A stretch of 64,000 nt of DNA, from the NCBI GenBank assembly GCA_019218315.1, contig JAHUUI010000003.1, positions 392,443 to 456,442 of the forward strand, read 5' to 3'. This DNA is from Cardiobacteriaceae bacterium TAE3-ERU3 (GTDB lineage Bacteria > Pseudomonadota > Gammaproteobacteria > Cardiobacteriales > Cardiobacteriaceae). This document shows, piece after piece, positions 1 through 64,000 of the stretch. Every line of letters starts with the position of its first letter. Position 1 is the first letter of the stretch. Both the position numbers and the translations under genes were made by a program. A model generated the notes under the pieces. It saw only the letters and a program-made list of their open reading frames with translations. It had not been told where the DNA came from and did not search any database.

Positions 1-1
1 C

Positions 2-637
2 AACAGCGTTCTACATAACCCTACTTCGCACAACCTGCATCCTGCGCGTGCGCACCAAGTGCTCAATCTGCTGCACCGCTACGACGCATGGCTGGTTGAA
101 GATGATGTCTATGGCGCATTCGATCAACACGCCCTGCGCTATGCCACCCTCGATCAGCTTGATAGAGTATTTTACGTCAGTGGTATTTCTAAAATACTCG
201 GCGGCAGTTGGCGAGTTGGTTGCATCGCAGCCCCGACCAAGCACATCGAAGCCCTGCTACGCCAAAAAATGCTCAGCAACATGACCTGTAGCGAACTCAA
301 CGAACGCATCGTTACTGATCTCAGCACGGGTAGCCACTACCGCAAGCACATTCACGATCTGCAACAGCGCCTTGGCGAGGCACACGACAACCTACGCCAT
401 TGGCTACACGACAGCCCTTTCCAACTTACAGACAACCAACAACCCGGGCTATTCGTGTGGCTCGATACGGGCATGGACAGCAACGAACTTGCTCTACTCG
501 GCAAAGACGCAAATTGGCTGATCGCACCGGGGTCACTATTTCATCCCGACCAACGCGCCAGCACGTATATTCGCCTCAATATCGCTAATACCAGCCGTGG
601 ATTTATTCAGTGGCTGGGCTGCGTGTCAAAAACGTAA
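2..637 (+). CDS. MocR-type (GntR/aminotransferase) regulator, 3' part only
   Basis: The reading frame is open from the window edge, so the start lies outside. The visible 210 or so residues match the C-terminal half of the fold type I aminotransferase domain of MocR regulators: an HNPTSHN segment like the usual QNPTG, then AWLVEDDVYGAF with the PLP-contacting Asp and Tyr, then YVSGISKILGGSWRVG, whose SK holds the PLP lysine. In this family a GntR-type winged helix precedes the domain and PLP or an amino compound is the effector. That N-terminal part cannot be seen, so a plain aminotransferase is not excluded. The effector and target genes cannot be inferred. The next gene starts 164 bases downstream after an AT-rich gap and looks separate. 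Confidence 0.75.
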   Translation, partial: NSVLHNPTSHNLHPARAHQVLNLLHRYDAWLVEDDVYGAFDQHALRYATLDQLDRVFYVSGISKILGGSWRVGCIAAPTKHIEALLRQKMLSNMTCSELNERIVTDLSTGSHYRKHIHDLQQRLGEAHDNLRHWLHDSPFQLTDNQQPGLFVWLDTGMDSNELALLGKDANWLIAPGSLFHPDQRASTYIRLNIANTSRGFIQWLGCVSKT

Positions 638-801
638 TCTTTATAAATTAATAGTTTTAAAATAAATCATTGTTATAAATAATATTTAAATACTCATTTA
701 GTGACTTAACATGAAGGTAAAATGACCAATTTATCATCCGTCATATAGATGATTTTTCCTAAAATAATCACAGATTTACTTCTATAACTACGGAGGTTCC
801 C

Positions 802-1902
802 ATGGCCAAAACCATTACTAGAGAAACCATCAAGCAGCTCCAGCAACAGCGCAATTACCCAAGTGTTACCCTGACCATGCCGACCCACCGCACTGCACCG
901 GATAACGAAAAAGACCATATCCGCCTGAAAAATCTTGTCAGCGAAGCGGAAACACGCCTACACGACACATTCGGCAAGCGCGAAAGCGAAGCTCTGCTTG
1001 AAAAGCTGCACGAACAAGCTGATGCGATTGACCACCAATACAACCGCGACGGCTTGGTCATCTGCGTCAGCAGTGACTTTGCTGAAACCTACAAACTGCC
1101 TTACCGCTTACCTGAGCGCGTTGCGATTGACGACAACTTCTTCACTCGTGACTTGGTCCACGCCATGAACCGTGATTACGTGTACTGGCTACTGGTACTC
1201 GATGCAGAAGATACCCGCCTCTACATTGGCCGCCGCGAGCATCTGCACCAAGTTGATGAATTTGGCTTCCCATACGCCATCGACGGCGGTGCCCCGGGTG
1301 CCAATATCGGTAAAGATGAAACTCAGGCTTACCGCGATGAAATGACCCGTATGCTGCGCGAAGCCGGAGAAGGCCTCAGCAAAGCAATCCGTGAAGTCGA
1401 TGCGCCATTGGTTGTTGCCGGTATTGAGCGCAACCTCGGCTACTTCAATGAGAGCATTGCCAATGATCACGACGTCATGCTGACCATTGATGGTGGTTAC
1501 GCAGACCACAGCGCCCACGAACTTGGTGAGCTGGTCTGGCCTAAAGTCAAAGAAGCATTCACCGCCAAGCGTCAGGAAATTTTTGAGCGCATCGGTGCGG
1601 CGAAAGGCAACAACCAAATCGTCACCAGCCTCGACGAGTGCTGGCAGGCCGCAATCGACGGTCGCGTTGATACGTTGGTCGTTGAAACCGGCCTCAGTAT
1701 TCCGGCTGAAGTCAGTGAAGATGGCCGCAGCCTTAAAGTACTCGATGATGCCAATACCGAAGGCGAGCGTGCCTACGCAGACATCATTGACGAAATGATT
1801 GAGCACGTCATGGCTGCTGATGGTCATATCGTCTTCGTCGATGAAGGCAAGCTCGACGAATACAATAGCGACAAAGGTTTGGTTGCAATCACTCGCTACT
1901 AA
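802..1902 (+). CDS. baeRF family 3-like protein (eRF1-like fold, unknown role)
   Basis: A 366-residue soluble protein with no signal peptide. Its opening (YPSVTLTMPTHRTAPDNEKD, followed by RLKNLV), the central LVLDAEDTRLYIG segment and a C-terminus ending AITRY recall the bacterial archaeo-eukaryotic release factor (baeRF) families, relatives of eRF1/Pelota. I recognise this by pattern only. baeRF proteins are proposed to act on ribosomes or translation stress, but their biochemistry is largely unknown. The start is supported by a good ribosome binding site (cggagg, 791-796). The gene stands alone: an AT-rich gap lies upstream and a hairpin terminator follows, so it is probably a monocistronic unit. 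Confidence 0.65.
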   Translation: MAKTITRETIKQLQQQRNYPSVTLTMPTHRTAPDNEKDHIRLKNLVSEAETRLHDTFGKRESEALLEKLHEQADAIDHQYNRDGLVICVSSDFAETYKLPYRLPERVAIDDNFFTRDLVHAMNRDYVYWLLVLDAEDTRLYIGRREHLHQVDEFGFPYAIDGGAPGANIGKDETQAYRDEMTRMLREAGEGLSKAIREVDAPLVVAGIERNLGYFNESIANDHDVMLTIDGGYADHSAHELGELVWPKVKEAFTAKRQEIFERIGAAKGNNQIVTSLDECWQAAIDGRVDTLVVETGLSIPAEVSEDGRSLKVLDDANTEGERAYADIIDEMIEHVMAADGHIVFVDEGKLDEYNSDKGLVAITRY

Positions 1903-1930
1903 GCTCTGAATCACTGATCCTGCTATAGCG

Positions 1931-1958
1931 AAGCCCGTGGTTTTCCACGGGCTTTCTT
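1931..1958 (+). terminator. Rho-independent terminator after the baeRF-like gene
   Basis: The hairpin arms agcccgtgg and ccacgggct are separated by tttt and followed by a short T-rich run. It lies about 30 bases past the stop codon at 1902. Confidence 0.8.
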
Positions 1959-2098
1959 ATCTATACAGCAAGATCTTTAGCATACCAATACAGTCATTGG
2001 TGCAGGTATTGCGTTAGGTTGAATAAGTTGGGTACCCTGTATTTGCTTAACAGGGCAGCTTAATAGCAACCAATGCCCCAAAATACAAAGGATAAACC

Positions 2099-2824
2099 AT
2101 GAATATATTTATGCTGAGTAATGGCCAAATGCCAGAATCAACAACCCTACTGGATTATGCCCTCCCCTCACTGAAAGAATCCTTGCGCGAGCATCACGCC
2201 AAAAACATCATCGTCATACCATATGCCGTGATTCGCCTGAGCTATGAAGCGCGTGTGGAGAGTGTGCGCGAAGCTTTTGCCGGCTTGGATGTCAATATCA
2301 GTGGTATTCATGAGCATACTGATCCCATCGCCGCCATAAATCAGGCCGATGCCATCCTAGTCAGTGGCGGCAATACTTGGTATCTGAATAAAGCTTTGCA
2401 TGATAACGGCCTGATTGAGCCCATTCGCGAGGCCGTCATGAACCGTGGGAGCACTTATATCGGTTGGAGCGCTGGCTCTGTTATCTGTGCGCCAAATATG
2501 TGCACTACCAACGATATGTGCATCGTCGATGCCCCCATCACCGACGCATTGGCTTTCCTGCCTTTCCACATCAACGCTCACTATATCGACGCTGCCATTG
2601 AGCACCACATGGGCGAAACCCGGGACGAACGCATAGAAGAGTTTTGTATCCACAACCCACGCAAATCCGTCATTGGCATTCCGGAAGGAACGTGGCTACA
2701 TCTTGACGATAACGGCCTGAGCTACCACGCGCCGAAAGATAAGCCGCTAACCTATTTCCACTTTGGCGAAGAAAAGCGCACCTTTACAACCAACGACGAC
2801 ATAAATCACTTTATGCAATTATAG
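2099..2824 (+). CDS. pepE: Dipeptidase E (peptidase family S51)
   Basis: This 241-residue cytosolic protein has the layout of PepE, a serine peptidase that hydrolyses dipeptides with an N-terminal aspartate. The nucleophile elbow GWSAGS places the catalytic serine at residue 124, and the conserved NAHYID segment contains a candidate catalytic histidine at about 161. The upstream LVSGGNTWYL loop is also typical of the family. E. coli PepE is 229 residues, so the length fits. It probably recycles Asp-X dipeptides from protein breakdown. It converges on the mod genes and has no operon partner. A cyanophycinase-like S51 member is the main alternative, but the shorter length and the motifs favour PepE. 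Confidence 0.85.
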   Translation: MNIFMLSNGQMPESTTLLDYALPSLKESLREHHAKNIIVIPYAVIRLSYEARVESVREAFAGLDVNISGIHEHTDPIAAINQADAILVSGGNTWYLNKALHDNGLIEPIREAVMNRGSTYIGWSAGSVICAPNMCTTNDMCIVDAPITDALAFLPFHINAHYIDAAIEHHMGETRDERIEEFCIHNPRKSVIGIPEGTWLHLDDNGLSYHAPKDKPLTYFHFGEEKRTFTTNDDINHFMQL

Positions 2825-2870
2825 TGCCTCTACAAAGCGCTGAAACGGGCATATACGCAGCCTTATTGGC

Positions 2871-4256
2871 TTAACGCGCTACAGCCAGCATCACGTTCGG
2901 CGCTTTGATCACTGCATACACCGTTTGACCTTCAGCAATAGCGAGGTTTTCCGCGCTGCCGTGGGTAATGGTTGCGGCCAGCGTGACACCATGGCCAATA
3001 TCGACAATCACCTCGTCATTAACCGCACCTTTTTCAATGCGCTGCACCGTTCCAGATAACTGATTGCGCGCTGACAGCACTCCGGCCAGTGACTCGGTTG
3101 CGAGCATCACATCCGCAGCATTAATCAGCGCAACTACGTCCATACCCTCACTAAGCACCAAGCGCTCAGCACTGCCTTTGCTGATCATGGCCGTCAGTAT
3201 TTGCCCCTTCCCGACAGCAAGCTGCACCTCACAGTTCACTGCACCATCCAGTACTGTGACAATCTTGCCGCGCAATTGATTATGTGCACTGGTTTGCCAA
3301 TAGCTATTCATTAATACCTCACGTTGCTGGCTGGAAAGATGCGCGATAAAGCGCTGCTGTCGCCCTGTGGCTTGCTGATAATTCTCTAACCACTCTTGCC
3401 CGGCTGCGCTCACTCGGTAGTTATAATCACCATCATCACTATCGCGCTGCACCAATGCCGTCCCGGCGAAATTATTCAGCGCATCAATACACTGCCGTGC
3501 GGTACTTAACGTCATTCCCAGCTTATCCGCCGCCTGCATCAAATCGCCGTATTCTTCCACTGCAGCGAGTAAACGCAGGCGTATATCTGCGCCATCATCA
3601 TTATCTTGCGCCAAACGCTGCAACGAACCACGCCCATCTTCGCGCACCATCTGCCACACATCATCACCAAATATTTGGGCATCATCAGGATCGTGGGTAA
3701 TCATCAACAGCGGCAAATTAAGCCGCGCCTGCCACTCTGCAAGCAAGCGACGCATCTGATCGCGCAAGGTCGTATCAAGTGCAGCAAACGGCTCATCGAG
3801 TAACAACACTTCCGGCTCAGAGACCAACGCACGCGCCAATGCAGTACGCTGTTGCTGCCCACCCGATAGTTGCGCCGGATATTGCCCGGCCAAATGCTCT
3901 ATTTCCAGTGCTTCAAGCCAGTAGCGCACCCGCTTATCCTCAATCCGCTGCCGCGGATTCAACCAGCCTTTTTTTGTCGCAAATGCGACCTGCTGCGCAA
4001 CGGTCAAATGGGGAAACAGTGCATAATCCTGAAACAAATACGCCACGCGCCGCTGCGCCATGTCCAGCCCATCGAGCACACGACCATTGACCTGAATATG
4101 CCCTGCATCCGGCGTCATCATGCCCGCAATTGCCTTGAGTAATAATGATTTCCCAGTGCCCGACTGCCCAATAATCACGCAACGCTCAGCGTCGCTCTGC
4201 AAACTTGCATCAAGGGTAAATCCCCCCAATGTCTTTTTGACGGTCACACGCCACAT
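2871..4256 (-). CDS. modC: Molybdate ABC transporter ATPase fused to a ModE-like wHTH and two TOBE domains
   Basis: 461 residues. An ABC ATPase occupies about 1-210: Walker A GQSGTGKS at 30-37, Q-loop FQD near 75, signature LSGGQQQR at 130-137, Walker B LLLDEP at 151-156, H-loop His 188. Residues about 222-292 look like the LysR-type winged helix of ModE (LRLLAAVEEYGDLMQAADKL, then ARQCIDALNNFAGTALVQR). Two TOBE/Mop domains follow (about 323-387 and 394-459); the first is introduced by QTSAHNQLRG, close to ModE's QTSARNQ. Ordinary ModC is about 350 residues with one di-Mop and no DNA-binding domain. The start at 4256 overlaps the modB stop (TGATG), which gives coupled translation and the natural ABC N-terminus; an upstream start would only add residues read through modB. 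Role inferred: energising molybdate uptake and possibly sensing molybdate to regulate transcription. Confidence 0.88.
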   Translation of the reverse strand: MWRVTVKKTLGGFTLDASLQSDAERCVIIGQSGTGKSLLLKAIAGMMTPDAGHIQVNGRVLDGLDMAQRRVAYLFQDYALFPHLTVAQQVAFATKKGWLNPRQRIEDKRVRYWLEALEIEHLAGQYPAQLSGGQQQRTALARALVSEPEVLLLDEPFAALDTTLRDQMRRLLAEWQARLNLPLLMITHDPDDAQIFGDDVWQMVREDGRGSLQRLAQDNDDGADIRLRLLAAVEEYGDLMQAADKLGMTLSTARQCIDALNNFAGTALVQRDSDDGDYNYRVSAAGQEWLENYQQATGRQQRFIAHLSSQQREVLMNSYWQTSAHNQLRGKIVTVLDGAVNCEVQLAVGKGQILTAMISKGSAERLVLSEGMDVVALINAADVMLATESLAGVLSARNQLSGTVQRIEKGAVNDEVIVDIGHGVTLAATITHGSAENLAIAEGQTVYAVIKAPNVMLAVAR

Positions 4257-4933
4257 CAGCGCAACCCCGAGCGAACAATTTTGCCACCAGCCAGCGCACC
4301 GACTGCGAGCAATACCACCACGCACAGCACCGATATCACCAATACCAGCATCACCGCATCGCCATCGCGCCCAGCCTGTACAGCTTCATAAACGGCTGTT
4401 GAAAGCGTCTGCGTCTTGCCCGGAATACTGCCGGCCACCATCAGGGTAGCGCCAAATTCACCCAACGCACGCGCAAAAGCGAGCAATACCCCAGCGAGAA
4501 TGCCACGCCATGCCAGTGGTAACGTCACGCGGCAAAAGGTTGCCATACGCGACAAGCCGAGCAATCGCGCCGCCGCTTCCATATTTGGGTCAACTTGCTC
4601 AAATGCTGCACGCGCTGGCTTGAATACCAATGGGAATGACACAATCACCGCGGCAATCACTGCACCCTGCCAAGTGAAAATCAGCTGAATACCGAATACC
4701 TCATTGAGCCAGCTTCCCAGTGCACCATTACGCCCAATCAAGACCAGCAAATAATAACCGAGCACCGTTGGCGGCATCACCATCGGCAAAGTCAGCAATG
4801 TATCGAGCAGATCCCGCCCCCAAAAGCGCCCACGCGCAAGTACGAATCCGCATGCAATACCAAGCAACAGATTAATACCCACCGCCCACAGCGCAACTTT
4901 TAATGACAGTAATAAGGGAACCCAGATATTCAT
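4256..4933 (-). CDS. modB: Molybdate ABC transporter permease
   Basis: A 225-residue inner-membrane protein with about five or six membrane segments and the binding-protein-dependent permease EAA loop (EAAARLLGLSRMATFCRVTLP, residues about 128-148). The segments PMVMPPTVLGYYLL and FARALGEFGATLMVAGSIPGKTQTL are strongly ModB-like. It forms the channel of the molybdate importer and its stop overlaps the start of the fused ATPase. The periplasmic binding protein gene modA, normally just upstream, is absent; the upstream 460 bases hold no such gene. A weak SD (GGA) precedes the ATG. Confidence 0.9.
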   Translation of the reverse strand: MNIWVPLLLSLKVALWAVGINLLLGIACGFVLARGRFWGRDLLDTLLTLPMVMPPTVLGYYLLVLIGRNGALGSWLNEVFGIQLIFTWQGAVIAAVIVSFPLVFKPARAAFEQVDPNMEAAARLLGLSRMATFCRVTLPLAWRGILAGVLLAFARALGEFGATLMVAGSIPGKTQTLSTAVYEAVQAGRDGDAVMLVLVISVLCVVVLLAVGALAGGKIVRSGLR

Positions 4934-5393
4934 TGCATAACGATTTTCCGAAAAAAGACATATTACCAGCGATAGAGAAAAACACGATCAATGCGCAATA
5001 AAAAAGATATCTATATAAGCTTTATTCAGAACACGCCCCAGCCCAGCAATACGCTAATACCAGCGCATTTTATAAAACAAAGAATCCCACACCGCAAAAT
5101 GATGAAGATAGAGGTTGCCTTCGACATAAGCAAATTTAGTGCAGCGGCAAATTTTGGATAGCTTTACCGACCCTCAACAAAAAGCTAAATAGCGGAAAAA
5201 TAACAAATTACACTCTTGAAACAAACTGTTAATTATAAATTTTTTACATATTATCATTACTTTATCCACCTGTTAAATTATACCAATCACCCACTCACTT
5301 TAACGACAAAAACCCTTTGTTATACTCATTTCAGGACCTAAAAAGCAGCTTTTCTGGTCCACTAGCGTCATTCAAATCTCATAGGAGACACAT
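4934..5393. other. AT-rich intergenic region between modB and the secreted-protein gene
   Basis: This 460-base divergent gap has no convincing ORF. The sequence ATAACGAT at 4937-4944 (ATCGTTAT on the modB strand) matches one half of the ModE operator consensus directly in front of modB, but I do not see a matching second half. A TATACT element at 5321-5326 may serve the rightward gene. The rest is A/T-rich without clear structure. Confidence 0.5.
5299..5326 (+). promoter_or_regulatory. Possible promoter of the secreted-protein gene
   Basis: The -10-like TATACT (5321-5326) lies 16 bases after a weak -35 (TTTAAC, 5299-5304). The leader would be about 60 bases and carries an SD (ataggag) before the ATG at 5394. 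Confidence 0.35.
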
Positions 5394-6770
5394 ATGAAAC
5401 GCTCTACGCTTAGCCTTGCACTTTGTGCGGTATTCACCTCTTCTTTCGCCATTGCGGCTGATAATTCATCCTTACCCGGCATCACCTCGCCAACAGATCC
5501 AGAGCAATCGGGCTGGAAATTGCTCTACGAAGAGACCTTTGACGAAGCTGATCCTGCGCTCACCGAAGCACAATGGCAAATTGATCCACTCGGTGAAAAT
5601 TCTCCCTGGTACGTCGATGAATTTTCTGACGATGGCGAGTACTACAAGATATTGGGTGGTGAGGATTTTGACCGCGTCATGGACTCGCTCAACCTGATGC
5701 GTAAACGCGTGGCTATCGGCACGGACGGATGGCTCACCGTAGAACACGCTGCGCAGGATCTCAATAAAGACGGCAAGCCAGACTCAGAGCCAGCACTAAT
5801 TATCGAAAATGGCGAAGCAACTATTGACGTACCAGCATGGAACGCCGGCTTGGTGCTGACCGCCAGTGAGCCTTTGCCAGCAGAATACCGCATTGAATAC
5901 GACCTCAAAGCAGTCGATTTTGGTGGTAAACGCGACGGTGAATGGGAATATGACGGCAAATACAATGGTCATAAACCCACAGACACCTGCAAAACCAACT
6001 TCCCGTGGGTACGCAAAGGTGACTATAGCCAAGGCGGCAATGCAGAGATTGACCGCTGCGCAGAGCCGTGGGGCGATACCACACGTGAAAACGGCTATTA
6101 CCTGCTCTCAATCATGGACTACGCAAACCCTGCACCGCACAACAACATTTTCATCCACAGTCACCGCAAAGTTGGTATGGATACATACTCAGTTGATGCA
6201 TCTTGGGCGAAGAACTACAAATCATGTAACCCCGTTACCGGCGAGGTTTATCCATTCACCGAGTCCAGCGCTAATGGCATTAACCAAATCTTCTTTGATG
6301 GTCACTCATTCCGCGACCCGGCCTTTGCCTACAACCAGTTCGTGATGCCAACTCCTTGTGGCTTACGCGTTGGTGACGTACCGGATGCAACCATTGTTTC
6401 AGTCGCTGAATTACAGCCGGAACTGATGCCCGGCGAAACCTACAAAGTCGCGATCGAGCGTAACAAAGATGGCTACGCCACCGAGCTGACTGGTAAATTC
6501 AAGTACAGTGATGAAGTGATCACCATCCGCAATGAGCGCCCATTTATCTCTGATGACGGCCACTCAATCTGGCACTACAATCAAACCCCAGAAGAGTACG
6601 ATGGCAGCCTCAATCAAACCCTGACCTTCGAAGGCCCATACGGCTCATTCAGTAAGGAAATGTGGCCGGAAGGATCAGCATACCCAGACAATTTTGCCAT
6701 CGGTGATCCGCACCTCAACTACTACGAAGGTACAGCGGTGATCGACAATCTGCGCCTCTATGGTAAGTAA
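5394..6770 (+). CDS. Secreted protein of unknown function, possible concanavalin-like fold
   Basis: 458 residues with a clear Sec signal peptide (MKRSTLSLALCAVFTSSFAIAA, cleavage after about residue 22). The mature part is acidic, rich in Trp, Tyr, Gly and Asp, and contains four cysteines (in DTC, DRC, KSC and TPC contexts), enough for two disulfides. An opening like YEETFDE and a last strand AVIDNLRLYGK resemble LamG/glucanase-type beta-sandwiches, where DNL(R)LYG closes the fold. There is an EID at the centre but not a canonical GH16 catalytic motif, so no enzyme activity is assigned. It is monocistronic, with a good SD before the ATG at 5394 and a strong terminator after. Location is periplasmic or extracellular. 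Confidence 0.6.
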   Translation: MKRSTLSLALCAVFTSSFAIAADNSSLPGITSPTDPEQSGWKLLYEETFDEADPALTEAQWQIDPLGENSPWYVDEFSDDGEYYKILGGEDFDRVMDSLNLMRKRVAIGTDGWLTVEHAAQDLNKDGKPDSEPALIIENGEATIDVPAWNAGLVLTASEPLPAEYRIEYDLKAVDFGGKRDGEWEYDGKYNGHKPTDTCKTNFPWVRKGDYSQGGNAEIDRCAEPWGDTTRENGYYLLSIMDYANPAPHNNIFIHSHRKVGMDTYSVDASWAKNYKSCNPVTGEVYPFTESSANGINQIFFDGHSFRDPAFAYNQFVMPTPCGLRVGDVPDATIVSVAELQPELMPGETYKVAIERNKDGYATELTGKFKYSDEVITIRNERPFISDDGHSIWHYNQTPEEYDGSLNQTLTFEGPYGSFSKEMWPEGSAYPDNFAIGDPHLNYYEGTAVIDNLRLYGK

Positions 6771-6787
6771 AGCGCTAACTTCGTCAC

Positions 6788-6822
6788 ACAAAAAAGGCAG
6801 TGGTTCTACCACTGCCTTTTGC
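6788..6822 (+). terminator. Rho-independent terminator
   Basis: The hairpin ggcagtgg-ttct-accactgcc sits between an A run and a T run, so it can act in both directions: for the secreted-protein gene and, less perfectly, for the superoxide dismutase gene ending at 6871. Confidence 0.8.
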
Positions 6823-6870
6823 TTTGCCTTTCAGCGTCAGCACTACGGCGCAAGACCGTATCAATTTAGG

Positions 6871-7479
6871 TTATTTCGCTTGTGCGTACTGCTCAGCGGC
6901 GTACTCCCAATTAACCACTTTCCACCACGCGTCGATGTAATCTGGGCGGCGGTTATTATAGTTCAGGTAGTAGGCGTGCTCCCATACGTCACAACCCAGG
7001 AGAGGTGTGCCGCGTTCTTCAACGACATCCATCAACGGATTATCCTGATTGGCCGTGTTGGTGATGGCAAGTTTGCCCGCTTCATCAACAATCAGCCAAG
7101 CCCAACCTGAGCCAAATTGACCTGTTGCTGCTTCTTTGAATTTCTCTTTAAACCCATCAAAGCTGCCAAAAGTTTCTTTAATGGCTTCCGCGAGCTCGCC
7201 AGTAGGCTCACCGCCACCATTCGGGCTCATGCTGCGCCAGTAAACAACGTGGTTAAAGAAGCCACCACCGTTATTGCGCACTGCGCCACTGGCGCTTGAA
7301 ATATTGCCAAAGATTTCCTCAAAGCTTTTGTCTTCAAGTTCAGTGCCTTCAATCGCTGCGGTGAACTTGTCGAAGTAGCCCTTGTGGTGCTTGTCGTAAT
7401 GCAAGTGCATGGTTTCGCTGTCAATGACAGGCTCTAGTGCCGCATAATCATACGGCAGTTCCGGGAATGTAAATGACAT
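6871..7479 (-). CDS. Superoxide dismutase (Fe/Mn family, Mn-type active-site residues)
   Basis: A 202-residue cytosolic enzyme that dismutates superoxide. The metal ligands are visible: His27 (LHYDKHH), His77 (FFNHVVYW), Asp164 and His168 (DVWEHAYY). The second-sphere pattern is the Mn-type one: GGG at 71-73 and Gln145 in TANQD, where Fe enzymes have a Gln in the earlier position and no Gln here. Mn or cambialistic use is therefore likely, so neither sodA nor sodB is assigned. It is transcribed alone from a good promoter at 7518-7546 and has an SD (gagg) nine bases before the ATG. Confidence 0.93.
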
Positions 7480-7517
7480 GTATTTGCCTCATGTGTTGTT
7501 TTTAAATGTCACCACAT

Positions 7518-7546
7518 AAAGTAGTTACCGCGATGACAAATTTCAA
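7518..7546 (-). promoter_or_regulatory. Promoter of the superoxide dismutase gene
   Basis: On the minus strand, -35 TTGAAA (7541-7546) and -10 TACTTT (7518-7523) are separated by exactly 17 bases. They lie about 40 bases upstream of the start codon. Confidence 0.55.
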
Positions 7547-7561
7547 GCACATGGCAATGTG

Positions 7562-8251
7562 TTAATCAGAGATCTTGTCCAATTTATAGCCAACGCCACG
7601 GATAGTGGTCAGTGGTAAGTCGTAGCCAGCTTCTTCAAAAGCTTTACGCAAACGGCGAATCGCAACATCCACAGCGCGATCACCAACGTCTGCATACTCG
7701 CCCCATACTTTCTCAAGCAATTGCTCACGCTGATGCACTTTGCCCGGCTGTGAGATAAACGTGGTGAGAAGTTGGTACTCACGGCGATGCAATTCAATGG
7801 GCTGACCGTTGTAGCATACTTCGTGGCTATCGGTATCAACGGTGATCGCTTCATAAGTCAGGGTGACCGGCTTTCCTTCATTGCTGCGCCTTAGCAAAGC
7901 ACTGACTCGTGCCTTGAGTTCCGCGACGGAGAATGGCTTGGTCAGGTAATCATCAGCACCATTATCAAGGCCTTTGATGATGTCTTCTTCTGCAGAACGA
8001 GCAGTAAGCATGATAATTGGCAATTTGGCCGTGGCTTTACGCTGGCGCAATTCACGCAGCAGTGTAATGCCATTGCCATCGGGCAACATCCAGTCGAGGA
8101 TAATGAGATCCGGTTTGGCTTCATTCAAAGCGAGATTAGCGCTTTGCAAAGATCTGGCTTCGCTAAACTGATAACCACCTTCCGCAAGCCCAAAGGTGAT
8201 CAGCTGGCGAATACCACTTTCGTCTTCAACAATGAGAATATGCGCACTCAT
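7562..8251 (-). CDS. phoB: Phosphate regulon response regulator PhoB
   Basis: 229 residues: receiver domain (1-120) with phosphoacceptor Asp53 in IILDWMLPDGNG, Lys in the TKPFS loop, then an OmpR-type winged helix (about 130-227) with VWGEYADVGDRAVDVAIRRLRKA and GVGYKL. Length and sequence match PhoB, which activates pho genes when phosphate is low. The usual partner phoR is not adjacent; the gene instead follows orn by 33 bases on the same strand, so it may be read from the orn promoter. Another OmpR-family regulator is possible, but the close match to PhoB argues against it. Confidence 0.85.
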   Translation of the reverse strand: MSAHILIVEDESGIRQLITFGLAEGGYQFSEARSLQSANLALNEAKPDLIILDWMLPDGNGITLLRELRQRKATAKLPIIMLTARSAEEDIIKGLDNGADDYLTKPFSVAELKARVSALLRRSNEGKPVTLTYEAITVDTDSHEVCYNGQPIELHRREYQLLTTFISQPGKVHQREQLLEKVWGEYADVGDRAVDVAIRRLRKAFEEAGYDLPLTTIRGVGYKLDKISD

Positions 8252-8284
8252 GATTAGAATCCTGATTATGTACCTGTGAATTAT

Positions 8285-8818
8285 TTACTTGAAAACATGC
8301 TGCCGGTAATGGCGTAACTCATCAATGGAATCTTTAATATCGGCCAATGCAACGTGGGTACTCTGCTTTTGATAAAGCTTATCTGGATACCAGCGCTTGA
8401 CTAGCTCTTTGAGCGTCGACACATCGAGGTTGCGATAATGGAAATAGTGCTCTAAATCAGGCATCAGCCGCGCCATAAAGCGGCGATCTTGGCAGATACT
8501 GTTACCGCACATTGGCGATTGACGTTGTGCGACGTGCTGCTTTACGAATTCCAGCGTCTCGGCCTCGGCCTGCGCAGTGCTGTAAGTACTCGCCTTAACG
8601 CGATCAATCAAGCCGGACTTACCGTGATAATGGGTATTCCATTCGTCGAGATTGTCCATAATCTCGTCAGGCTGATGAATGGCGATAACGGGACCTTCTG
8701 CGAGGATATTGAGCTCACCATCAGTAATGATGGTCGCGATTTCGATAATCTGATCATTCTGGCTGTCGAGGCCGGTCATTTCCAGATCAATCCAGATGAG
8801 ATTGTGTTTTGCAGACAT
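8285..8818 (-). CDS. orn: Oligoribonuclease
   Basis: A 177-residue DEDD-family 3'-5' exoribonuclease that degrades 2-5 nt RNAs and pGpG. The first catalytic pair is in [10 protein letters not shown] (residues about 10-19), and the last conserved segment [18 protein letters not shown] carries the His and Asp. Length and sequence are typical of gammaproteobacterial Orn, an essential enzyme in many species. It lies upstream of phoB on the same strand and diverges from rnz. Confidence 0.95.
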
Positions 8819-9016
8819 GAAGTATGGTGTAACTTAAAATAAAACGGCAGTTTATCAGATTCACCAGACAGACATAAGCAAGCTTCCCTACTTATATACG
8901 TAAGTGAATTTAATTATAATTTCCGGCATCCCAAATGGGTGCATTGGCCATCACAGTAACAAGAACTTCTCCCACACCTCACCAAAGCCACATAAACAAC
9001 ACACACTATCCGCTAT

Positions 9017-10093
9017 ATGTTTTATTTAACCTTTCTCGGCACATCCGCAGGTGTACCCACCAAACAACGCAACGTCTCAGCCTTGGCTGTGGTGTGCTTT
9101 GACCCGTATGCGCACCATGCCAAGCGTAAAGCCGCGCAAAAGCATCGTCCGTGGGTGCTAATTGATTGCGGTGAAGGTACACAGCATCAGCTTTTGCGCA
9201 GCAAGTTGTCTTTGTTGGACTTACAGGCTATTTGCATTACCCACGTACATGGTGACCATTGCTACGGCCTGCCGGGTTTGCTGGCGAGCATGGCAATGGC
9301 CGGGCGCAGTGAACCGCTAACCTTGATTGCACCCAAAGCAATTGGCACTTTACTCGATACCTTACGCCAAGCCACAGAACTATTCTTACCCTACCCCGTC
9401 ACCTTTCTCGCAATAGAGGATCTACTGACAAATAGCGCAGCACCACATCACCGCCTGAACTTTACTGAGCAACACCATCTCGACATCAGCATCACACCAC
9501 TATCACACCGTGTTGCGTCATTTGCATTCGCGCTGACCCAGCACACCGACCACCAAAAGCTCGATACCGCAAAGCTCGAACACGCAGGCATCGCTCGTGG
9601 TGTAATCTGGGGGCAACTGTTTAAGGGGCTAGATGTCCATACGGAAACCGGTGAGCAGTTACGCGCAGCTGATTACATCAAAGTAGAAACGCATAGTTTG
9701 CACATTGTTGTCGCAGGCGATAACGACGATGCCGACTTATTATTGCCATTAATAGATAATGCCAGCTTGCTGGTACATGAAGCGACTTACACCCAAGACG
9801 TACACGAACGTATTCAAGCGCGTATCGATAGTGGTCAGCAGCTCGATCCAAAGCATAGCACCGCTGCACAAGTGGCTGCTTTCGCACAAAAAATTCAATT
9901 ACCAAACCTCATCTTGACCCACTTTTCCGCACGCTATCAGCTATTTGAGGACATCGCACACAAGACGGCAAACATGGCGCATATTCGCGCAGAAGCCGAA
10001 GCGCAATATCATGGCAACTTATGGTTGGCTGAGGATTTTGCCCAATTCGAGATTAGCCATGATGGCGAAGTCAAGAGAACAGATATTTCTTAA
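9017..10093 (+). CDS. rnz: Ribonuclease Z
   Basis: A 358-residue metallo-beta-lactamase-fold nuclease that cleaves tRNA precursors at the 3' end. The opening FLGTSAGVPTKQRN, the zinc motif THVHGDHCYGLPGL (residues about 75-88) and the later VAGDNDDA and LTHFSARY segments are the family marks. The start ATG has no obvious SD. Both tRNA genes in this window encode CCA, so an Rnz role there would be limited; many gammaproteobacteria use it mainly for other RNAs. Its 3' end overlaps the decayed Nudix gene on the other strand by a few bases. Confidence 0.92.
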   Translation: MFYLTFLGTSAGVPTKQRNVSALAVVCFDPYAHHAKRKAAQKHRPWVLIDCGEGTQHQLLRSKLSLLDLQAICITHVHGDHCYGLPGLLASMAMAGRSEPLTLIAPKAIGTLLDTLRQATELFLPYPVTFLAIEDLLTNSAAPHHRLNFTEQHHLDISITPLSHRVASFAFALTQHTDHQKLDTAKLEHAGIARGVIWGQLFKGLDVHTETGEQLRAADYIKVETHSLHIVVAGDNDDADLLLPLIDNASLLVHEATYTQDVHERIQARIDSGQQLDPKHSTAAQVAAFAQKIQLPNLILTHFSARYQLFEDIAHKTANMAHIRAEAEAQYHGNLWLAEDFAQFEISHDGEVKRTDIS

Positions 10094-10509
10094 TGGCGCT
10101 CTACCAATATTGTTAGGCTTTCGGGAAAATCAAATATCTTGTCTTTCAAAAACAGTAGCCATGAAGGTGCGGCCTCTCACCAATAAGTCATCACACGCTT
10201 GCACTAAAAAATACACACACAATTCATGATAATCTTTGCCGCCATCAGCCTCGTGAAAAATGACTGGCTCAGCCATAAAGGGTGCTCAATTTGTGCACTG
10301 ATGTGAAGATCTTCTTTGAGTTCACGCATGATGGCTGGCTCTGCTGCTTCTCCCATTTGCACACGCCCACCAGGCAAATATAAATAACTGCTTTGGCTAT
10401 CGCGCATAGCAAGCAGCTTGCCATCAGAGACCATCAGCGCAGCCACGCGGTAATTATTTTTTTGATCACCACTGGCAAATGAAATATCAACCTTGCTTTG
10501 TGATTCCAT
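10090..10509 (-). pseudogene. Frame-disrupted Nudix hydrolase
   Basis: The first 80 or so residues encode a Nudix domain with a readable Nudix box (GGRVQMGEAAEPAIMRELKED, last Glu replaced by Asp). After FF the frame is lost at an A5 run (10256-10260 on the plus strand) and stops at 10204. Reading one base over gives a sensible continuation (HEADGGKDYHELCVYFLV, then CDDLLVRGRTFMATVFE). Returning to the original frame at a second A5 run (10148-10152) gives a plausible C-terminus ending ILVERH at 10090. Two compensating single-base changes in homopolymers therefore explain the break. Either the gene has decayed or both runs are sequencing errors. Function of the intact parent: hydrolysis of a nucleoside diphosphate derivative, substrate unknown. 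Confidence 0.7.
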
Positions 10510-10535
10510 AACTCAATTACCAAGTAATTAAGACA

Positions 10536-10564
10536 CAAAAAAGCCCGCCGAAGCGGGCTTTTTC
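10536..10564 (-). terminator. Terminator downstream of frdD
   Basis: A short GC-rich hairpin (agcccgc-cgaa-gcgggct) flanked by A and T runs, 16 bases past the frdD stop. It is symmetrical enough to act in both directions. Confidence 0.8.
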
Positions 10565-10579
10565 AGTATTGTTAGCGGA

Positions 10580-10930
10580 TCAGGCAAACCAGCCAACGTA
10601 AAGTGTGATCAGCAATGCCGCAACCGCAAAGGCGTAGAACCCCCAGCGGGTTTTACTGCCAACATGGATGTGCATGTCGTGCAGGATATAGTAAAAGCGG
10701 TGTACACCATGCCACAGGAAGGTGAATATCAATCCGGCAGCAATGAGGTAAACGAACCAATTGCTCATCCAGCCGTGCGCATTTTGATAGAACGTATCAG
10801 GGTTGCCAAGCGTGCCGAGTGGCAACAGAATGCACATAATCAGCACCAGTGGTGCAAGGAACAATGCCGCTGTAGTACCGCCGACCGAGAACAATCCCCA
10901 ATAAATTGGCTTCATATGTTTGTGTTTCAT
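10580..10930 (-). CDS. frdD: Fumarate reductase membrane anchor subunit D
   Basis: A 116-residue protein with three predicted membrane helices (about residues 13-40, 54-75 and 97-115). Position as the last gene of frdABCD, size and the HGVHRFYYILHDMHIHVG segment between helices 2 and 3 fit FrdD, which with FrdC anchors the catalytic FrdAB subunits and binds menaquinol. It begins 10 bases after frdC. The operon terminator follows. Confidence 0.88.
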   Translation of the reverse strand: MKHKHMKPIYWGLFSVGGTTAALFLAPLVLIMCILLPLGTLGNPDTFYQNAHGWMSNWFVYLIAAGLIFTFLWHGVHRFYYILHDMHIHVGSKTRWGFYAFAVAALLITLYVGWFA

Positions 10931-10940
10931 ATCGAACTCC

Positions 10941-11336
10941 TTATGCCAATAGGATGAAGACGATCAACATCACCACGCTGATACCGGCAAAAGTGACCCA
11001 GTTGCCCATAATCATGAGGTTATCAGGGACGAATTTTTCACCCTTCTGAATACGGATCGCTTTTGGCATTGCTTCAAACCATTTCACCGAGTTAAACAGC
11101 GCGGCGATGATGGCAATGATGTTAAAGATGATAAACAGCGGACTGGTCTGCAACGCGAGCCAGCTGTGCCAAGCGTCAATAGTTGGCCGTGCCAATGCGG
11201 CAATGCCCCAGAACAAGTTGAGCGCGGCAAGCGCGACCGGCACGCTGGTCAGTTCGCGCAGCATGTACACCTTGAAAAAGGTATTTTCCATATACCAGTT
11301 AGCTGGCTGCGGCTTTTTATATGGCTTGCGTTTCAT
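10941..11336 (-). CDS. frdC: Fumarate reductase membrane anchor subunit C
   Basis: 131 residues with three membrane helices. The opening MKRKPYKKPQPANWYMENTF and RELTSVPVALAALNLFWGI are clearly FrdC-like; the conserved Glu of the quinone site in this family is probably that of the MLREL segment. Its start overlaps the frdB stop by four bases (ATGA), indicating coupled translation. Confidence 0.9.
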   Translation of the reverse strand: MKRKPYKKPQPANWYMENTFFKVYMLRELTSVPVALAALNLFWGIAALARPTIDAWHSWLALQTSPLFIIFNIIAIIAALFNSVKWFEAMPKAIRIQKGEKFVPDNLMIMGNWVTFAGISVVMLIVFILLA

Positions 11337-12085
11337 GATGTAGCCTCCTCTTCTTCACGGTCAGCCAGCGACATCAGCCAGTGTGGTACGGCTGCGGCTT
11401 TCGCTTGCTGGATAGCACCGGCAGGATCGACGTGTTTCGGGCAGACTTCCGAGCAGTAGCCAACAAAGGTGCATGGCCATACGCCATTTTCCTTGTTCAA
11501 CTCATCAGCCCGGCGCTTATCACCGCCGTCACGGTTATCGAGGTTGTAGCGGTGTGCGAGTGAGATTGCAGCCGGGCCGAGGAAGTCGGCATTAATACCC
11601 ACCTGCGGGCACGCCTGATAGCAGAGCATACAATTGATGCACATGGTGTATTGCTTGAATTTAGCGAGCTGCTTCGGCGTCTGTTTGTATTCTTTTTCTT
11701 CTAAGCTGCGTGCTTTTTTCGGCACGATATAGGGCGTGACTGAAGCAAGCTTTTCAACAAACGGGTTGACGTCGACGATTAGGTCTTTTTCAATCGGCAT
11801 CTGATCAAGCGGTGCAATGGTGATCTTGCCTTCGTCGACGTAATCGCGCACGAAGGTCGAGCAGGCGAGCTTGGGCACGCCGTTGACGACCATGCCGCAC
11901 GAGCCGCACACTTCCATACGGCACGACCAGCGATAAGCGAGCTCAGGTTCCATTTCGTCTTTGATCAGCCCCAATGCGTCGAGGATGGACATATCTTGCG
12001 TCCATTCAACGTCAAAGCTTTGCGCCCAAGGCTCGTCGTCCTGTTCGGGGCGGTAGCGCATAACTTCTATTTTAATTTTGCTCAT
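11333..12085 (-). CDS. frdB: Fumarate reductase iron-sulfur subunit
   Basis: 250 residues. The N-terminal ferredoxin domain has the 2Fe-2S motif CRMEVCGSCGMVVNGVPKLAC (residues about 56-76). The C-terminal domain carries CINCMLCYQACPQ and CTFVGYCSEVCPKHVDP for the 4Fe-4S and 3Fe-4S clusters. Sequence is nearer to E. coli FrdB than to SdhB. It carries electrons from the membrane quinol site to FrdA. A gap of about 100 bases separates it from frdA, wider than the other junctions of the operon. Confidence 0.95.
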   Translation of the reverse strand: MSKIKIEVMRYRPEQDDEPWAQSFDVEWTQDMSILDALGLIKDEMEPELAYRWSCRMEVCGSCGMVVNGVPKLACSTFVRDYVDEGKITIAPLDQMPIEKDLIVDVNPFVEKLASVTPYIVPKKARSLEEKEYKQTPKQLAKFKQYTMCINCMLCYQACPQVGINADFLGPAAISLAHRYNLDNRDGGDKRRADELNKENGVWPCTFVGYCSEVCPKHVDPAGAIQQAKAAAVPHWLMSLADREEEEATS

Positions 12086-12183
12086 GATGTTTCTACCTTA
12101 TTCGTTCAAATCCATCTTGATAACAGTGCGGCGACACGTTCAATCACAGCGTTTGTACGCAATGAACGTGAACACAGCAGCTA

Positions 12184-13950
12184 TCATTTCTTGTCGCCTG
12201 CGGCACCGTATGCCCGCTGCGCCGGCTGTGATTTGGTGATCAGGACATCACTGTAATCAATACGCGGCGCACCATCGGCGCTGTAGAACGCGAGCGAGTG
12301 CTTGAGGAAGCGTTCGTCATCACGATCAGGATAGTCGAGGCGCTGATGCGAACCGCGCGACTCAGTACGGTTGGCAGCGCTGTAAATCATTGTTTCGGCA
12401 ACGTCTAGCAGATAACCAAGCTCAATCGTGGTCAGCCAATCGGTGTTGAAAATGGCGCTATGGTCACTGACGCGAATATTCTGATAACGCGCTTTGAGCT
12501 CTGCTATTGCCTTGATTGCGTCTTCGCTGTTTTCCGCGCTGCGGTAGATACCGACGTTGGCTTCCATCATTTCACCCAGTGCATTGCGGATGTCGGCCGG
12601 TTTTTCTGTGCCATTGCTGCGGTTGAGCAATTCGCCGTATGGCTGGTACGCCTTTTCAGCGAGCTGTGTAAATTGCTCTTTGCTCATTTCGGCTGAGTGA
12701 GCTTTGGCATGCTCCAGCGCGGCTTCACCAGCAACTTTACCGAATACGCACAGTTCAGCAAGCGAGTTCGAGCCAAGGCGGTTCGCGCCGTGCAAACCGA
12801 CCGACGAACATTCACCTACCGCAAACAGACCATTGATGCGGGTCGCACAACGCTGATTGGTTTCGATGCCGCCCATGGTGTAGTGCGCGGTCGGGCGTAC
12901 CGGAATCGGATCAGTCACCGGATCGACGCCGACAAATTTCTTCGCCAGCGAGCAAATAAACGGCAGGCGCTCTTCAAGGTAGTCCTTACCGAGATGGCGC
13001 AGATCGAGATTGACCACATCACCGCGCGGATTCTGCACGGTGCGGCCTTTCTTCCACTCATGGTAGAACGCTTGCGACAGGCGGTCACGCGGGCCGAGTT
13101 CCATATATTTGTTCTTCGGCTCGCCAACCAGCGTTTCAGGGCCAAGGCCGTAGTCTTGCAGATAGCGGTAGCCATCCTTATTAGTGAGGATACCGCCTTC
13201 ACCACGACAACCTTCGGTCATCAGGATGCCCGAACCCGGCAAGCCGGTCGGGTGATACTGAACAAATTCCATGTCACGCAGCGGTACGCCGTGGCGATAC
13301 GCAAGCGCCATGCCGTCGCCGGTCACAATACCACCGTTGGTATTAAAGGCATACACGCGCCCTGCACCGCCAGTCGCAATGATCACGCTTTGCGCCTGAA
13401 CGCCGCGCTTGACGCCGTTTTGCACGTCGTAGCACAGCACACCGGCAACTGCGCCGTCTTCGATGACCAGATCAAGGGCGAAATGCTCGTCAAGGCGGTG
13501 AATATTGGGGAACTGCATCGAGGTTTGGAACAGGGTATGCAGCATGTGGAAGCCCGTCTTATCCGCCGCAAACCAGGTGCGCGGAATCTTCATCCCGCCA
13601 AAGCGGCGTACGTTGGCGCGACCATCGGGCAAGCGCGACCAAGGGCAACCCCAATGCTCCATCTGAATCATTTCTTCGGTAGCGTGCTCGACGAAGTATT
13701 GCACTACGTCCTGCTCGCACAGCCAGTCACCGCCAGAGACAGTATCGTTGAAGTGATTATCGAGTGAGTCGTCATCACGCACAACACCTGCCGAGCCACC
13801 CTCAGCGGCGACAGTATGGCTGCGCATTGGATACACTTTAGAAATCAGGGTTACGGTCTTATCCGGTGCAGCGCGCGCAATTTCAATAGCAGCCCTGAGT
13901 CCGGCACCCCCGCCACCGATGATGGCGACATCTGTTTGGATAATATCCAT
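12184..13950 (-). CDS. frdA: Fumarate reductase flavoprotein subunit
   Basis: 588 residues. FAD-binding GGGGAGLRAAI at the N-terminus, the covalent-FAD region YPMRSHTVAAEGGSAG (His in RSHT), the substrate and active-site stretches GMKIPRTWFAADKTGFH and PVRPTAHYTMGGIETN, and GECSSVGLHGANRLGSNSLAEL. The sequence follows E. coli FrdA almost block for block. It reduces fumarate to succinate in anaerobic respiration. I place the start at 13950 (MDIIQTDVAI) because an AGG lies nine bases upstream, whereas the ATG at 13965 has no SD and adds five unusual residues. Confidence 0.95.
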   Translation of the reverse strand: MDIIQTDVAIIGGGGAGLRAAIEIARAAPDKTVTLISKVYPMRSHTVAAEGGSAGVVRDDDSLDNHFNDTVSGGDWLCEQDVVQYFVEHATEEMIQMEHWGCPWSRLPDGRANVRRFGGMKIPRTWFAADKTGFHMLHTLFQTSMQFPNIHRLDEHFALDLVIEDGAVAGVLCYDVQNGVKRGVQAQSVIIATGGAGRVYAFNTNGGIVTGDGMALAYRHGVPLRDMEFVQYHPTGLPGSGILMTEGCRGEGGILTNKDGYRYLQDYGLGPETLVGEPKNKYMELGPRDRLSQAFYHEWKKGRTVQNPRGDVVNLDLRHLGKDYLEERLPFICSLAKKFVGVDPVTDPIPVRPTAHYTMGGIETNQRCATRINGLFAVGECSSVGLHGANRLGSNSLAELCVFGKVAGEAALEHAKAHSAEMSKEQFTQLAEKAYQPYGELLNRSNGTEKPADIRNALGEMMEANVGIYRSAENSEDAIKAIAELKARYQNIRVSDHSAIFNTDWLTTIELGYLLDVAETMIYSAANRTESRGSHQRLDYPDRDDERFLKHSLAFYSADGAPRIDYSDVLITKSQPAQRAYGAAGDKK

Positions 13951-14430
13951 ATTCGTTGGCCTCATATTGTATTTTTGAGATTATTATAACAAATTACATA
14001 TACATTTATATAATTATCTACTTACAACAATAGAGATAAGATGCAATATCATTTAGTTGTTTATTAAATATTAACATTATGTTTATAAAGGTTAATCTCA
14101 TACGATGAAATAAATTTTTCGGATAGAATAAGCAAATAAATAAAATATTTATCATTAAGTCGTTATTATTTTGTAGTAATTTACTTACTGATATCAGAGG
14201 TGGGCAATGTGTTGGATGCAATCAATAATTTCGCTATCCATTCATTATTCACGACGTTGCCTATGCAAACGGGATTCATGCAAAGCAGCCAGTAGCGGCT
14301 GTTTCAGTGGCCAGCCAAATAAAAGCCACAGCGGTATTGTGACTGCCATCATGCTGCTGTATTTCTTGCCAAGATCACTATCTAACACGCTATTTGGAAT
14401 CACCACGCTCAGCAACAAAGGAGTAACGCA
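13951..14430. other. Divergent intergenic region between frdA and the DASS transporter
   Basis: The first 220 bases are very A/T-rich and should hold the frd promoter; I see no clear FNR box. The minus-strand stretch 14245-14418 reads without stops for 57 codons as a hydrophobic segment followed by a basic tail (PLWLLFGWPLKQPLLAALHE, then SRLHRQRRE). It has only a TTG start and overlaps the next gene's SD. It could be the remains of a membrane-protein gene; I do not call it as a gene. Confidence 0.4.
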
Positions 14431-15888
14431 ATGCCTTTTAAACTCATACCAACGCTTGTAGCAATCGCTATCGGGTCATTAATTTGGTTCGTTATTCCAG
14501 TACCACAAGGCGTCGATACAAATGCTTGGCACCTACTCGCCATTTTTGTTGCGACCATCGCTGCAATTATCGGCAAAGCACTGCCCATTGGCGCACTCGC
14601 CATCATCTCCATGGCTATTGTCGCGGTTACCGGGGTTACGGCTGATAATTCAGCTGACTCGATCAAAAACGTCCTGTCGAGCTTTTCCAGCCCACTAATT
14701 TGGCTGATCGGGTTTTCGATTATGATTTCTCGCGGCCTGATCAAAACCGGCCTCGGCGCACGGCTCGGCTATTATTTCATTTCTCTGTTTGGCAAAAAGA
14801 CCATTGGCATCGCCTACTCGCTCACAGCCGCGGAGCTGGCGATTGCACCGATTACACCGTCCAATACCGCACGCGGCGGTGGCATCATCCATCCCATCAT
14901 GCGCGCGATTGCAGGCAGCTTCAATTCATCACCCGAAGCAGGCACCAGCGGAAAAATCGGGCGCTACCTCGCACTAGTCAATTTCAACACCAACCCAATC
15001 ACCTCAGGCATGTTCATTACTGCGACCGCGCCCAACCCACTGGTGGTAAAATTCGTTTCTGAGCTGACGGGTGCGGAAATAGAGCTGACTTGGACGACTT
15101 GGGCGCTGGCAATGCTACTCCCCGGCCTCGCCTGCCTGATCCTGATGCCCTTGGTGCTCTATATATTCTTCACCCCTGAAATAAAATCCACACCGGACGC
15201 TTCCAAATTTGCCAAAAGCAAACTGAGCGAGCTCGGCAAGATGAAGCGCGACGAATGGATCATGCTTGGGGTATTTGCCATTTTGCTGCTGTTTTGGGCT
15301 GATGTACCTGCGCGGATACTTGGTGACGGATTCAAGCTCCACTCTGCAACCACTGCATTGCTCGGCATATCTCTGCTTTTGATCAGTGGCGTTTTGCAAT
15401 GGGAAGACGTACTCAAGGAAAAATCGGCATGGGACACCATCGTGTGGTTCAGCGCCTTGATCATGATGGCAACCTTCCTCAACAAACTCGGCCTCGTCAC
15501 TTGGTTTGCCAACAACATGCAGGCTGCTATCGGCTCTTTGGGTCAAGGCTGGGTTGTTGCCGTCGTTATTCTGACAGCCGTCTACCTCTACTCGCATTAT
15601 TTCTTCGCCAGCACCACCGCGCACATCACAGCAATGTTTGCCGCATTCTACGCAGCCGGCTTAAGCCTTGGCGCACCACCAATGCTATTTGCGCTGATCC
15701 TTGCCGCAGTTGGCAACCTGATGATGAGCCTTACCCACTACGCCACCGGGACAGCACCAGTCATCTTCAATTCTGGCTACGCTACACTCGGTCAATGGTG
15801 GCGTGCCGGCTTTATCATGAGTGTGGTTAATAGCGCCGTATGGATCGGTACTGGTCTAGTGTGGTGGAAATTACTCGGGTACTACTGA
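14431..15888 (+). CDS. DASS/SLC13-family dicarboxylate or citrate-type anion transporter
   Basis: A 485-residue inner-membrane protein with 11-13 hydrophobic segments. The signatures SFSSPLIWLIGFSIMISRGLIKTGLGARLGYY, the two NTNP/TAPNP loop (FNTNPITSGMFITATAPNPL) and the second repeat HYFFASTTAHITAMF with THYATGTAP mark the divalent anion:Na+ symporter family (CitT/TtdT/SodiT1 group). Likely substrates are succinate, fumarate, 2-oxoglutarate or citrate; the divergent frd operon makes C4-dicarboxylate exchange an attractive guess. A strong SD (aaaggag) precedes the ATG. Confidence 0.88.
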   Translation: MPFKLIPTLVAIAIGSLIWFVIPVPQGVDTNAWHLLAIFVATIAAIIGKALPIGALAIISMAIVAVTGVTADNSADSIKNVLSSFSSPLIWLIGFSIMISRGLIKTGLGARLGYYFISLFGKKTIGIAYSLTAAELAIAPITPSNTARGGGIIHPIMRAIAGSFNSSPEAGTSGKIGRYLALVNFNTNPITSGMFITATAPNPLVVKFVSELTGAEIELTWTTWALAMLLPGLACLILMPLVLYIFFTPEIKSTPDASKFAKSKLSELGKMKRDEWIMLGVFAILLLFWADVPARILGDGFKLHSATTALLGISLLLISGVLQWEDVLKEKSAWDTIVWFSALIMMATFLNKLGLVTWFANNMQAAIGSLGQGWVVAVVILTAVYLYSHYFFASTTAHITAMFAAFYAAGLSLGAPPMLFALILAAVGNLMMSLTHYATGTAPVIFNSGYATLGQWWRAGFIMSVVNSAVWIGTGLVWWKLLGYY

Positions 15889-16035
15889 GGCAATACTCAT
15901 ACCACTATTCATATAAATAACGTAAATAATCCATTGCCGCACAATTAATTTGCCGTCATAATAAAAAGTTGTGCGCCGGATATTGGCGCTTTCATATTTT
16001 GCCAGCACATCATAATTTTTCGAGGAAAAAGAAAC

Positions 16036-17436
16036 ATGTCGATAAACCAACAACACTCCCATGCCCAATGGGGCAGCCGTATGGGCTTCATACTGGCTGC
16101 GGTCGGCTCTGCAGTCGGTCTGGGCAATATCTGGAAATTCCCTTACATGGTCGGACAAGGCGGCGGCTCAGCGTTCGTATTCACCTATTTGATCTGCATT
16201 GCTGTTGTTGGCTTCCCTATTCTCGTTGCTGAGTGGTTAATCGGCCGTCGCGGACAAAGTAACCCGATTGCTGCGATGAGCAGTGCTGCAGAAGATAACC
16301 TTCGCCCCAAAGCATGGGCTGTTTTTGGGGTCAGCGGTGTACTTGGTGCATTTTTGATTTTATCTTTTTACAGCGTTATCGGCGGCTGGGCATTGAACTA
16401 CATCATGCAAGTTGGCTCAGGTCACTTTAACGGTATGAACAGCGAAATGGTTGGTAATTCATTTGGCGCCATGCTCGCCAGCCCACAAGAGTTGCTGACT
16501 TGGCACAGCGCATTTATGGCACTAACCATTATTATCGTTGCCATGGGTGTCTCAGGTGGCCTTGAGCGTGCTGCTAAATTCCTGATGCCCCTGCTCGGCA
16601 TCTGCCTGCTGATTTTAGTCGGCTATGGCTTCTTCAGTGGCGGCATGGGACAAGCCGTAGATTATCTCTTCACGCCAAACTGGGGGGCGATCCAAAAAGA
16701 CACCATCCTCTCGGCACTTGGTCACGCCTTCTTTACCCTCTCGCTCGGTATGGGCATCATGATGAGTTACGGCTCTTACCTTGGCCGCGAAGTCAACTTG
16801 CTGCGTACCGCTTCAGTGGTCATCATCATGGATACCGTCATCGCGCTGATTGCCGGCCTTGCCATCTTCCCAATCGTCTTTGCCAATGGCCTGCCTACCA
16901 ATGAAGGCCCAGGGCTGATCTTTACTACTTTGCCAATTGCCTTTGGCAACATCAGTGGCGGCCTTATTCTCGGCATGCTGTTCTTCGTCCTGCTGACCTT
17001 CGCTGCACTGACATCAGCCATTTCTTTAATGGAACCAGTCGTTGAAATGCTTGAAGAAAAAACCCCGCTCAATCGTGTCGCAGCTACTATCGTAGGCGGC
17101 CTCGGAACATGGGCTCTGGGTATTGCAGCATTGCTGTCATTCAACCGCTGGTCAGAAATCAAACTTTTCGACCTCAATATCTTTGATCTACTCGATACCG
17201 TCACTGCTAAATTTATGCTGCCAATCACCGGCCTCGGTATCATCATCTTCTTTGGCTGGTTCATGCGCCAGCAAAGCATCAAAGATGAATTGCAATTGCG
17301 CGGCTTTGCATGGGCTCTATGGATATTTGTTGTCCGCTTTGTTGCACCAATTGCCGTACTCGCGATCTTTGCCAACCAGCTGGGCTGGCTTGATTGGCTG
17401 TGGGCAATGCTAGATAGCTCAACGGCTACTGCATAA
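16036..17436 (+). CDS. Sodium-dependent transporter of the NSS (SNF/LeuT) family
   Basis: 466 residues with 11-12 membrane helices. The first helix WGSRMGFILAAVGSAVGLGNIWKFPY is the diagnostic NSS motif with the unwound Na+/substrate site. These LeuT-fold symporters import amino acids or amines driven by Na+. The 11-12 helix length matches bacterial members. Substrate is unknown; convergent hutC may be coincidental, and no HutC-like operator is visible upstream. A clear SD (cgagg) precedes the ATG and a terminator follows the stop. Confidence 0.9.
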   Translation: MSINQQHSHAQWGSRMGFILAAVGSAVGLGNIWKFPYMVGQGGGSAFVFTYLICIAVVGFPILVAEWLIGRRGQSNPIAAMSSAAEDNLRPKAWAVFGVSGVLGAFLILSFYSVIGGWALNYIMQVGSGHFNGMNSEMVGNSFGAMLASPQELLTWHSAFMALTIIIVAMGVSGGLERAAKFLMPLLGICLLILVGYGFFSGGMGQAVDYLFTPNWGAIQKDTILSALGHAFFTLSLGMGIMMSYGSYLGREVNLLRTASVVIIMDTVIALIAGLAIFPIVFANGLPTNEGPGLIFTTLPIAFGNISGGLILGMLFFVLLTFAALTSAISLMEPVVEMLEEKTPLNRVAATIVGGLGTWALGIAALLSFNRWSEIKLFDLNIFDLLDTVTAKFMLPITGLGIIIFFGWFMRQQSIKDELQLRGFAWALWIFVVRFVAPIAVLAIFANQLGWLDWLWAMLDSSTATA

Positions 17437-17453
17437 CCTTGACACACCTCACA

Positions 17454-17483
17454 AAAAACCGGCGTTTATCGCCGGTTTTTTAT
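17454..17483 (+). terminator. Bidirectional terminator between the NSS transporter and hutC
   Basis: The hairpin aaccggcg-tttat-cgccggtt is flanked by A and T runs and lies between two convergent genes. Confidence 0.85.
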
Positions 17484-17505
17484 TGCTTTTTTAGTAATGG
17501 ACAAG

Positions 17506-18216
17506 CTATAGCGTGCCACTAAATTGATATGCCGCGCCGGGATGCCACATCACAACGTGTGTCACAACCTTTCCTTGAGAACAAGTTGCACGTCGTAGTA
17601 CCAGCGCCGGATTATCTACGCCAATATTGAGCAGATGCGCAATATCAGGCGGTGCAGTTAGCGCCTCAACGGTATAACGACCACTTTCAAGTGGAACATG
17701 CTCAATAAGCCAAGCACTGGTATTAACGGCGGTAAAATCCTGTTCGATAAACGTTGGAGCAATGGCTGGATTGACCCAGCGCTGCTCAAGTTGCAATGCC
17801 TCACCGTTATCGTAGTGCACGATAAATACCTCAGCCAAAGCAGCGCCCTTTGCCACATCAAAAATCTGCGCCAGTTCATCATCGGCTTCGATCATACGCT
17901 GTGTGACCACTTCAGCACGATAAGCATGCCCTCGCTGGATGATTTCTTCAGCCAAATTGTGTATTTCAATCAGCGTAGTATTGAATTTTTGTCGAGCAAC
18001 AAATGTACCTGAACCCTGTATTCGTTCGAGCACACGCTCTGAGACCAACTCCTGAATAGCACGATTAACCGTCATCCGCGAGACATCAAAATCCGCAGCC
18101 AGTTTCAGCTCCGTCGGGATCTGCTCACCAGACTTCCAGTGCCCATTATGGATATGCATCAAAATATGCGCCTTGATCTGTTGGTAAACTGGTGTGCGAT
18201 GGGTGTTTTTTTTCAT
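17506..18216 (-). CDS. hutC: Histidine utilisation repressor HutC (GntR/HutC family)
   Basis: 236 residues from the ATG at 18214-18216 (MKKNTHRTPVYQQIK); the longer upstream frame adds residues without family resemblance. An N-terminal GntR winged helix (about 8-75: IPTELKLAADFDVSRMTVNRAIQEL, GSGTFVA) is followed by a UTRA ligand domain (about 95-235: RGHAYRAEVV, LEQRWVNP, THVVMWHPG). The sequence is close to HutC, which represses hut genes and is relieved by urocanate. The enzymes lie 33 kb away at 45.9-52.9 kb, where a matching operator overlaps the promoter. No such site is visible in front of hutC itself. Confidence 0.87.
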   Translation of the reverse strand: MKKNTHRTPVYQQIKAHILMHIHNGHWKSGEQIPTELKLAADFDVSRMTVNRAIQELVSERVLERIQGSGTFVARQKFNTTLIEIHNLAEEIIQRGHAYRAEVVTQRMIEADDELAQIFDVAKGAALAEVFIVHYDNGEALQLEQRWVNPAIAPTFIEQDFTAVNTSAWLIEHVPLESGRYTVEALTAPPDIAHLLNIGVDNPALVLRRATCSQGKVVTHVVMWHPGAAYQFSGTL

Positions 18217-18283
18217 ATCTAGGGTTGCGTGTACGGGGCAATCAGTCACAATAGCACTTTTTTGCGCCCAAGGAGAAAGTGCC

Positions 18284-19708
18284 ATGACACTCTCGAAAAA
18301 ATTAACCCATGCCATGCGTTATATGTTCCAGCGCAACATGGTCATATACTGGGTCGGTTCAGGTATTGCCGTTTTCCTCCTTCAGCATTTCATACTCAGC
18401 GAGGCGGCCCAAGTATTACTGCAACAATCATCGACTATTTCGGCTGCCAATGAGGCATTACTGGAGCAGCTCAACGCCGTGAGCGGCGAACTAAGCCTGT
18501 ACGTTATATTGTCTCTAATGGTTACCGTACTGATCGTCGCCAAATCCCTCGACAGTGCCAAGCGCATTAGCGAAGGTGATATGACGACTGACAGCCTGCA
18601 CCCGGTTGGGCGTATCGGCTGGGGTGGCATTGGCAAATTTATCGGTGGATCAATTGTGATCAGCCTGGTTCTCACCATGATCATCATTACTTTGATGATA
18701 TTTATCAGCATGCTCGCCACTATGCTCGGTGCAAGTGTTGCCATATTGCTGAACTCCTTGTTCATGCTGGTCGCCATTGTCGCGGTGTGTTACGCCATGT
18801 ATGCATCAACGCTCGTCTTTCTTGAGACGCTCAGTTACCGCGCAATGATTCGCCCAAAAAACTGGCTACAAAAAATCAAATTACTGGGCAAATGGGAGCT
18901 GGCAAAGATCATCTTGTTGCTATTCGTCATTGGTTTTGTTTTTGGCCTGATAGCAACATTGTTTGACGCACTCTTTGGCCAACTCTCCACAGTTGCCGTT
19001 ATCTTTACTTTGATTGGTGGGCAATTTTTGACCATGTTTGGTTTTGTCTGGCTTGGATATTTTGTCGAAAGCGACGTAGCAGAAAATACCGCTGCAAACG
19101 AACATGTTGCTCGCCTGCTCTATGATGCCGACACCCGCGACATGAGTAATAGTGAAAAAGAGCGCCTTGCTCATGACCTGCATCAGGCTGATAGCCACTG
19201 GGCACGGCGTGAATACGATCAGGCAATTGCCTTGCTTGAGCCATATACGCGCTCGGAAACCCACGCGCCGCGCTATTTCCCTGCTTACCAGCGACTTTAC
19301 AACTGGTACCCACAAAATGGCGAACAAGGAAAATTCTCAGCTTTGCAAGCACGCATTATTCATATTGCAGCCCAAGGTCACGAACGCTTTTATCAGCTCG
19401 TTGACGAGGCGCTATTCGAGCTCGCAAGTGAAAACAACGCGCAAATTGCCGCCAACGACATCTACCCTTTGGCCGCACAAGCACTCGCGCACAAGCAACC
19501 GGATACGGTATTGGCACTGGCCAAGGATTTCCGCAAGCGTCAAGATGATCATCCGGATGTGGTGAAAATTTACGGCTGTGTAATTCAGGCACTGATGCTC
19601 AAGGGCAATTATGATATTGCCAGAGAAGTGACGGCCACAATGATACAACAATATCCCGATCATCCTGATATTGAAATCATTCGCGAACTTTCATCCAAGC
19701 GAGATTAA
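18284..19708 (+). CDS. Membrane protein of unknown function with C-terminal helical repeat region
   Basis: 474 residues from the ATG at 18284, which has a strong SD (aaggag) eight to twelve bases upstream; the longer frame from 18194 runs through the hutC promoter area. The first half contains about five hydrophobic segments (near residues 20-38, 68-84, 120-165, 200-235 and 238-262). The second half is soluble and helical, with the spacing of TPR-like repeats (QADSHWARREYDQAIALLEP; MLKGNYDIAREVTATMIQQ). The family is not recognised. It diverges from hutC and is followed 15 bases later by a MATE transporter, so the two may be co-transcribed. Confidence 0.65.
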   Translation: MTLSKKLTHAMRYMFQRNMVIYWVGSGIAVFLLQHFILSEAAQVLLQQSSTISAANEALLEQLNAVSGELSLYVILSLMVTVLIVAKSLDSAKRISEGDMTTDSLHPVGRIGWGGIGKFIGGSIVISLVLTMIIITLMIFISMLATMLGASVAILLNSLFMLVAIVAVCYAMYASTLVFLETLSYRAMIRPKNWLQKIKLLGKWELAKIILLLFVIGFVFGLIATLFDALFGQLSTVAVIFTLIGGQFLTMFGFVWLGYFVESDVAENTAANEHVARLLYDADTRDMSNSEKERLAHDLHQADSHWARREYDQAIALLEPYTRSETHAPRYFPAYQRLYNWYPQNGEQGKFSALQARIIHIAAQGHERFYQLVDEALFELASENNAQIAANDIYPLAAQALAHKQPDTVLALAKDFRKRQDDHPDVVKIYGCVIQALMLKGNYDIAREVTATMIQQYPDHPDIEIIRELSSKRD

Positions 19709-19723
19709 TCCTGATATTTCATC

Positions 19724-21040
19724 ATGCATAGTACCCCTGTTACTTACCGCCGTATCGTCGCGATTGCCTTACTGGTCATCGCGGCAAATATTTTGCTGCC
19801 TCTACAAGGTTTGGTCGATACGGCGATCATGGGGCACTTTCCGGATCCAGCCTACCTCAGTGCATTAGGCTTATCTGCAGCGGCCTTCGCCCTACTCTAT
19901 GCAAGCCTCAATTTCCTGCAATACGCCACATCGGGCCTCAGTGCGCAAGCACTCGGCAATGGCGACCACGGCAAAATTCAGCGTATTCTGTGGCGTGCAC
20001 TGATCATTGCCGCCCTGCTTGCGGGCATCATTATTGCCGCACAAGCCCCCATCGTCCGCCTTGCACAGTGGTATTTCAATGCCAATCAACACACAGGAGA
20101 ACTGATCGCCGAGTATATGCACACCCGCATGTGGGGCGCAGCCTTTGAGCTCGGCATTTATTGCACCATTGGCTGGTTTGCAGGGCAATCAAAAACCGTA
20201 TACCTGCTCATTCAGCAAGCCATTCTTACCAGTGCCAATATTGTGCTGAGCCTGTTGCTGGTTTATGGCTTCGATCTCGGTATTAAAGGCGTTGCACTCG
20301 GTACCGTTTTTGCCAATACGCTGGCATTCAGTGCCGGTATTGTCATGGTCGTGCGCCATCAACGACAACATCAATATCACTTCCTTCGCCCCGACTGGGC
20401 GCGCATCTTCCGCTGGACGGAAATCCGCGCTGTACTTGGGCTTAACCGCGACCTGTTCATCCGCACGACCATGCTCGTTTTGTGCATGAGCTGGTTCCAG
20501 CGCATGGGCAATCAGCTTGGTGAAACGATACTCGCAGCCAACGTCATTTTGCTGTGGTTGCTCACCATTGCCTCTTATGCGCTCGACGGCATCGCCGTTG
20601 CTGCGGAAAGCCTCACCGGGCAAAGCATCGGCGCAAACGACCGCCAGCAACTGCGCAACGTCATTCGCCGCACCACAATTGCCAGCATCACTGCAGCCAG
20701 CCTACTGACGATTATTTACGCTTTGGCATTTCCACACTATTTACACCTGATGACCGATATTCGCGATGTTGCCAGAATTGCTGTTGAATACCGATGGTGG
20801 GCGATTTTGCTCCCTCTTGCCGGCGTCGGCGGTTACCTGACTGACGGCTACTACTTCGGCGCTACCGCAGCCGCCCCACTACGAAATGCCATGCTCATCA
20901 TTGCCATGATTACCTTGCCACTGACATGGCTACTGACCCACCAATTCGGCAACGACGGTCTGTGGCTCGCGATCTACGTTTTCTTGCTGCTGCGCCCGAT
21001 CATACTTGCCCCACGCCTCAAGCACCACCTTTACCCCTAG
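19724..21040 (+). CDS. MATE family efflux transporter (DinF branch)
   Basis: 438 residues with 12 membrane segments. The N-terminal stretch LPLQGLVDTAIMGHFPDPAYLSALGLSA and the later QTTATFVAA-like region (TSGLSAQALGNGD) are typical of the DinF subfamily of MATE exporters, which use Na+ or H+ to expel cationic compounds. The second repeat (DGIAVAAESLTGQSIGANDR) is also clear. It follows the unknown membrane gene by 15 bases. The start has no strong SD. Confidence 0.88.
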   Translation: MHSTPVTYRRIVAIALLVIAANILLPLQGLVDTAIMGHFPDPAYLSALGLSAAAFALLYASLNFLQYATSGLSAQALGNGDHGKIQRILWRALIIAALLAGIIIAAQAPIVRLAQWYFNANQHTGELIAEYMHTRMWGAAFELGIYCTIGWFAGQSKTVYLLIQQAILTSANIVLSLLLVYGFDLGIKGVALGTVFANTLAFSAGIVMVVRHQRQHQYHFLRPDWARIFRWTEIRAVLGLNRDLFIRTTMLVLCMSWFQRMGNQLGETILAANVILLWLLTIASYALDGIAVAAESLTGQSIGANDRQQLRNVIRRTTIASITAASLLTIIYALAFPHYLHLMTDIRDVARIAVEYRWWAILLPLAGVGGYLTDGYYFGATAAAPLRNAMLIIAMITLPLTWLLTHQFGNDGLWLAIYVFLLLRPIILAPRLKHHLYP

Positions 21041-21466
21041 CGCACCATGCTCAGGCTCAGCCTCTTAATTACTGTTACTACTAAAATATTTACCACTTCC
21101 ACACTCAGGAATTTATCAAATAATAGCTAAATAATCACTAATTACTCTTTGGCTTCTATCCCCCACATATCTCGTTCCCATGAGCAGCAAATACGCTATT
21201 TGCTTAAATATGGATTTCCTACTTTCATAAGCTGACTGCGCCTCTATAGAAACCAATTTTTCTATTATTGTTGTATAGCGCATGACTATCAGGCACCTTG
21301 TCATACACTCTATCTATACTTAAAAAATATGGGAAATTAGAGCCTAAGCCTGGGGATTTACATGGTCTCAAGATTATTTTCATTGATAAAAACTCAAAAA
21401 TTGCTGATTGTGATCATCAACTGTAAATTGCATAATGCAACCAATCAGATTAATTAAGGAGAGCTC
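21041..21466. other. Intergenic region upstream of the cardiolipin synthase gene
   Basis: This 426-base gap is A/T-rich. Only the promoter and leader of the downstream gene are recognisable; short ORFs inside look random. Confidence 0.5.
21408..21436 (+). promoter_or_regulatory. Promoter of the cardiolipin synthase gene
   Basis: -35 TTGTGA (21408-21413), 17-base spacer, -10 CATAAT (21431-21436), followed after about 30 bases by the start codon with a strong SD (taaggag). Confidence 0.5.
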
Positions 21467-22897
21467 ATGATCTGGATTGTTTTACATATCGCCTGTGTTG
21501 CAGCATTAACCCTTCGCCTGCTTTTACGCCGTGATATCGCTGCTGATGCACGTATGGCATGGTTTATGGTTTTAATTTTGGTCCCTATTGCTGGCTATAT
21601 TGCCTACTTTTTATTTGGCGAAGCACGAATGGACAAACGTGCACGCCAGCGCCATGCCACTATCTTTACCCGTTTACGCGAAGCTGCACCACAAGTATTT
21701 AGCAGCAAAAACGACAGTATCGACCAACTTATTACAAAACAATGGCGAAATGCCTTCCGCTACAGCAGGTCCATCAATCAATTTATCCCCCTTGATGGCA
21801 ATAATGGAGAATTGATGGCTGATGGCGCAACTGCTCGTGCACGTATGCTCGAAGACATGCGCAATGCAACAAAAGAAATTAACGTCCTGTACTACATTTG
21901 GCTCAACGATAAAACGGGTACTGATATTGCTGAAGCAATGATTGATGCAGCAAAACGCGGTGTTACGTGTCGAGCCATGGTAGATGGCTTAGGCTCTCGC
22001 GCCTTCATTCATTCGCCTCAATGGCAAGCAATGAAAGATGCCGGTGTGATCACCGAAATTGCGCTGCCATTCCATGACTTTTTCCGCACACTTCTACGCC
22101 GCCGTATCGACCTGCGCAATCACCGAAAAATCACCATTATTGATGATGAAATCGTCTATTGTGGCAGCCAAAATTGTGCTGATGAGGCCTTTGCTGTCAA
22201 AGCAAAATTCGCCCCATGGGTCGATATACTTTTGCGTTGTAGCGGGCCACTTGTCGCACAAAGCAAATTGCTGTTTGCCAGCGATTGGCTTCTCTATCAT
22301 GATGAGCCAATAGAGAATTTCGTCATACCGATCAAAGAGCAGAGCGATGGGTTCCCTGCTGCTGTCATGGGCTTCGGGCCAACCGAACGCCAACGAGCCA
22401 CACCACAGCTGTTAATGACCCTGATTGACAGTGCAAAACACACCCTCACCATTTCTACACCTTATTTTGTTCCTGATGCACTATTACTAAATGCACTTTG
22501 CTCAGCAGCTTTACGCGGTGTCAACGTCACCCTGATCTTTCCTGAGCGCAACGACTCCTGGATTGTTGCAGCAGTCAGCCGCAGTCATTATTACAACCTA
22601 CTGAGTAGTGGCATTACCATTCACGAATATCAGGGAGGACTACTGCACGCAAAAACCCTAACCATTGACGATCAAGTCACCCTCATCGGCTCTACTAACC
22701 TCGACTTGCGCAGCTTTGACTTGAATTATGAGAACAATATTCTGCTACAAGATGAAACAGTGACCCATGATGTACTGGAACGTCAGCAATATTACATTTC
22801 AAAATCACAGCCTGTCACTTTCACAGAAGTACAGCAGTGGTCATACTTCAAGCGCATGTGGCACAACGCCATGGGCGCAATCGGGCCACTACTTTAA
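21467..22897 (+). CDS. cls: Cardiolipin synthase
   Basis: 476 residues. Two N-terminal membrane segments (about 1-20 and 28-48) precede a phospholipase D domain with two HKD motifs: HRKITIID at about 219 and HAKTLTID at about 394, each followed by the expected GSxN pattern (GSQN, GSTN). This is the ClsA layout; it condenses two phosphatidylglycerols to cardiolipin and glycerol at the inner membrane. Monocistronic, with its own promoter and a bidirectional terminator. A ClsB/C paralogue would lack the two N-terminal helices. Confidence 0.93.
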   Translation: MIWIVLHIACVAALTLRLLLRRDIAADARMAWFMVLILVPIAGYIAYFLFGEARMDKRARQRHATIFTRLREAAPQVFSSKNDSIDQLITKQWRNAFRYSRSINQFIPLDGNNGELMADGATARARMLEDMRNATKEINVLYYIWLNDKTGTDIAEAMIDAAKRGVTCRAMVDGLGSRAFIHSPQWQAMKDAGVITEIALPFHDFFRTLLRRRIDLRNHRKITIIDDEIVYCGSQNCADEAFAVKAKFAPWVDILLRCSGPLVAQSKLLFASDWLLYHDEPIENFVIPIKEQSDGFPAAVMGFGPTERQRATPQLLMTLIDSAKHTLTISTPYFVPDALLLNALCSAALRGVNVTLIFPERNDSWIVAAVSRSHYYNLLSSGITIHEYQGGLLHAKTLTIDDQVTLIGSTNLDLRSFDLNYENNILLQDETVTHDVLERQQYYISKSQPVTFTEVQQWSYFKRMWHNAMGAIGPLL

Positions 22898-22901
22898 GGA
22901 T

Positions 22902-22938
22902 AAAAAAATGCCCTTGTGCACACAGCACAAGGGCTTTC
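22902..22938 (+). terminator. Bidirectional terminator between cls and nqrM
   Basis: The hairpin gcccttgtgc / gcacaagggc has an A run on its left and a T stretch on its right. Read on the minus strand it ends in seven T residues, so it closes the nqr operon as well. Confidence 0.85.
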
Positions 22939-22964
22939 CATACTATTTCCCAGGTCAATAACAA

Positions 22965-23192
22965 TCAAGGGCGATAAACTTCTGGGGATTGCCCTTCATC
23001 AGCTGCTTCAACCTTTAAAGGTGCATTTTCCTGCTCACAAACTTCTGTACAGCCACAAGCGCGCTCAACGCCAACGTTGTTCAAGCCGCCACAACTACCT
23101 TTAATTGGCGCACGACCAAAGATAACCCCAACAGCCATAATGACTACAGTCAACATCATGACTGAAAAAACCACAATAAATACTGTAAACAT
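22965..23192 (-). CDS. nqrM: Na+-NQR maturation protein NqrM
   Basis: 75 residues: one N-terminal membrane helix (about 3-25) followed by a soluble part with five cysteines, including GSCGG and ACGCTEVC. This matches the DUF539 family NqrM, required to deliver iron to the NqrD/NqrE cluster. It is the last gene of the nqr cluster, three bases after apbE. Confidence 0.9.
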   Translation of the reverse strand: MFTVFIVVFSVMMLTVVIMAVGVIFGRAPIKGSCGGLNNVGVERACGCTEVCEQENAPLKVEAADEGQSPEVYRP

Positions 23193-23195
23193 TGC

Positions 23196-24278
23196 CTATC
23201 CTCCGAATCGTTCTCGCCACGCGGTACTTTGCACGACTTCAAAGCCCTCGCCAGCCTCTTTAGCTGCATAGATAAACAATACTGCAAGATGCTCTTTTTC
23301 TGCGAAAGCTTCAGCACCATCTGCACCAATTGCCATCATCGCCGTGGCATAACCATCAGCATACATGCAATCATCGGCAATAACGGTTACCGAGAGTAAA
23401 CGCGACTGACTACTATGCCCAGTGCGGGGATCAATGGTATGTACCGCATGAGTGCCCTCGTAGTCGACAAAATTGCGATAATTGCCAGATGTGGCCAATG
23501 CAGTTTGCCCACCTTGGCCGTCATTAAGCTCAATGACCTGCTGCACATGACGCCCATCGACAGGCTGCTCAATTGCCACGCGCCACGGATCACCTTTTTT
23601 ATTCCCTCGCGCTAACAGCTCACCACCAATATCAACAAGATAATTTTGGTAATTCAAATCAGCAAGTCGTTGCCCTACTGCATCAACGCCATAACCTTTG
23701 GCGATTGATGACAAATCAATCTTCATATCCGGGTTTGCTTTAGCAATCGTGCCAGCCTGCTCATCAATCAATAGCTGCTGATAGCCTACTTTGGCCAATG
23801 CCTCGTCAATTTGCGCTTGTGTTGGCGCGACCGCTACCTTATCAGGGCCAAAGCCCCATAAATTAACCAACGGTCCAACCGTAATATCGTAGCTACCGTC
23901 ACTCGCTTCGCTGATTTCACGAGCAGCGAGCACGTTTGCCATAAATCCCGCGCTAATCTTCTGTGCTGCACTGTCATTGCGCTGGTTAAATGTACTGATT
24001 GCAGAATCAGGAATGTAAGTGGACATATCCTGATTCACCTCTAGCAATACATCTTCAATCTGGCGCTGAACTTCTTCTCCGTCTGCAACCGGATCGGCAA
24101 TGCTAACCTGCCAATAAGTGCCCATCGTTTCGCCATGGAGCTTGGTAACAACAGCATCATCTTGATGTTGTGCAATTTGAGAGCCTTTTTTTTGCGCATT
24201 CTGATCATCACAAGCCGCACAAAATAATGCCACTGCACAAAGCAGTGGCATAAAGGCTGTTTGTTTTAGAGCAAACAT
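23196..24278 (-). CDS. apbE: FAD:protein FMN transferase ApbE
   Basis: 360 residues with a lipoprotein-like N-terminus (hydrophobic stretch ending FCAACDD; Cys23 would be lipidated, though the -3 residue is unusual). The ApbE fold is shown by GETMGTYWQVS, DGSYDITVGPLVNLWGFG, IDLSSIAKGYGVDAV and ADGYATAMMAIG. It attaches FMN through a threonine phosphoester to NqrB and NqrC in the periplasm. It directly abuts nqrF (stop at 24279), so it is part of the operon. Confidence 0.95.
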   Translation of the reverse strand: MFALKQTAFMPLLCAVALFCAACDDQNAQKKGSQIAQHQDDAVVTKLHGETMGTYWQVSIADPVADGEEVQRQIEDVLLEVNQDMSTYIPDSAISTFNQRNDSAAQKISAGFMANVLAAREISEASDGSYDITVGPLVNLWGFGPDKVAVAPTQAQIDEALAKVGYQQLLIDEQAGTIAKANPDMKIDLSSIAKGYGVDAVGQRLADLNYQNYLVDIGGELLARGNKKGDPWRVAIEQPVDGRHVQQVIELNDGQGGQTALATSGNYRNFVDYEGTHAVHTIDPRTGHSSQSRLLSVTVIADDCMYADGYATAMMAIGADGAEAFAEKEHLAVLFIYAAKEAGEGFEVVQSTAWRERFGG

Positions 24279-25496
24279 TTAGCCTCCAAAATCATCCAGA
24301 AGGATATTTTCATCTTCAACACCAAGATTATGCAACATCTCGATAACAGACTTGTTCATAATTGGCGGACCACACATATAGTATTCGCAGTCTTCCGGTG
24401 CAGGATGGTTTTTCAAGTGGTTCTCATACACAACGTTGTGAATGAAGCCCGTGTAACCATCCCAGTTATCTTCCGGCAATGGGTCAGAAAGTGCGACGTG
24501 CCACTCAAAGTTATCGTGTTCTTCAGCAAGCTTGTCGAAATCTTCAACATAGAACATTTCGCGCTTCGAGCGAGCACCATACCAGAATGTGATCTTGCGC
24601 TTGCTATTGAGTCGCTTCAACTGATCGAAAATATGCGAGCGCATTGGCGCCATACCGGCACCGCCTCCGATGAAGACCATTTCTGCATCAGTATCTTTGG
24701 CAAAGAACTCACCAAACGGACCTGAAATAGTTACCTTGTCACCTGGCTTGAGGTTAAAGATGAAGGAAGACATCTTACCCGCAGGAACATTAGGGTTGCC
24801 TGGCGGTGGTGATGCGATACGGACGTTAAGCATGATAATCCCCTTCTCGTCCGGATAGTTCGCCATAGAATAAGCACGTACAACATCTTCGTTGTTGACA
24901 GCATTAATCTTGAACAGGCCAAATTTCTCCCAGTCCTCACGGTACTCATCTGCAACATCGTAATCGCTGTAGTTGATGTCATACGGGCCACACTCGATCT
25001 GAATGTAACCACCAGCGCGGAAAGGTACAGATTCACCATCAGGAATTTTAAGCTTCAGTTCCTTGATAAAGGTCGCTACGTTGTCATTGGAAATGACTTC
25101 ACATTCCCATTTTTTAACCCCGAATACTGCTTCATCAACTTCAACTTTCATGTCGCCCTTGACGGCCACCTGACAAGACAGACGCTCACCTTCTCGCGCT
25201 TCACGCTTGGAAATATGGTTGAGCTCAGTTGGCAGGATTTCACCGCCGCCTTCATGTACTTTAACCGTACACTGGCCGCAGCTACCGCCACCACCACAGG
25301 CAGAGGAAACATAAAGGCCACCTTCGGCCAACGCACCAAGAAGCTTACCGCCAGCCGGCACCTTAATTTCTTTTTCGTCATTGACGGTGATAGTGACATC
25401 ACCTTCAGGTACAAGCCATTTTCGTGCTGCAAGGATAATCGCTGCAAGAATTAAAATCAGTAGAGTAAAGACGACTACGCCATAGAGTATTTCCAC
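24279..25496 (-). CDS. nqrF: Na+-NQR subunit F (NADH dehydrogenase, 2Fe-2S and FAD)
   Basis: 405 residues. One membrane helix (about 4-24), a ferredoxin domain with Cys67, Cys73, Cys76 and Cys108 ([16 protein letters not shown]), then a ferredoxin reductase module with FAD motif [15 protein letters not shown] site [15 protein letters not shown] and the C-terminal YYMCGPPIM and DDFGG. It is the entry point for NADH electrons into the sodium pump. It follows nqrE by 12 bases. Confidence 0.97.
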
Positions 25497-25508
25497 AGTT
25501 GTCTCCCC

Positions 25509-26120
25509 TTAAAGTTGTACACCGGAGAACGACATAAAGCCGATCGCCATCAGGCCAGCTGAAATAAATGTGATGCCCAATCCCTCAAGACCTTTAGGGA
25601 TATCGGCATAGCGCATTTTTTCACGAACACCTGCAAGTAAAATAATCGCCAATGCCCAGCCGGCGCCGCTACCTACGCCGTAGACGACAGATTCAGGGAA
25701 ATTGTAGTTACGCTCAACCATGAACAGTGATCCACCGAGGATTGCACAGTTAACCGTAATCAATGGCAAAAACACACCCAAAGCTGCGTAAAGTGCAGGA
25801 ACGTATTTATCCAAAAACATTTCAAGAATCTGCACCAACGCGGCGATTACACCAATATAGGCAATCAATCCCAAAAAGCTGAGGTTGACGTCAATGTTCA
25901 GCCACTGCCACAAAATAGCGTTGTCTTTAAGCAAAAACTGATAAAGCAAGTTATTGGCTGGAACTGTGATTGCCTGTACGACAACGACAGCTACACCCAA
26001 ACCAATTGCCGTCGGGATTTTCTTGGATACAGCGAGGAATGTACACATGCCCAAAAAGAAGGACAGTGCCATATTCTCGATAAATATCGATTTAACAAAT
26101 AAGCTAATGTAATGTTCCAT
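25509..26120 (-). CDS. nqrE: Na+-NQR subunit E
   Basis: 203 residues, six membrane helices. The [33 protein letters not shown] start and [12 protein letters not shown] segment are diagnostic. The two cysteines (about 26 and 120) in these half-repeats, with those of NqrD, bind the intramembrane iron-sulfur centre. Inverted-topology partner of NqrD. Confidence 0.97.
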
Positions 26121-26129
26121 GTCGCCCCC

Positions 26130-26819
26130 TTATTGATGCGCCGGGTGACCGCCAACAAGTGGCTTGGTCGCTTTAGCTGGCTGATAATCACGCTCTTCTT
26201 CCTGCTCAGGCTTCCATGTACGCAATGCCCAAATCAACAGACCAATGAGGAAGAACGCACTAGGTGGCAACAACATGAGGCCATTTGGATAATACCAACC
26301 ACCGTCTTGCACTGTAGGCAAAACAGTCAGCCCAAACCAAGTGCCGCTACCGGTGATTTCACGAATCGTACCGACAACCAGCAAAAGTACGCTGTAGCCA
26401 AGTCCGTTACCAATACCATCCAAGAAGCTTGGCAATGGAGGATTAGACATCGCATAAGCTTCCAAACGACCCATAACAATACAGTTGGTGATAATGAGAC
26501 CAACGAATACTGAAAGCTGCTTGGATAATTCAAATGCAAATGCCTTAAGCATTTGGTCAACCAAAATAACCAGCGATGCGACGACTGTCATCTGCACGAT
26601 AATACGGATATTGTTCGGGATCTGCTTGCGAATCATACTGACAAACAAATTCGAAAATGCCGTTACCGTAGTCAATGCCAAAGACATCAAAAAGGCTGTC
26701 TTCATATTACCCGTGACTGCCAATGCCGAACAAATACCCAGCACTTGCAGCCCAATTGGGTTCTTATCGAATATCGGGGTCAGCAATATCCGACGATAGT
26801 TATACTCTTTGCTACTCAT
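26130..26819 (-). CDS. nqrD: Na+-NQR subunit D
   Basis: 229 residues, six membrane helices, with the conserved [10 protein letters not shown] and [15 protein letters not shown] segments carrying the iron-centre cysteines. The C-terminal tail after WALRTW is charged and somewhat longer than the usual 210-residue protein. Located between nqrC and nqrE in the standard order. Confidence 0.96.
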
Positions 26820-26843
26820 AGTTATTCCTCACGATGATATCGT

Positions 26844-27665
26844 TTAAGAGCGATTCCCAGCTTCTTTGACCGTCTCTGCAGTGATTTCACCTTCTTGGAT
26901 ACGGTGCAAGAAAGGCTCATAGCCTTGCTCACCCAACCAGAAGTTCATCAAGTTCTGTACGCCACGGCTGGTCAGGGTTGCTCCTGAAATAGCATCAACC
27001 TGCCAATCTTTATCTGGGCTGGCATTCTTGACTACTTCAACTCTTGGCTTACCTTGATCGTCATAAGGGCTAACGCCATCCCACTCTGCCTGCCAAGCAG
27101 GCTCAGTAATGCGAGCGCCCAGTCCTGGTGTTTCACCTTGTTGGTAGAAAGTCAGGCCTTTAATCGTTGCATGATCGCCCTCATCTTCATAGCTCAATGC
27201 AGTAAATCCATACATGGTTGACCACAGACCATAACCTTGCACCGGCAAAATCACACGAGCAATTTTGTCATCTTCGATTAGCAGGTAAGCCGAACCATCT
27301 TCTGCAATGCGCTTGATGTTGGCCGGGTCATTCGTTAACGCTTTGCCTTCATCTTTAGATTCTGCAGCCTGATACATATCGTAAGTTGCAGGGTCTTTAT
27401 CTGAAACCAACTCACCAGATTTAAGATTAACTACGACTGGAGTGATTTTTTCAAAGCGCTCCTCGATTTCTTTAGCAGTCATTTTTTTGCCCGCTTCCGC
27501 GAGCCCCGCTGCGATCAAGATATTGATGCGCTTTTCGTTCAGTGCATTCTTTTCCTGAATGCTACGCAAAGACACTGCTGCTGCAGAAACGACCAGCGAA
27601 CATACCAGGCAGATAATTGCGGCGAAACGAAATACCGCAAAGTTTGAATTAGCTTGTTTTGACAT
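26844..27665 (-). CDS. nqrC: Na+-NQR subunit C (covalent FMN)
   Basis: 273 residues: one N-terminal helix (about 12-33) and a periplasmic FMN-binding domain. The flavinylation motif SGAT is at 227-230, so Thr230 should carry FMN added by Apb[13 protein letters not shown] and [10 protein letters not shown] are also typical. The start overlaps the end of nqrB by 17 bases. Confidence 0.97.
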
Positions 27666-28800
27666 GGGTTCTCACCTTGCGACGTTTGATGTTCGCATTC
27701 ATCACAAAATAGTCAATGATCGGAGCAAAAATGTTCGCAAACAAAATTGCCAACATAATGCCTTCAGGGAATGCCGGGTTAACCACGCGGATCAATACCG
27801 TCATCGCACCAATCAAGAAACCAAAGATATAGCGTCCTTTGTTGGTCACCGATGCAGAAACTGGATCAGTCGCCATAAATACTGCACCGAAGGCAAAGCC
27901 CCCAAGGACGAAGTGCCACCAGAATGGCATTTCAAACATCAGGTTGGTATCGCTGCCAATAGCATTAAACAATAATGCCGTTGCTGCGCCACCTGCGAAG
28001 ACACTTACGATGATCCGCCAAGATGCAACGCCAGTCGCTACGATAATGAATGCGCCCAACAAAATTGCCAATGTAGAAGTCTCACCAATTGAGCCTGGGA
28101 TATTGCCAATGAATGCATCCCACCAGCTCCACTGCTCAGTAACTCCTTTCATACCGTCACTTGCAGCCTTGGAGAGTGCTGTCGCACCTGAATAGCCATC
28201 GACGGCTACCCAAACTTGGTCACCTGAGATTTGTGCAGGATATGCGAAATACAAGAATGCACGCCCAGTCAGTGCTGGGTTGACGAAGTTACGGCCAGTA
28301 CCACCAAAAATTTCTTTACCAATAATGACGCCGAAAGAGATACCCAAGGCAACCTGCCATAGCGGTATAGAGGCTGGCAAAATCAACGAAAATAGAATAG
28401 AGGTAACAAAGAAGCCCTCACTGATTTCATGTTTTCGGATCAGCGCAAACAACACTTCCCAAAATCCCCCGACAGCAAACGCCACGAGGTAGATAGGTAA
28501 TTGCAGTTTTGCTCCATACCAAAAGGTATTCCAAATACTCCACTCGACATTCAGCGCTTGCTGCGCCTGTAAGCCGACAAAATACCAACCAAAAATCATC
28601 GCTGGGATAGCTGCAGCCCAGACGATAATCATCACTCTCTTGAAGTCAATCGGATCACGGACATGCGAAGGACGCGCTGTCTTGTAATCAGGACTATAGA
28701 AAATGGTTGCTGCTGCCTCATACAGCGGATAGAAATATTCTAGCTTGCCGCCCTTCTCAAAGGTCGGAGCCATTTTTTCCAATATTTTATATAATGACAT
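27649..28800 (-). CDS. nqrB: Na+-NQR subunit B (covalent FMN, riboflavin)
   Basis: 383 residues with about ten membrane helices. DGYSGATAL contains the FMN-accepting Thr207. The N-terminal [22 protein letters not shown] and the [23 protein letters not shown] segment are strongly conserved. NqrB is the likely Na+ channel subunit and also the site of the quinone-reactive inhibitors in Vibrio. It lies three bases after nqrA. Confidence 0.97.
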
Positions 28801-28803
28801 TTG

Positions 28804-30153
28804 TTAGCCTTCCTGCTCAATCTGCGTCAGGTTTTCGCGCAAAATCGCTCCAAAATCATTTTTACCCGGATCGACATAGGTCAAAAGCGCAATATCTTCT
28901 TCATCGAGTTCCAAAGCACCCAGTTTAACTGCCGAGTCAGTATCCTTAACGGCTAAAGCCTTAAGTAACAAAACTGGCAAAATATCAATTGGAGTGACAT
29001 CTTCATGGATACCGTAAGGAAGAATTGCCCGTGGCGAACCTTGTACAGCCGTGGTAAAAGGCAGTTTTTTGCCTTTCAAAAAATGACCTAAATAGGCGCG
29101 TGTCCGCGAGTAGCTGTTAAGTCCGGGACGAACGAATTCAAGAAACTCGACATTACCACTTTCAGGCAGCACTGAGATCTGCTGATCATAGCCACCCAAA
29201 AAGTAAGTTTGTTCTTCGAGCTTACGTCCGGCAAAGACAGAACCAGAGATAACGCGCTGCTCGCCTTCTTTTAAATTGCCTTCGAGTAAAGCGTGCGCAT
29301 CAGTACCACGAATGACTCGAATGAGTTTTGGTTCGCGAACACCAGGGCCTGCGATGGCAACAATACGGCGATTATCAACCACACCCTCACGGAATAACTT
29401 GCCTACTGCGAGCAAATCCTGCAGTTTGATATGCCAGACATGCTTTTCCATGCTGACTGGATCAATAAAGTGAATATGCGTGCCAACCAGCCCAGCCGGA
29501 TGAATACCACCAAAGGCATGCTGTTGTACGCGTTCGAGATTTGCATCTGGCAATTGTACGCCAGGCTTATGGCATACATGCACAGCGCCATCAGTCAGAT
29601 GCTGAAGGACCTTCAACCCTGCAATATAGTCATCACTTCTTCCTTCTAGCGCAATAAGCGGATCAAAGGAAAGAGGATTAGAATCCATGGTATTGACGAA
29701 AATAGAATGCGGTTTTGCATCAAGTGCAGGTGTCTTACTGAATGGTCGTGAACGTAGTACTGGCCACATTCCTGCGAGTCGCAAACGCTCAACGACATCT
29801 TCACGCTTGATGCTGGCCAGCGCCTGATCATCAAATGCGTCAAATGTTTTCAAACCGTCATTACCGTCGGGCTTGATCACGACTGAGAGCAATCTACGGC
29901 GCTCACCACGCTCGATGGCTTCAACTGTGCCAGAAATTGGTGCACAGAGAATTACGCCAGGATTTTTCTTGTCTTCAAAAAGAGTATCACCCACATCGAC
30001 ATGATCACCTTCAGCGACATTCATCGTGGGTTTTAAACCGATGAAATCATCACCTAGAACGGCTACATTGGCGGGGGACGTGAATTCGTGAATTTCGGTG
30101 TTTTCGACGGTTCCTGATATAGGAAGGTCGATACCTTTTTTTATGGATATCAT
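28804..30153 (-). CDS. nqrA: Na+-NQR subunit A
   Basis: 449 residues, cytoplasmic and peripheral, first gene of the operon. The start IKKGIDLPISG, LKPTMNVAEGDHVDVGDTLFEDKKNPGV and the HIHFIDPV / HVWHIKLQD region match NqrA. Together the six subunits oxidise NADH, reduce ubiquinone and export Na+. The promoter should lie in the 45 bases between its start and the tRNA-Leu gene or further upstream; the tRNA is on the same strand, so read-through is possible. Confidence 0.97.
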   Translation of the reverse strand: MISIKKGIDLPISGTVENTEIHEFTSPANVAVLGDDFIGLKPTMNVAEGDHVDVGDTLFEDKKNPGVILCAPISGTVEAIERGERRRLLSVVIKPDGNDGLKTFDAFDDQALASIKREDVVERLRLAGMWPVLRSRPFSKTPALDAKPHSIFVNTMDSNPLSFDPLIALEGRSDDYIAGLKVLQHLTDGAVHVCHKPGVQLPDANLERVQQHAFGGIHPAGLVGTHIHFIDPVSMEKHVWHIKLQDLLAVGKLFREGVVDNRRIVAIAGPGVREPKLIRVIRGTDAHALLEGNLKEGEQRVISGSVFAGRKLEEQTYFLGGYDQQISVLPESGNVEFLEFVRPGLNSYSRTRAYLGHFLKGKKLPFTTAVQGSPRAILPYGIHEDVTPIDILPVLLLKALAVKDTDSAVKLGALELDEEDIALLTYVDPGKNDFGAILRENLTQIEQEG

Positions 30154-30197
30154 GCTTATAATACCTTACCTCAGACGTAACAAAGTTGTTATCGTGT

Positions 30198-30283
30198 TGG
30201 TGCCGACGGCGAGACTCGAACTCGCACGAGCTATGCTCACTACCCCCTCAAGATAGCGTGTCTACCAATTCCACCACGTCGGC
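30198..30283 (-). tRNA. tRNA-Leu (anticodon GAG)
   Basis: The minus strand folds as a class II tRNA: acceptor GCCGACG paired with CGTCGGC, D-loop GGTAGAC, anticodon stem CTATC/GGTAG with loop TTGAGGG (anticodon GAG), a long variable arm, T-loop GTTCGAGTC, and an encoded CCA. It lies right after secG, the same order (secG-leuU) as in E. coli. Confidence 0.96.
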
Positions 30284-30291
30284 TAAACGTT

Positions 30292-30681
30292 TTATTTTTG
30301 CTCCGCAGGCAAGCTTGGCGCTGGCCCAGGAACTTCGGTATTCGAAGCAGGTGCGCTATTATCCGTACTCGGAGGGGGTACGTCAACAGTTGCTTCAACT
30401 TTTTTTTCAGCAGCAGCATTATTAACAAAAATGCTGTCCTGATTGGCTGCTTTATTTTGCAAATAACCCAAGCTTAACGCACTGACAAAAAACAATGCTG
30501 CCAAAACGCGGGTCATTTTATAAAGAAATGACCCGGAGCCTTTTGCACCAAATACCGTACCGGAAGCACCAGAGCCAAAAGAAGCCCCCATGCCCGCACC
30601 TTTTGACTGCTGCAGGAGGATAATCACCCCTAGCGCAATCGCTACAACCAAAAATATTACTTGAGCGATGGTGACACTCAT
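30292..30681 (-). CDS. secG: Preprotein translocase subunit SecG
   Basis: 129 residues: helix 1 (about 3-22), the conserved QQSKGAGMGASFGSGASGTVFG loop, helix 2 (about 52-72) and a Pro/Ala/Glu-rich C-terminal tail. SecG assists SecYE in protein export. The tail is longer than the minimal SecG and is likely disordered. Its start overlaps the tpiA stop by four bases. Confidence 0.93.
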   Translation of the reverse strand: MSVTIAQVIFLVVAIALGVIILLQQSKGAGMGASFGSGASGTVFGAKGSGSFLYKMTRVLAALFFVSALSLGYLQNKAANQDSIFVNNAAAEKKVEATVDVPPPSTDNSAPASNTEVPGPAPSLPAEQK

Positions 30682-31403
30682 AACATTGCCTCAATAATTC
30701 CAGTGAATGACTGCGTATCCAAAGAAGCACCACCAACCAAAAATCCATCGATATCTTCAGCCGCAATTAATGCGGCAGCGTTATCGGGTTTGACGCTGCC
30801 TCCGTACAGAACACGCAAGGAATTCGCTATTTTAGCATGTTTTTCAGCGACAATCTGACGAATTTCTTGGTGTGCTTTTTGAGCGTACTCAGGCGTTGCA
30901 GCCTTGCCAGTACCAATGGCCCATACTGGCTCGTATGCAACCACCGTATGCTCATCAAGCAAATCTGCTTCAAGAATTGGTTCCAACTGTGCTCTTAATA
31001 CAGCTGCAGTTTCACCGTTATCATGAGCTGATTCTGATTCACCGATACAGTAAATCACGCCAAGCCCCGCCGCTTTTAATTGACGCCATTTTTCAATCAA
31101 CAGCGCTTCGTCTTCACCGTGATCACTACGGCGTTCCGAGTGCCCGATAATGGCGTATGCGCACCCTGCTTCTTTCAGCATCGCAGCAGAAAGCTCACCA
31201 GTATGCGCGCCAGACTCATGTGCACTGACGTCTTGGCCTGCAAGCTTGCCCAAGCCTTTCTCGTGCGCCAAGCTAAGCAGCGTTGCGGGCAATCCAAAGA
31301 CCACTTCAACTCCGTCGCGTTGCCAGTTTTCATCAGCAAACTTTTGTACCAGTTCGCGATTACCATTCATTTTCCAATTAGCCGCAGCCATTACCTTACG
31401 CAT
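30678..31403 (-). CDS. tpiA: Triosephosphate isomerase
   Basis: 241 residues. Active-site Lys in NWKMNGN, His in IIGHSERR, catalytic Glu in [11 protein letters not shown], and phosphate loop YGGSVKPDN. It interconverts dihydroxyacetone phosphate and glyceraldehyde 3-phosphate. A strong SD (aggagg) six bases before the ATG at 31403 supports this start over the internal Met5. The start overlaps the glmM stop by eight bases, so glmM-tpiA-secG are translationally linked. Confidence 0.96.
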
Positions 31404-32751
31404 TACTATCCTCCTGCTGAATTACCGCAGCGAGCTTTTCCGCAACACTGCGCATCAAATCTTCATCATCCCCTTCCGCCATCACCCTTACTTTGGGTTC
31501 AGTACCTGAAGGCCTTACCAATATTCTTCCCTTATCACCCAGCTCAGCCGTTGCTTTGTCAACAGCTTCTTTCACTGCAGGTTTATCCATCACTGTTGCC
31601 CGGTTCGCTACGTGGATATTTTTCATCACTTGGGCCGTAAGGTGCAGATCAGACGTCAGCTCAACGAGCGACTTATTCATCTCAAGCATCGCTGCCAGCA
31701 CCTGCAGTGCCGCAACAATACCATCACCGGTTGAGTTACGATCCAAACAAATAATATGACCAGAGTTCTCACCGCCAATTCGTGCATCAAGCTCATTAAG
31801 CTTTTCCAAAACGTAGCGGTCACCAACCTTGGTTCGGTGCAGCGTGATACCCATCTTGGCAAATGCTTTTTCGAGACCAAGATTCGTCATCAAGGTGCCT
31901 ACAACATTATTGAGCGGCTCTTTCTTCCACGCACGATACTTGGCAATAATATAGAGAATGACGTCGCCATCGAGCACTTGACCACGGCTATCAGTCATAA
32001 TGACTCGGTCACCATCGCCATCAAATGCCATACCTGCATCTGCTTGCTCTTCGCGAACCTTGCGCTGCAGGGACTCAGGATGTGTAGAGCCAGCACCCGC
32101 ATTGATGTTACAACCATCTGGATGGTTATTGATGACAACGACTTTTGCGCCTAGCTCACGAAAAACATCCGGGGCGATGGCATAAGTAGCGCCATTCGCA
32201 CAATCGACAACGATCTTCAAGCCTTCAAAAGGCAGCCCCGTCGGGATGGCGTTTTTACAGAATTCAATATACCGCTCACGCGCGCCATCAATCCGGTAGG
32301 CTTTACCAAGCTGTGCTGATGGAACAACTTTCACCGGCTGCTCCAGATAGCGCTCAATCTCCCGCTCAGCATCATCATTGAGCTTATAGCCGCCACGGGC
32401 AAAAACCTTCACACCATTATCGTGATAAGGGTTGTGTGAAGCACTGATGACGATACCAGCAGCCGCATGAAATGTCTTAGTGAAATAAGCGATCCCCGGG
32501 GTTGGCATCACGCCGAGCAGATGCGCGTCCATTCCGGCCGCTGACAGCCCTGATACAATCGCATTTTCAAACATATAACTTGAAATACGGGTATCTTTAC
32601 CGATAATAACTTTTTCACCGCCATAGCCTTGGTCGTTTAATACTTTACCGACCGCCCAAGCAAGGTGCATGACCCACTCTGGCGTCATCGGCAATTCACC
32701 GACTTTTCCGCGCACGCCATCAGTACCGAAATACTGCCTTGATCCTGCCAT
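31396..32751 (-). CDS. glmM: Phosphoglucosamine mutase
   Basis: 451 residues. The phosphoserine motif ISASHNP places the catalytic serine at residue 105; the metal loop DGDGDR and the sugar loop GGENSGH and phosphate loop [12 protein letters not shown] are present. It makes glucosamine 1-phosphate for UDP-GlcNAc and cell-wall synthesis. First of a glmM-tpiA-secG-tRNA block and four bases after nhaA. Confidence 0.96.
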
Positions 32752-32754
32752 ACT

Positions 32755-34146
32755 CTAGCCCCCTATTTTATTGTTAACATTCGGGCCACCAGCAACAAAT
32801 CGCAGCCAAATATAACCCAGCACGCCCATTGCCATTGATGCGAACAAAATGGCAATTTTGGCTTCATTCAGTACATCACTCTGGCCACTAAAGGCCAGCT
32901 CGGCGATAAAGATCGACATCGTAAAACCAATCCCGGCCAACATACCGATCCCGACCACATGTCGGTAGTTCATTCCTTCCGGTAACTTGGCGACCCCAGA
33001 TTTGGCACAAAGTGTAATCGCCAATGAGACGCCCAGCGTTTTACCCATCATCAGGCCGCAGATAATGCCTAGTGGCACACCGTTTTGGAACACATCACCG
33101 ATTTCATCTACCGCTATCGGCACACCCGCATTGAAGAAGGCGAACAGCGGAATAATCAAAAAATAAACAATATGCTGTAAACCATGCTCAAGGCGTTGCA
33201 ACGGTGTCTCTGCCTTGTGGATACCAACCGACAGCGTGTGCAACACACTATTGAGATTATCTGCCGAAACAAATGCCCGTTCACGCTGACGATAAACATC
33301 GAATTTATCCAGCAATTTACGTGCATCACGGCTGAACTCATCAGGGTTGTACACAGAATTAACCGGAATTGCCAGCGCCGCCAGCACCCCGGCAATCGTC
33401 GCGTGGACGCCGGAAAAGAGCATGAAAAACCACATAATGACCGCAATAAAACCATACGTCCACGCCTGGCGGATACCCGAGCGGTTCATAACCATCATGA
33501 AGACAAAGCAGCCCAGTGCTGCAATCAGCATCGACCAGTCCAGTGAATCGGTATAGAACAGCGCAATAACCAGTACCGCGCCAAGGTCATCGACAATCGC
33601 CAACGCGACAAGAATCGTCATCAATGCTGCGGGGACGCGATTACCGAGCAGCACCAATACTGCAATGGCAAAAGCAATATCCGTCGCCATCGGTACGCCC
33701 CAACCATTAATGCCCTCGCCACCAAGATTGAGCAGAACATAAATCAGCGCCGGTACGACCATCCCCCCCATTGCTGCAGCAATAGGCAACAGTGCCTGCC
33801 GGAAAGAGGACAGCTCACCGACCATCATTTCGTGCTTGATTTCCAGCCCAACAAGAAAGAAAAACACCGCCATCAGACCATCATTAACCCAATGGTGCAA
33901 AGTCAGCGACACTTCATGTGTACCGAACGTCAGGGTCAATTTTTCATGCAGCAAATGCTGGTACGGCCCAAACAATGGTGAGTTGGCAACAATCAGCGCC
34001 AGCGTCGTACATGCAATCAGCAGCAAACCACTCCCTGAGCTGCTTTGCACAAAGCTTTCAAACGGTGTCATCAGACGCCCGAAAGTACGCTCCCAGGAAT
34101 TTGCATCCTCACTGCGGTATTTTTTACGTTGAAAAGGCTTGGCCAT
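32755..34146 (-). CDS. nhaA: Na+/H+ antiporter NhaA (long form)
   Basis: 463 residues from the ATG at 34146, which has SD GAGG six bases upstream; the frame is open four codons further to a TTG without support. Ion-site aspartates are Asp156 (MATDIAF) and the pair Asp186-Asp187 (VDDLGAV). Compared with the 388-residue E. coli protein it has an N-terminal extension of about 25 residues and a charged loop (RDARKLLDKFDVYRQRERAF). It expels Na+ in exchange for H+. Its stop lies four bases before glmM, an uncommon placement. Confidence 0.94.
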   Translation of the reverse strand: MAKPFQRKKYRSEDANSWERTFGRLMTPFESFVQSSSGSGLLLIACTTLALIVANSPLFGPYQHLLHEKLTLTFGTHEVSLTLHHWVNDGLMAVFFFLVGLEIKHEMMVGELSSFRQALLPIAAAMGGMVVPALIYVLLNLGGEGINGWGVPMATDIAFAIAVLVLLGNRVPAALMTILVALAIVDDLGAVLVIALFYTDSLDWSMLIAALGCFVFMMVMNRSGIRQAWTYGFIAVIMWFFMLFSGVHATIAGVLAALAIPVNSVYNPDEFSRDARKLLDKFDVYRQRERAFVSADNLNSVLHTLSVGIHKAETPLQRLEHGLQHIVYFLIIPLFAFFNAGVPIAVDEIGDVFQNGVPLGIICGLMMGKTLGVSLAITLCAKSGVAKLPEGMNYRHVVGIGMLAGIGFTMSIFIAELAFSGQSDVLNEAKIAILFASMAMGVLGYIWLRFVAGGPNVNNKIGG

Positions 34147-34204
34147 GAATATCCTCAAAATAATCGAACTATGATACCGACAATACCCTGCAGCTTCAAT
34201 TTAT

Positions 34205-34552
34205 TCACCGCGTCGGCTTGTCGTCCTGATGGCGCAAAAAACGCGCCACCTGCTTGTGATCACGCTGTGCAATCAATCCCTTACCTGCAACTGCCGCCCG
34301 CGCCAACATATGCGACGCAACCGGTAAAGTCAGTAGCATGAACACCACAATCAACAACAGGCGCAGCGACCAACCCCACGATGCCGCCATCACACCAGCA
34401 CCCAATGCAGTAACAATCACTGCCAACGTTGCCGCCATCGTTGCTGCATGTTGCCGCGACAGTGCATCGGGCAAGACATGCAGCCCTAGCGCCGCCGCAA
34501 GCAACACCAGCGCACCTAACAACAGCAATAAAGCGGCCAATACCGTCATCAT
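34205..34552 (-). CDS. mnhG: Mrp/Mnh antiporter subunit G
   Basis: 115 residues with three membrane helices and the LGLHVLPDALSRQHAATMAATLAV segment typical of MnhG/MrpG (usually GLxRFPDxxxRxHAATK). A basic C-terminal tail extends past the membrane part. Overlaps mnhF by four bases and ends the seven-gene operon. Confidence 0.85.
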   Translation of the reverse strand: MMTVLAALLLLLGALVLLAAALGLHVLPDALSRQHAATMAATLAVIVTALGAGVMAASWGWSLRLLLIVVFMLLTLPVASHMLARAAVAGKGLIAQRDHKQVARFLRHQDDKPTR

Positions 34553-34839
34553 GACTGCGCCTCCTCGTCACGCGCGTTGCGCCGTGCATTTTTTTCCAAA
34601 ATCAGTGCCCAGCCGACTGTGCCAATAAATGCCACCAATGCCAACCCCACTGCCACATCGACAAACACGCCGCGCCCACTCATCAAACCAGCCAGTACAC
34701 ACAGCATCACCGCTGCGGCCAGCAAAACATCCAGCGCAATCACGCGGTCAATATCCCGCGGCCCCAGCACCACGCGCACCACCGCACACAGCATGGCTGC
34801 TAAAATCACCACTACTGCTACCGCATAAACTATCGTCAT
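34549..34839 (-). CDS. mnhF: Mrp/Mnh antiporter subunit F
   Basis: 96 residues from the ATG at 34839, preceded by a strong SD (gggagg); the longer frame begins inside mnhE without support. Three membrane helices with the family motif VLGPRDIDRVIALDVLLA. The start overlaps the mnhE stop (ATGA). Confidence 0.88.
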   Translation of the reverse strand: MTIVYAVAVVVILAAMLCAVVRVVLGPRDIDRVIALDVLLAAAVMLCVLAGLMSGRGVFVDVAVGLALVAFIGTVGWALILEKNARRNARDEEAQS

Positions 34840-35189
34840 GACTCCCTCCCTGTACCGCACAGCACTGCCAGAGGCGCCTCAAAATCTCGGCGAATATCGG
34901 CAACCGTCTGCGCCAAATCACGCGCATCGAGTACATGAATCAATAACTCGTGATGCTCCATATCAATATGGATTGTGGTCGTGCCCGGTGTCAGCGTAAT
35001 CATCGCCGCCATCATCACCGCACCGCGCTCGCTCATCGGCGTGATTTCAAGGCGTACAAAAGCCGTTTCCGGCAAAGCATCACGCCGCCGCCAGTAGCGC
35101 AGAATAATCAACAGCGTACCAACGCCAGAAGCCAGCAAAACCTGTACAAAACGCAGCAACAACAGCACTGCGGCATAACTTTTACCCAT
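34836..35189 (-). CDS. mnhE: Mrp/Mnh antiporter subunit E, short form
   Basis: 117 residues from the ATG at 35189, which overlaps the mnhD stop. It holds the C-terminal MnhE features (AFVRLEITPMSERGAVMMAAMITLTPGTTTIHID; LLIHVLDARD). Typical MnhE is around 160 residues with two or three N-terminal helices; here only one clear hydrophobic stretch (about 5-28) precedes the soluble part. The longer frame upstream reads through mnhD and is not hydrophobic, so the protein seems genuinely short. Confidence 0.8.
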   Translation of the reverse strand: MGKSYAAVLLLLRFVQVLLASGVGTLLIILRYWRRRDALPETAFVRLEITPMSERGAVMMAAMITLTPGTTTIHIDMEHHELLIHVLDARDLAQTVADIRRDFEAPLAVLCGTGRES

Positions 35190-36652
35190 CACGGCCCTCC
35201 TGCCAATGCTTCGGCGGCCGCCTGTGCAAAGCCATACAGAGCTTGTGGCCACACACTGATCCACAGCGTCAATCCTGCCAGTATCACCACCGCCAATACC
35301 GCAGGCGCAGGGCGCGACACTGCGCGCGGTTGCCACAAACCTTCTTCAGCCGCATTTGGATGCGCCTTAACGAATGCTTCCAGCCAGATTTTCATCATCG
35401 AGTACATCGTCAATACACTCACGAGCAGTGCTGCCACCGTCCACCACACATGGCCAGTGGCAATCGTCTCGCGCAACAGCAGTAGTTTCGCCCAAAAACC
35501 GGACATTGGCGGAATCCCCACCAACGACAGCGCTGGCACCGCAAACAGCAGCGCCAACCACGGCTTCGCGTTGTACAGCCCGCCAATCTTGCGCAAATCA
35601 TGACTACCGGCATAAGCGCAAATCAGCCCCGCGATCAGGAACAAATTGGCCTTGACGATAATATGGTGAACGATATAAAAAATTCCCGCCGCGTCAGCCA
35701 GCACCCCGCCAAGCGCCACCGCAAGCAAAATGTAGCCGATCTGCGAAATAATATGGAACGCGAGAATCCGGCGCATGTCCCAGTGATACGCTGCACCGAT
35801 CACACCAAACACCATCGTCGCCACCGCCAGCCAACCAAGCACCTCTTGCACCAGGGCAATATCTGGCTGAAATACCTCACCCAGAATACGCAGCAGTGCA
35901 TAAGCACCGACCTTGGTCAGCAGCGCGGCAAACAGCGCCAGCAGCGGCACCGGCAAAGTATGGTAGGACGCAGGCAACCACGCAAACACCGGAAAAGCCC
36001 CGGCTTTAACCAAAAATGCGATCACCAGCAGCGCCAGCAGCCACATCCCCGTTCCCTGCGGCAACGGCGCCTGCGCCTCGTGCAGCGCAGCAAAATTGAG
36101 CTGCCCGGTCGCACCATAGACCATCGCCACCGCAAACAGCATCAGCAGCGTGCCCGGCAAATTCAGTGCCATGTATTTAAACGCCGCGTCGAGCTGCGCA
36201 CCGCGTTGCCCGATCGCCAGTAGCCCCAGCGAACAAATCAGCATCACCTCGAACCACACGTACCAGTTAAAAATATCAGCGGTGAGAAATGCGCCATTCA
36301 CGCCGGCAATCATGCCAAACAGCAACGACAGCAACAGCGGATGGCGCGGCGCATCGCCAAGATCAGCGCACATATACACCAACGTGACCAATGTCATCAG
36401 TGCAGTCACAGCCAACATCACCGCGCTGAGGCGATCAACCGCGAACACGATCCCGTACGGTGCTGGCCATTCACCGAATGCTACCTGTGGCGCAGCATCG
36501 GCATGCGACAGCAACACCACCGCAACCAGCAACATAGCCACAGCCGCTACCAGCGACACCGCCATTTGCATACTGGCGCGATTGCGCAGTAGCACCAGTA
36601 GCGCCGCTGTCAGCAATGGCAACAGTACTGGCATCACCAACCACAGCATCAT
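35189..36652 (-). CDS. mnhD: Mrp/Mnh antiporter subunit D (NuoM/N-like)
   Basis: 487 residues with about 14 membrane helices. The proton-path glutamate is in DIFNWYVWFEVMLICS and the lysine in KAGAFPVFAWLPASYHTLPVPLLALFAALLTKVGAYAL, both standard in NuoL/M/N relatives. It overlaps mnhC by four bases and mnhE by one. With MnhA it forms the antiport core. Confidence 0.93.
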   Translation of the reverse strand: MMLWLVMPVLLPLLTAALLVLLRNRASMQMAVSLVAAVAMLLVAVVLLSHADAAPQVAFGEWPAPYGIVFAVDRLSAVMLAVTALMTLVTLVYMCADLGDAPRHPLLLSLLFGMIAGVNGAFLTADIFNWYVWFEVMLICSLGLLAIGQRGAQLDAAFKYMALNLPGTLLMLFAVAMVYGATGQLNFAALHEAQAPLPQGTGMWLLALLVIAFLVKAGAFPVFAWLPASYHTLPVPLLALFAALLTKVGAYALLRILGEVFQPDIALVQEVLGWLAVATMVFGVIGAAYHWDMRRILAFHIISQIGYILLAVALGGVLADAAGIFYIVHHIIVKANLFLIAGLICAYAGSHDLRKIGGLYNAKPWLALLFAVPALSLVGIPPMSGFWAKLLLLRETIATGHVWWTVAALLVSVLTMYSMMKIWLEAFVKAHPNAAEEGLWQPRAVSRPAPAVLAVVILAGLTLWISVWPQALYGFAQAAAEALAGGP

Positions 36653-37059
36653 GACTCACCCCGCTGCGGCGAACAGTCGCGCGCCAGCACAGGCTCATGC
36701 GCCGCTTCGCTGTGCGGCTCAGCCTCGCGCCAACGATCCACATCATCACTGCGCTGGCGCTTGATCAATTCAATCATCAGCACCACGGCAAAGCAGGTCA
36801 ACGCAAAGCCGATCACAATCGCGGTCAGCACCAGCGCCTGTGGCAATGGATTTGCTGCCGATGGCGATAAAACTTCTGCCCCCGCTTCCATCACTGCCGG
36901 TTCGAGTAAAGTCAGGCGACCAGCAAGTAACAGCGCAAAATTGACCGCATTACCGAACAGCATCAAGCCAATCACCACGCGCAGCGCTTCACGGCACAGC
37001 ATCAGATACGCCGCTGCGACCAGCGTGATCCAAAATGCAAACACCAATAGCAGCGTCAT
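36649..37059 (-). CDS. mnhC: Mrp/Mnh antiporter subunit C (NuoK-like)
   Basis: 136 residues with three helices and the MnhC marks REALRVVIGLMLFGNAVNFALLLAGRL and PLPQALVLTAIVIGFALTCFAVVLM. The C-terminal 30 residues are charged and extend the usual 113-residue protein. Four-base overlaps with mnhB and mnhD. Confidence 0.92.
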   Translation of the reverse strand: MTLLLVFAFWITLVAAAYLMLCREALRVVIGLMLFGNAVNFALLLAGRLTLLEPAVMEAGAEVLSPSAANPLPQALVLTAIVIGFALTCFAVVLMIELIKRQRSDDVDRWREAEPHSEAAHEPVLARDCSPQRGES

Positions 37060-37505
37060 AGCTCGCCTCCTTCGCGCCCAAGGTCAATCAGCGCCAGCGC
37101 ATAGCCGCTCACCGCACCCCACACGCACAAAAACACACCCGCATCGAACAGCAACACCGTCGAAATCGCATAATCGGTGAAGCCAAGCGGCAACGTGCCC
37201 CAATAATGGAACAAAAACGCCTTGCCCAACACCAGCGCAGGCAAACCGGCTGTTGCCGCACACAAAAGCCCCACCGCTGCCAGCTTGAGTGGACTGCCAA
37301 GCGGCAAACGCCGCTGTGCTGCGGCCGCAGAAAAGGCCAGCGCCCACAAAATACTCGCAGACGCCGCCAGCAAACCACCAATAAAGCCGCCGCCCGGAGC
37401 ATTATGACCGCGCAACAGCACCACCAGCGCCATCAGCAATACCAGCCAATACAGCGGACGGGCAATCGTTTCCAGCAACACAATCCGTTCATGATTACGC
37501 ATCAA
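37056..37505 (-). CDS. mnhB: Mrp/Mnh antiporter subunit B
   Basis: 149 residues, four helices, with the motif LLRGHNAPGGGFIGGLLAASASIL that defines MnhB. Overlaps mnhA by four bases. The short LDLGREGGEL tail is typical. Confidence 0.92.
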   Translation of the reverse strand: MMRNHERIVLLETIARPLYWLVLLMALVVLLRGHNAPGGGFIGGLLAASASILWALAFSAAAAQRRLPLGSPLKLAAVGLLCAATAGLPALVLGKAFLFHYWGTLPLGFTDYAISTVLLFDAGVFLCVWGAVSGYALALIDLGREGGEL

Positions 37506-39829
37506 TTCGCCTCCTGCCTAGCTTGCACCCGGGCGCGTAGCCCCGCGAGCAATGGCCACGCCGCCAATAACGACAGCAACAGCACACTCACTTCACCAAA
37601 AGTATCCATTGCGCGGAAATCGACCAAAATAACGTTGACCACATTGAGGCCGTGCGCAGCCGTATAGCTCTGTTCAGCAAAAAAGTCCGACAACTGCGTA
37701 TCAAACGGCAATGCCAGCATCAGCAGCAATGCCAACGTCATCACCGATGCAAAACACAGCGCCAGCAGCAAAGTCAGCGGCCGCTTCTCGGCGCGACGGC
37801 GCTCGTGGTAATAATCAACGCCGCTACGCTGCAACAACATCAGGATCGACACCATCACAATCACCAAAATCGTTTCAACCACAAACTGGGTCAGCGCCAC
37901 ATCAGGCGCCCCGAGAAACAAAAACAGCAGCGCCGAGCCATAACCAACCAGCCCCGACGCCAACAGCAGCAAAACCGGGCGACTCGCCACCATCGTCAGC
38001 ACTGCACCGCAAGTGAGCAACGCTACCGCAGCAGCCACACCAGCATCCGGCTGCACCAACAACGACGACCACGACGGCAACACCAGCCCACGCCCGTACC
38101 ACGCCGTCCACAGCAGCGCCGTCCCCAATGCCAGCGTAGTAAAGCCCACCAGCCACAGCGTATAGTCCGACAGCGCCCCATGCTGTAAACGCCGCGTCAC
38201 AGCCGCACTCCAGCGTGGAATCCGCACCACAATGCGCTGATAAACCGCCGCACCGCCCCAATTTGGCAACCAATGCAACACACGCTCGAATCCGTTATGC
38301 AAGCGATCCCAGCCATAAAATACCGCTGCGCCAAGCAGCAGCGTCATCACCACCGTTCCCGCAGCGGAACGCAAGACTTCAGCGTCAAATCGCACGCTTG
38401 CGAACACCGTATCTAGCGGCTGAATTGCCTGCGCGGCGGCCTGCAAATGTGAGGTAATCCATTGCGGGAACATCCCGAGCAGTAAACCCAGTAGCGCAAT
38501 AACCAGCGGCGCAATCCGCATCGGCCAAGCTACCTCGTGCGCCGTCGCAGGCGTCACATTCTCGCCCGGATGCTGCCAGAAAATCCGCACTGCCGCGACG
38601 CCTGCCACAGCCACCGCAATCGCGCTGAACACCGTGTTCGCAGCCACAGTCAGGAAGAGCGTATCCTGCACCGCCTTCGCCGTACCCAGCACATCTTTCG
38701 CGACAAACCCCAAAGACAACGGCACACCCGCCATCGACAGACCGGCCAGCATTGCCACCAGCGCCGTCCACGGCATCTTGCGCTGCAGCTTGCCAAGGCG
38801 ATCAATCACCCGCGTCCCCGAGCCGTGATCGACGTTACCGGCAACAAAAAACAACGGTGCCTTATATAAGGCATGCGCCACAAGCAGCGTCACCACACCG
38901 AGCGCAGCATACGTACCCGGCAAGCCGATCATCACCACCATCGTGCCCAGCGTCGCCACTGTTGACCACGCCAAAATTCGCTTCAAATCGCGCTCACGCA
39001 GCGCCAGCATCATGCCCCAGCCGGCCGTCAGCGAGCCAATCGCCTCCAGTGAAAACTGCCAGAACGTCCAGCTATCCAGCCCTGCATCAAAGCGCGCCAG
39101 TAAATACACCCCGAGCTTGACCATCGTCGCCGAGTGCAAATATGCCGATACAGGCGTCGGTGCAGACATCGCATTAGGTAACCAAAACTGAAACGGAAAC
39201 TGTGCACTCTTGGTAAACGCCCCGAGCATCACCAGCAGCACCGCCCATTTGAGCAACGGCATATCAAGCATCGTCGGTAACACTTCTGCCAACTCACTGA
39301 GGCGTGCCGTCCCCGCCAATTGCCACAGCCACAATCCGCCGCCAAGCAAGCACAAACCGCCCGCACCAGTCACCAGCATCGCCTGCCGTGCCGACTGCCG
39401 CGCCTGCTTATTGAAGCCGTCAAAGCTGACCAATAAAAACGACAGCACACTGGTCAATTCCCAAAACACAAACAGCAGCAGCAAATGATCAGCCAGTACG
39501 CAGCCGGTCATCGCCAGTGCAAATGCGGTGAGCAAAACGTACAAACGCCGCAACTGCGGATGCCCATCGAGATACGCACCCGCATAAACGAACACCGCCA
39601 ACCCCACGCCGTAAATTAAGGACAGCATCAGCAGCGCCAGCCCGTCCACGCGCAGTACCAGCGGCAAATCAATCGCCGTAAACCACGAATAACTCAGCGT
39701 ATAAGCAGATTCGTAGCCCGACCACAGCCATAGCACCACTGCCAGCCCACACAGCGGAAACATGCACCACAACCACTTTTCCGGCGCCGATAAAGGCGAG
39801 CCATATAAACGGGAATCCACTGTTGCCAC
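37502..39829 (-). CDS. mnhA: Mrp/Mnh antiporter subunit A
   Basis: 775 residues, about 20 membrane helices. The first 500 residues are NuoL-like (FVFWELTSVLSFLLVSFDG with the key Glu; FPFQFWLPNAMSAPTPVSAYLHSATMVKLGVYLLAR with the key Lys). The C-terminal part contains the DUF4040/MrpB-like segment (LFLFLGAPDVALTQFVVETILVIVM) and a final MbhE-like pair of helices. First gene of mnhABCDEFG, with SD AGAGAGG before the ATG. The complex exchanges cytoplasmic Na+ (or K+) for protons. Confidence 0.95.
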   Translation of the reverse strand: MATVDSRLYGSPLSAPEKWLWCMFPLCGLAVVLWLWSGYESAYTLSYSWFTAIDLPLVLRVDGLALLMLSLIYGVGLAVFVYAGAYLDGHPQLRRLYVLLTAFALAMTGCVLADHLLLLFVFWELTSVLSFLLVSFDGFNKQARQSARQAMLVTGAGGLCLLGGGLWLWQLAGTARLSELAEVLPTMLDMPLLKWAVLLVMLGAFTKSAQFPFQFWLPNAMSAPTPVSAYLHSATMVKLGVYLLARFDAGLDSWTFWQFSLEAIGSLTAGWGMMLALRERDLKRILAWSTVATLGTMVVMIGLPGTYAALGVVTLLVAHALYKAPLFFVAGNVDHGSGTRVIDRLGKLQRKMPWTALVAMLAGLSMAGVPLSLGFVAKDVLGTAKAVQDTLFLTVAANTVFSAIAVAVAGVAAVRIFWQHPGENVTPATAHEVAWPMRIAPLVIALLGLLLGMFPQWITSHLQAAAQAIQPLDTVFASVRFDAEVLRSAAGTVVMTLLLGAAVFYGWDRLHNGFERVLHWLPNWGGAAVYQRIVVRIPRWSAAVTRRLQHGALSDYTLWLVGFTTLALGTALLWTAWYGRGLVLPSWSSLLVQPDAGVAAAVALLTCGAVLTMVASRPVLLLLASGLVGYGSALLFLFLGAPDVALTQFVVETILVIVMVSILMLLQRSGVDYYHERRRAEKRPLTLLLALCFASVMTLALLLMLALPFDTQLSDFFAEQSYTAAHGLNVVNVILVDFRAMDTFGEVSVLLLSLLAAWPLLAGLRARVQARQEAN

Positions 39830-40126
39830 GGGTCAACCTCTCTGTTACAAACAAGCTGCACGACTAAAATGCCAACAAAAAACAATCATTTTTTAAACGC
39901 GGATTGTATTCAACATACAGCTACTTACCGCCACATCCGCTTGGCTTTATTATGAAAAATGATAAAAAGGGGCGCATGATAACAGCCATTGCATCACGGT
40001 AACCTTACCTTTCGATTAAGGTCTACCAGCAATAACCGCCACAACAACTTATGATAGCCACGCCGCAAAATATCAACTCCCCCGATACAACGCACCAGCA
40101 CAGCAGCCAAAAAACAAGCAGTACTA
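39830..40126. other. Divergent intergenic region between mnhA and dapD
   Basis: About 300 bases with no recognisable gene. It must contain the Mrp operon promoter; nothing distinct stands out apart from the dapD promoter at its right end. Confidence 0.5.
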
Positions 40127-40132
40127 TATAAT
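40127..40132 (+). promoter_or_regulatory. -10 element of the dapD promoter
   Basis: A perfect TATAAT without a clear -35. It predicts transcription from about 40139, which would leave the TTG at 40141 leaderless and supports the ATG at 40165 as start. Confidence 0.5.
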
Positions 40133-40164
40133 GCCGCCCTTTGAACACCATTATGGGCAAACAC

Positions 40165-40983
40165 ATGGAACTGAAAAACTTTATCGAACAAGCCTTTGAC
40201 AACCGCACTGAGATCACCCCGGACAACGCAGACGCCAAGCTGCGCGACGCCGTCAACGATACTCTCGCACAACTCGAATCTGGTGAACTGCGTGTCGCCG
40301 AGCCAACAGCTGATGGCTGGCAAGTGAATGAATGGGCAAAGAAAGCCGTACTGCTTTCTTTCCGCTTGAACGACAACGACATCATCGAGCACGGCTACAC
40401 CAACTACTTCGACAAAGTCGACAGCCGCTTCGTCAACCACAGCGAAGAAGACTTCCGCCGCGAGGGCATCCGCGTCGTTCCGCCGGCAGTCGCACGCCGT
40501 GGCAGCTTCATCGGCAAAGGCGTGGTAATGATGCCGTCATACGTCAACATCGGCGCTTATGTCGGCGAAGGCACAATGGTCGATACATGGGCAACCGTCG
40601 GCTCATGCGCGCAAATCGGTAAAAACGTACACCTTTCCGGCGGCGTTGGCATTGGTGGCGTGCTTGAGCCACTGCAAGCTGCGCCAACCATCATTGAAGA
40701 TAACTGCTTCATCGGTGCGCGTTCAGAAATCGTCGAAGGCGTTATCGTCGAAGAAGGTGCTGTCATTTCAATGGGCGTTTACATCGGCCAAAGCACCAAA
40801 ATCTACAACCGCGAAACCGGTGAGATCACTCGCGGTCGCGTACCGGCCGGCGCCGTCGTCGTACCAGGCAGCTTACCTGCTGCAGACGGCTCGCACAGCC
40901 TCTACTGCGCCGTCATCATCAAACAAGTCGACGCCCAAACCCGCGCCAAAACCAGCATCAACGAACTGCTACGCGGCGCCTGA
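40165..40983 (+). CDS. dapD: Tetrahydrodipicolinate N-succinyltransferase
   Basis: 272 residues from the ATG at 40165 ([11 protein letters not shown], which aligns with the E. coli N-terminus); ATG 40153 and TTG 40141 are in frame but add residues not seen in the family. A left-handed beta-helix domain ([35 protein letters not shown] hexapeptides, about 110-235) is nearly identical to E. coli DapD. It transfers succinyl from succinyl-CoA in lysine and diaminopimelate synthesis. Monocistronic with its own promoter and terminator. Confidence 0.95.
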
Positions 40984-41004
40984 TTCACATCAAAACCCGC
41001 AAAC

Positions 41005-41041
41005 AAACGGCCACCGCATACCAGTACGGTGGCCGTTTTCA
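41005..41041 (+). terminator. Terminator after dapD
   Basis: Twelve-base arms aaacggccaccg / cggtggccgttt with a ten-base loop and a T stretch, 20 bases past the dapD stop and before the yhhQ promoter. Confidence 0.85.
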
Positions 41042-41042
41042 T

Positions 41043-41070
41043 TTGACTTAATTAAAAAAAGCGCTATGAT
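41043..41070 (+). promoter_or_regulatory. Promoter of yhhQ
   Basis: -35 TTGACT (41043-41048), 16-base spacer, -10 TATGAT (41065-41070). Predicted start near 41077, immediately before the riboswitch. Confidence 0.6.
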
Positions 41071-41079
41071 GCGCCGCCC

Positions 41080-41115
41080 CGTGGTTCGCAATGCCGCCCA
41101 CATAAAAAAACTAGG
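41080..41115 (+). promoter_or_regulatory. preQ1-I riboswitch upstream of yhhQ
   Basis: A short aptamer of the preQ1-I class: stem GTGG (41081-41084) pairing with CCAC (41098-41101), loop beginning TTCGCAATG as in the Thermoanaerobacter aptamer (TCGCAGT), and an A-rich tail TAAAAAAACTAGG. The final AGG is the likely SD of yhhQ, seven bases before its ATG, so ligand binding would hide it and shut off translation. The gene it controls is a queuosine-precursor transporter, a known preQ1 regulon member. Confidence 0.8.
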
Positions 41116-41122
41116 TACCCCA

Positions 41123-41809
41123 ATGACAAATAAATACCAATTCACTGCCGCCCAGCGGCAAAAAGCCCTATTGTGGCTCTCTTTCTGGCACATCACCGTA
41201 ATTGCTGCCAGCAACTTCCTCGTCCAGTTTCCGGTGGAAGTCTTCGGCCTGCAAACCACATGGGGCACGTTTACGTTCCCATTCATCTTCCTCACCACCG
41301 ACCTCACCGTACGCATCTTTGGCGCACCACTGGCACGCAAAATCATCTTTTTTGTCATGTTCCCGGCGCTGATCATTTCCTACGTCGTCTCGGTGCTGTT
41401 CCAAAACGGCAGCTTCACTGATCTCTCGTCTTTGACCACGCTCAATACTTTCGTTGCGCGTATCGCCATTGCCAGCTTTGCCGCCTACATCACTGGTCAG
41501 TTACTCGATATCGGCGTCTTTAACCGCTTGCGCCAAAATCGCCGTTGGTGGGTCGCCCCAACCGCCTCAACCGTGATCGGCAATGCCGTGGATACCGCTG
41601 TGTTCTACCTCATCGCGTTTTACCAAAGCAGTGACCCGTTCATGGCTGCAAACTGGGTAGAAATTGGCGTCGTGGATTACATGTGGAAGCTGATTATTTG
41701 CGCTCTGTTCTTCCTACCTGCCTACGGCCTACTGCTGCGCTACCTCACCCGCCGCCTCACCGCATTGGAAGCGGCAGCACCGAAGCAGCAATACGTCACG
41801 CAGTCCTGA
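41123..41809 (+). CDS. yhhQ: Queuosine precursor transporter (VUT family)
   Basis: 228 residues from the ATG at 41123 (MTNKYQFTAAQRQKALLWLS), six helices. Segments VIAASNFLVQFPVEVFGLQTTWG, FPFIFLTTDLTVRIFGAPLAR and NRLRQNRRWWVAPTASTVIGN align with E. coli YhhQ, which imports preQ0/preQ1 for queuosine in tRNA. The frame is open far upstream through dapD, but the promoter and riboswitch fix the start. Its 3' end overlaps the MerB-like gene on the other strand by 14 bases. Confidence 0.93.
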   Translation: MTNKYQFTAAQRQKALLWLSFWHITVIAASNFLVQFPVEVFGLQTTWGTFTFPFIFLTTDLTVRIFGAPLARKIIFFVMFPALIISYVVSVLFQNGSFTDLSSLTTLNTFVARIAIASFAAYITGQLLDIGVFNRLRQNRRWWVAPTASTVIGNAVDTAVFYLIAFYQSSDPFMAANWVEIGVVDYMWKLIICALFFLPAYGLLLRYLTRRLTALEAAAPKQQYVTQS

Positions 41810-42380
41810 TTACCTTTTGCTGGGATGGCTGCATTGCCACAGCCATCTCACGGCTACGCGCCAACAGCACAAATACTGGCTCGGGTACGCAGCCGTGCAT
41901 TTGCTGATACGCCAGCGCATTGCCATGATCGGCAAACAAATGCACAAAGCGGCAAAACGCACTACGCAGCGCTGCGCCGCTGTTCTTCTGCACCGGAAAA
42001 CTTGCCCATAATGCCCCTTCTACTTGCCAACGACCGGCCACAAACTGCGCTGACAGCGACTGCTGACTAACCGGATCAACCGTTTCAATTAGCGCATCTT
42101 CGCCCAGTGCTTCGGCAATAAAAAAAGCGTCCCAAATGCACCACGTATAACGGCGTACCCCATTTATGGTCAACTGGTGCGCACACGGGCGGCGATCAAG
42201 CCCGAAAATCGCCATCACCTGCCCCGCCTCACACACCACGTACGGCAACGCTGCGGCCAATTCCGCTATTTCTTCCTGCGCCATCACCCTGTCGCTAAAC
42301 AAGCACCGATAACCATCAAGCAGCATCTGCTTATGCCCGTCATCCAGCGCCGCCACCTCATCAATCAACATTCGGTACAT
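41796..42380 (-). CDS. MerB-like (alkylmercury lyase family) protein
   Basis: 194 residues, soluble. The region 60-150 aligns with organomercurial lyase MerB: HQLTINGVRRYTWCIWDAFF (MerB FEIDDRRLYAWCALDTL) and LRSAFCRFVHLFAD (MerB RQSFCCHVHFFAS). Cys81, Asp84 and Cys143 correspond to MerB Cys96, Asp99 and Cys159, the full catalytic set, with almost the same Cys-Cys spacing (62 versus 63). The N-terminal 55 residues look like the MerB helical domain. No merA, merR or transport gene is near, so mercury detoxification is only one possibility; nitrosothiol-type or regulatory relatives of the fold exist. SD AAAGGTGA supports the ATG at 42380. Confidence 0.7.
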   Translation of the reverse strand: MYRMLIDEVAALDDGHKQMLLDGYRCLFSDRVMAQEEIAELAAALPYVVCEAGQVMAIFGLDRRPCAHQLTINGVRRYTWCIWDAFFIAEALGEDALIETVDPVSQQSLSAQFVAGRWQVEGALWASFPVQKNSGAALRSAFCRFVHLFADHGNALAYQQMHGCVPEPVFVLLARSREMAVAMQPSQQKVIRTA

Positions 42381-42475
42381 AAATCACCTTTCAAAACGTT
42401 ATATCATAACATCTAGATTGCGTAAAAAGCCATTGGGCAGTATTGTCTGTAACTTACTCACAGATGGATCAAGAA

Positions 42476-43354
42476 ATGAGCCTGCCCGTTTTCAAAGATA
42501 TTGACGCAGCACTCGCAGCATTAAGTGGCATTGAGCAGCCACAATATAAACGCACTACCGCCAGTGGCGGCTGCATTCACGACAGCGCCGTATATACCCT
42601 TGAAGACGGCCAGCGATTTTTCATCAAACAAAATACCGCGGACCGTTTCGATAGCTTCAGTAACGAAGCCGCCGGCCTGCAAGCACTCGCTGCCGGTAAC
42701 GTCATACCTGTCGCCGAACCGCTGGCTTTGGGCAAAAATGACACATCTGCATTTCTCGTCTTGAAATACATCGCCAGCGGCCAACCGCACCGCGACACAT
42801 GGGCACAATTCGGTGCGCGGCTCGCCACCCTGCATTTAGAACACAGCGCAATACAATACGGCTGGGAAACTGGCAATCAAATTGGCGACAACCCACAAAG
42901 TAACCAATGGCACGACGACTGGATCACCTTTTTTGCCGAACAGCGCCTGCAACCAAAACTCGATAAAGCCCGCACTGCGCTTGATGCGGAAACACACCGC
43001 AAAGGCGAACAACTTATCGCCACCTTGGAGCGCTACATCACCCCACCACCACGCCCGCAACTGATTCACGGCGATTTGTGGTCAGGCAATGCAATGATTA
43101 ATGCAGACGGTGACGGTGTACTTATCGACCCTGCCGCCTACTATGGCCACGGCGAAGCCGACCTCGCCATGACGCAACTATTCGGCGGCTTTCCGCAGGA
43201 CTTTTACCGCGGTTATCACAGCATCAACCCAATCACTGACGGCTTTGAGCAACGCGCCACAGTCTATAACCTCTATCACCTGCTCAATCATTTGAACCTG
43301 TTTGGTCGTGGTTATCTCGGTGCGGTCAGAAATGCGATTCACAGCCTCGTTTAG
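42476..43354 (+). CDS. Fructosamine kinase-like protein
   Basis: 292 residues from the ATG at 42476 (MSLPVFKDIDAALAAL), chosen because a GGA lies about nine bases upstream and the N-terminus then matches the 286-residue E. coli YniA; ATG 42464 and TTG 42443 are alternatives. Aminoglycoside-phosphotransferase fold: FIKQN lysine, NEAAGLQAL, catalytic loop LIHGDLWSGN and metal loop LIDPAAYYGHGEADLAM. Family members phosphorylate ketosamines on glycated proteins so that the sugar is released. Stands alone. Confidence 0.85.
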   Translation: MSLPVFKDIDAALAALSGIEQPQYKRTTASGGCIHDSAVYTLEDGQRFFIKQNTADRFDSFSNEAAGLQALAAGNVIPVAEPLALGKNDTSAFLVLKYIASGQPHRDTWAQFGARLATLHLEHSAIQYGWETGNQIGDNPQSNQWHDDWITFFAEQRLQPKLDKARTALDAETHRKGEQLIATLERYITPPPRPQLIHGDLWSGNAMINADGDGVLIDPAAYYGHGEADLAMTQLFGGFPQDFYRGYHSINPITDGFEQRATVYNLYHLLNHLNLFGRGYLGAVRNAIHSLV

Positions 43355-43362
43355 AACAAGTA

Positions 43363-44016
43363 TTAAGCCATCATACTATCGAGTTGTTGCACCAGTGCCT
43401 CACCCAAGCGCTGATGTGCTTCCGGCTCGAAATGGATACCGTCCACAGTCGATACTTCTATTACTGAACCAGCGTCAAAAAATGCCAAGCCGCGGCGTTC
43501 GGCAATCGCAGCATACAGTGCAGCGAGATGGCGTGATTTTTCCGCACCACCTTTGAATGCCGATTCTTCTGCGCCGATTTCCAGAATTGGCGGTGGCGCG
43601 ACCAGCAAGATCTTCGGTTGTTTACCGTCTCTGCCAATTTGTGCCTCGGTGATACCGTCGAGCAAGGTTTCAATACCTGCGGTAATGTCTTCGGGGCTAC
43701 GCGCAAAGTGCGCTTTGAGGTCGTTGGTACCGAGCATCAGTACAATGATGTCAATCGGGAAATGGCTGTCGAGGCATGGGCGCAGATAAGTGAGTCCGTT
43801 TTTTGGCGCACCTTTGATAGGGTCATCCACGCAAGTTGTACGCCCCGGCAAACCCTCTTCGATGATGGCAACCGCATCGTCCAGCAGCTTTTGCACCACA
43901 CCCGGCCAGCGTACATCACGACCATAACGACCACGCACCGGCGCAAGTGCATCGGCAATTGGCGTCATGCCGTGGGTATTGCTATCGCCGTAGCATAAAA
44001 TGACTTTCTGATTCAT
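43363..44016 (-). CDS. SGNH/GDSL-family esterase (arylesterase-like)
   Basis: 217 residues from the ATG at 44016 with SD GGAG ten bases upstream; a TTG four codons earlier is less likely. Block I LCYGDSNTHG places the nucleophile at Ser12, block III is LGTND, and block V DGIHFEPEAH holds the Asp and His. No signal peptide, so cytosolic. The close match to the GDSNTHG arylesterase/acyltransferase group suggests hydrolysis of small esters; natural substrate unknown. Converges on the fructosamine kinase-like gene. Confidence 0.85.
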   Translation of the reverse strand: MNQKVILCYGDSNTHGMTPIADALAPVRGRYGRDVRWPGVVQKLLDDAVAIIEEGLPGRTTCVDDPIKGAPKNGLTYLRPCLDSHFPIDIIVLMLGTNDLKAHFARSPEDITAGIETLLDGITEAQIGRDGKQPKILLVAPPPILEIGAEESAFKGGAEKSRHLAALYAAIAERRGLAFFDAGSVIEVSTVDGIHFEPEAHQRLGEALVQQLDSMMA

Positions 44017-44106
44017 CGTATTCTCCAAGCACTATAGCCAAACTTATATCGCAAGATTAATGAGCTATCAAAAATAACCATATCATCACTAAGAAACTGA
44101 GATATT

Positions 44107-44565
44107 TTACGAATCCTCAAGGAAATTCTTTAAAATGTTAGAAATATAATTTCCACGTCTTCTATCCAAACTAGATGTAACAAGCGTTATTGGACACTTA
44201 ATATAAGCACCTAGTCTTATAATAGGGATATTATAATAAGCATTATCTGTATCATCTAATTCAATAGTCCATTTTGTAGGTTCTATTTTAGTTAGAGACT
44301 TTGCTACTTTTCTAAAAGTTTCACCCACATAAATTGCGTATCCATTTATTATATCAGGTGGTTCTTGGTCAATTTCATCAATGCTAGCATACTGACTGAG
44401 CAGATACGCTTCTAAAATATCCAATGATTCAATAGAATAATCAAGCCGATTTTTGACTTCTGCCGGCAGTCTATCCATCATTCTTTCTTTCGCATCAGGC
44501 ATATCCATAAGCCAATACTGAAATAAATCAAATGCTTCTTCTTTATCTACCATCTTCTTGCTCAT
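44107..44565 (-). CDS. Hypothetical protein, low-GC tandem paralogue 1
   Basis: 152 residues, acidic, no signal or membrane segment. The family is not recognised. About four of five residues are shared with the next gene, and the first 30 residues are identical. A middle motif GYAIYVGETFRKVAK followed by WTIELDDTD resembles immunity proteins of polymorphic toxin systems, which often read YxGExxRK..W, but this is only a resemblance. Base composition is far more A/T-rich than the neighbours, which suggests transfer. Duplication extends about 25 bases into the upstream SD region (tcaggaaaac). Confidence 0.6.
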   Translation of the reverse strand: MSKKMVDKEEAFDLFQYWLMDMPDAKERMMDRLPAEVKNRLDYSIESLDILEAYLLSQYASIDEIDQEPPDIINGYAIYVGETFRKVAKSLTKIEPTKWTIELDDTDNAYYNIPIIRLGAYIKCPITLVTSSLDRRRGNYISNILKNFLEDS

Positions 44566-44686
44566 ACTGTTTTCCTGATTATCAATAAATTTGTACGGTA
44601 AGTGAAATAAGAACCATCAAGCCCTATGAATAGTTTTAAGTAGGCAATAAATAATAGAATTTAAATCAGCTTAAGCGAAAGTTAAA

Positions 44687-45154
44687 TCACGTATTTTGTG
44701 CTCTCTTGAGAAAATTCTTTAAAACAGTAGAAATATAGTCACCACGTCTTCTATCTAAACTGGCAGTGACAAGTCCCATTGGGAAGTTAGTATAAGCACC
44801 TATTTCTATAACAGGTAAATTATAAAAAACATCGTCTGTATCATCTAATTCAATACTCCATATAATAGGCTCTCTTTTAGTTAGATACTTTGCTACTTTT
44901 CTAAAAGTTTCACCCACATAAATAGCGTAACCATTTAGTATATCAGGTGGTTCTTGTTTGATTTCATTAATGCTAGCATACTGACTTAGTAGATACGCTT
45001 CCAAAACATCCAATGATTCAACAGAATAATCAAGCTGTTTTTTTACTTCTGCTGGTAGTCTATTCATCATTCTTTCTTTTGCATCAGGCATGTCCATAAG
45101 CCAATACTGAAATAAGTCAAATGCTTCTTCTTTATCTACCATCTTCTTGCTCAT
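44687..45154 (-). CDS. Hypothetical protein, low-GC tandem paralogue 2
   Basis: 155 residues, closely related to the preceding gene with differences concentrated after residue 85, where the C-terminal half (SIELDDTDDVFYNLPVIEIGAY) varies more. Both copies are intact with the same start and SD. Such N-terminally conserved, C-terminally diverging duplicates fit immunity genes that follow toxin variants, but no toxin gene is in the window. Transcribed first of the two. Confidence 0.6.
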   Translation of the reverse strand: MSKKMVDKEEAFDLFQYWLMDMPDAKERMMNRLPAEVKKQLDYSVESLDVLEAYLLSQYASINEIKQEPPDILNGYAIYVGETFRKVAKYLTKREPIIWSIELDDTDDVFYNLPVIEIGAYTNFPMGLVTASLDRRRGDYISTVLKNFLKRAQNT

Positions 45155-45321
45155 ACTGTTTTCCTGATTATCAATAATTTTTAAGGTATGTTTGTATTCT
45201 CAAGTGCGTCAAGCAAAGGTGTAGATGCAGCCCGTCAAATATCCATTAGAAACTAACAAGATTTACTATGATTATTTTTTAGAGATTAGTACCAATATAA
45301 GTATTTGATGGCCAGCTAATT

Positions 45322-45927
45322 TCAGACACTGGCTTTATGTACCAGCAACTCGCCTTTACCAACCGGTACCAGCGACACCGTCAAATCAGGCTGTTTTTCT
45401 ATCCACGCAATAAATAGCTGTAGTTCATCGCGGTGCGATACAGCGTTATCACACACCAGCAGACCGCCTTGAGCCAACAAAGCAAAAATTTGTTCTGCCA
45501 AAGGCAAGTATTGACTGCGGTCGGCATCGAGAAAAATAAAGTCATAAGTTTGCTGCAAGGTTGGTAAGCATGCAGCAACATCGCCCTCAAGTTGCACGAT
45601 GAACTCTTTCAATCCGGCACGTTCAAAATTGATCCGCGCCGCATCAAGTTTGCGCGCATCACATTCGATCGTGGTCACTTTGCCATTCGATGGCAATGCA
45701 GACGCCAGCCATAAGGTTGAATAACCATTGGACGTGCCAATTTCCAGAATGTGTTGTGCTTTACACGCTTGGACCAATACGGCGAGAAACTCACCCGTAT
45801 CACGGGTGATATTGAGGTATTTTTCAGCCTTGTTTAGCGCACGGGCATCATTTTCACTGCCCTGCGCTTCCAGTTCACGCAATAGCGATGCGAAATCATG
45901 ACTTACATCAGTCACTGATTTCACCAT
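45322..45927 (-). CDS. Class I SAM-dependent O-methyltransferase
   Basis: 201 residues from the ATG at 45927, which lies inside the end of hutI (20-base overlap); a TTG 11 codons upstream is unsupported. The SAM site [29 protein letters not shown] and the [12 protein letters not shown] metal-site strand identify the methyltransferase family 3 (catechol/caffeoyl-CoA OMT-like). The overlap makes it the last gene of the hut operon. Its substrate, and whether it acts on a histidine breakdown product, cannot be told. Confidence 0.85.
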
Positions 45928-47143
45928 TACACACGCGCTGTACCAGCGGGTTAAAACCAATCATGTACGAGAGGTCAGCCGGGCGGTCGATTTGCCAGAT
46001 GGCAAAGTCGGCGTCGTAGCCGGGGGCGATGATGCCTTTGTGTTCACCCAAGCCCAAGGCGTGCGCGGCGTGGACGGTCGTGCCTTGCAGTGCTTCGAGT
46101 GGCGTCATGCGGAACAGGGTGCAGCCCATGTTCATGGTCAACAGCAGCGAGGTCAGTGGTGAGGTGCCGGGGTTGCAGTCGGTCGCCAGTGCAATACGTA
46201 GTCCGGCGGCACGCATGGCGTCTAGTGGCGGATATTGTGTTTCGCGCAGGGTATAAAACGCGCCCGGCGACAGTACCGCTACGGTGTCGTGCTTTGCCAT
46301 AGCGGCAATGCCGTCGTCACTGAGGTATTCGAGGTGGTCGGCGGACAGTCCGTGGTAGGTGGCGACGAGTTCCGCACCGCCCTGGTCGCTGAGCTGTTCG
46401 GCGTGTAGCTTGACCGGTAAACCCAATGCTTTTGCTGCGTCAAAAACGCGCTGCATTTGTGCCGCAGAAAAGGCAAGGTGTTCGCAAAAGCCGTCCACAG
46501 CATCAATCAAGCCTTCGGCGGCGAGTGGCTGCATCCATTCGCATACTGCATCGACGTAATCATCGGCACGGTCTTTGTATTCAGTGGGCAAGGCGTGTGC
46601 GGCGAGGTAAGTGGTACGCACGTTGACCGGCAATTCCTGCTCGATACGCCGCGCGACGCGCAACATTTTGTGTTCACTTTCCAAATCCAGTCCGTAGCCG
46701 GATTTTATTTCCAAAGTGGTCACGCCTTCGGCAAGCAGGCTTTGCACGCGCGGCAAGGCTTGCGCAAACAGTTCGTCCTCGCTCGCGTTACGGGTGGCAT
46801 TAACGGTTGCGAGGATACCGCCGCCATTGGCGGCAATTTCGGCATAATCGACGCCATTCAGCCGCGCTTCAAATTCATTGCTACGGTTGCCGCCATAAAC
46901 AATGTGGGTATGGCAATCAATCAGCCCCGGCGTCAGCCATTTTCCGCTACAATCATGCACCATTTGCGCCTGATAGTAATCGCCGAGGTCGGCGCTGCGC
47001 CCTACCCATGCGATTTTGCCGTCACGCACCGCAACCGCGCCATCTTCGATGATGCCGTATTCTTCTCCATACATGGTGGCAATGTTGGCATGTACCCAAA
47101 GTGCGTCCCATTGCGCCATGCCGCTGTCGATAATGATGCTCAT
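45908..47143 (-). CDS. hutI: Imidazolonepropionase
   Basis: 411 residues. Amidohydrolase with metal motif [34 protein letters not shown] and the late DCNPGTSP. It hydrolyses imidazolone-5-propionate to N-formimino-glutamate. SD GAGG supports the ATG at 47143. It is separated from hutG by 84 bases containing a long inverted repeat, and its end overlaps the methyltransferase gene. Confidence 0.95.
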
Positions 47144-47169
47144 CTGCTTACCTCAAATATAGTGGAACT

Positions 47170-47250
47170 CCAGAAAAACGGTTACAGCACATAAAAACAA
47201 GGCATTGTTCTTGTTTTTATTTTTTGGTTACCCTGTGACTGTTTTTCTGG
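47170..47250. repeat. Nested inverted repeat at the hutG-hutI junction
   Basis: Outer arms 47170-47187 and 47233-47250 pair over 18 positions with two mismatches that could be wobble pairs in RNA. Inside, aaaaacaag (47193-47201) pairs with cttgttttt (47210-47218). The right outer arm covers the last codons of hutG. As transcribed with the operon, the inner hairpin ends in five T residues. It could attenuate or process the message between hutG and hutI. Confidence 0.65.
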
Positions 47251-48196
47251 AATTTGACTGTAGTGCTTCAATCGCGGTTGCCAGCAAACGTGCGGCAACC
47301 CGTGCGCCGCGCGTGTCGATGTCGAAGCGTGGATTGTATTCGGCGACGTCCATCATACGCACTTTGCCACTGGCAATAATCTCGCGCAACAGCCAGTCAA
47401 TCACGGCAACCTCAACGCCATACGCCGCCGGTGCACTGACCGCTGGCATAGCCGCAGCGGGCAATACGTCCAAATCAAGGGTCAGGTAAATCACGTCCTT
47501 GTCGGCAATAAAGTCAGCGACAAATTGCGCCATTGCTGTGCGGTTACCCAAATGACAATCGCGGTCTTCAAGCCACTGCACGCCGAGTTCGTCAGCGCGG
47601 TCAAACAGCGAGACGGTGTTGGCGTAGCGGCTGACGCCAATACAGGCGTAGTGAAAATCCCAACCGCGAGCGGCACAGTCTTCCGCCATTTGCCGGAATG
47701 GTGTGCCGGAACTGGGGCGGTGGTCGATGCGGATGTCGAGATGCGCGTCAAGGTTGATGATACCAATACGCGGCGGCGCATCTTGTGCAGCAGCAAAGTC
47801 GCGTACACCGCTAAAGCTGGCGTAGGCAATTTCATGGCCGCCGCCAAGTCCGATGACGGTTTTGCCCGCCTTTAACCGTGTGCAAACGGCGTCACCAAAG
47901 CGCTCTTGTGCTGCTTCCAAATCGTCATCGCCACTGCATACCACGTCGCCAGCGTCAGCAAGGGTTTGCTGTGGCAAGGCAGGCAACCCTGCCAATGCAC
48001 GGCGCAATAATGGCGGCGACGCTGCCGCACCGATGCGCCCCTGATTGCGCGCGACACCGGCATCGCAGGCAAAACCGAGCAATACCAGCGGCTGCGAACC
48101 GTCGTCGGCGCATACTTGTTGATGCCAGCGCTGCCCGCGTTCGCCTTCTTCGGCGTCGATACGCCCCTGCCAATTATCCGGCGTAAACGGCCTCAT
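47228..48196 (-). CDS. hutG: Formimidoylglutamase
   Basis: 322 residues from the ATG at 48196, whose ATGA overlaps the hutH stop. Arginase-family manganese motifs GLGGGHE, DAHLDIR and [19 protein letters not shown] are present. It converts N-formimino-glutamate to glutamate and formamide, so the pathway here is the one-step branch rather than HutF plus deformylase. Confidence 0.93.
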
Positions 48197-49734
48197 GACA
48201 CGGCGTACCAATCTTGGCGGATGGCTTGCCAGTTGGCGGCGAGTTTGCCGCTCAACACCAGTTGTTTGGCGGCTTCGATGTCGGGGGCGAACAGGCGGTC
48301 GCAGTGGTAATGCTCGACCTGTTCGCGTAATAAGGCGTGTACTTGTTGCAGCGGTTCGGCGGTGGTGAGTGGTGCGTGGAAATCAACGCCCTGCACTGCT
48401 GCCAAATATTCAATCGCAACGATGGCGGCGGTGTTCTGCGCCATGTCGTAGAGGCGGCGGCCGGCGTAGGTCGCCATTGATACATGGTCTTCCTGATTGG
48501 CCGAGGTCGGCAAGCTGTCAACGCTCGACGGATGCGCCAGTCCTTTGTTTTCCGAAGCAAGTGCAGCGGCGGTGACGTGAGCAATCATGAAGCCGGAATT
48601 GACGCCGGCATTTTTGACCAGAAATGCCGGCAAGCCGGATAAGGTAGCGTCAATCAACAGGGCAATGCGGCGCTCGGATTGTGCGCCAATTTCGGCAATC
48701 GCCAGCGCGAGGGTATCGGCAGCAAAGGCAACCGGTTCGGCGTGGAAATTCCCGCCCGACAGTGCAACTGCGCCGTCTTCATCAAAAATGAGCGGGTTAT
48801 CGGTAACGGCATTGGCTTCAATCAATAAGGTGCGCCCTGCCTGATTAATCAGGTCGAGACACGCGCCCATGACTTGCGGCTGGCAGCGCAGGCTATATGG
48901 GTCTTGCACGCGGTCGCAGCAGTCATTTTGGTGCGAGGCACGGATGGCGCTGCCTTTGAGCAGATCGCGGTAGGCTTGCGCAAGCTGGATTTGCCCGTGG
49001 TGTCCGCGCACGGCATGGATACGCGGATCAAACGGCGCATCACTGCCCTTCGCAGCGTCAATCGACAATGCGCCGATGGCGGTGGTCGCTTCGAGCAGGT
49101 CGCAAGCGAGGAACCAGCCTTGCAATGCCAATGCGGTACTGACTTGTGTGCCGTTAATCAACGCCAGTCCTTCTTTGGCGGCAAGCGTGACCGGCTCAAG
49201 CCCGACCGAACCCAGCGCTTCGGTCGCTGGCTTGATCTCGCCATTGACACGCACGTTGCCTTCGCCAATCAGTGCCAGCGTCATGTGCGAGAGCGGCGCG
49301 AGGTCGCCCGATGCGCCAACCGAACCTTTCGCGGGTATCAATGGCATGATGCCATGATTGAGCAGCGCCAGTAGCCCGTCAATGACCACACGGCGCACGC
49401 CGGAATATCCGCGTGCGAGGCTCGCCGCTTTCATGGCGATAATCAGGCGTACAACATTGTCGTCAAGATAATCCCCCGTACCGACCGAGTGCGACAAAAT
49501 CAGGTTGCGTTGCAGCAGTTCGAGCTGGTCGGCACTGATGCGCGTTTTGGCAAGCAGACCAAAGCCGGTATTGATGCCGTACGCACTTTTGTCGCGCCCG
49601 ATGATTTCAGCCAGCACAGCGTGCGAGGCGTCGATAGCGTCATAAGCAGCAGCATCGAGCTCAACTTGTTGTGGTGCTTGCCAAATAGCGCGCAGCTGCG
49701 CCAGCGTCAGTTGTTCGGGTACGAGAGTTATCAT
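48193..49734 (-). CDS. hutH: Histidine ammonia-lyase
   Basis: 513 residues. The self-processed MIO prosthetic group forms from Ala141-Ser142-Gly143 in [36 protein letters not shown] and the later NQEDHVSM are also conserved. It deaminates histidine to urocanate, the first step of the pathway and the source of the HutC inducer. It starts eight bases after the putative transporter gene. Confidence 0.96.
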
Positions 49735-49742
49735 GTCATCTC

Positions 49743-51077
49743 CTAAAAAATAATATGCGTTGCGAGCGCAACCAGCGGAATGCCGATCAGTGTGCGCAAC
49801 AAGAAAATTACCAGTAAGTCGATTAGTTTGAGTGGAATGCTTGATTCAAGCATCGCATTAGCACTTTCAGTGAAGAAAATGATTTGCACGGTAGTCAGGG
49901 TACAGACGAAAAACGCTGCCATTTGCGAGGCTTCACTACCGGCAATCAGCACCGCTGGCAAGAGGATTTCCGAGATTGAGATCAGCACCGTAGGCGCAAT
50001 TGCTTCCGGATTAGGCAGTTGCATTAAGGCAATGTATGGCTCAACGATTTTTCCGAGGTAGTTAAAGGTTTCGGTATAAGTGGCGATCAATAGCGCAATG
50101 GTTGCAATCGATACGACATAAGCAACGATTTTGACGCCAAAGCCCAATGCATCCGCACCACCGCGCCACATGTCTTTCATCTGGACTTTTGCACCACGTG
50201 CGGCGGCAGCTTTGCAAGCACGGACAAAAATATGGTCGTGGTGTTCTTCGCGCTGGCTTAAATCCTGTTTGCTGCCATCAATATAAATATCCTTTTTACG
50301 CGACAGTGGCGGGATGCGCACCATAATCGCGGCAAGCAGGAAGTTGACGATGAACGACACGATAATCATGTACGGCAGGTAGTCGATGATATTGGCAGTG
50401 TCGGCAAGTACGGCGAAAAAGCCAAGGCTGCAAATACTGAAACTACTCGCTACCGCTGCCGCTTCACGCTGAGTATAAGTGCCGCGTTCATACAATCGAT
50501 TGGTAAAGAAGATACCCACCGCTGCAGCTGAAACAAACGAGGTAATCGCATCGACCGCCGAGTTCCCCGGCAAACGATAAAGCGGACGCATCAGCGGCTC
50601 AAGCAGCGTACCAAGAAATTCGAGGAAGCCGAACTCGGTCAGGAAAACGACGAAGAAACCAGCGATGGTCACAGTCAGTAACACGCTACCACTCAAATAC
50701 AGCACCAACCCGCCAACATCTTTATTCAGCAGCCAGTCCGGCCCGATATTAAAGACCAGCAGAATGTCGATAAACAAGGCAATGATAAACAGCGTACCGA
50801 CCAACCAGTTGTCCTTACGGTGGAACTTCTGCAGACGCTCGGGTTGCTTGCGCAAGAACAGCAGCCAACTGACGCAAAGCAAAAATAAAATCAGCAGTAC
50901 CACATACGGCAATACGCCACTGACCGCCCCTTTCACCGCCCCGATAATAGATACCAGCGGAATTTTGCTACCGCCATCTCCAGTCGGTAAAGGAATAAAA
51001 AAGACCAATATGCCGATGAGGCTACCGATGATCGCCTTGATCGCGCCACTGCGATTGATGGTTGTGTGCTCACTCAT
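49743..51077 (-). CDS. YjiH-family membrane protein, probable histidine or urocanate transporter
   Basis: 444 residues with about ten hydrophobic segments and the nucleoside-recognition (Gate) domain pattern: [35 protein letters not shown] and the second repeat [24 protein letters not shown]. YjiH relatives are annotated only as membrane proteins. Location between hutU and hutH makes import of histidine or urocanate the likely job; that is inference. The ATG at 51077 is preceded by an SD-like ggggaaac. Confidence 0.8.
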
Positions 51078-51177
51078 GCTGGTTTCCCCTTGATGATTGC
51101 CTAAAGGGATAGATTGTAGCGGATAATATTAACAATACATAATATACCTATAGCCAAAATCTACCCACTACATACAA

Positions 51178-52875
51178 TCAGTCAATCATTGGTAATTTGA
51201 GGCCAAATTTTTGCGCCGTCTCAACCGCCAATTCATAGCCGGCATCCGCATGGCGCATCACGCCACTACCACAATCGTTCACCAGTACGCGAGCGAGGCG
51301 CAGCTCCGCTTCATCGCTACCATCAGCCACAATAACCATGCCGCTGTGCTGCGAGTAACCCATGCCAACCCCGCCACCGTGATGCAAAGAGACCCACGTT
51401 GCGCCGCCTGCAGTATTGAGCAAGGCATTGAGCAGTGGCCAATCCGATACCGCGTCAGTACCATCGTGCATGGATTCGGTTTCACGGTTAGGGCTGGCGA
51501 CTGAACCGGTATCGAGGTGATCGCGACCAATCACAATCGGCGCTTTCAGCTCGCCATTTTTGACCATCTCGTTAAATGCCATACCGGCAAGGTGACGTTC
51601 ACCCAAGCCGAGCCAGCAAATACGCGACGGCAAGCCTTGGAAGCTAATGCGCTCTTTTGCCATATCCAGCCAGCGATGGACGTGCTCATTTTCAGGGAAC
51701 AATTCTTTGATCTTTTGGTCAGTTTTGTAGATGTCTTCCGGGTCGCCAGAAAGTGCAACCCAGCGGAATGGCCCTTTACCCTGACAGAACAACGGGCGAA
51801 TGTAGGCTGGCACGAAGCCGGGGAAATCAAAGGCATTACTGATGCCCTCGTCATAAGCGACCTGACGAATATTGTTGCCATAATCAACTGCTTTTGCACC
51901 CATCGCCTGCAAATCAAGCATTGCCTGAACGTGCTGCGCACACGATTTTGCCGCGTCTTGGGTCAATTTGTCGTGCTGTGACTCATCAGCCTGTGCCGCT
52001 TTCCACTGCTCGACCGTCCAGCCAATCGGCAAGTAACCATTAATTAAGTCGTGCGCGGAAGTTTGGTCGGTGACCAAATCCGGCATCAAGCCACCAGCCT
52101 TGGCGCGCTTGACGATTTCCGGCAATACCTCAGCCGCATTACCGAGCAAAGCAATCGACACTGCCTCACCCTTGTCGCAATATTCTTTGACCAGTTTCAG
52201 CGCATGATCAAGATCATCGGCCTGCATATCGACGTAACGAGTGCGCAAGCGGAAATCAATGCTCGACTGCTGGCATTCAATATTAAGCGATACCGCACCG
52301 GCAAAGGTCGCTGCAAGCGGCTGTGCGCCGCCCATGCCACCCAAACCTGCGGTTAGAATCCACTTGCCAGACCAGTCGCCACCAAAATGCTGTCTCCCTG
52401 CTTCAGCAAATGTCTCGTAAGTCCCCTGAACAATGCCCTGCGAACCGATATAAATCCAGCTACCAGCGGTCATCTGCCCGTACATGAACAAGCCCTTGCG
52501 GTCCAGCTCATTAAAGTGCGACCAGTTCGCCCATTTCGGTACGAGGTTGGAATTGGCAATCAGTACCCGTGGTGCATCCGTGTGGGTTTTGAATACGCCA
52601 ACCGGCTTACCAGACTGCACCAGCAAGCTTTCGTCTTCCTCAAGATTTTCCAGTGATTCCAAAATCCGGTCAAAGCACTGCCAATTACGCGCCGCACGAC
52701 CGATACCGCCGTACACGACCAAATGCTGCGGATTTTCCGCCACTTCATCATCAAGATTATTCTGAATCATGCGGTAAGCTGCTTCGATCAGCCAGTTTTT
52801 GCAGGTCAGCTCACTGCCACGCGGTGCTTTAATCACACGGCTTTCATCAATACGGGGATTATTACCGGACATCAT
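51178..52875 (-). CDS. hutU: Urocanate hydratase
   Basis: 565 residues from the ATG at 52875 (the next codon is also ATG; GTG at 52881 is weaker), with SD AAGG about five to eight bases upstream. NAD site [31 protein letters not shown], and the C-terminal [19 protein letters not shown] are the family marks. It hydrates urocanate to imidazolone propionate using tightly bound NAD+. First gene of the hut operon. Confidence 0.96.
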
Positions 52876-52894
52876 CTTCACCTTGAGTTATTAA

Positions 52895-52936
52895 ATTTGT
52901 ATAGACAAATATAAACCCAATAGTAAGTGAGTGCAA
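52895..52936 (-). promoter_or_regulatory. hut operon promoter with a HutC-like operator
   Basis: On the minus strand, -35 TTGCAC (52931-52936), 17-base spacer and -10 TATATT (52908-52913). Overlapping the -10 and start region is the palindrome ATTTGTATAGACAAAT as read on the plus strand (52895-52910), with perfect six-base arms. It resembles the TTGTATATACAA-type sites bound by HutC. A repressor there would block RNA polymerase. Confidence 0.6.
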
Positions 52937-53209
52937 CTATTATTTGACTCAGATAGTTGTGAATCAATCTAAATATGAGAGGAATAACATAGGCGCAACC
53001 ACGCTCTGCCAGCAAATAACGTGCACCACTTATTTTGCCAATACACTCAGGCTAAATGCGACGTTAGAGAAAAGGTGATTTACAACGAGAAGACAACGTT
53101 AGCTGTGTACACGTAATGTTACAAAGCAAAAAAAATTGCGACAGATGCAAGAGTCTATAGTGATAAAAGCTTTTGGTGCGATTTTTTGGGCTGAAGCCAG
53201 AGAGAATGA

Positions 53210-53296
53210 TGGTGCCCGGAGCCGGACTCGAACCGGCACGGAGGTTAATCCGAGGGATTTTAAGTCCCTTGCGTCTACCAATTTCGCCATCCGGGC
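53210..53296 (-). tRNA. tRNA-Leu (anticodon TAA)
   Basis: Class II tRNA on the minus strand: acceptor GCCCGGA paired with TCCGGGC, D-loop GGTAGAC, anticodon stem AGGGA/TCCCT with loop CTTAAAA (anticodon TAA), long variable arm, T-loop GTTCGAGTC and encoded CCA. Confidence 0.96.
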
Positions 53297-53349
53297 AGGA
53301 TGTGAAGCGGGGCATAATAGCGATAAGGATCGAATACGTCAATCCTTAT

Positions 53350-53392
53350 CGCAAAAAGCTGTTGTCAGCTTCAGATAACAACAGCTTTTCCA
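53350..53392 (-). terminator. Terminator after the exported unknown protein gene
   Basis: Perfect 12-base arms aaaagctgttgt / acaacagctttt with a 12-base loop, just past the stop at 53403 on the minus strand. Confidence 0.85.
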
Positions 53393-53402
53393 GTGAAGTT
53401 AT

Positions 53403-54428
53403 TTACTCAGTAGTGGTCACATTCAAGCGCTTGAGTAGCTCAGCTTGTACATGCGGTGGCAACTCATCGTAGTTCAACGCATCCAGCAGCTTGCGCGTCG
53501 GCGCATCAAAACCACCACTTACCGGTGCACGAGGTGCTTCTCGCAGGCTGATCGCACGCAGCTCTTGCCACTGACGATGCTGCTCAGTAAATGGCTGACC
53601 CAGTGCAGCCAACGGCAGCAGCAGATTGTCATACGTTTCGGTAGAGAGTGTGTGCGGCTCGGCGGTGATGACACGCTGCTCTAACTGCGTAAGGGTTGCT
53701 ATCGCATTGTCCGCTGCTTGTTCATCAAAAGGCTTACCCAGCGCTTGATCGGCGTAAAGCACTTTCAATTGTGCGGCTGCAACGTTCACGTCCTGCTCAA
53801 GCCCCGGCTTTGCTTGATAACGCTCAGCCAGCGCTTTTAGCGCCTGAACTTGTGCGCTAAGTGCCGCGCTATTTTCTCGAACATTTTGGCTCAAGTCGTC
53901 ATTAATCTGGCTACCAAGCTGTAGTAGTGCACCCAAATAAGGTGCGGCCTGACCCAGTTCTTGTTTCAACTCCTCACTTCTCGCGGCATCAACCAATTCA
54001 TCAATGACACGCTGATTGAGCAGTTCTTGTGGATTGTCTCCGGGCGATAATCCATTGAGCGCACGCAGTGCTTGAGCAAAGTCGTAGCTAACTGAGCCTT
54101 GGTTCTCACTTTGCAAGCGGTTCAAAAAACGGCCAAGCTCCCGGATATCAATCTCACCATCCGCTTTGACCATCTTCTGTAGCTCACTTTGGTAACGAAC
54201 CAGCGTATTTTCCAAAGGCTGCAAATCTTTACGGTCAATGGTTTCTACGGTTGTGCCACTGTTTTCAGCAGCAGCTTTGGCCGCGCCGTTATATGCACCG
54301 ACCAAAATATTGAGCGCATCGCTGATATTTTTTGGTGCTTGATCCGCCGCTAAACCATAACTACTAACCGCCAGTGAGACGGCCAATACTGCACCACGAA
54401 AAATCTTTTTACACATAGTGTTACCCAT
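53403..54428 (-). CDS. Exported helical protein of unknown function
   Basis: 341 residues from the first ATG; a second ATG four codons in (54416) gives a cleaner signal peptide (MCKKIFRGAVLAVSLAVSSYGLA). After cleavage the protein is almost wholly predicted helix and coiled coil, rich in Gln, Ala, Leu and Glu, without cysteine. The family is not recognised. It overlaps the DUF2333 gene by eight bases, so the two are made together, perhaps as an envelope pair: an anchored protein and a periplasmic partner. Confidence 0.6.
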   Translation of the reverse strand: MGNTMCKKIFRGAVLAVSLAVSSYGLAADQAPKNISDALNILVGAYNGAAKAAAENSGTTVETIDRKDLQPLENTLVRYQSELQKMVKADGEIDIRELGRFLNRLQSENQGSVSYDFAQALRALNGLSPGDNPQELLNQRVIDELVDAARSEELKQELGQAAPYLGALLQLGSQINDDLSQNVRENSAALSAQVQALKALAERYQAKPGLEQDVNVAAAQLKVLYADQALGKPFDEQAADNAIATLTQLEQRVITAEPHTLSTETYDNLLLPLAALGQPFTEQHRQWQELRAISLREAPRAPVSGGFDAPTRKLLDALNYDELPPHVQAELLKRLNVTTTE

Positions 54429-55473
54429 TTCTCAGCAGCTGCTTGAGGTCAGTAATCGCGGCATTCGCACGTGAAAGATACGATGCCATGACCAACGAAT
54501 GGTTAGCGGTAAAGCCAAACCCACGACCGTTGAGAATAATCGGGCTCCAAACCGGTTTTTGTGCTTTTTCCAACTCAGCGATGATTTGATCTAGCGAGGC
54601 CAAAGCGTTTTTGCTTTTCAGCGTCTTGGCAAAATCAATACGGATCGCTTTCAGCTCAAGCAACAAGGCCCAGCTGTAACCACGCGCTTCGTAGAAGATA
54701 TTATCGAGCTGCATCCACGGCGTCCGTGCGTTCTGCGCAACCGGTGCTTTGGTCGAAGCATCGGTGTCGTCACTTTGCTGATCGATATCCATGACTACAT
54801 CACCAACACTCGCCCCAAGGCGCTGAGTGAGATCACCCATGGTCTTGTTAGCTAAATCGAGGTAACTGACCAAGTTGTCGGCGCGGGCATAGAATTGTGC
54901 CTGACTGTTTTTCAAATCAGCGATACCTTGGCCGTATTGCTTGAGTAAGTCGCGCGCTTCGCTGTATTTGCTTTCGGGGCTAGGCAAGATCCACTTGCTG
55001 GCATCATTGCGCAGATTACTTTCGGCTGTTTCCAGCGCTTTCATTTGTGCTGACTGTGACTGCGAACGGCTGAAATCATTGCGCATCGCAAATGTGACTT
55101 CGCGCAATTGCTTGAGCACGCCCCACTCCCACGAAGGGATGTTATCCATCAGCAATCCGGGCGGTAATTTATCGTTCATGGTAAAGCCGCCGGGCTTATC
55201 GAGCAGGGTATCAATGATGGCAATAGTCGTGCCCGTAACCGCAGACCCAACAACCGGCTCCTGCCCTTCAGCAAGGTACGCAGTACGTGCTTCCTGGACA
55301 TCAAATTGCTTCGGCTCGCTGCTCCACCAAAACATCAATAAGCCAATGATGATGCCGAGCGTGAACAGCAGCATGAATATGCGCCATCCCCAGCCTTTAT
55401 TGCGCCATGTGCTTGGTTTATAAGCATCGACGACTTTTTTCGCACCAATTTTGGAGCGTGAGGCGACTGTCAT
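54421..55473 (-). CDS. DUF2333 family membrane-anchored protein
   Basis: 350 residues. One helix near the N-terminus (about 31-49) follows a basic cytoplasmic start; the rest is periplasmic. The stretch IIDTLLDKPGGFTMNDKLPPGLLMDNIPSWEWGVLKQLREV is the signature of DUF2333, a proteobacterial family without known function. It follows iscA by 36 bases on the same strand and overlaps the next gene. Confidence 0.85.
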   Translation of the reverse strand: MTVASRSKIGAKKVVDAYKPSTWRNKGWGWRIFMLLFTLGIIIGLLMFWWSSEPKQFDVQEARTAYLAEGQEPVVGSAVTGTTIAIIDTLLDKPGGFTMNDKLPPGLLMDNIPSWEWGVLKQLREVTFAMRNDFSRSQSQSAQMKALETAESNLRNDASKWILPSPESKYSEARDLLKQYGQGIADLKNSQAQFYARADNLVSYLDLANKTMGDLTQRLGASVGDVVMDIDQQSDDTDASTKAPVAQNARTPWMQLDNIFYEARGYSWALLLELKAIRIDFAKTLKSKNALASLDQIIAELEKAQKPVWSPIILNGRGFGFTANHSLVMASYLSRANAAITDLKQLLRNG

Positions 55474-55509
55474 GGATTTTCTCCTAATCTGAATATTGTA
55501 TTTTAAGGT

Positions 55510-55836
55510 TTAGCCAGAAACGCTAAAACTGGTACCGCAGCCGCAAGTCGCGGTTGCCTGTGGATTATTGAAGGCAAAAAACTCATTCAATCCCTGTTTT
55601 TTAACTGCCAATTCCAAGCCTTCGAGCAAGGCGATATCTTCTTTATCAACCACAACTTGAAAACCGTCCTGCGCAAAGGCCAACTGATCTTCACCAATGC
55701 TATCAATAAAGTCAATATGATAAGAATAGCCTGAGCATCCCGATCTCACGACGTCCACATGTACGCCGATGCCTTCACCACGCTTGGTGAGGTGCTTTTT
55801 TACCCGGGCAACGGCTTCCGGTGTTAAATGTATCAT
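55510..55836 (-). CDS. iscA: Iron-sulfur cluster assembly protein IscA (HesB family)
   Basis: 108 residues. The three conserved cysteines are Cys34 (RSGCSGYSY), Cys98 and Cys100 (CGCGTSF). A-type carriers pass Fe-S clusters to target proteins. The start overlaps the cysteine desulfurase stop by four bases. SufA or ErpA would look similar; the linkage to a desulfurase favours the IscA role. Confidence 0.85.
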   Translation of the reverse strand: MIHLTPEAVARVKKHLTKRGEGIGVHVDVVRSGCSGYSYHIDFIDSIGEDQLAFAQDGFQVVVDKEDIALLEGLELAVKKQGLNEFFAFNNPQATATCGCGTSFSVSG

Positions 55837-56960
55837 TGCTGCCCTTCCAATTTAGTGAGGAAATCAATCAGCCTAGCGAGTTCAGCGGAGCTGGTCAAAT
55901 GTGAGAGTGTAATGCGCACACTTTGGCTTGCTCGCTCACCGAGCCCCATTGCCTGCAAAACGTGCGAACCTTCGCCGCCTGATGAACACGCTGACCCAGC
56001 AGACAGTGCCAAACCAGCAGCGTCTGCCAATGCCAAGACTTGGGCAACGGGTAAGCCGGTATGAATATTGATAATGTGTGGTACGCAAGGTGCATCGCTG
56101 TTCAGCGCCATTGGAGGCGGCAATTGATCAATCAATTGCTTGTGCAGGGTTTCGACTACGGCATTACGCGCTTCACGCTCTGCAACGGCCAGCTTCATTG
56201 CTTCAGCAAAAGCCAAAATCAGCGCGATGGGTAGAGTCCCGGAACGCATACCGCGCTCCTGACCACCACCATGCATCTGCGCTTGCAAGCGCATTTTTGG
56301 CAAACGCCGCACATACAGCGCGCCAATGCCCTGTGGGCCAAAAATTTTCTGCGCTGCAAAGCTGACCATATCAGCTTGCCAATCCTGCATATTCACTGCA
56401 ATGCGCCCTGGTGCTTGTGCAGCATCGACGTGCAATTTAGCTCCCGCTGCATGAACGCGCTCGGCTATCTCGGCAATTGGCTGTATCACCCCGGTTTCAT
56501 TATTCACCGCCATGATACTGACCAACGTGGTCGGCTTTTCAGCCAGTGCCGCATCGAGCGCAGCCATATCAACCAAACCATTGCGCAAAGGCGGTAATAC
56601 AACTACTTCAACGCCCTGCTTGGCCATAATAGCCGCTGGGTCAAGAATTGCCTTGTGCTCAGTTTGCATGGTGATCAGGCGTGGATTTTTGGCGCCGTGG
56701 TAAGTCAACGCACCTTTGATGGCAAGGTTATCGGCCTCACTGGCGCCACTGGTAAAAACGATCTCACGCGGATCAGCACCAATCGCAGTGGCAAATTCTT
56801 CTCGCGCATGGTTAATCCGTGCTCGCGCTGCTAGCCCACGCTGATGCGTCGCACCAGCATTACCAACCGGCATTTGCTCAAAAGCCTCACGCAGAACGCC
56901 AGCAACCCGAGGATCAACCGGCGTCATCGCAGCGTAATCAAAGTAAGCAATATCAGTCAT
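55833..56960 (-). CDS. iscS: Cysteine desulfurase (IscS/NifS-like)
   Basis: 375 residues. PLP enzyme with the Lys in SFAAQKIFGPQGIGALYVR (about 206) and the persulfide Cys in SAGSACSSGGEGSHVL. YFDYAAMTPVDPRV and FTSGASEADNLAIKGA are standard. It moves sulfur from cysteine to Fe-S scaffolds and tRNA thiolation. No iscU or iscR is near. The start overlaps the cysE-like gene by eight bases, linking cysteine supply to its use. Confidence 0.88.
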   Translation of the reverse strand: MTDIAYFDYAAMTPVDPRVAGVLREAFEQMPVGNAGATHQRGLAARARINHAREEFATAIGADPREIVFTSGASEADNLAIKGALTYHGAKNPRLITMQTEHKAILDPAAIMAKQGVEVVVLPPLRNGLVDMAALDAALAEKPTTLVSIMAVNNETGVIQPIAEIAERVHAAGAKLHVDAAQAPGRIAVNMQDWQADMVSFAAQKIFGPQGIGALYVRRLPKMRLQAQMHGGGQERGMRSGTLPIALILAFAEAMKLAVAEREARNAVVETLHKQLIDQLPPPMALNSDAPCVPHIINIHTGLPVAQVLALADAAGLALSAGSACSSGGEGSHVLQAMGLGERASQSVRITLSHLTSSAELARLIDFLTKLEGQQ

Positions 56961-57666
56961 TTTTATGTTCCGATTGATCGGTCAGACGCGCTTTTTTCAG
57001 CCGTGTATTTTCATCTTCAAGAATGCAAATACGTTCATTGAGCTGATTGAGCAAGTTCATGATTGGGTCAGCAATATCACTGCTTTGTGCATAAGCCTCA
57101 AAACGATCACAATCGGCTCGGCGCTGTGATGGCTCACGCGCAGCTTTATCCTCACCGACCACTTTTGCCGGAATCCCGACCACAGTGCTACGCTCGGGCA
57201 CGTCTTTAACTACCACAGCATTCGAGCCGACTCGGGCATGATTGGCGACAAAAATCGCACCGATCACCTTAGCGCCTGCACCAATAATGACGTCGTTGCC
57301 AATCGTCGGATGGCGCTTGTGTTGCGCCCAGGACGTGCCACCAAGCGTTACACCCTGATAGATACTGACGTCATCGCCTAATTCAGACGTCTCTCCAATC
57401 ACAATACCCATGCCATGGTCAATAAACAGCCTTCGCCCTGCTTTTACAGCAGGATGCAATTCAACGCCAGTCAGCCAGCGCGACAAATTGGCGAGAAACC
57501 GTGCCAGCCAGCGCCAGCCGCTGTGCCATAACGCATGCTGCAAGCGATAGCTTGCCACCGCCCAAAAACCGGTATGTAGCGTCAAAATTGCCCATGCACT
57601 CTGCGTCGCGGGGTCGCGTTCGCGCACCACTGCAAAGTCTTCCTTAATGTATTGATACCATTTCAT
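56953..57666 (-). CDS. cysE: Serine O-acetyltransferase
   Basis: 237 residues, an EpsC/NifP-type short CysE. The hexapeptide beta-helix begins at ELHPAVKAGRRLFIDHGMGIVIGET (about 70-95) and includes DDVSIYQGVTLGGT and HPTIGNDVIIGAGAKVIG. It makes O-acetylserine for cysteine. The C-terminal 45 residues form a helix or coiled coil (NLLNQLNERICILEDENTRLKKA). First gene of cysE-iscS-iscA. Confidence 0.88.
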   Translation of the reverse strand: MKWYQYIKEDFAVVRERDPATQSAWAILTLHTGFWAVASYRLQHALWHSGWRWLARFLANLSRWLTGVELHPAVKAGRRLFIDHGMGIVIGETSELGDDVSIYQGVTLGGTSWAQHKRHPTIGNDVIIGAGAKVIGAIFVANHARVGSNAVVVKDVPERSTVVGIPAKVVGEDKAAREPSQRRADCDRFEAYAQSSDIADPIMNLLNQLNERICILEDENTRLKKARLTDQSEHKND

Positions 57667-57739
57667 GCCATATTGTCCAACGTAGCCAGGTCCAAAGTTA
57701 TGGCGTCAAACAGGCACAATCTCAAGAGCTCAGTTAGGC

Positions 57740-58849
57740 TCACTTCTTATAATCCTTTTTCACAAACGGCAATGGCGCAATCGAAACTTTGATTGCCTTG
57801 TTGCGCACCATCGCAAACAATTCTTCAGGATTGGCTTCTGCCACATCACGATCAAGGTAACCCATAGCAACAGGCCCATTAACCGTCGCACCAAAGCCAC
57901 CACTGGTTACTTCACCAACGGTCTTACCATCAAGATCCTCTATTTTTGCGCCAGCACGTACCGGTACACGTCCATCAATACGCAACCCCACGCGCTTGCG
58001 CGGCGCACCATGCTCGATCTGCTCAGCGATAACATCCGCACCGGTATACCCACCTGCGCGCTCGCCCCCCGGACGACGTACTTTTTGAATCGCCCATAGA
58101 AGTCCGGCCTCGACAGGAGTCGTCGTCGTATCAATATCATTGCCGTACAGACACAGCCCTGCTTCAAGGCGCAAACTGTCGCGCGCGCCCAAGCCAATCG
58201 GCTTCACCCTTTCATCAGCGAGTAATTGATCAGCAAGCTTTGCCGCAATCTCGTTAGGCACCGACAACTCAAAGCCGTCCTCGCCTGTATAACCCGAACG
58301 ACTTACCCAACAAGGCTTGCCAAGCAAGTCAAACTCACCACCGCGCATAAAGCCCAGCTCAGCCACTGCAGGATTCAGCTCACTCAGCACAGCAACAGCC
58401 TCAGGACCTTGCAGCGCGAGCAAGGCGCGATCCGCCCACCACTGCACATCGCAACCCTGCAAACCATCGCGCAGTTTCGCAAAATCATTATCTTTACACG
58501 CAGCATTCACCACCAAATAAAAGTCATCGGTGCGGCGGGTGACCATTAGATCGTCATCAATAGTGCCTTGTGCATTGGTCAAGAGTGCATAACGCTGCTG
58601 GCCTACTGCCAAGCCCAGTGCATCAATTGGTAACAGCTTTTCCAGCGCCTCAGCGACAGCATCACCTGTAACGAGAATTTGCCCCATGTGTGAGACATCA
58701 AAAAGCCCTGCGTGTTCGCGCGTCCATTGGTGCTCTTTGACGATACCCTCAGCATACTGCACAGGCATCGCATAGCCTGCAAAACCAACCATCTTCGCAC
58801 CATGTGCCACGTGCCAGTCATATAATGCTGTTTTCGCTAGATCAGACAT
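57740..58849 (-). CDS. gcvT: Glycine cleavage system T protein (aminomethyltransferase)
   Basis: 369 residues. KMVGFAGYAMPVQY, HAGLFDVSHMGQI, the tetrahydrofolate-site loop with catalytic Asp in YGNDIDTTTTPVEAGLLWAI, and GEVTSGGFGATVNGPVAMGYL are family-diagnostic. It releases ammonia and transfers the methylene group to tetrahydrofolate. gcvH and gcvP are not next to it. A strong SD (aaggagtg) precedes the ATG at 58849. Confidence 0.94.
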   Translation of the reverse strand: MSDLAKTALYDWHVAHGAKMVGFAGYAMPVQYAEGIVKEHQWTREHAGLFDVSHMGQILVTGDAVAEALEKLLPIDALGLAVGQQRYALLTNAQGTIDDDLMVTRRTDDFYLVVNAACKDNDFAKLRDGLQGCDVQWWADRALLALQGPEAVAVLSELNPAVAELGFMRGGEFDLLGKPCWVSRSGYTGEDGFELSVPNEIAAKLADQLLADERVKPIGLGARDSLRLEAGLCLYGNDIDTTTTPVEAGLLWAIQKVRRPGGERAGGYTGADVIAEQIEHGAPRKRVGLRIDGRVPVRAGAKIEDLDGKTVGEVTSGGFGATVNGPVAMGYLDRDVAEANPEELFAMVRNKAIKVSIAPLPFVKKDYKK

Positions 58850-58930
58850 TCAATCACTCCTTATTTTTCATTGTGCATAGCCTATCATGGTTTATGTTGT
58901 GCGGCATATGGTCAGAAAATCAGCATTACC

Positions 58931-58959
58931 TTGAATACTGCGCTGCAAGTTGTTAAAAT
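58931..58959 (+). promoter_or_regulatory. infA promoter
   Basis: -35 TTGAAT (58931-58936), 17-base spacer, -10 TAAAAT (58954-58959), about 30 bases before the start codon. Confidence 0.55.
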
Positions 58960-58992
58960 CGCGCCGTTTTATCTAACTTTAAACAGGAATAC

Positions 58993-59211
58993 ATGTCCAA
59001 AGAAGAAAATATTGAGATGATGGGCACCGTCATCGAAACCCTACCTAACACCATGTTTCGCGTCGAATTGGAAAATGGTCATCAGATTAACGCTCATATC
59101 TCTGGCAGAATGCGTAAACACTACATCCGCATCCTCACTGGTGATAAAGTCAAAGTTGAAATGACCCCTTATGACTTAACCAAAGGACGTATTGTTTTCC
59201 GCGAAAAATAA
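58993..59211 (+). CDS. infA: Translation initiation factor IF-1
   Basis: 72 residues, the standard size, a single S1/OB fold: [23 protein letters not shown] and [30 protein letters not shown]. Sits in the ribosomal A site during initiation. SD AGGA before the ATG; own promoter and terminator. Confidence 0.97.
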
Positions 59212-59235
59212 ATTCTAACGTTACAGTTTAGATCT

Positions 59236-59262
59236 CAAGCAGCCATACGGCTGCTTTTTTAT
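59236..59262 (+). terminator. Terminator after infA
   Basis: Hairpin agcagcc-atac-ggctgct followed by six T residues. Confidence 0.85.
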
Positions 59263-59285
59263 TATCGAAAAGTCACGCTTTTTGG

Positions 59286-59340
59286 TTGCATCCCACTCAA
59301 TAAAGCCTATAATAAACCAACAATTCAACACATGTTGTAA
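59286..59340 (+). promoter_or_regulatory. Promoter and likely operator of the metal-sensor operon
   Basis: -35 TTGCAT (59286-59291), 16-base spacer, -10 TATAAT (59308-59313). Between the predicted start and the ATG lies TTCAACACATGTTGTAA (59324-59340), with arms CAACA and TGTTG. Its position makes it a good site for self-repression by the ArsR/SmtB product. Confidence 0.6.
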
Positions 59341-59696
59341 TGATGAAACTAGAACAACCTGATTGCCAAGCTGATGAACACAACATCAATACACTAAGCA
59401 GCATTAATGATGACGTCCTTGAAAATACCGTCACCATCCTTAGTGCTATGGCTGATACGGCTAGACTAAGCATACTTATACTCTTGCACGAAGGTGGCGA
59501 AAGCTGTGTTTCAGCACTCGCTAAACGCCTTGGTGATAAAACAAATACTGTTTCGATGCGCCTTAAAAAGCTCCACGATGCAGGGCTGGTCAACAAACGA
59601 CGCGATGCCAAACATATTTTTTACAGTTTAAAAGACGACCATATCGTTACGATTGTGCGCAACGCTATAGAGCACGCACAGCACTACAGTCAATAA
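59340..59696 (+). CDS. ArsR/SmtB-family metal-responsive repressor
   Basis: 118 residues. Winged helix (about 30-97) with recognition region KTNTVSMRLKKLHDAGLV. The last helix carries Asp99, His101, His112 and His115, the exact spacing of the SmtB/CzrA alpha-5 zinc site (Asp104, His106, His117, Glu120). A cysteine (Cys56) lies in the SCVSALA segment. Zn2+ or Co2+ is therefore the expected ligand that releases DNA. It starts directly downstream of the operator without a clear SD, and is followed 25 bases later by the His/Cys-rich gene, which it should control. Confidence 0.85.
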   Translation: MMKLEQPDCQADEHNINTLSSINDDVLENTVTILSAMADTARLSILILLHEGGESCVSALAKRLGDKTNTVSMRLKKLHDAGLVNKRRDAKHIFYSLKDDHIVTIVRNAIEHAQHYSQ

Positions 59697-59721
59697 TCCA
59701 AAATACTTCAGGAGCATAAAC

Positions 59722-60141
59722 ATGAGCTGCAATACCCACGATAATCATCCTCACACTCACGGCAAAGATTGCGAGCACACTGCGATCAAGCACAATGACC
59801 ACATCGACTACCTGCACGACGGCCACCTTCATCACCCACATGCCGACCATGTAGACGAGCATAAGCTCGAAGTCGACAGCACTAATCCAGCAGATTGCAC
59901 CCAGCCCAAGGCTTGTGGCTGTGTCGCTGGTTGTGATTGCGACTGCAGCAACGATTGCAGCTGCGACTGCGCAGAAGACAACGCTCAAGGCTGCCATACA
60001 GCTGACCATACTCATGGTCCGGATTGCGGTCATGAAGCCGTCCCACATGGTGACCACGTTGACTACCTCGTCAATGGCCGCCTTCACCACCCACATGGTG
60101 ACCACTGTGATGACCATGGCCCGGTGGAAGTAGTGAGCTAA
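59722..60141 (+). CDS. Two-lobed His-rich protein with metallothionein-like cysteine core
   Basis: 139 residues with 25 His and 14 Cys, very acidic, no signal peptide, so probably cytosolic. Residues 13-47 and 98-132 are ungapped repeats of the same 35-residue unit (HGxDCxHxAxxHxDHxDYLxxGxLHHPH, then DH..H). Between them residues 59-83 hold nine cysteines in CxC and CxxxC spacing (GCVAGCDCDCSNDCSCDC), like a small metallothionein. Short one-unit His-rich relatives exist in Proteobacteria, but I do not know this duplicated arrangement. Expected role: zinc or other soft-metal storage or buffering under control of the upstream sensor. SD CAGGAG and a perfect terminator frame the gene. Confidence 0.75.
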   Translation: MSCNTHDNHPHTHGKDCEHTAIKHNDHIDYLHDGHLHHPHADHVDEHKLEVDSTNPADCTQPKACGCVAGCDCDCSNDCSCDCAEDNAQGCHTADHTHGPDCGHEAVPHGDHVDYLVNGRLHHPHGDHCDDHGPVEVVS

Positions 60142-60168
60142 ACTACGCAACTCTATTGATATAGATAT

Positions 60169-60200
60169 GCAAAAAGCCCGATTATTCGGGCTTTTTGCAT
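60169..60200 (+). terminator. Terminator of the metal-sensor operon
   Basis: Nearly perfect palindrome: gcaaaaagcccga, short loop, tcgggctttttgc. It can act on both strands. Confidence 0.88.
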
Positions 60201-60292
60201 TTTGTAAGTCAGTTTTTATAAATTGGGTACGGCTGGCACGGAAAAATGCAGCACCACATGATGCCTAAAAACTTGATAACTATCACACGCTT

Positions 60293-62152
60293 CTAAACAC
60301 CACTATCCTCACCAAGATACCCGCCAGTCTGCCTCGCCCACAGCTGCGCATAAACGCCGCCCTGTTTGAGCAGTTCAGCATGTGTACCCATTTCAATAAT
60401 CCGCCCACTATCCATCACCACCAACCTATCCATCGCCGCAATCGTTGATAAACGGTGAGCGATGGCAATGACGGTTTTACCCTGCATCAAACGGTTCAAG
60501 CTCGACTGTATCGCTGCTTCTACTTCACTATCAAGTGCTGAGGTTGCTTCGTCCAAAATCAGAATAGGGGCATTCTTTAATAAGACCCGTGCTATTGCGA
60601 TTCGCTGCCGCTGGCCGCCCGAAAGCTTGACTCCGCGTTCACCAACTTGAGCATCCAGGCCTTTATTTCCCTGTGGATCAGTTAAGTGATCAATAAAATC
60701 ATGTGCCTCAGCATCGCGTAGAGCTTGCTGCAATTCAGCCTCACTGGCATCAGGTCGCCCGTAAAGAATATTGTCTCGCACAGAGCGATGCAATAAGGAA
60801 GTATCTTGGGTCACCATCGCAATATGACGACGCAGACTTTCCTGCGTCACATCGGCAATATTCTGCCCGTCTATGCTAATTTTCCCGGATTGAATATCGT
60901 AGAAACGCAGCAGTAAATTGACCAAAGTGGATTTACCGGCGCCACTGCGCCCGACCAAGCCAATCTTCTCCCCCGCCTTAATACTCAAAGATAGATTATC
61001 AAGCACTGCAGGTGGTTTACGTTCTTCGCTATGAGCGCCATGGTAATGAAAGCTGACTTGCTCGAAATCTATCGTACCTTTTGTCACCTCAAGTGCTTTG
61101 GCATCTTTCTTATCTTGGACCAAAGTCGGCTGCGACAAAGTCTGCATGCCATCCATCGCTGTGCCAAGGTTTTCAAATAGCCCGCTAATTTCCCACAGAA
61201 CCCAGTGCGACATACTATTGATCCGTAGTGCCATTGCCACAGCTACAGCCAATGCGCCAACACTCAATGATTCATTAATCCACAATGCAATCCCCAGTGC
61301 GGCAATACTGAACGTCAGTAAGTAATTGATGAAGTCAATACAGAAATCCAGCCCTGTGACGAGGCGAAATTGACGGTAAACGGTGTGCAAAAATGACGAC
61401 ATCGAACGCTGCGCATAATCAGCTTCTCGCTCAGTATGGGCAAATAATTTGACTGTCGCAATATTGGTATACGCATCGACGATACGCCCTGTCATCGTAG
61501 AACGCGCATCAGCCTGAAGCTGTGAGACGCGCTTGAGGCGAGGGACGAAATAGCATTGGATAGATACATAAAGTACGAACCAAATGACGATCGGAATCAT
61601 CAGCAGCCAATTCATCTGCGCCAGTAACAGCAACATAGTCAGAAAATAGACGCTGATATAAACAAACAAATCGGCTGCTTTAAGCAACAACTCTCGCACT
61701 GCAAGCGCTGTTTGCATAACTTTGGTCGCGACGCGCCCCGCAAATTCATCCTGATAGAATGCCATGCTTTGCCTGAGCAAGTGGCGATGCATACGCCAGC
61801 GTATAGCCATCGGGAAATTGCCCATCAAAGACTGATGCCGCAATACTGAGCTTGCAAGTGTTAGAAGTGGCAAAGCGACCAATACGACCAAGCCCATTTT
61901 CCACAAGGTTGCGGACTCTTGCGCAAGAAAAGTATCGCGATCATATCCACTGAGCCAATTAACGATATCGCCCATAAAGGAAAACAGCATTACTTCGAGT
62001 GCACCTTGCATGGCACTGATCACAGTCAAAACCGCAATGAAACGCTTAAAGCCTTTTGTGTAATGCAAACAAAAAGCGAGCAACCGGTTTGGCGGTTGCT
62101 CGTCATGAATAGGCGGGAATGGTCGCGTCAGACGCTCAAAAAATCGCAACAT
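60293..62152 (-). CDS. ABC exporter half-transporter (membrane and ATPase domains fused)
   Basis: 619 residues. Six membrane helices (about 35-340), then an ATPase: Walker A GRSGAGKS (about 413-420), signature LSGGQRQR, Walker B ILILDEATSALD, H-loop AIAHRLST. Homodimeric type IV exporter of the MsbA/multidrug class. The long N-terminal arm with FPPIHDEQPPNRLLAF resembles a proteobacterial subgroup of uncharacterised exporters. Substrate unknown. It lies between the metal operon terminator and ftsB, on the ftsB strand, six bases downstream of it. Confidence 0.88.
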   Translation of the reverse strand: MLRFFERLTRPFPPIHDEQPPNRLLAFCLHYTKGFKRFIAVLTVISAMQGALEVMLFSFMGDIVNWLSGYDRDTFLAQESATLWKMGLVVLVALPLLTLASSVLRHQSLMGNFPMAIRWRMHRHLLRQSMAFYQDEFAGRVATKVMQTALAVRELLLKAADLFVYISVYFLTMLLLLAQMNWLLMIPIVIWFVLYVSIQCYFVPRLKRVSQLQADARSTMTGRIVDAYTNIATVKLFAHTEREADYAQRSMSSFLHTVYRQFRLVTGLDFCIDFINYLLTFSIAALGIALWINESLSVGALAVAVAMALRINSMSHWVLWEISGLFENLGTAMDGMQTLSQPTLVQDKKDAKALEVTKGTIDFEQVSFHYHGAHSEERKPPAVLDNLSLSIKAGEKIGLVGRSGAGKSTLVNLLLRFYDIQSGKISIDGQNIADVTQESLRRHIAMVTQDTSLLHRSVRDNILYGRPDASEAELQQALRDAEAHDFIDHLTDPQGNKGLDAQVGERGVKLSGGQRQRIAIARVLLKNAPILILDEATSALDSEVEAAIQSSLNRLMQGKTVIAIAHRLSTIAAMDRLVVMDSGRIIEMGTHAELLKQGGVYAQLWARQTGGYLGEDSGV

Positions 62153-62158
62153 GAGTTA

Positions 62159-62632
62159 TTACTCTTGAATTGACTCCAGCTGTAACGGTAATGGTGTGAC
62201 CGGGAGAATTTCTGTCGTCGCAGGCACGCCCCCGGCATTAGTTTCAATAGATTCCAGCTCAATCGATGACTGATCAGGATTTAAAATTGCAACTGGATCT
62301 GGCGCTAACCCAGGCACATCAGGTAAGCTTGCCAGCTCACTATCGGGCAATACGAAATACGTTTCATTTTGCCCGATCATGCCATAATCTTCACGCGCCT
62401 TTTCTTCGTACGCAAAATACGCATCTGGTGAGCGGAGGTTTTCCACTTCGACCAACAAGGCATCATTACGATCAGCTAGCGATTTATTTTCTGACTGATG
62501 CAATTGGATCTGAGTCTGCAAACCTTCAATACTCTGCTTTTTTTCATGCTGTGTGACCCACAAATAATAGTTGAGCCACACCAGCGCAGCAATGATCAAC
62601 AGCATCAGACCATATAGCACCGCTCGTTTCAT
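62159..62632 (-). CDS. ftsB: Cell division protein FtsB with extended C-terminal tail
   Basis: 157 residues: one membrane helix (about 5-25), then a coiled coil (about 30-70) and the DYGMIGQNETYFVLP segment typical of FtsB. E. coli FtsB is 103 residues; here a Pro/Glu-rich tail of about 55 residues is added (VPGLAPDPVAILNP onward). FtsB joins FtsL and FtsQ in the divisome. It follows eno by six bases, the usual eno-ftsB order. Confidence 0.87.
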   Translation of the reverse strand: MKRAVLYGLMLLIIAALVWLNYYLWVTQHEKKQSIEGLQTQIQLHQSENKSLADRNDALLVEVENLRSPDAYFAYEEKAREDYGMIGQNETYFVLPDSELASLPDVPGLAPDPVAILNPDQSSIELESIETNAGGVPATTEILPVTPLPLQLESIQE

Positions 62633-62638
62633 TCGTAC

Positions 62639-64000
<1,362 letters not shown>

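Follow-up and report, generated by a model that had tools for sequence, protein, structure and literature searches.

A two-gene operon of a Cardiobacteriaceae bacterium couples an SmtB-type repressor to a two-lobe, histidine-rich protein with a cysteine-rich insert

The window, i.e. the whole stretch of 64,000 nucleotides analysed (Cardiobacteriaceae bacterium TAE3-ERU3, contig JAHUUI010000003.1), contains at 59286-60196 a two-gene unit composed of a promoter, an operator palindrome, an SmtB-type repressor gene, a gene for a 139-residue His/Cys protein and a terminator. We read this unit, with a probability of about 0.6, as an autoregulated metal-buffer operon, in which SmtB-type repression would be relieved by metal excess and the product would be a two-lobe buffer protein with an added thiolate site. 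The protein would most likely buffer Zn, possibly Cd, once derepressed in metal excess. It belongs to a two-lobe family that is both widespread and uncurated, and this family is a more important find than the Cys-core variant carried by the window. The open reading frames, promoter, operator and terminator all lie where a preliminary description of this DNA had placed them, as follows.

59286-59313, + strand: promoter, with -35 TTGCAT (59286-59291), a 16-bp spacer and -10 TATAAT (59308-59313); TTGCA and CTATAAT are kept in the Rappaport locus
59322-59341, + strand: operator AATTCAACACATGTTGTAAT, an imperfect 9-2-9 palindrome with halves AATTCAACA-CA-TGTTGTAAT, overlapping the repressor start codon; same place in Rappaport
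59340-59696, + strand: ArsR/SmtB-family repressor, predicted to be metal-sensing, 118 aa, alpha-5 ligands D99, H101, H112 and H115 (profile and SmtB relative)
59710-59714, + strand: Shine-Dalgarno-like AGGAG of the second gene; AAGGAG at the equivalent place in Rappaport
59722-60141, + strand: two-lobe His-rich protein with Cys-rich insert, 139 aa (open reading frame and alignment of relatives)
59758-59862, + strand: lobe 1, residues 13-47, predicted strands 20-24, 27-32, 35-39 and 44-47
59917-59994, + strand: Cys-rich insert, about residues 66-91 (~26), GCVAGCDCDCSNDCSCDCAEDNAQGC, missing from the other family members examined, Rappaport israeli apart
60013-60117, + strand: lobe 2, residues 98-132, predicted strands 105-109, 112-117, 120-124 and 129-134
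60171-60196, + strand: symmetrical intrinsic terminator between the operon and a convergent ABC transporter gene (hairpin folding against shuffles)

The promoter with its operator-like palindrome, as first described, is indeed present. Operator and -10 are conserved between the window and Rappaport israeli, another member of the Cardiobacteriaceae, while the flanking DNA is little alike; the Rappaport operator, at the equivalent place, is a perfect palindrome, AATTCAACATGTGTTGAATT, whereas that of the window is imperfect. The operon promoter is absent from the list of a promoter scanner and its -35 hexamer matches at 3/6 positions, so that this assignment, as far as sequence comparison goes, is better supported by the conservation in Rappaport than by the scanner. 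As the operator spans the expected transcription start and the first repressor codon, the leader would be very short, with no Shine-Dalgarno sequence to be made out in it, and the region 59316-59343 thus suggests a near-leaderless repressor mRNA. The Rappaport repressor gene has about 50 extra bases in its leader, where a Shine-Dalgarno sequence is present. At the other end of the unit, the terminator is as strong as had been proposed: its 11-bp stem has a folding energy of -16.3 kcal/mol (z -4.9) and no shuffled sequence is equally stable.

The operon is flanked upstream by infA, which has its own terminator (59237-59256), and downstream by the convergent ABC transporter gene, which shares the symmetrical terminator. 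The repressor/His pair is absent at the equivalent place of a congener (G001), where other genes adjoin the ABC transporter gene, also between it and gcvT, and this congener has no match to the His/Cys gene. In Rappaport, the neighbours of the pair differ from those in the window.

The repressor matches NCBIfam HTH_metalloreg at 3.2e-21, above the curated cut-off, and Pfam HTH_5, also above cut-off, consistent with a winged-helix ArsR fold. Its closest solved relative is SmtB (1r1t, 1.1e-14), with which D99/H101/H112/H115 align on D/H/H/E, in keeping with the alpha-5 set D-x-H ... H-x2-(E/H). When the window repressor, the copy in its own genome, SmtB and relatives adjoining His-rich genes are aligned (48 rows), D99, H101 and H112 are identical in 48/48, and the fourth position holds the Glu of SmtB in 42 rows or His in 5, which makes 47/48. 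By this alignment the site is of the alpha-5 Zn/Co type, and the complete SmtB-like sensor site announced earlier thus holds. In SmtB and CzrA, filling with metal lowers DNA affinity, and by analogy we infer that metal induces the release of this repressor from the predicted operator. At low metal, an SmtB-type dimer would occupy the palindrome that spans the transcription start, blocking both genes; Zn(II) (or Cd/Co) would then fill the alpha-5 sites, the repressor would leave the operator, and the conserved His, Asp and Cys residues of the induced protein's folded beta lobes would bind metal. A two-mismatch scan of the genome with the operator sequence gives no second good site, nor any other match at 0-1 mismatch, and the repressor therefore probably controls this operon alone.

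The absence of a linked efflux pump had been taken to mean a storage-only response, which is right for the operon and does not extend to the cell: the same genome contains, unlinked to the operon, three Cation_efflux (CDF) matches and two full heavy-metal P1B-type ATPases, together with two Fur-family regulators. No second close operator match suggests that the repressor controls the CDF or P1B-ATPase genes. The operon would be one buffering layer in a cell from which metal is probably exported as well.

The nearest described counterpart is the SmtB-SmtA system of Synechococcus, in which smtB is divergent from smtA (PMC7387436). The operon shares with it an SmtB-type alpha-5 sensor, an operator at the promoter and a single, here predicted, metal-sequestering product; unlike in Synechococcus, repressor and product genes are co-directional, and the product matches no metallothionein model. 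The operon is real and well formed and follows the SmtB-metallothionein pattern, but its product is unrelated.

This product contains 14 Cys and 25 His in 139 residues. Its two 35-residue repeats align without gap and are identical at 22/35 positions, above all of 5000 residue shuffles (mean 4.6, maximum 12), so the repeat structure originally noticed stands. Both repeats carry the lobe motif HxHGxxCGHxxxxHxxHxDYLxxGxLHHxHxxHxxxH that defines the family. AlphaFold2, run without metal on a 60-member alignment from which two rows from plasmid records were left out, models the greater part of the two lobes at a pLDDT near 90, with four strands each, and the Cys insert, to which most of the poor order is confined, at about 50. 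Each lobe is thus predicted to be a small beta domain. No solved structure matches this model significantly in a Foldseek search, and no solved protein in the PDB matches the two-lobe family profile. The metallothionein models and structures of Pfam, NCBIfam and PDB are not matched by the His/Cys protein either; its matches to teneurins in Pfam and PDB (E 0.05-0.2) are judged to be a Cys-rich coincidence. Composition and conservation agree with the metal-binding character first attributed to the protein. The image of a metal "sponge" is more doubtful, as the lobes are strongly conserved and confidently modelled, which favours a defined domain. In the light of the model, a thiolate tether joining folded His domains would fit better.

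The first reading had further set the duplication against one-unit His-rich proteins of Proteobacteria and taken it as new here. That comparison is wrong, since the lobe duplication is general in the family: 101/102 open reading frames with the lobe motif have two recognisable lobes, the remaining one having a second, more diverged lobe, and the family occurs in other phyla too. One scan of species genomes gives 457 relatives, the best 80 of which come from Gamma-, Alpha- and Betaproteobacteria, Myxococcota, Planctomycetota, Gemmatimonadota, Verrucomicrobiota and Actinobacteria, the non-proteobacterial ones being metagenome bins, which may not all be assigned correctly. In evenly drawn samples, the window's own genome counted, the family is found in 12/369 genomes of the class and 7/398 of the phylum; a class-wide profile search with the Rappaport genome at its centre likewise gives 12/369. 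The 60 aligned members share 30 invariant columns, mostly His, Cys, Asp and Gly. Neither Pfam nor NCBIfam has a model for them, the stray matches having E values of about 0.01 and above. The literature on SmtB/ArsR with His-rich proteins, reviews and zinc regulon papers, a coverage outside which most subscription papers fall, yielded no study of the family. A typical relative is the "hypothetical protein" WP_072015868.1 of Pantoea ananatis, encoded behind an ArsR/SmtB gene, which has the same two lobes and motifs and, as is often the case, the same kind of upstream regulator.

The unusual part of the window protein is the insert, which on sequence comparison makes the Cys-core form a lineage-specific variant. 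The nine Cys reported for residues 59-83 are all located as claimed (59, 65, 67, 71, 73, 75, 79, 81, 83), and the insert has in addition C91. As nearly all members of the two-lobe family have C59, and C65 is common among them, the extra Cys are eight. The gap between the lobe cores, usually of 28-36 residues with 1-4 Cys in the "hypothetical protein" relatives, reaches 59 residues with 11 Cys in the window and 60 with 11 in Rappaport israeli. The short linker is usual without being established as essential, and the alignment covers each lobe in full; the window protein is therefore a variant, with no reason for its exclusion from the family. While two lobes are common, the repeat-core-repeat layout with a Cys core is limited, among the 101 two-lobe open reading frames examined, to the window and Rappaport israeli, and four further members found in Cardiobacteriaceae (G003, G004, G007, G009) are without insert; as about a hundred relatives were covered, further carriers may exist.

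Between these two carriers, every Cys within residues 56-92 is retained (10/10, 8 of them through different codons), against 8/26 of the other residues, His excluded, a split whose chance is 1.7e-4 (hypergeometric). Synonymous sites are saturated, to the point that dS is not computable, and the retention of the Cys thus points to selection on them rather than to too little time. Neutral growth of a TGY-GAY-like repeat, in a linker that tolerates it, would agree with the low-complexity DNA and with the presence of the core in two genera only among those examined; it is nevertheless very improbable, and already disfavoured, as the Cys columns are kept in both genera while the other residues have changed freely. 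It is possible that the ten conserved Cys form a metal-thiolate cluster: the linker would have acquired in this lineage a Cys-rich stretch (CxCxC twice), hence a metallothionein-like thiolate site, which could provide more capacity or more affinity for softer metals. Alternatively, the core could bind a different metal, Cu(I) or Cd, or be a redox switch, leaving Zn to the His lobes. The chemistry of CxCxC, unlike that of the His sites, and the poor order of the core in the model speak for this proposal, which we nonetheless hold to be improbable given the alpha-5 Zn/Co-type site of the linked sensor.

The regulatory context of the family is diverse. An SmtB-type gene lies directly upstream on the same strand in 45/102 distinct loci, about half of the family, the environmental member of Bradyrhizobium for instance, being without one, and most of the other SmtB-linked loci lack the operator sequence of the window. 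A family-wide operator ATTCYA-N10-TRGAAT, found with <=3 mismatches in 15/45 loci versus about 8 in shuffles, is a moderate excess that we do not claim. In loci without SmtB-type gene, 4 Zur-like sites with 3 mismatches are found versus 0.35 expected, too weak an excess for a Zur box as a general alternative control; such sites (3-4 mismatches) lie upstream of SmtB-less His genes of Moraxella (L073/L064), Alysiella (L086), Halomonas (L075) and Neisseria (L090). Neighbours of relatives elsewhere, part of them named by eye, include a zinc ABC importer, COG0523-type GTPase, CDF-type exporter and DksA-like genes. Zur-like sites or zinc-uptake neighbours in SmtB-less loci would mean expression in zinc deficiency there, and the role of the family, in excess or in shortage, may differ between lineages. 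In Rappaport (L013, 1493-2327), a gene recognised by eye as CDF-type cation efflux is located some 1.2 kb ahead of the pair; it is split over two frames, and perhaps broken or affected by a sequencing error.

A rather unlikely alternative is that the two-lobe protein is not a detoxifying buffer but a zinc-allocation chaperone or reserve, feeding clients or transporters, with its level tuned by the SmtB link. Zinc importer, COG0523-type and DksA-like neighbours and the Zur-like sites of a few ArsR-less loci would agree with it, as would the strong conservation of non-ligand residues (DYL, DG, L before HH) and the predicted fold, which suggest a specific surface. However, the Zur-like sites are weak, and here the gene stands alone behind an SmtB-type sensor, with no client linked. 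We retain the autoregulated metal buffer as the preferred reading.

Two other known proteins invite comparison. The Pseudomonas metallothionein PflQ2 MT is described as having a Cys9His cluster and being encoded in an operon without metal-responsive regulator (PMC7387436, citing Habjanic 2018). Like it, the window protein is small with mixed, here putative, Cys/His metal ligands; as far as that account goes, PflQ2 MT has no His lobes. The lobes seemingly have in common with the pneumococcal histidine triad (Pht) domain an HGDH-type motif. Pneumococcal histidine-triad zinc domains are the top Foldseek rows for the model, at a non-significant E of 4.6, with a VIA Z below 2, and no Pfam match to the Pht profile is found up to E 10. 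Since sequence, profile and fold comparisons are negative, kinship is not claimed and the motif is a lead only.

It is conceivable, though we would rather not count on it, that this widespread and undescribed family, with its folded pairs of His lobes, gives bacteria a means of buffering zinc in addition to metallothioneins and efflux. Its control would be of the SmtB type (excess) or of the Zur type (deficiency), and in the Cardiobacteriaceae the gain of a thiolate cluster would have turned it into a two-chemistry metal store. With one member characterised, many "hypothetical proteins" would receive a function, and a bacterial zinc buffer built on folded His domains could come to light; the window variant and the natural insert-less members, such as the 115-residue protein of Salinicola, allow a direct comparison of what the thiolate insert adds.

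A few family members are on plasmids, and one plasmid copy adjoins a zinc ABC importer. Diverged relatives occur outside Proteobacteria on Pediococcus damnosus and Enterococcus plasmids (H19-H21, H16). One relative (L154, 3001-3342) lies in a 47.6-kb contig classed as viral, which is possibly host DNA. Finally, the N-terminus of a diverged member (L120, G471; open reading frame overlapping 1501-1653), MKRLLALASFTVIVATAANA, resembles a signal peptide, which suggests that this version is periplasmic.
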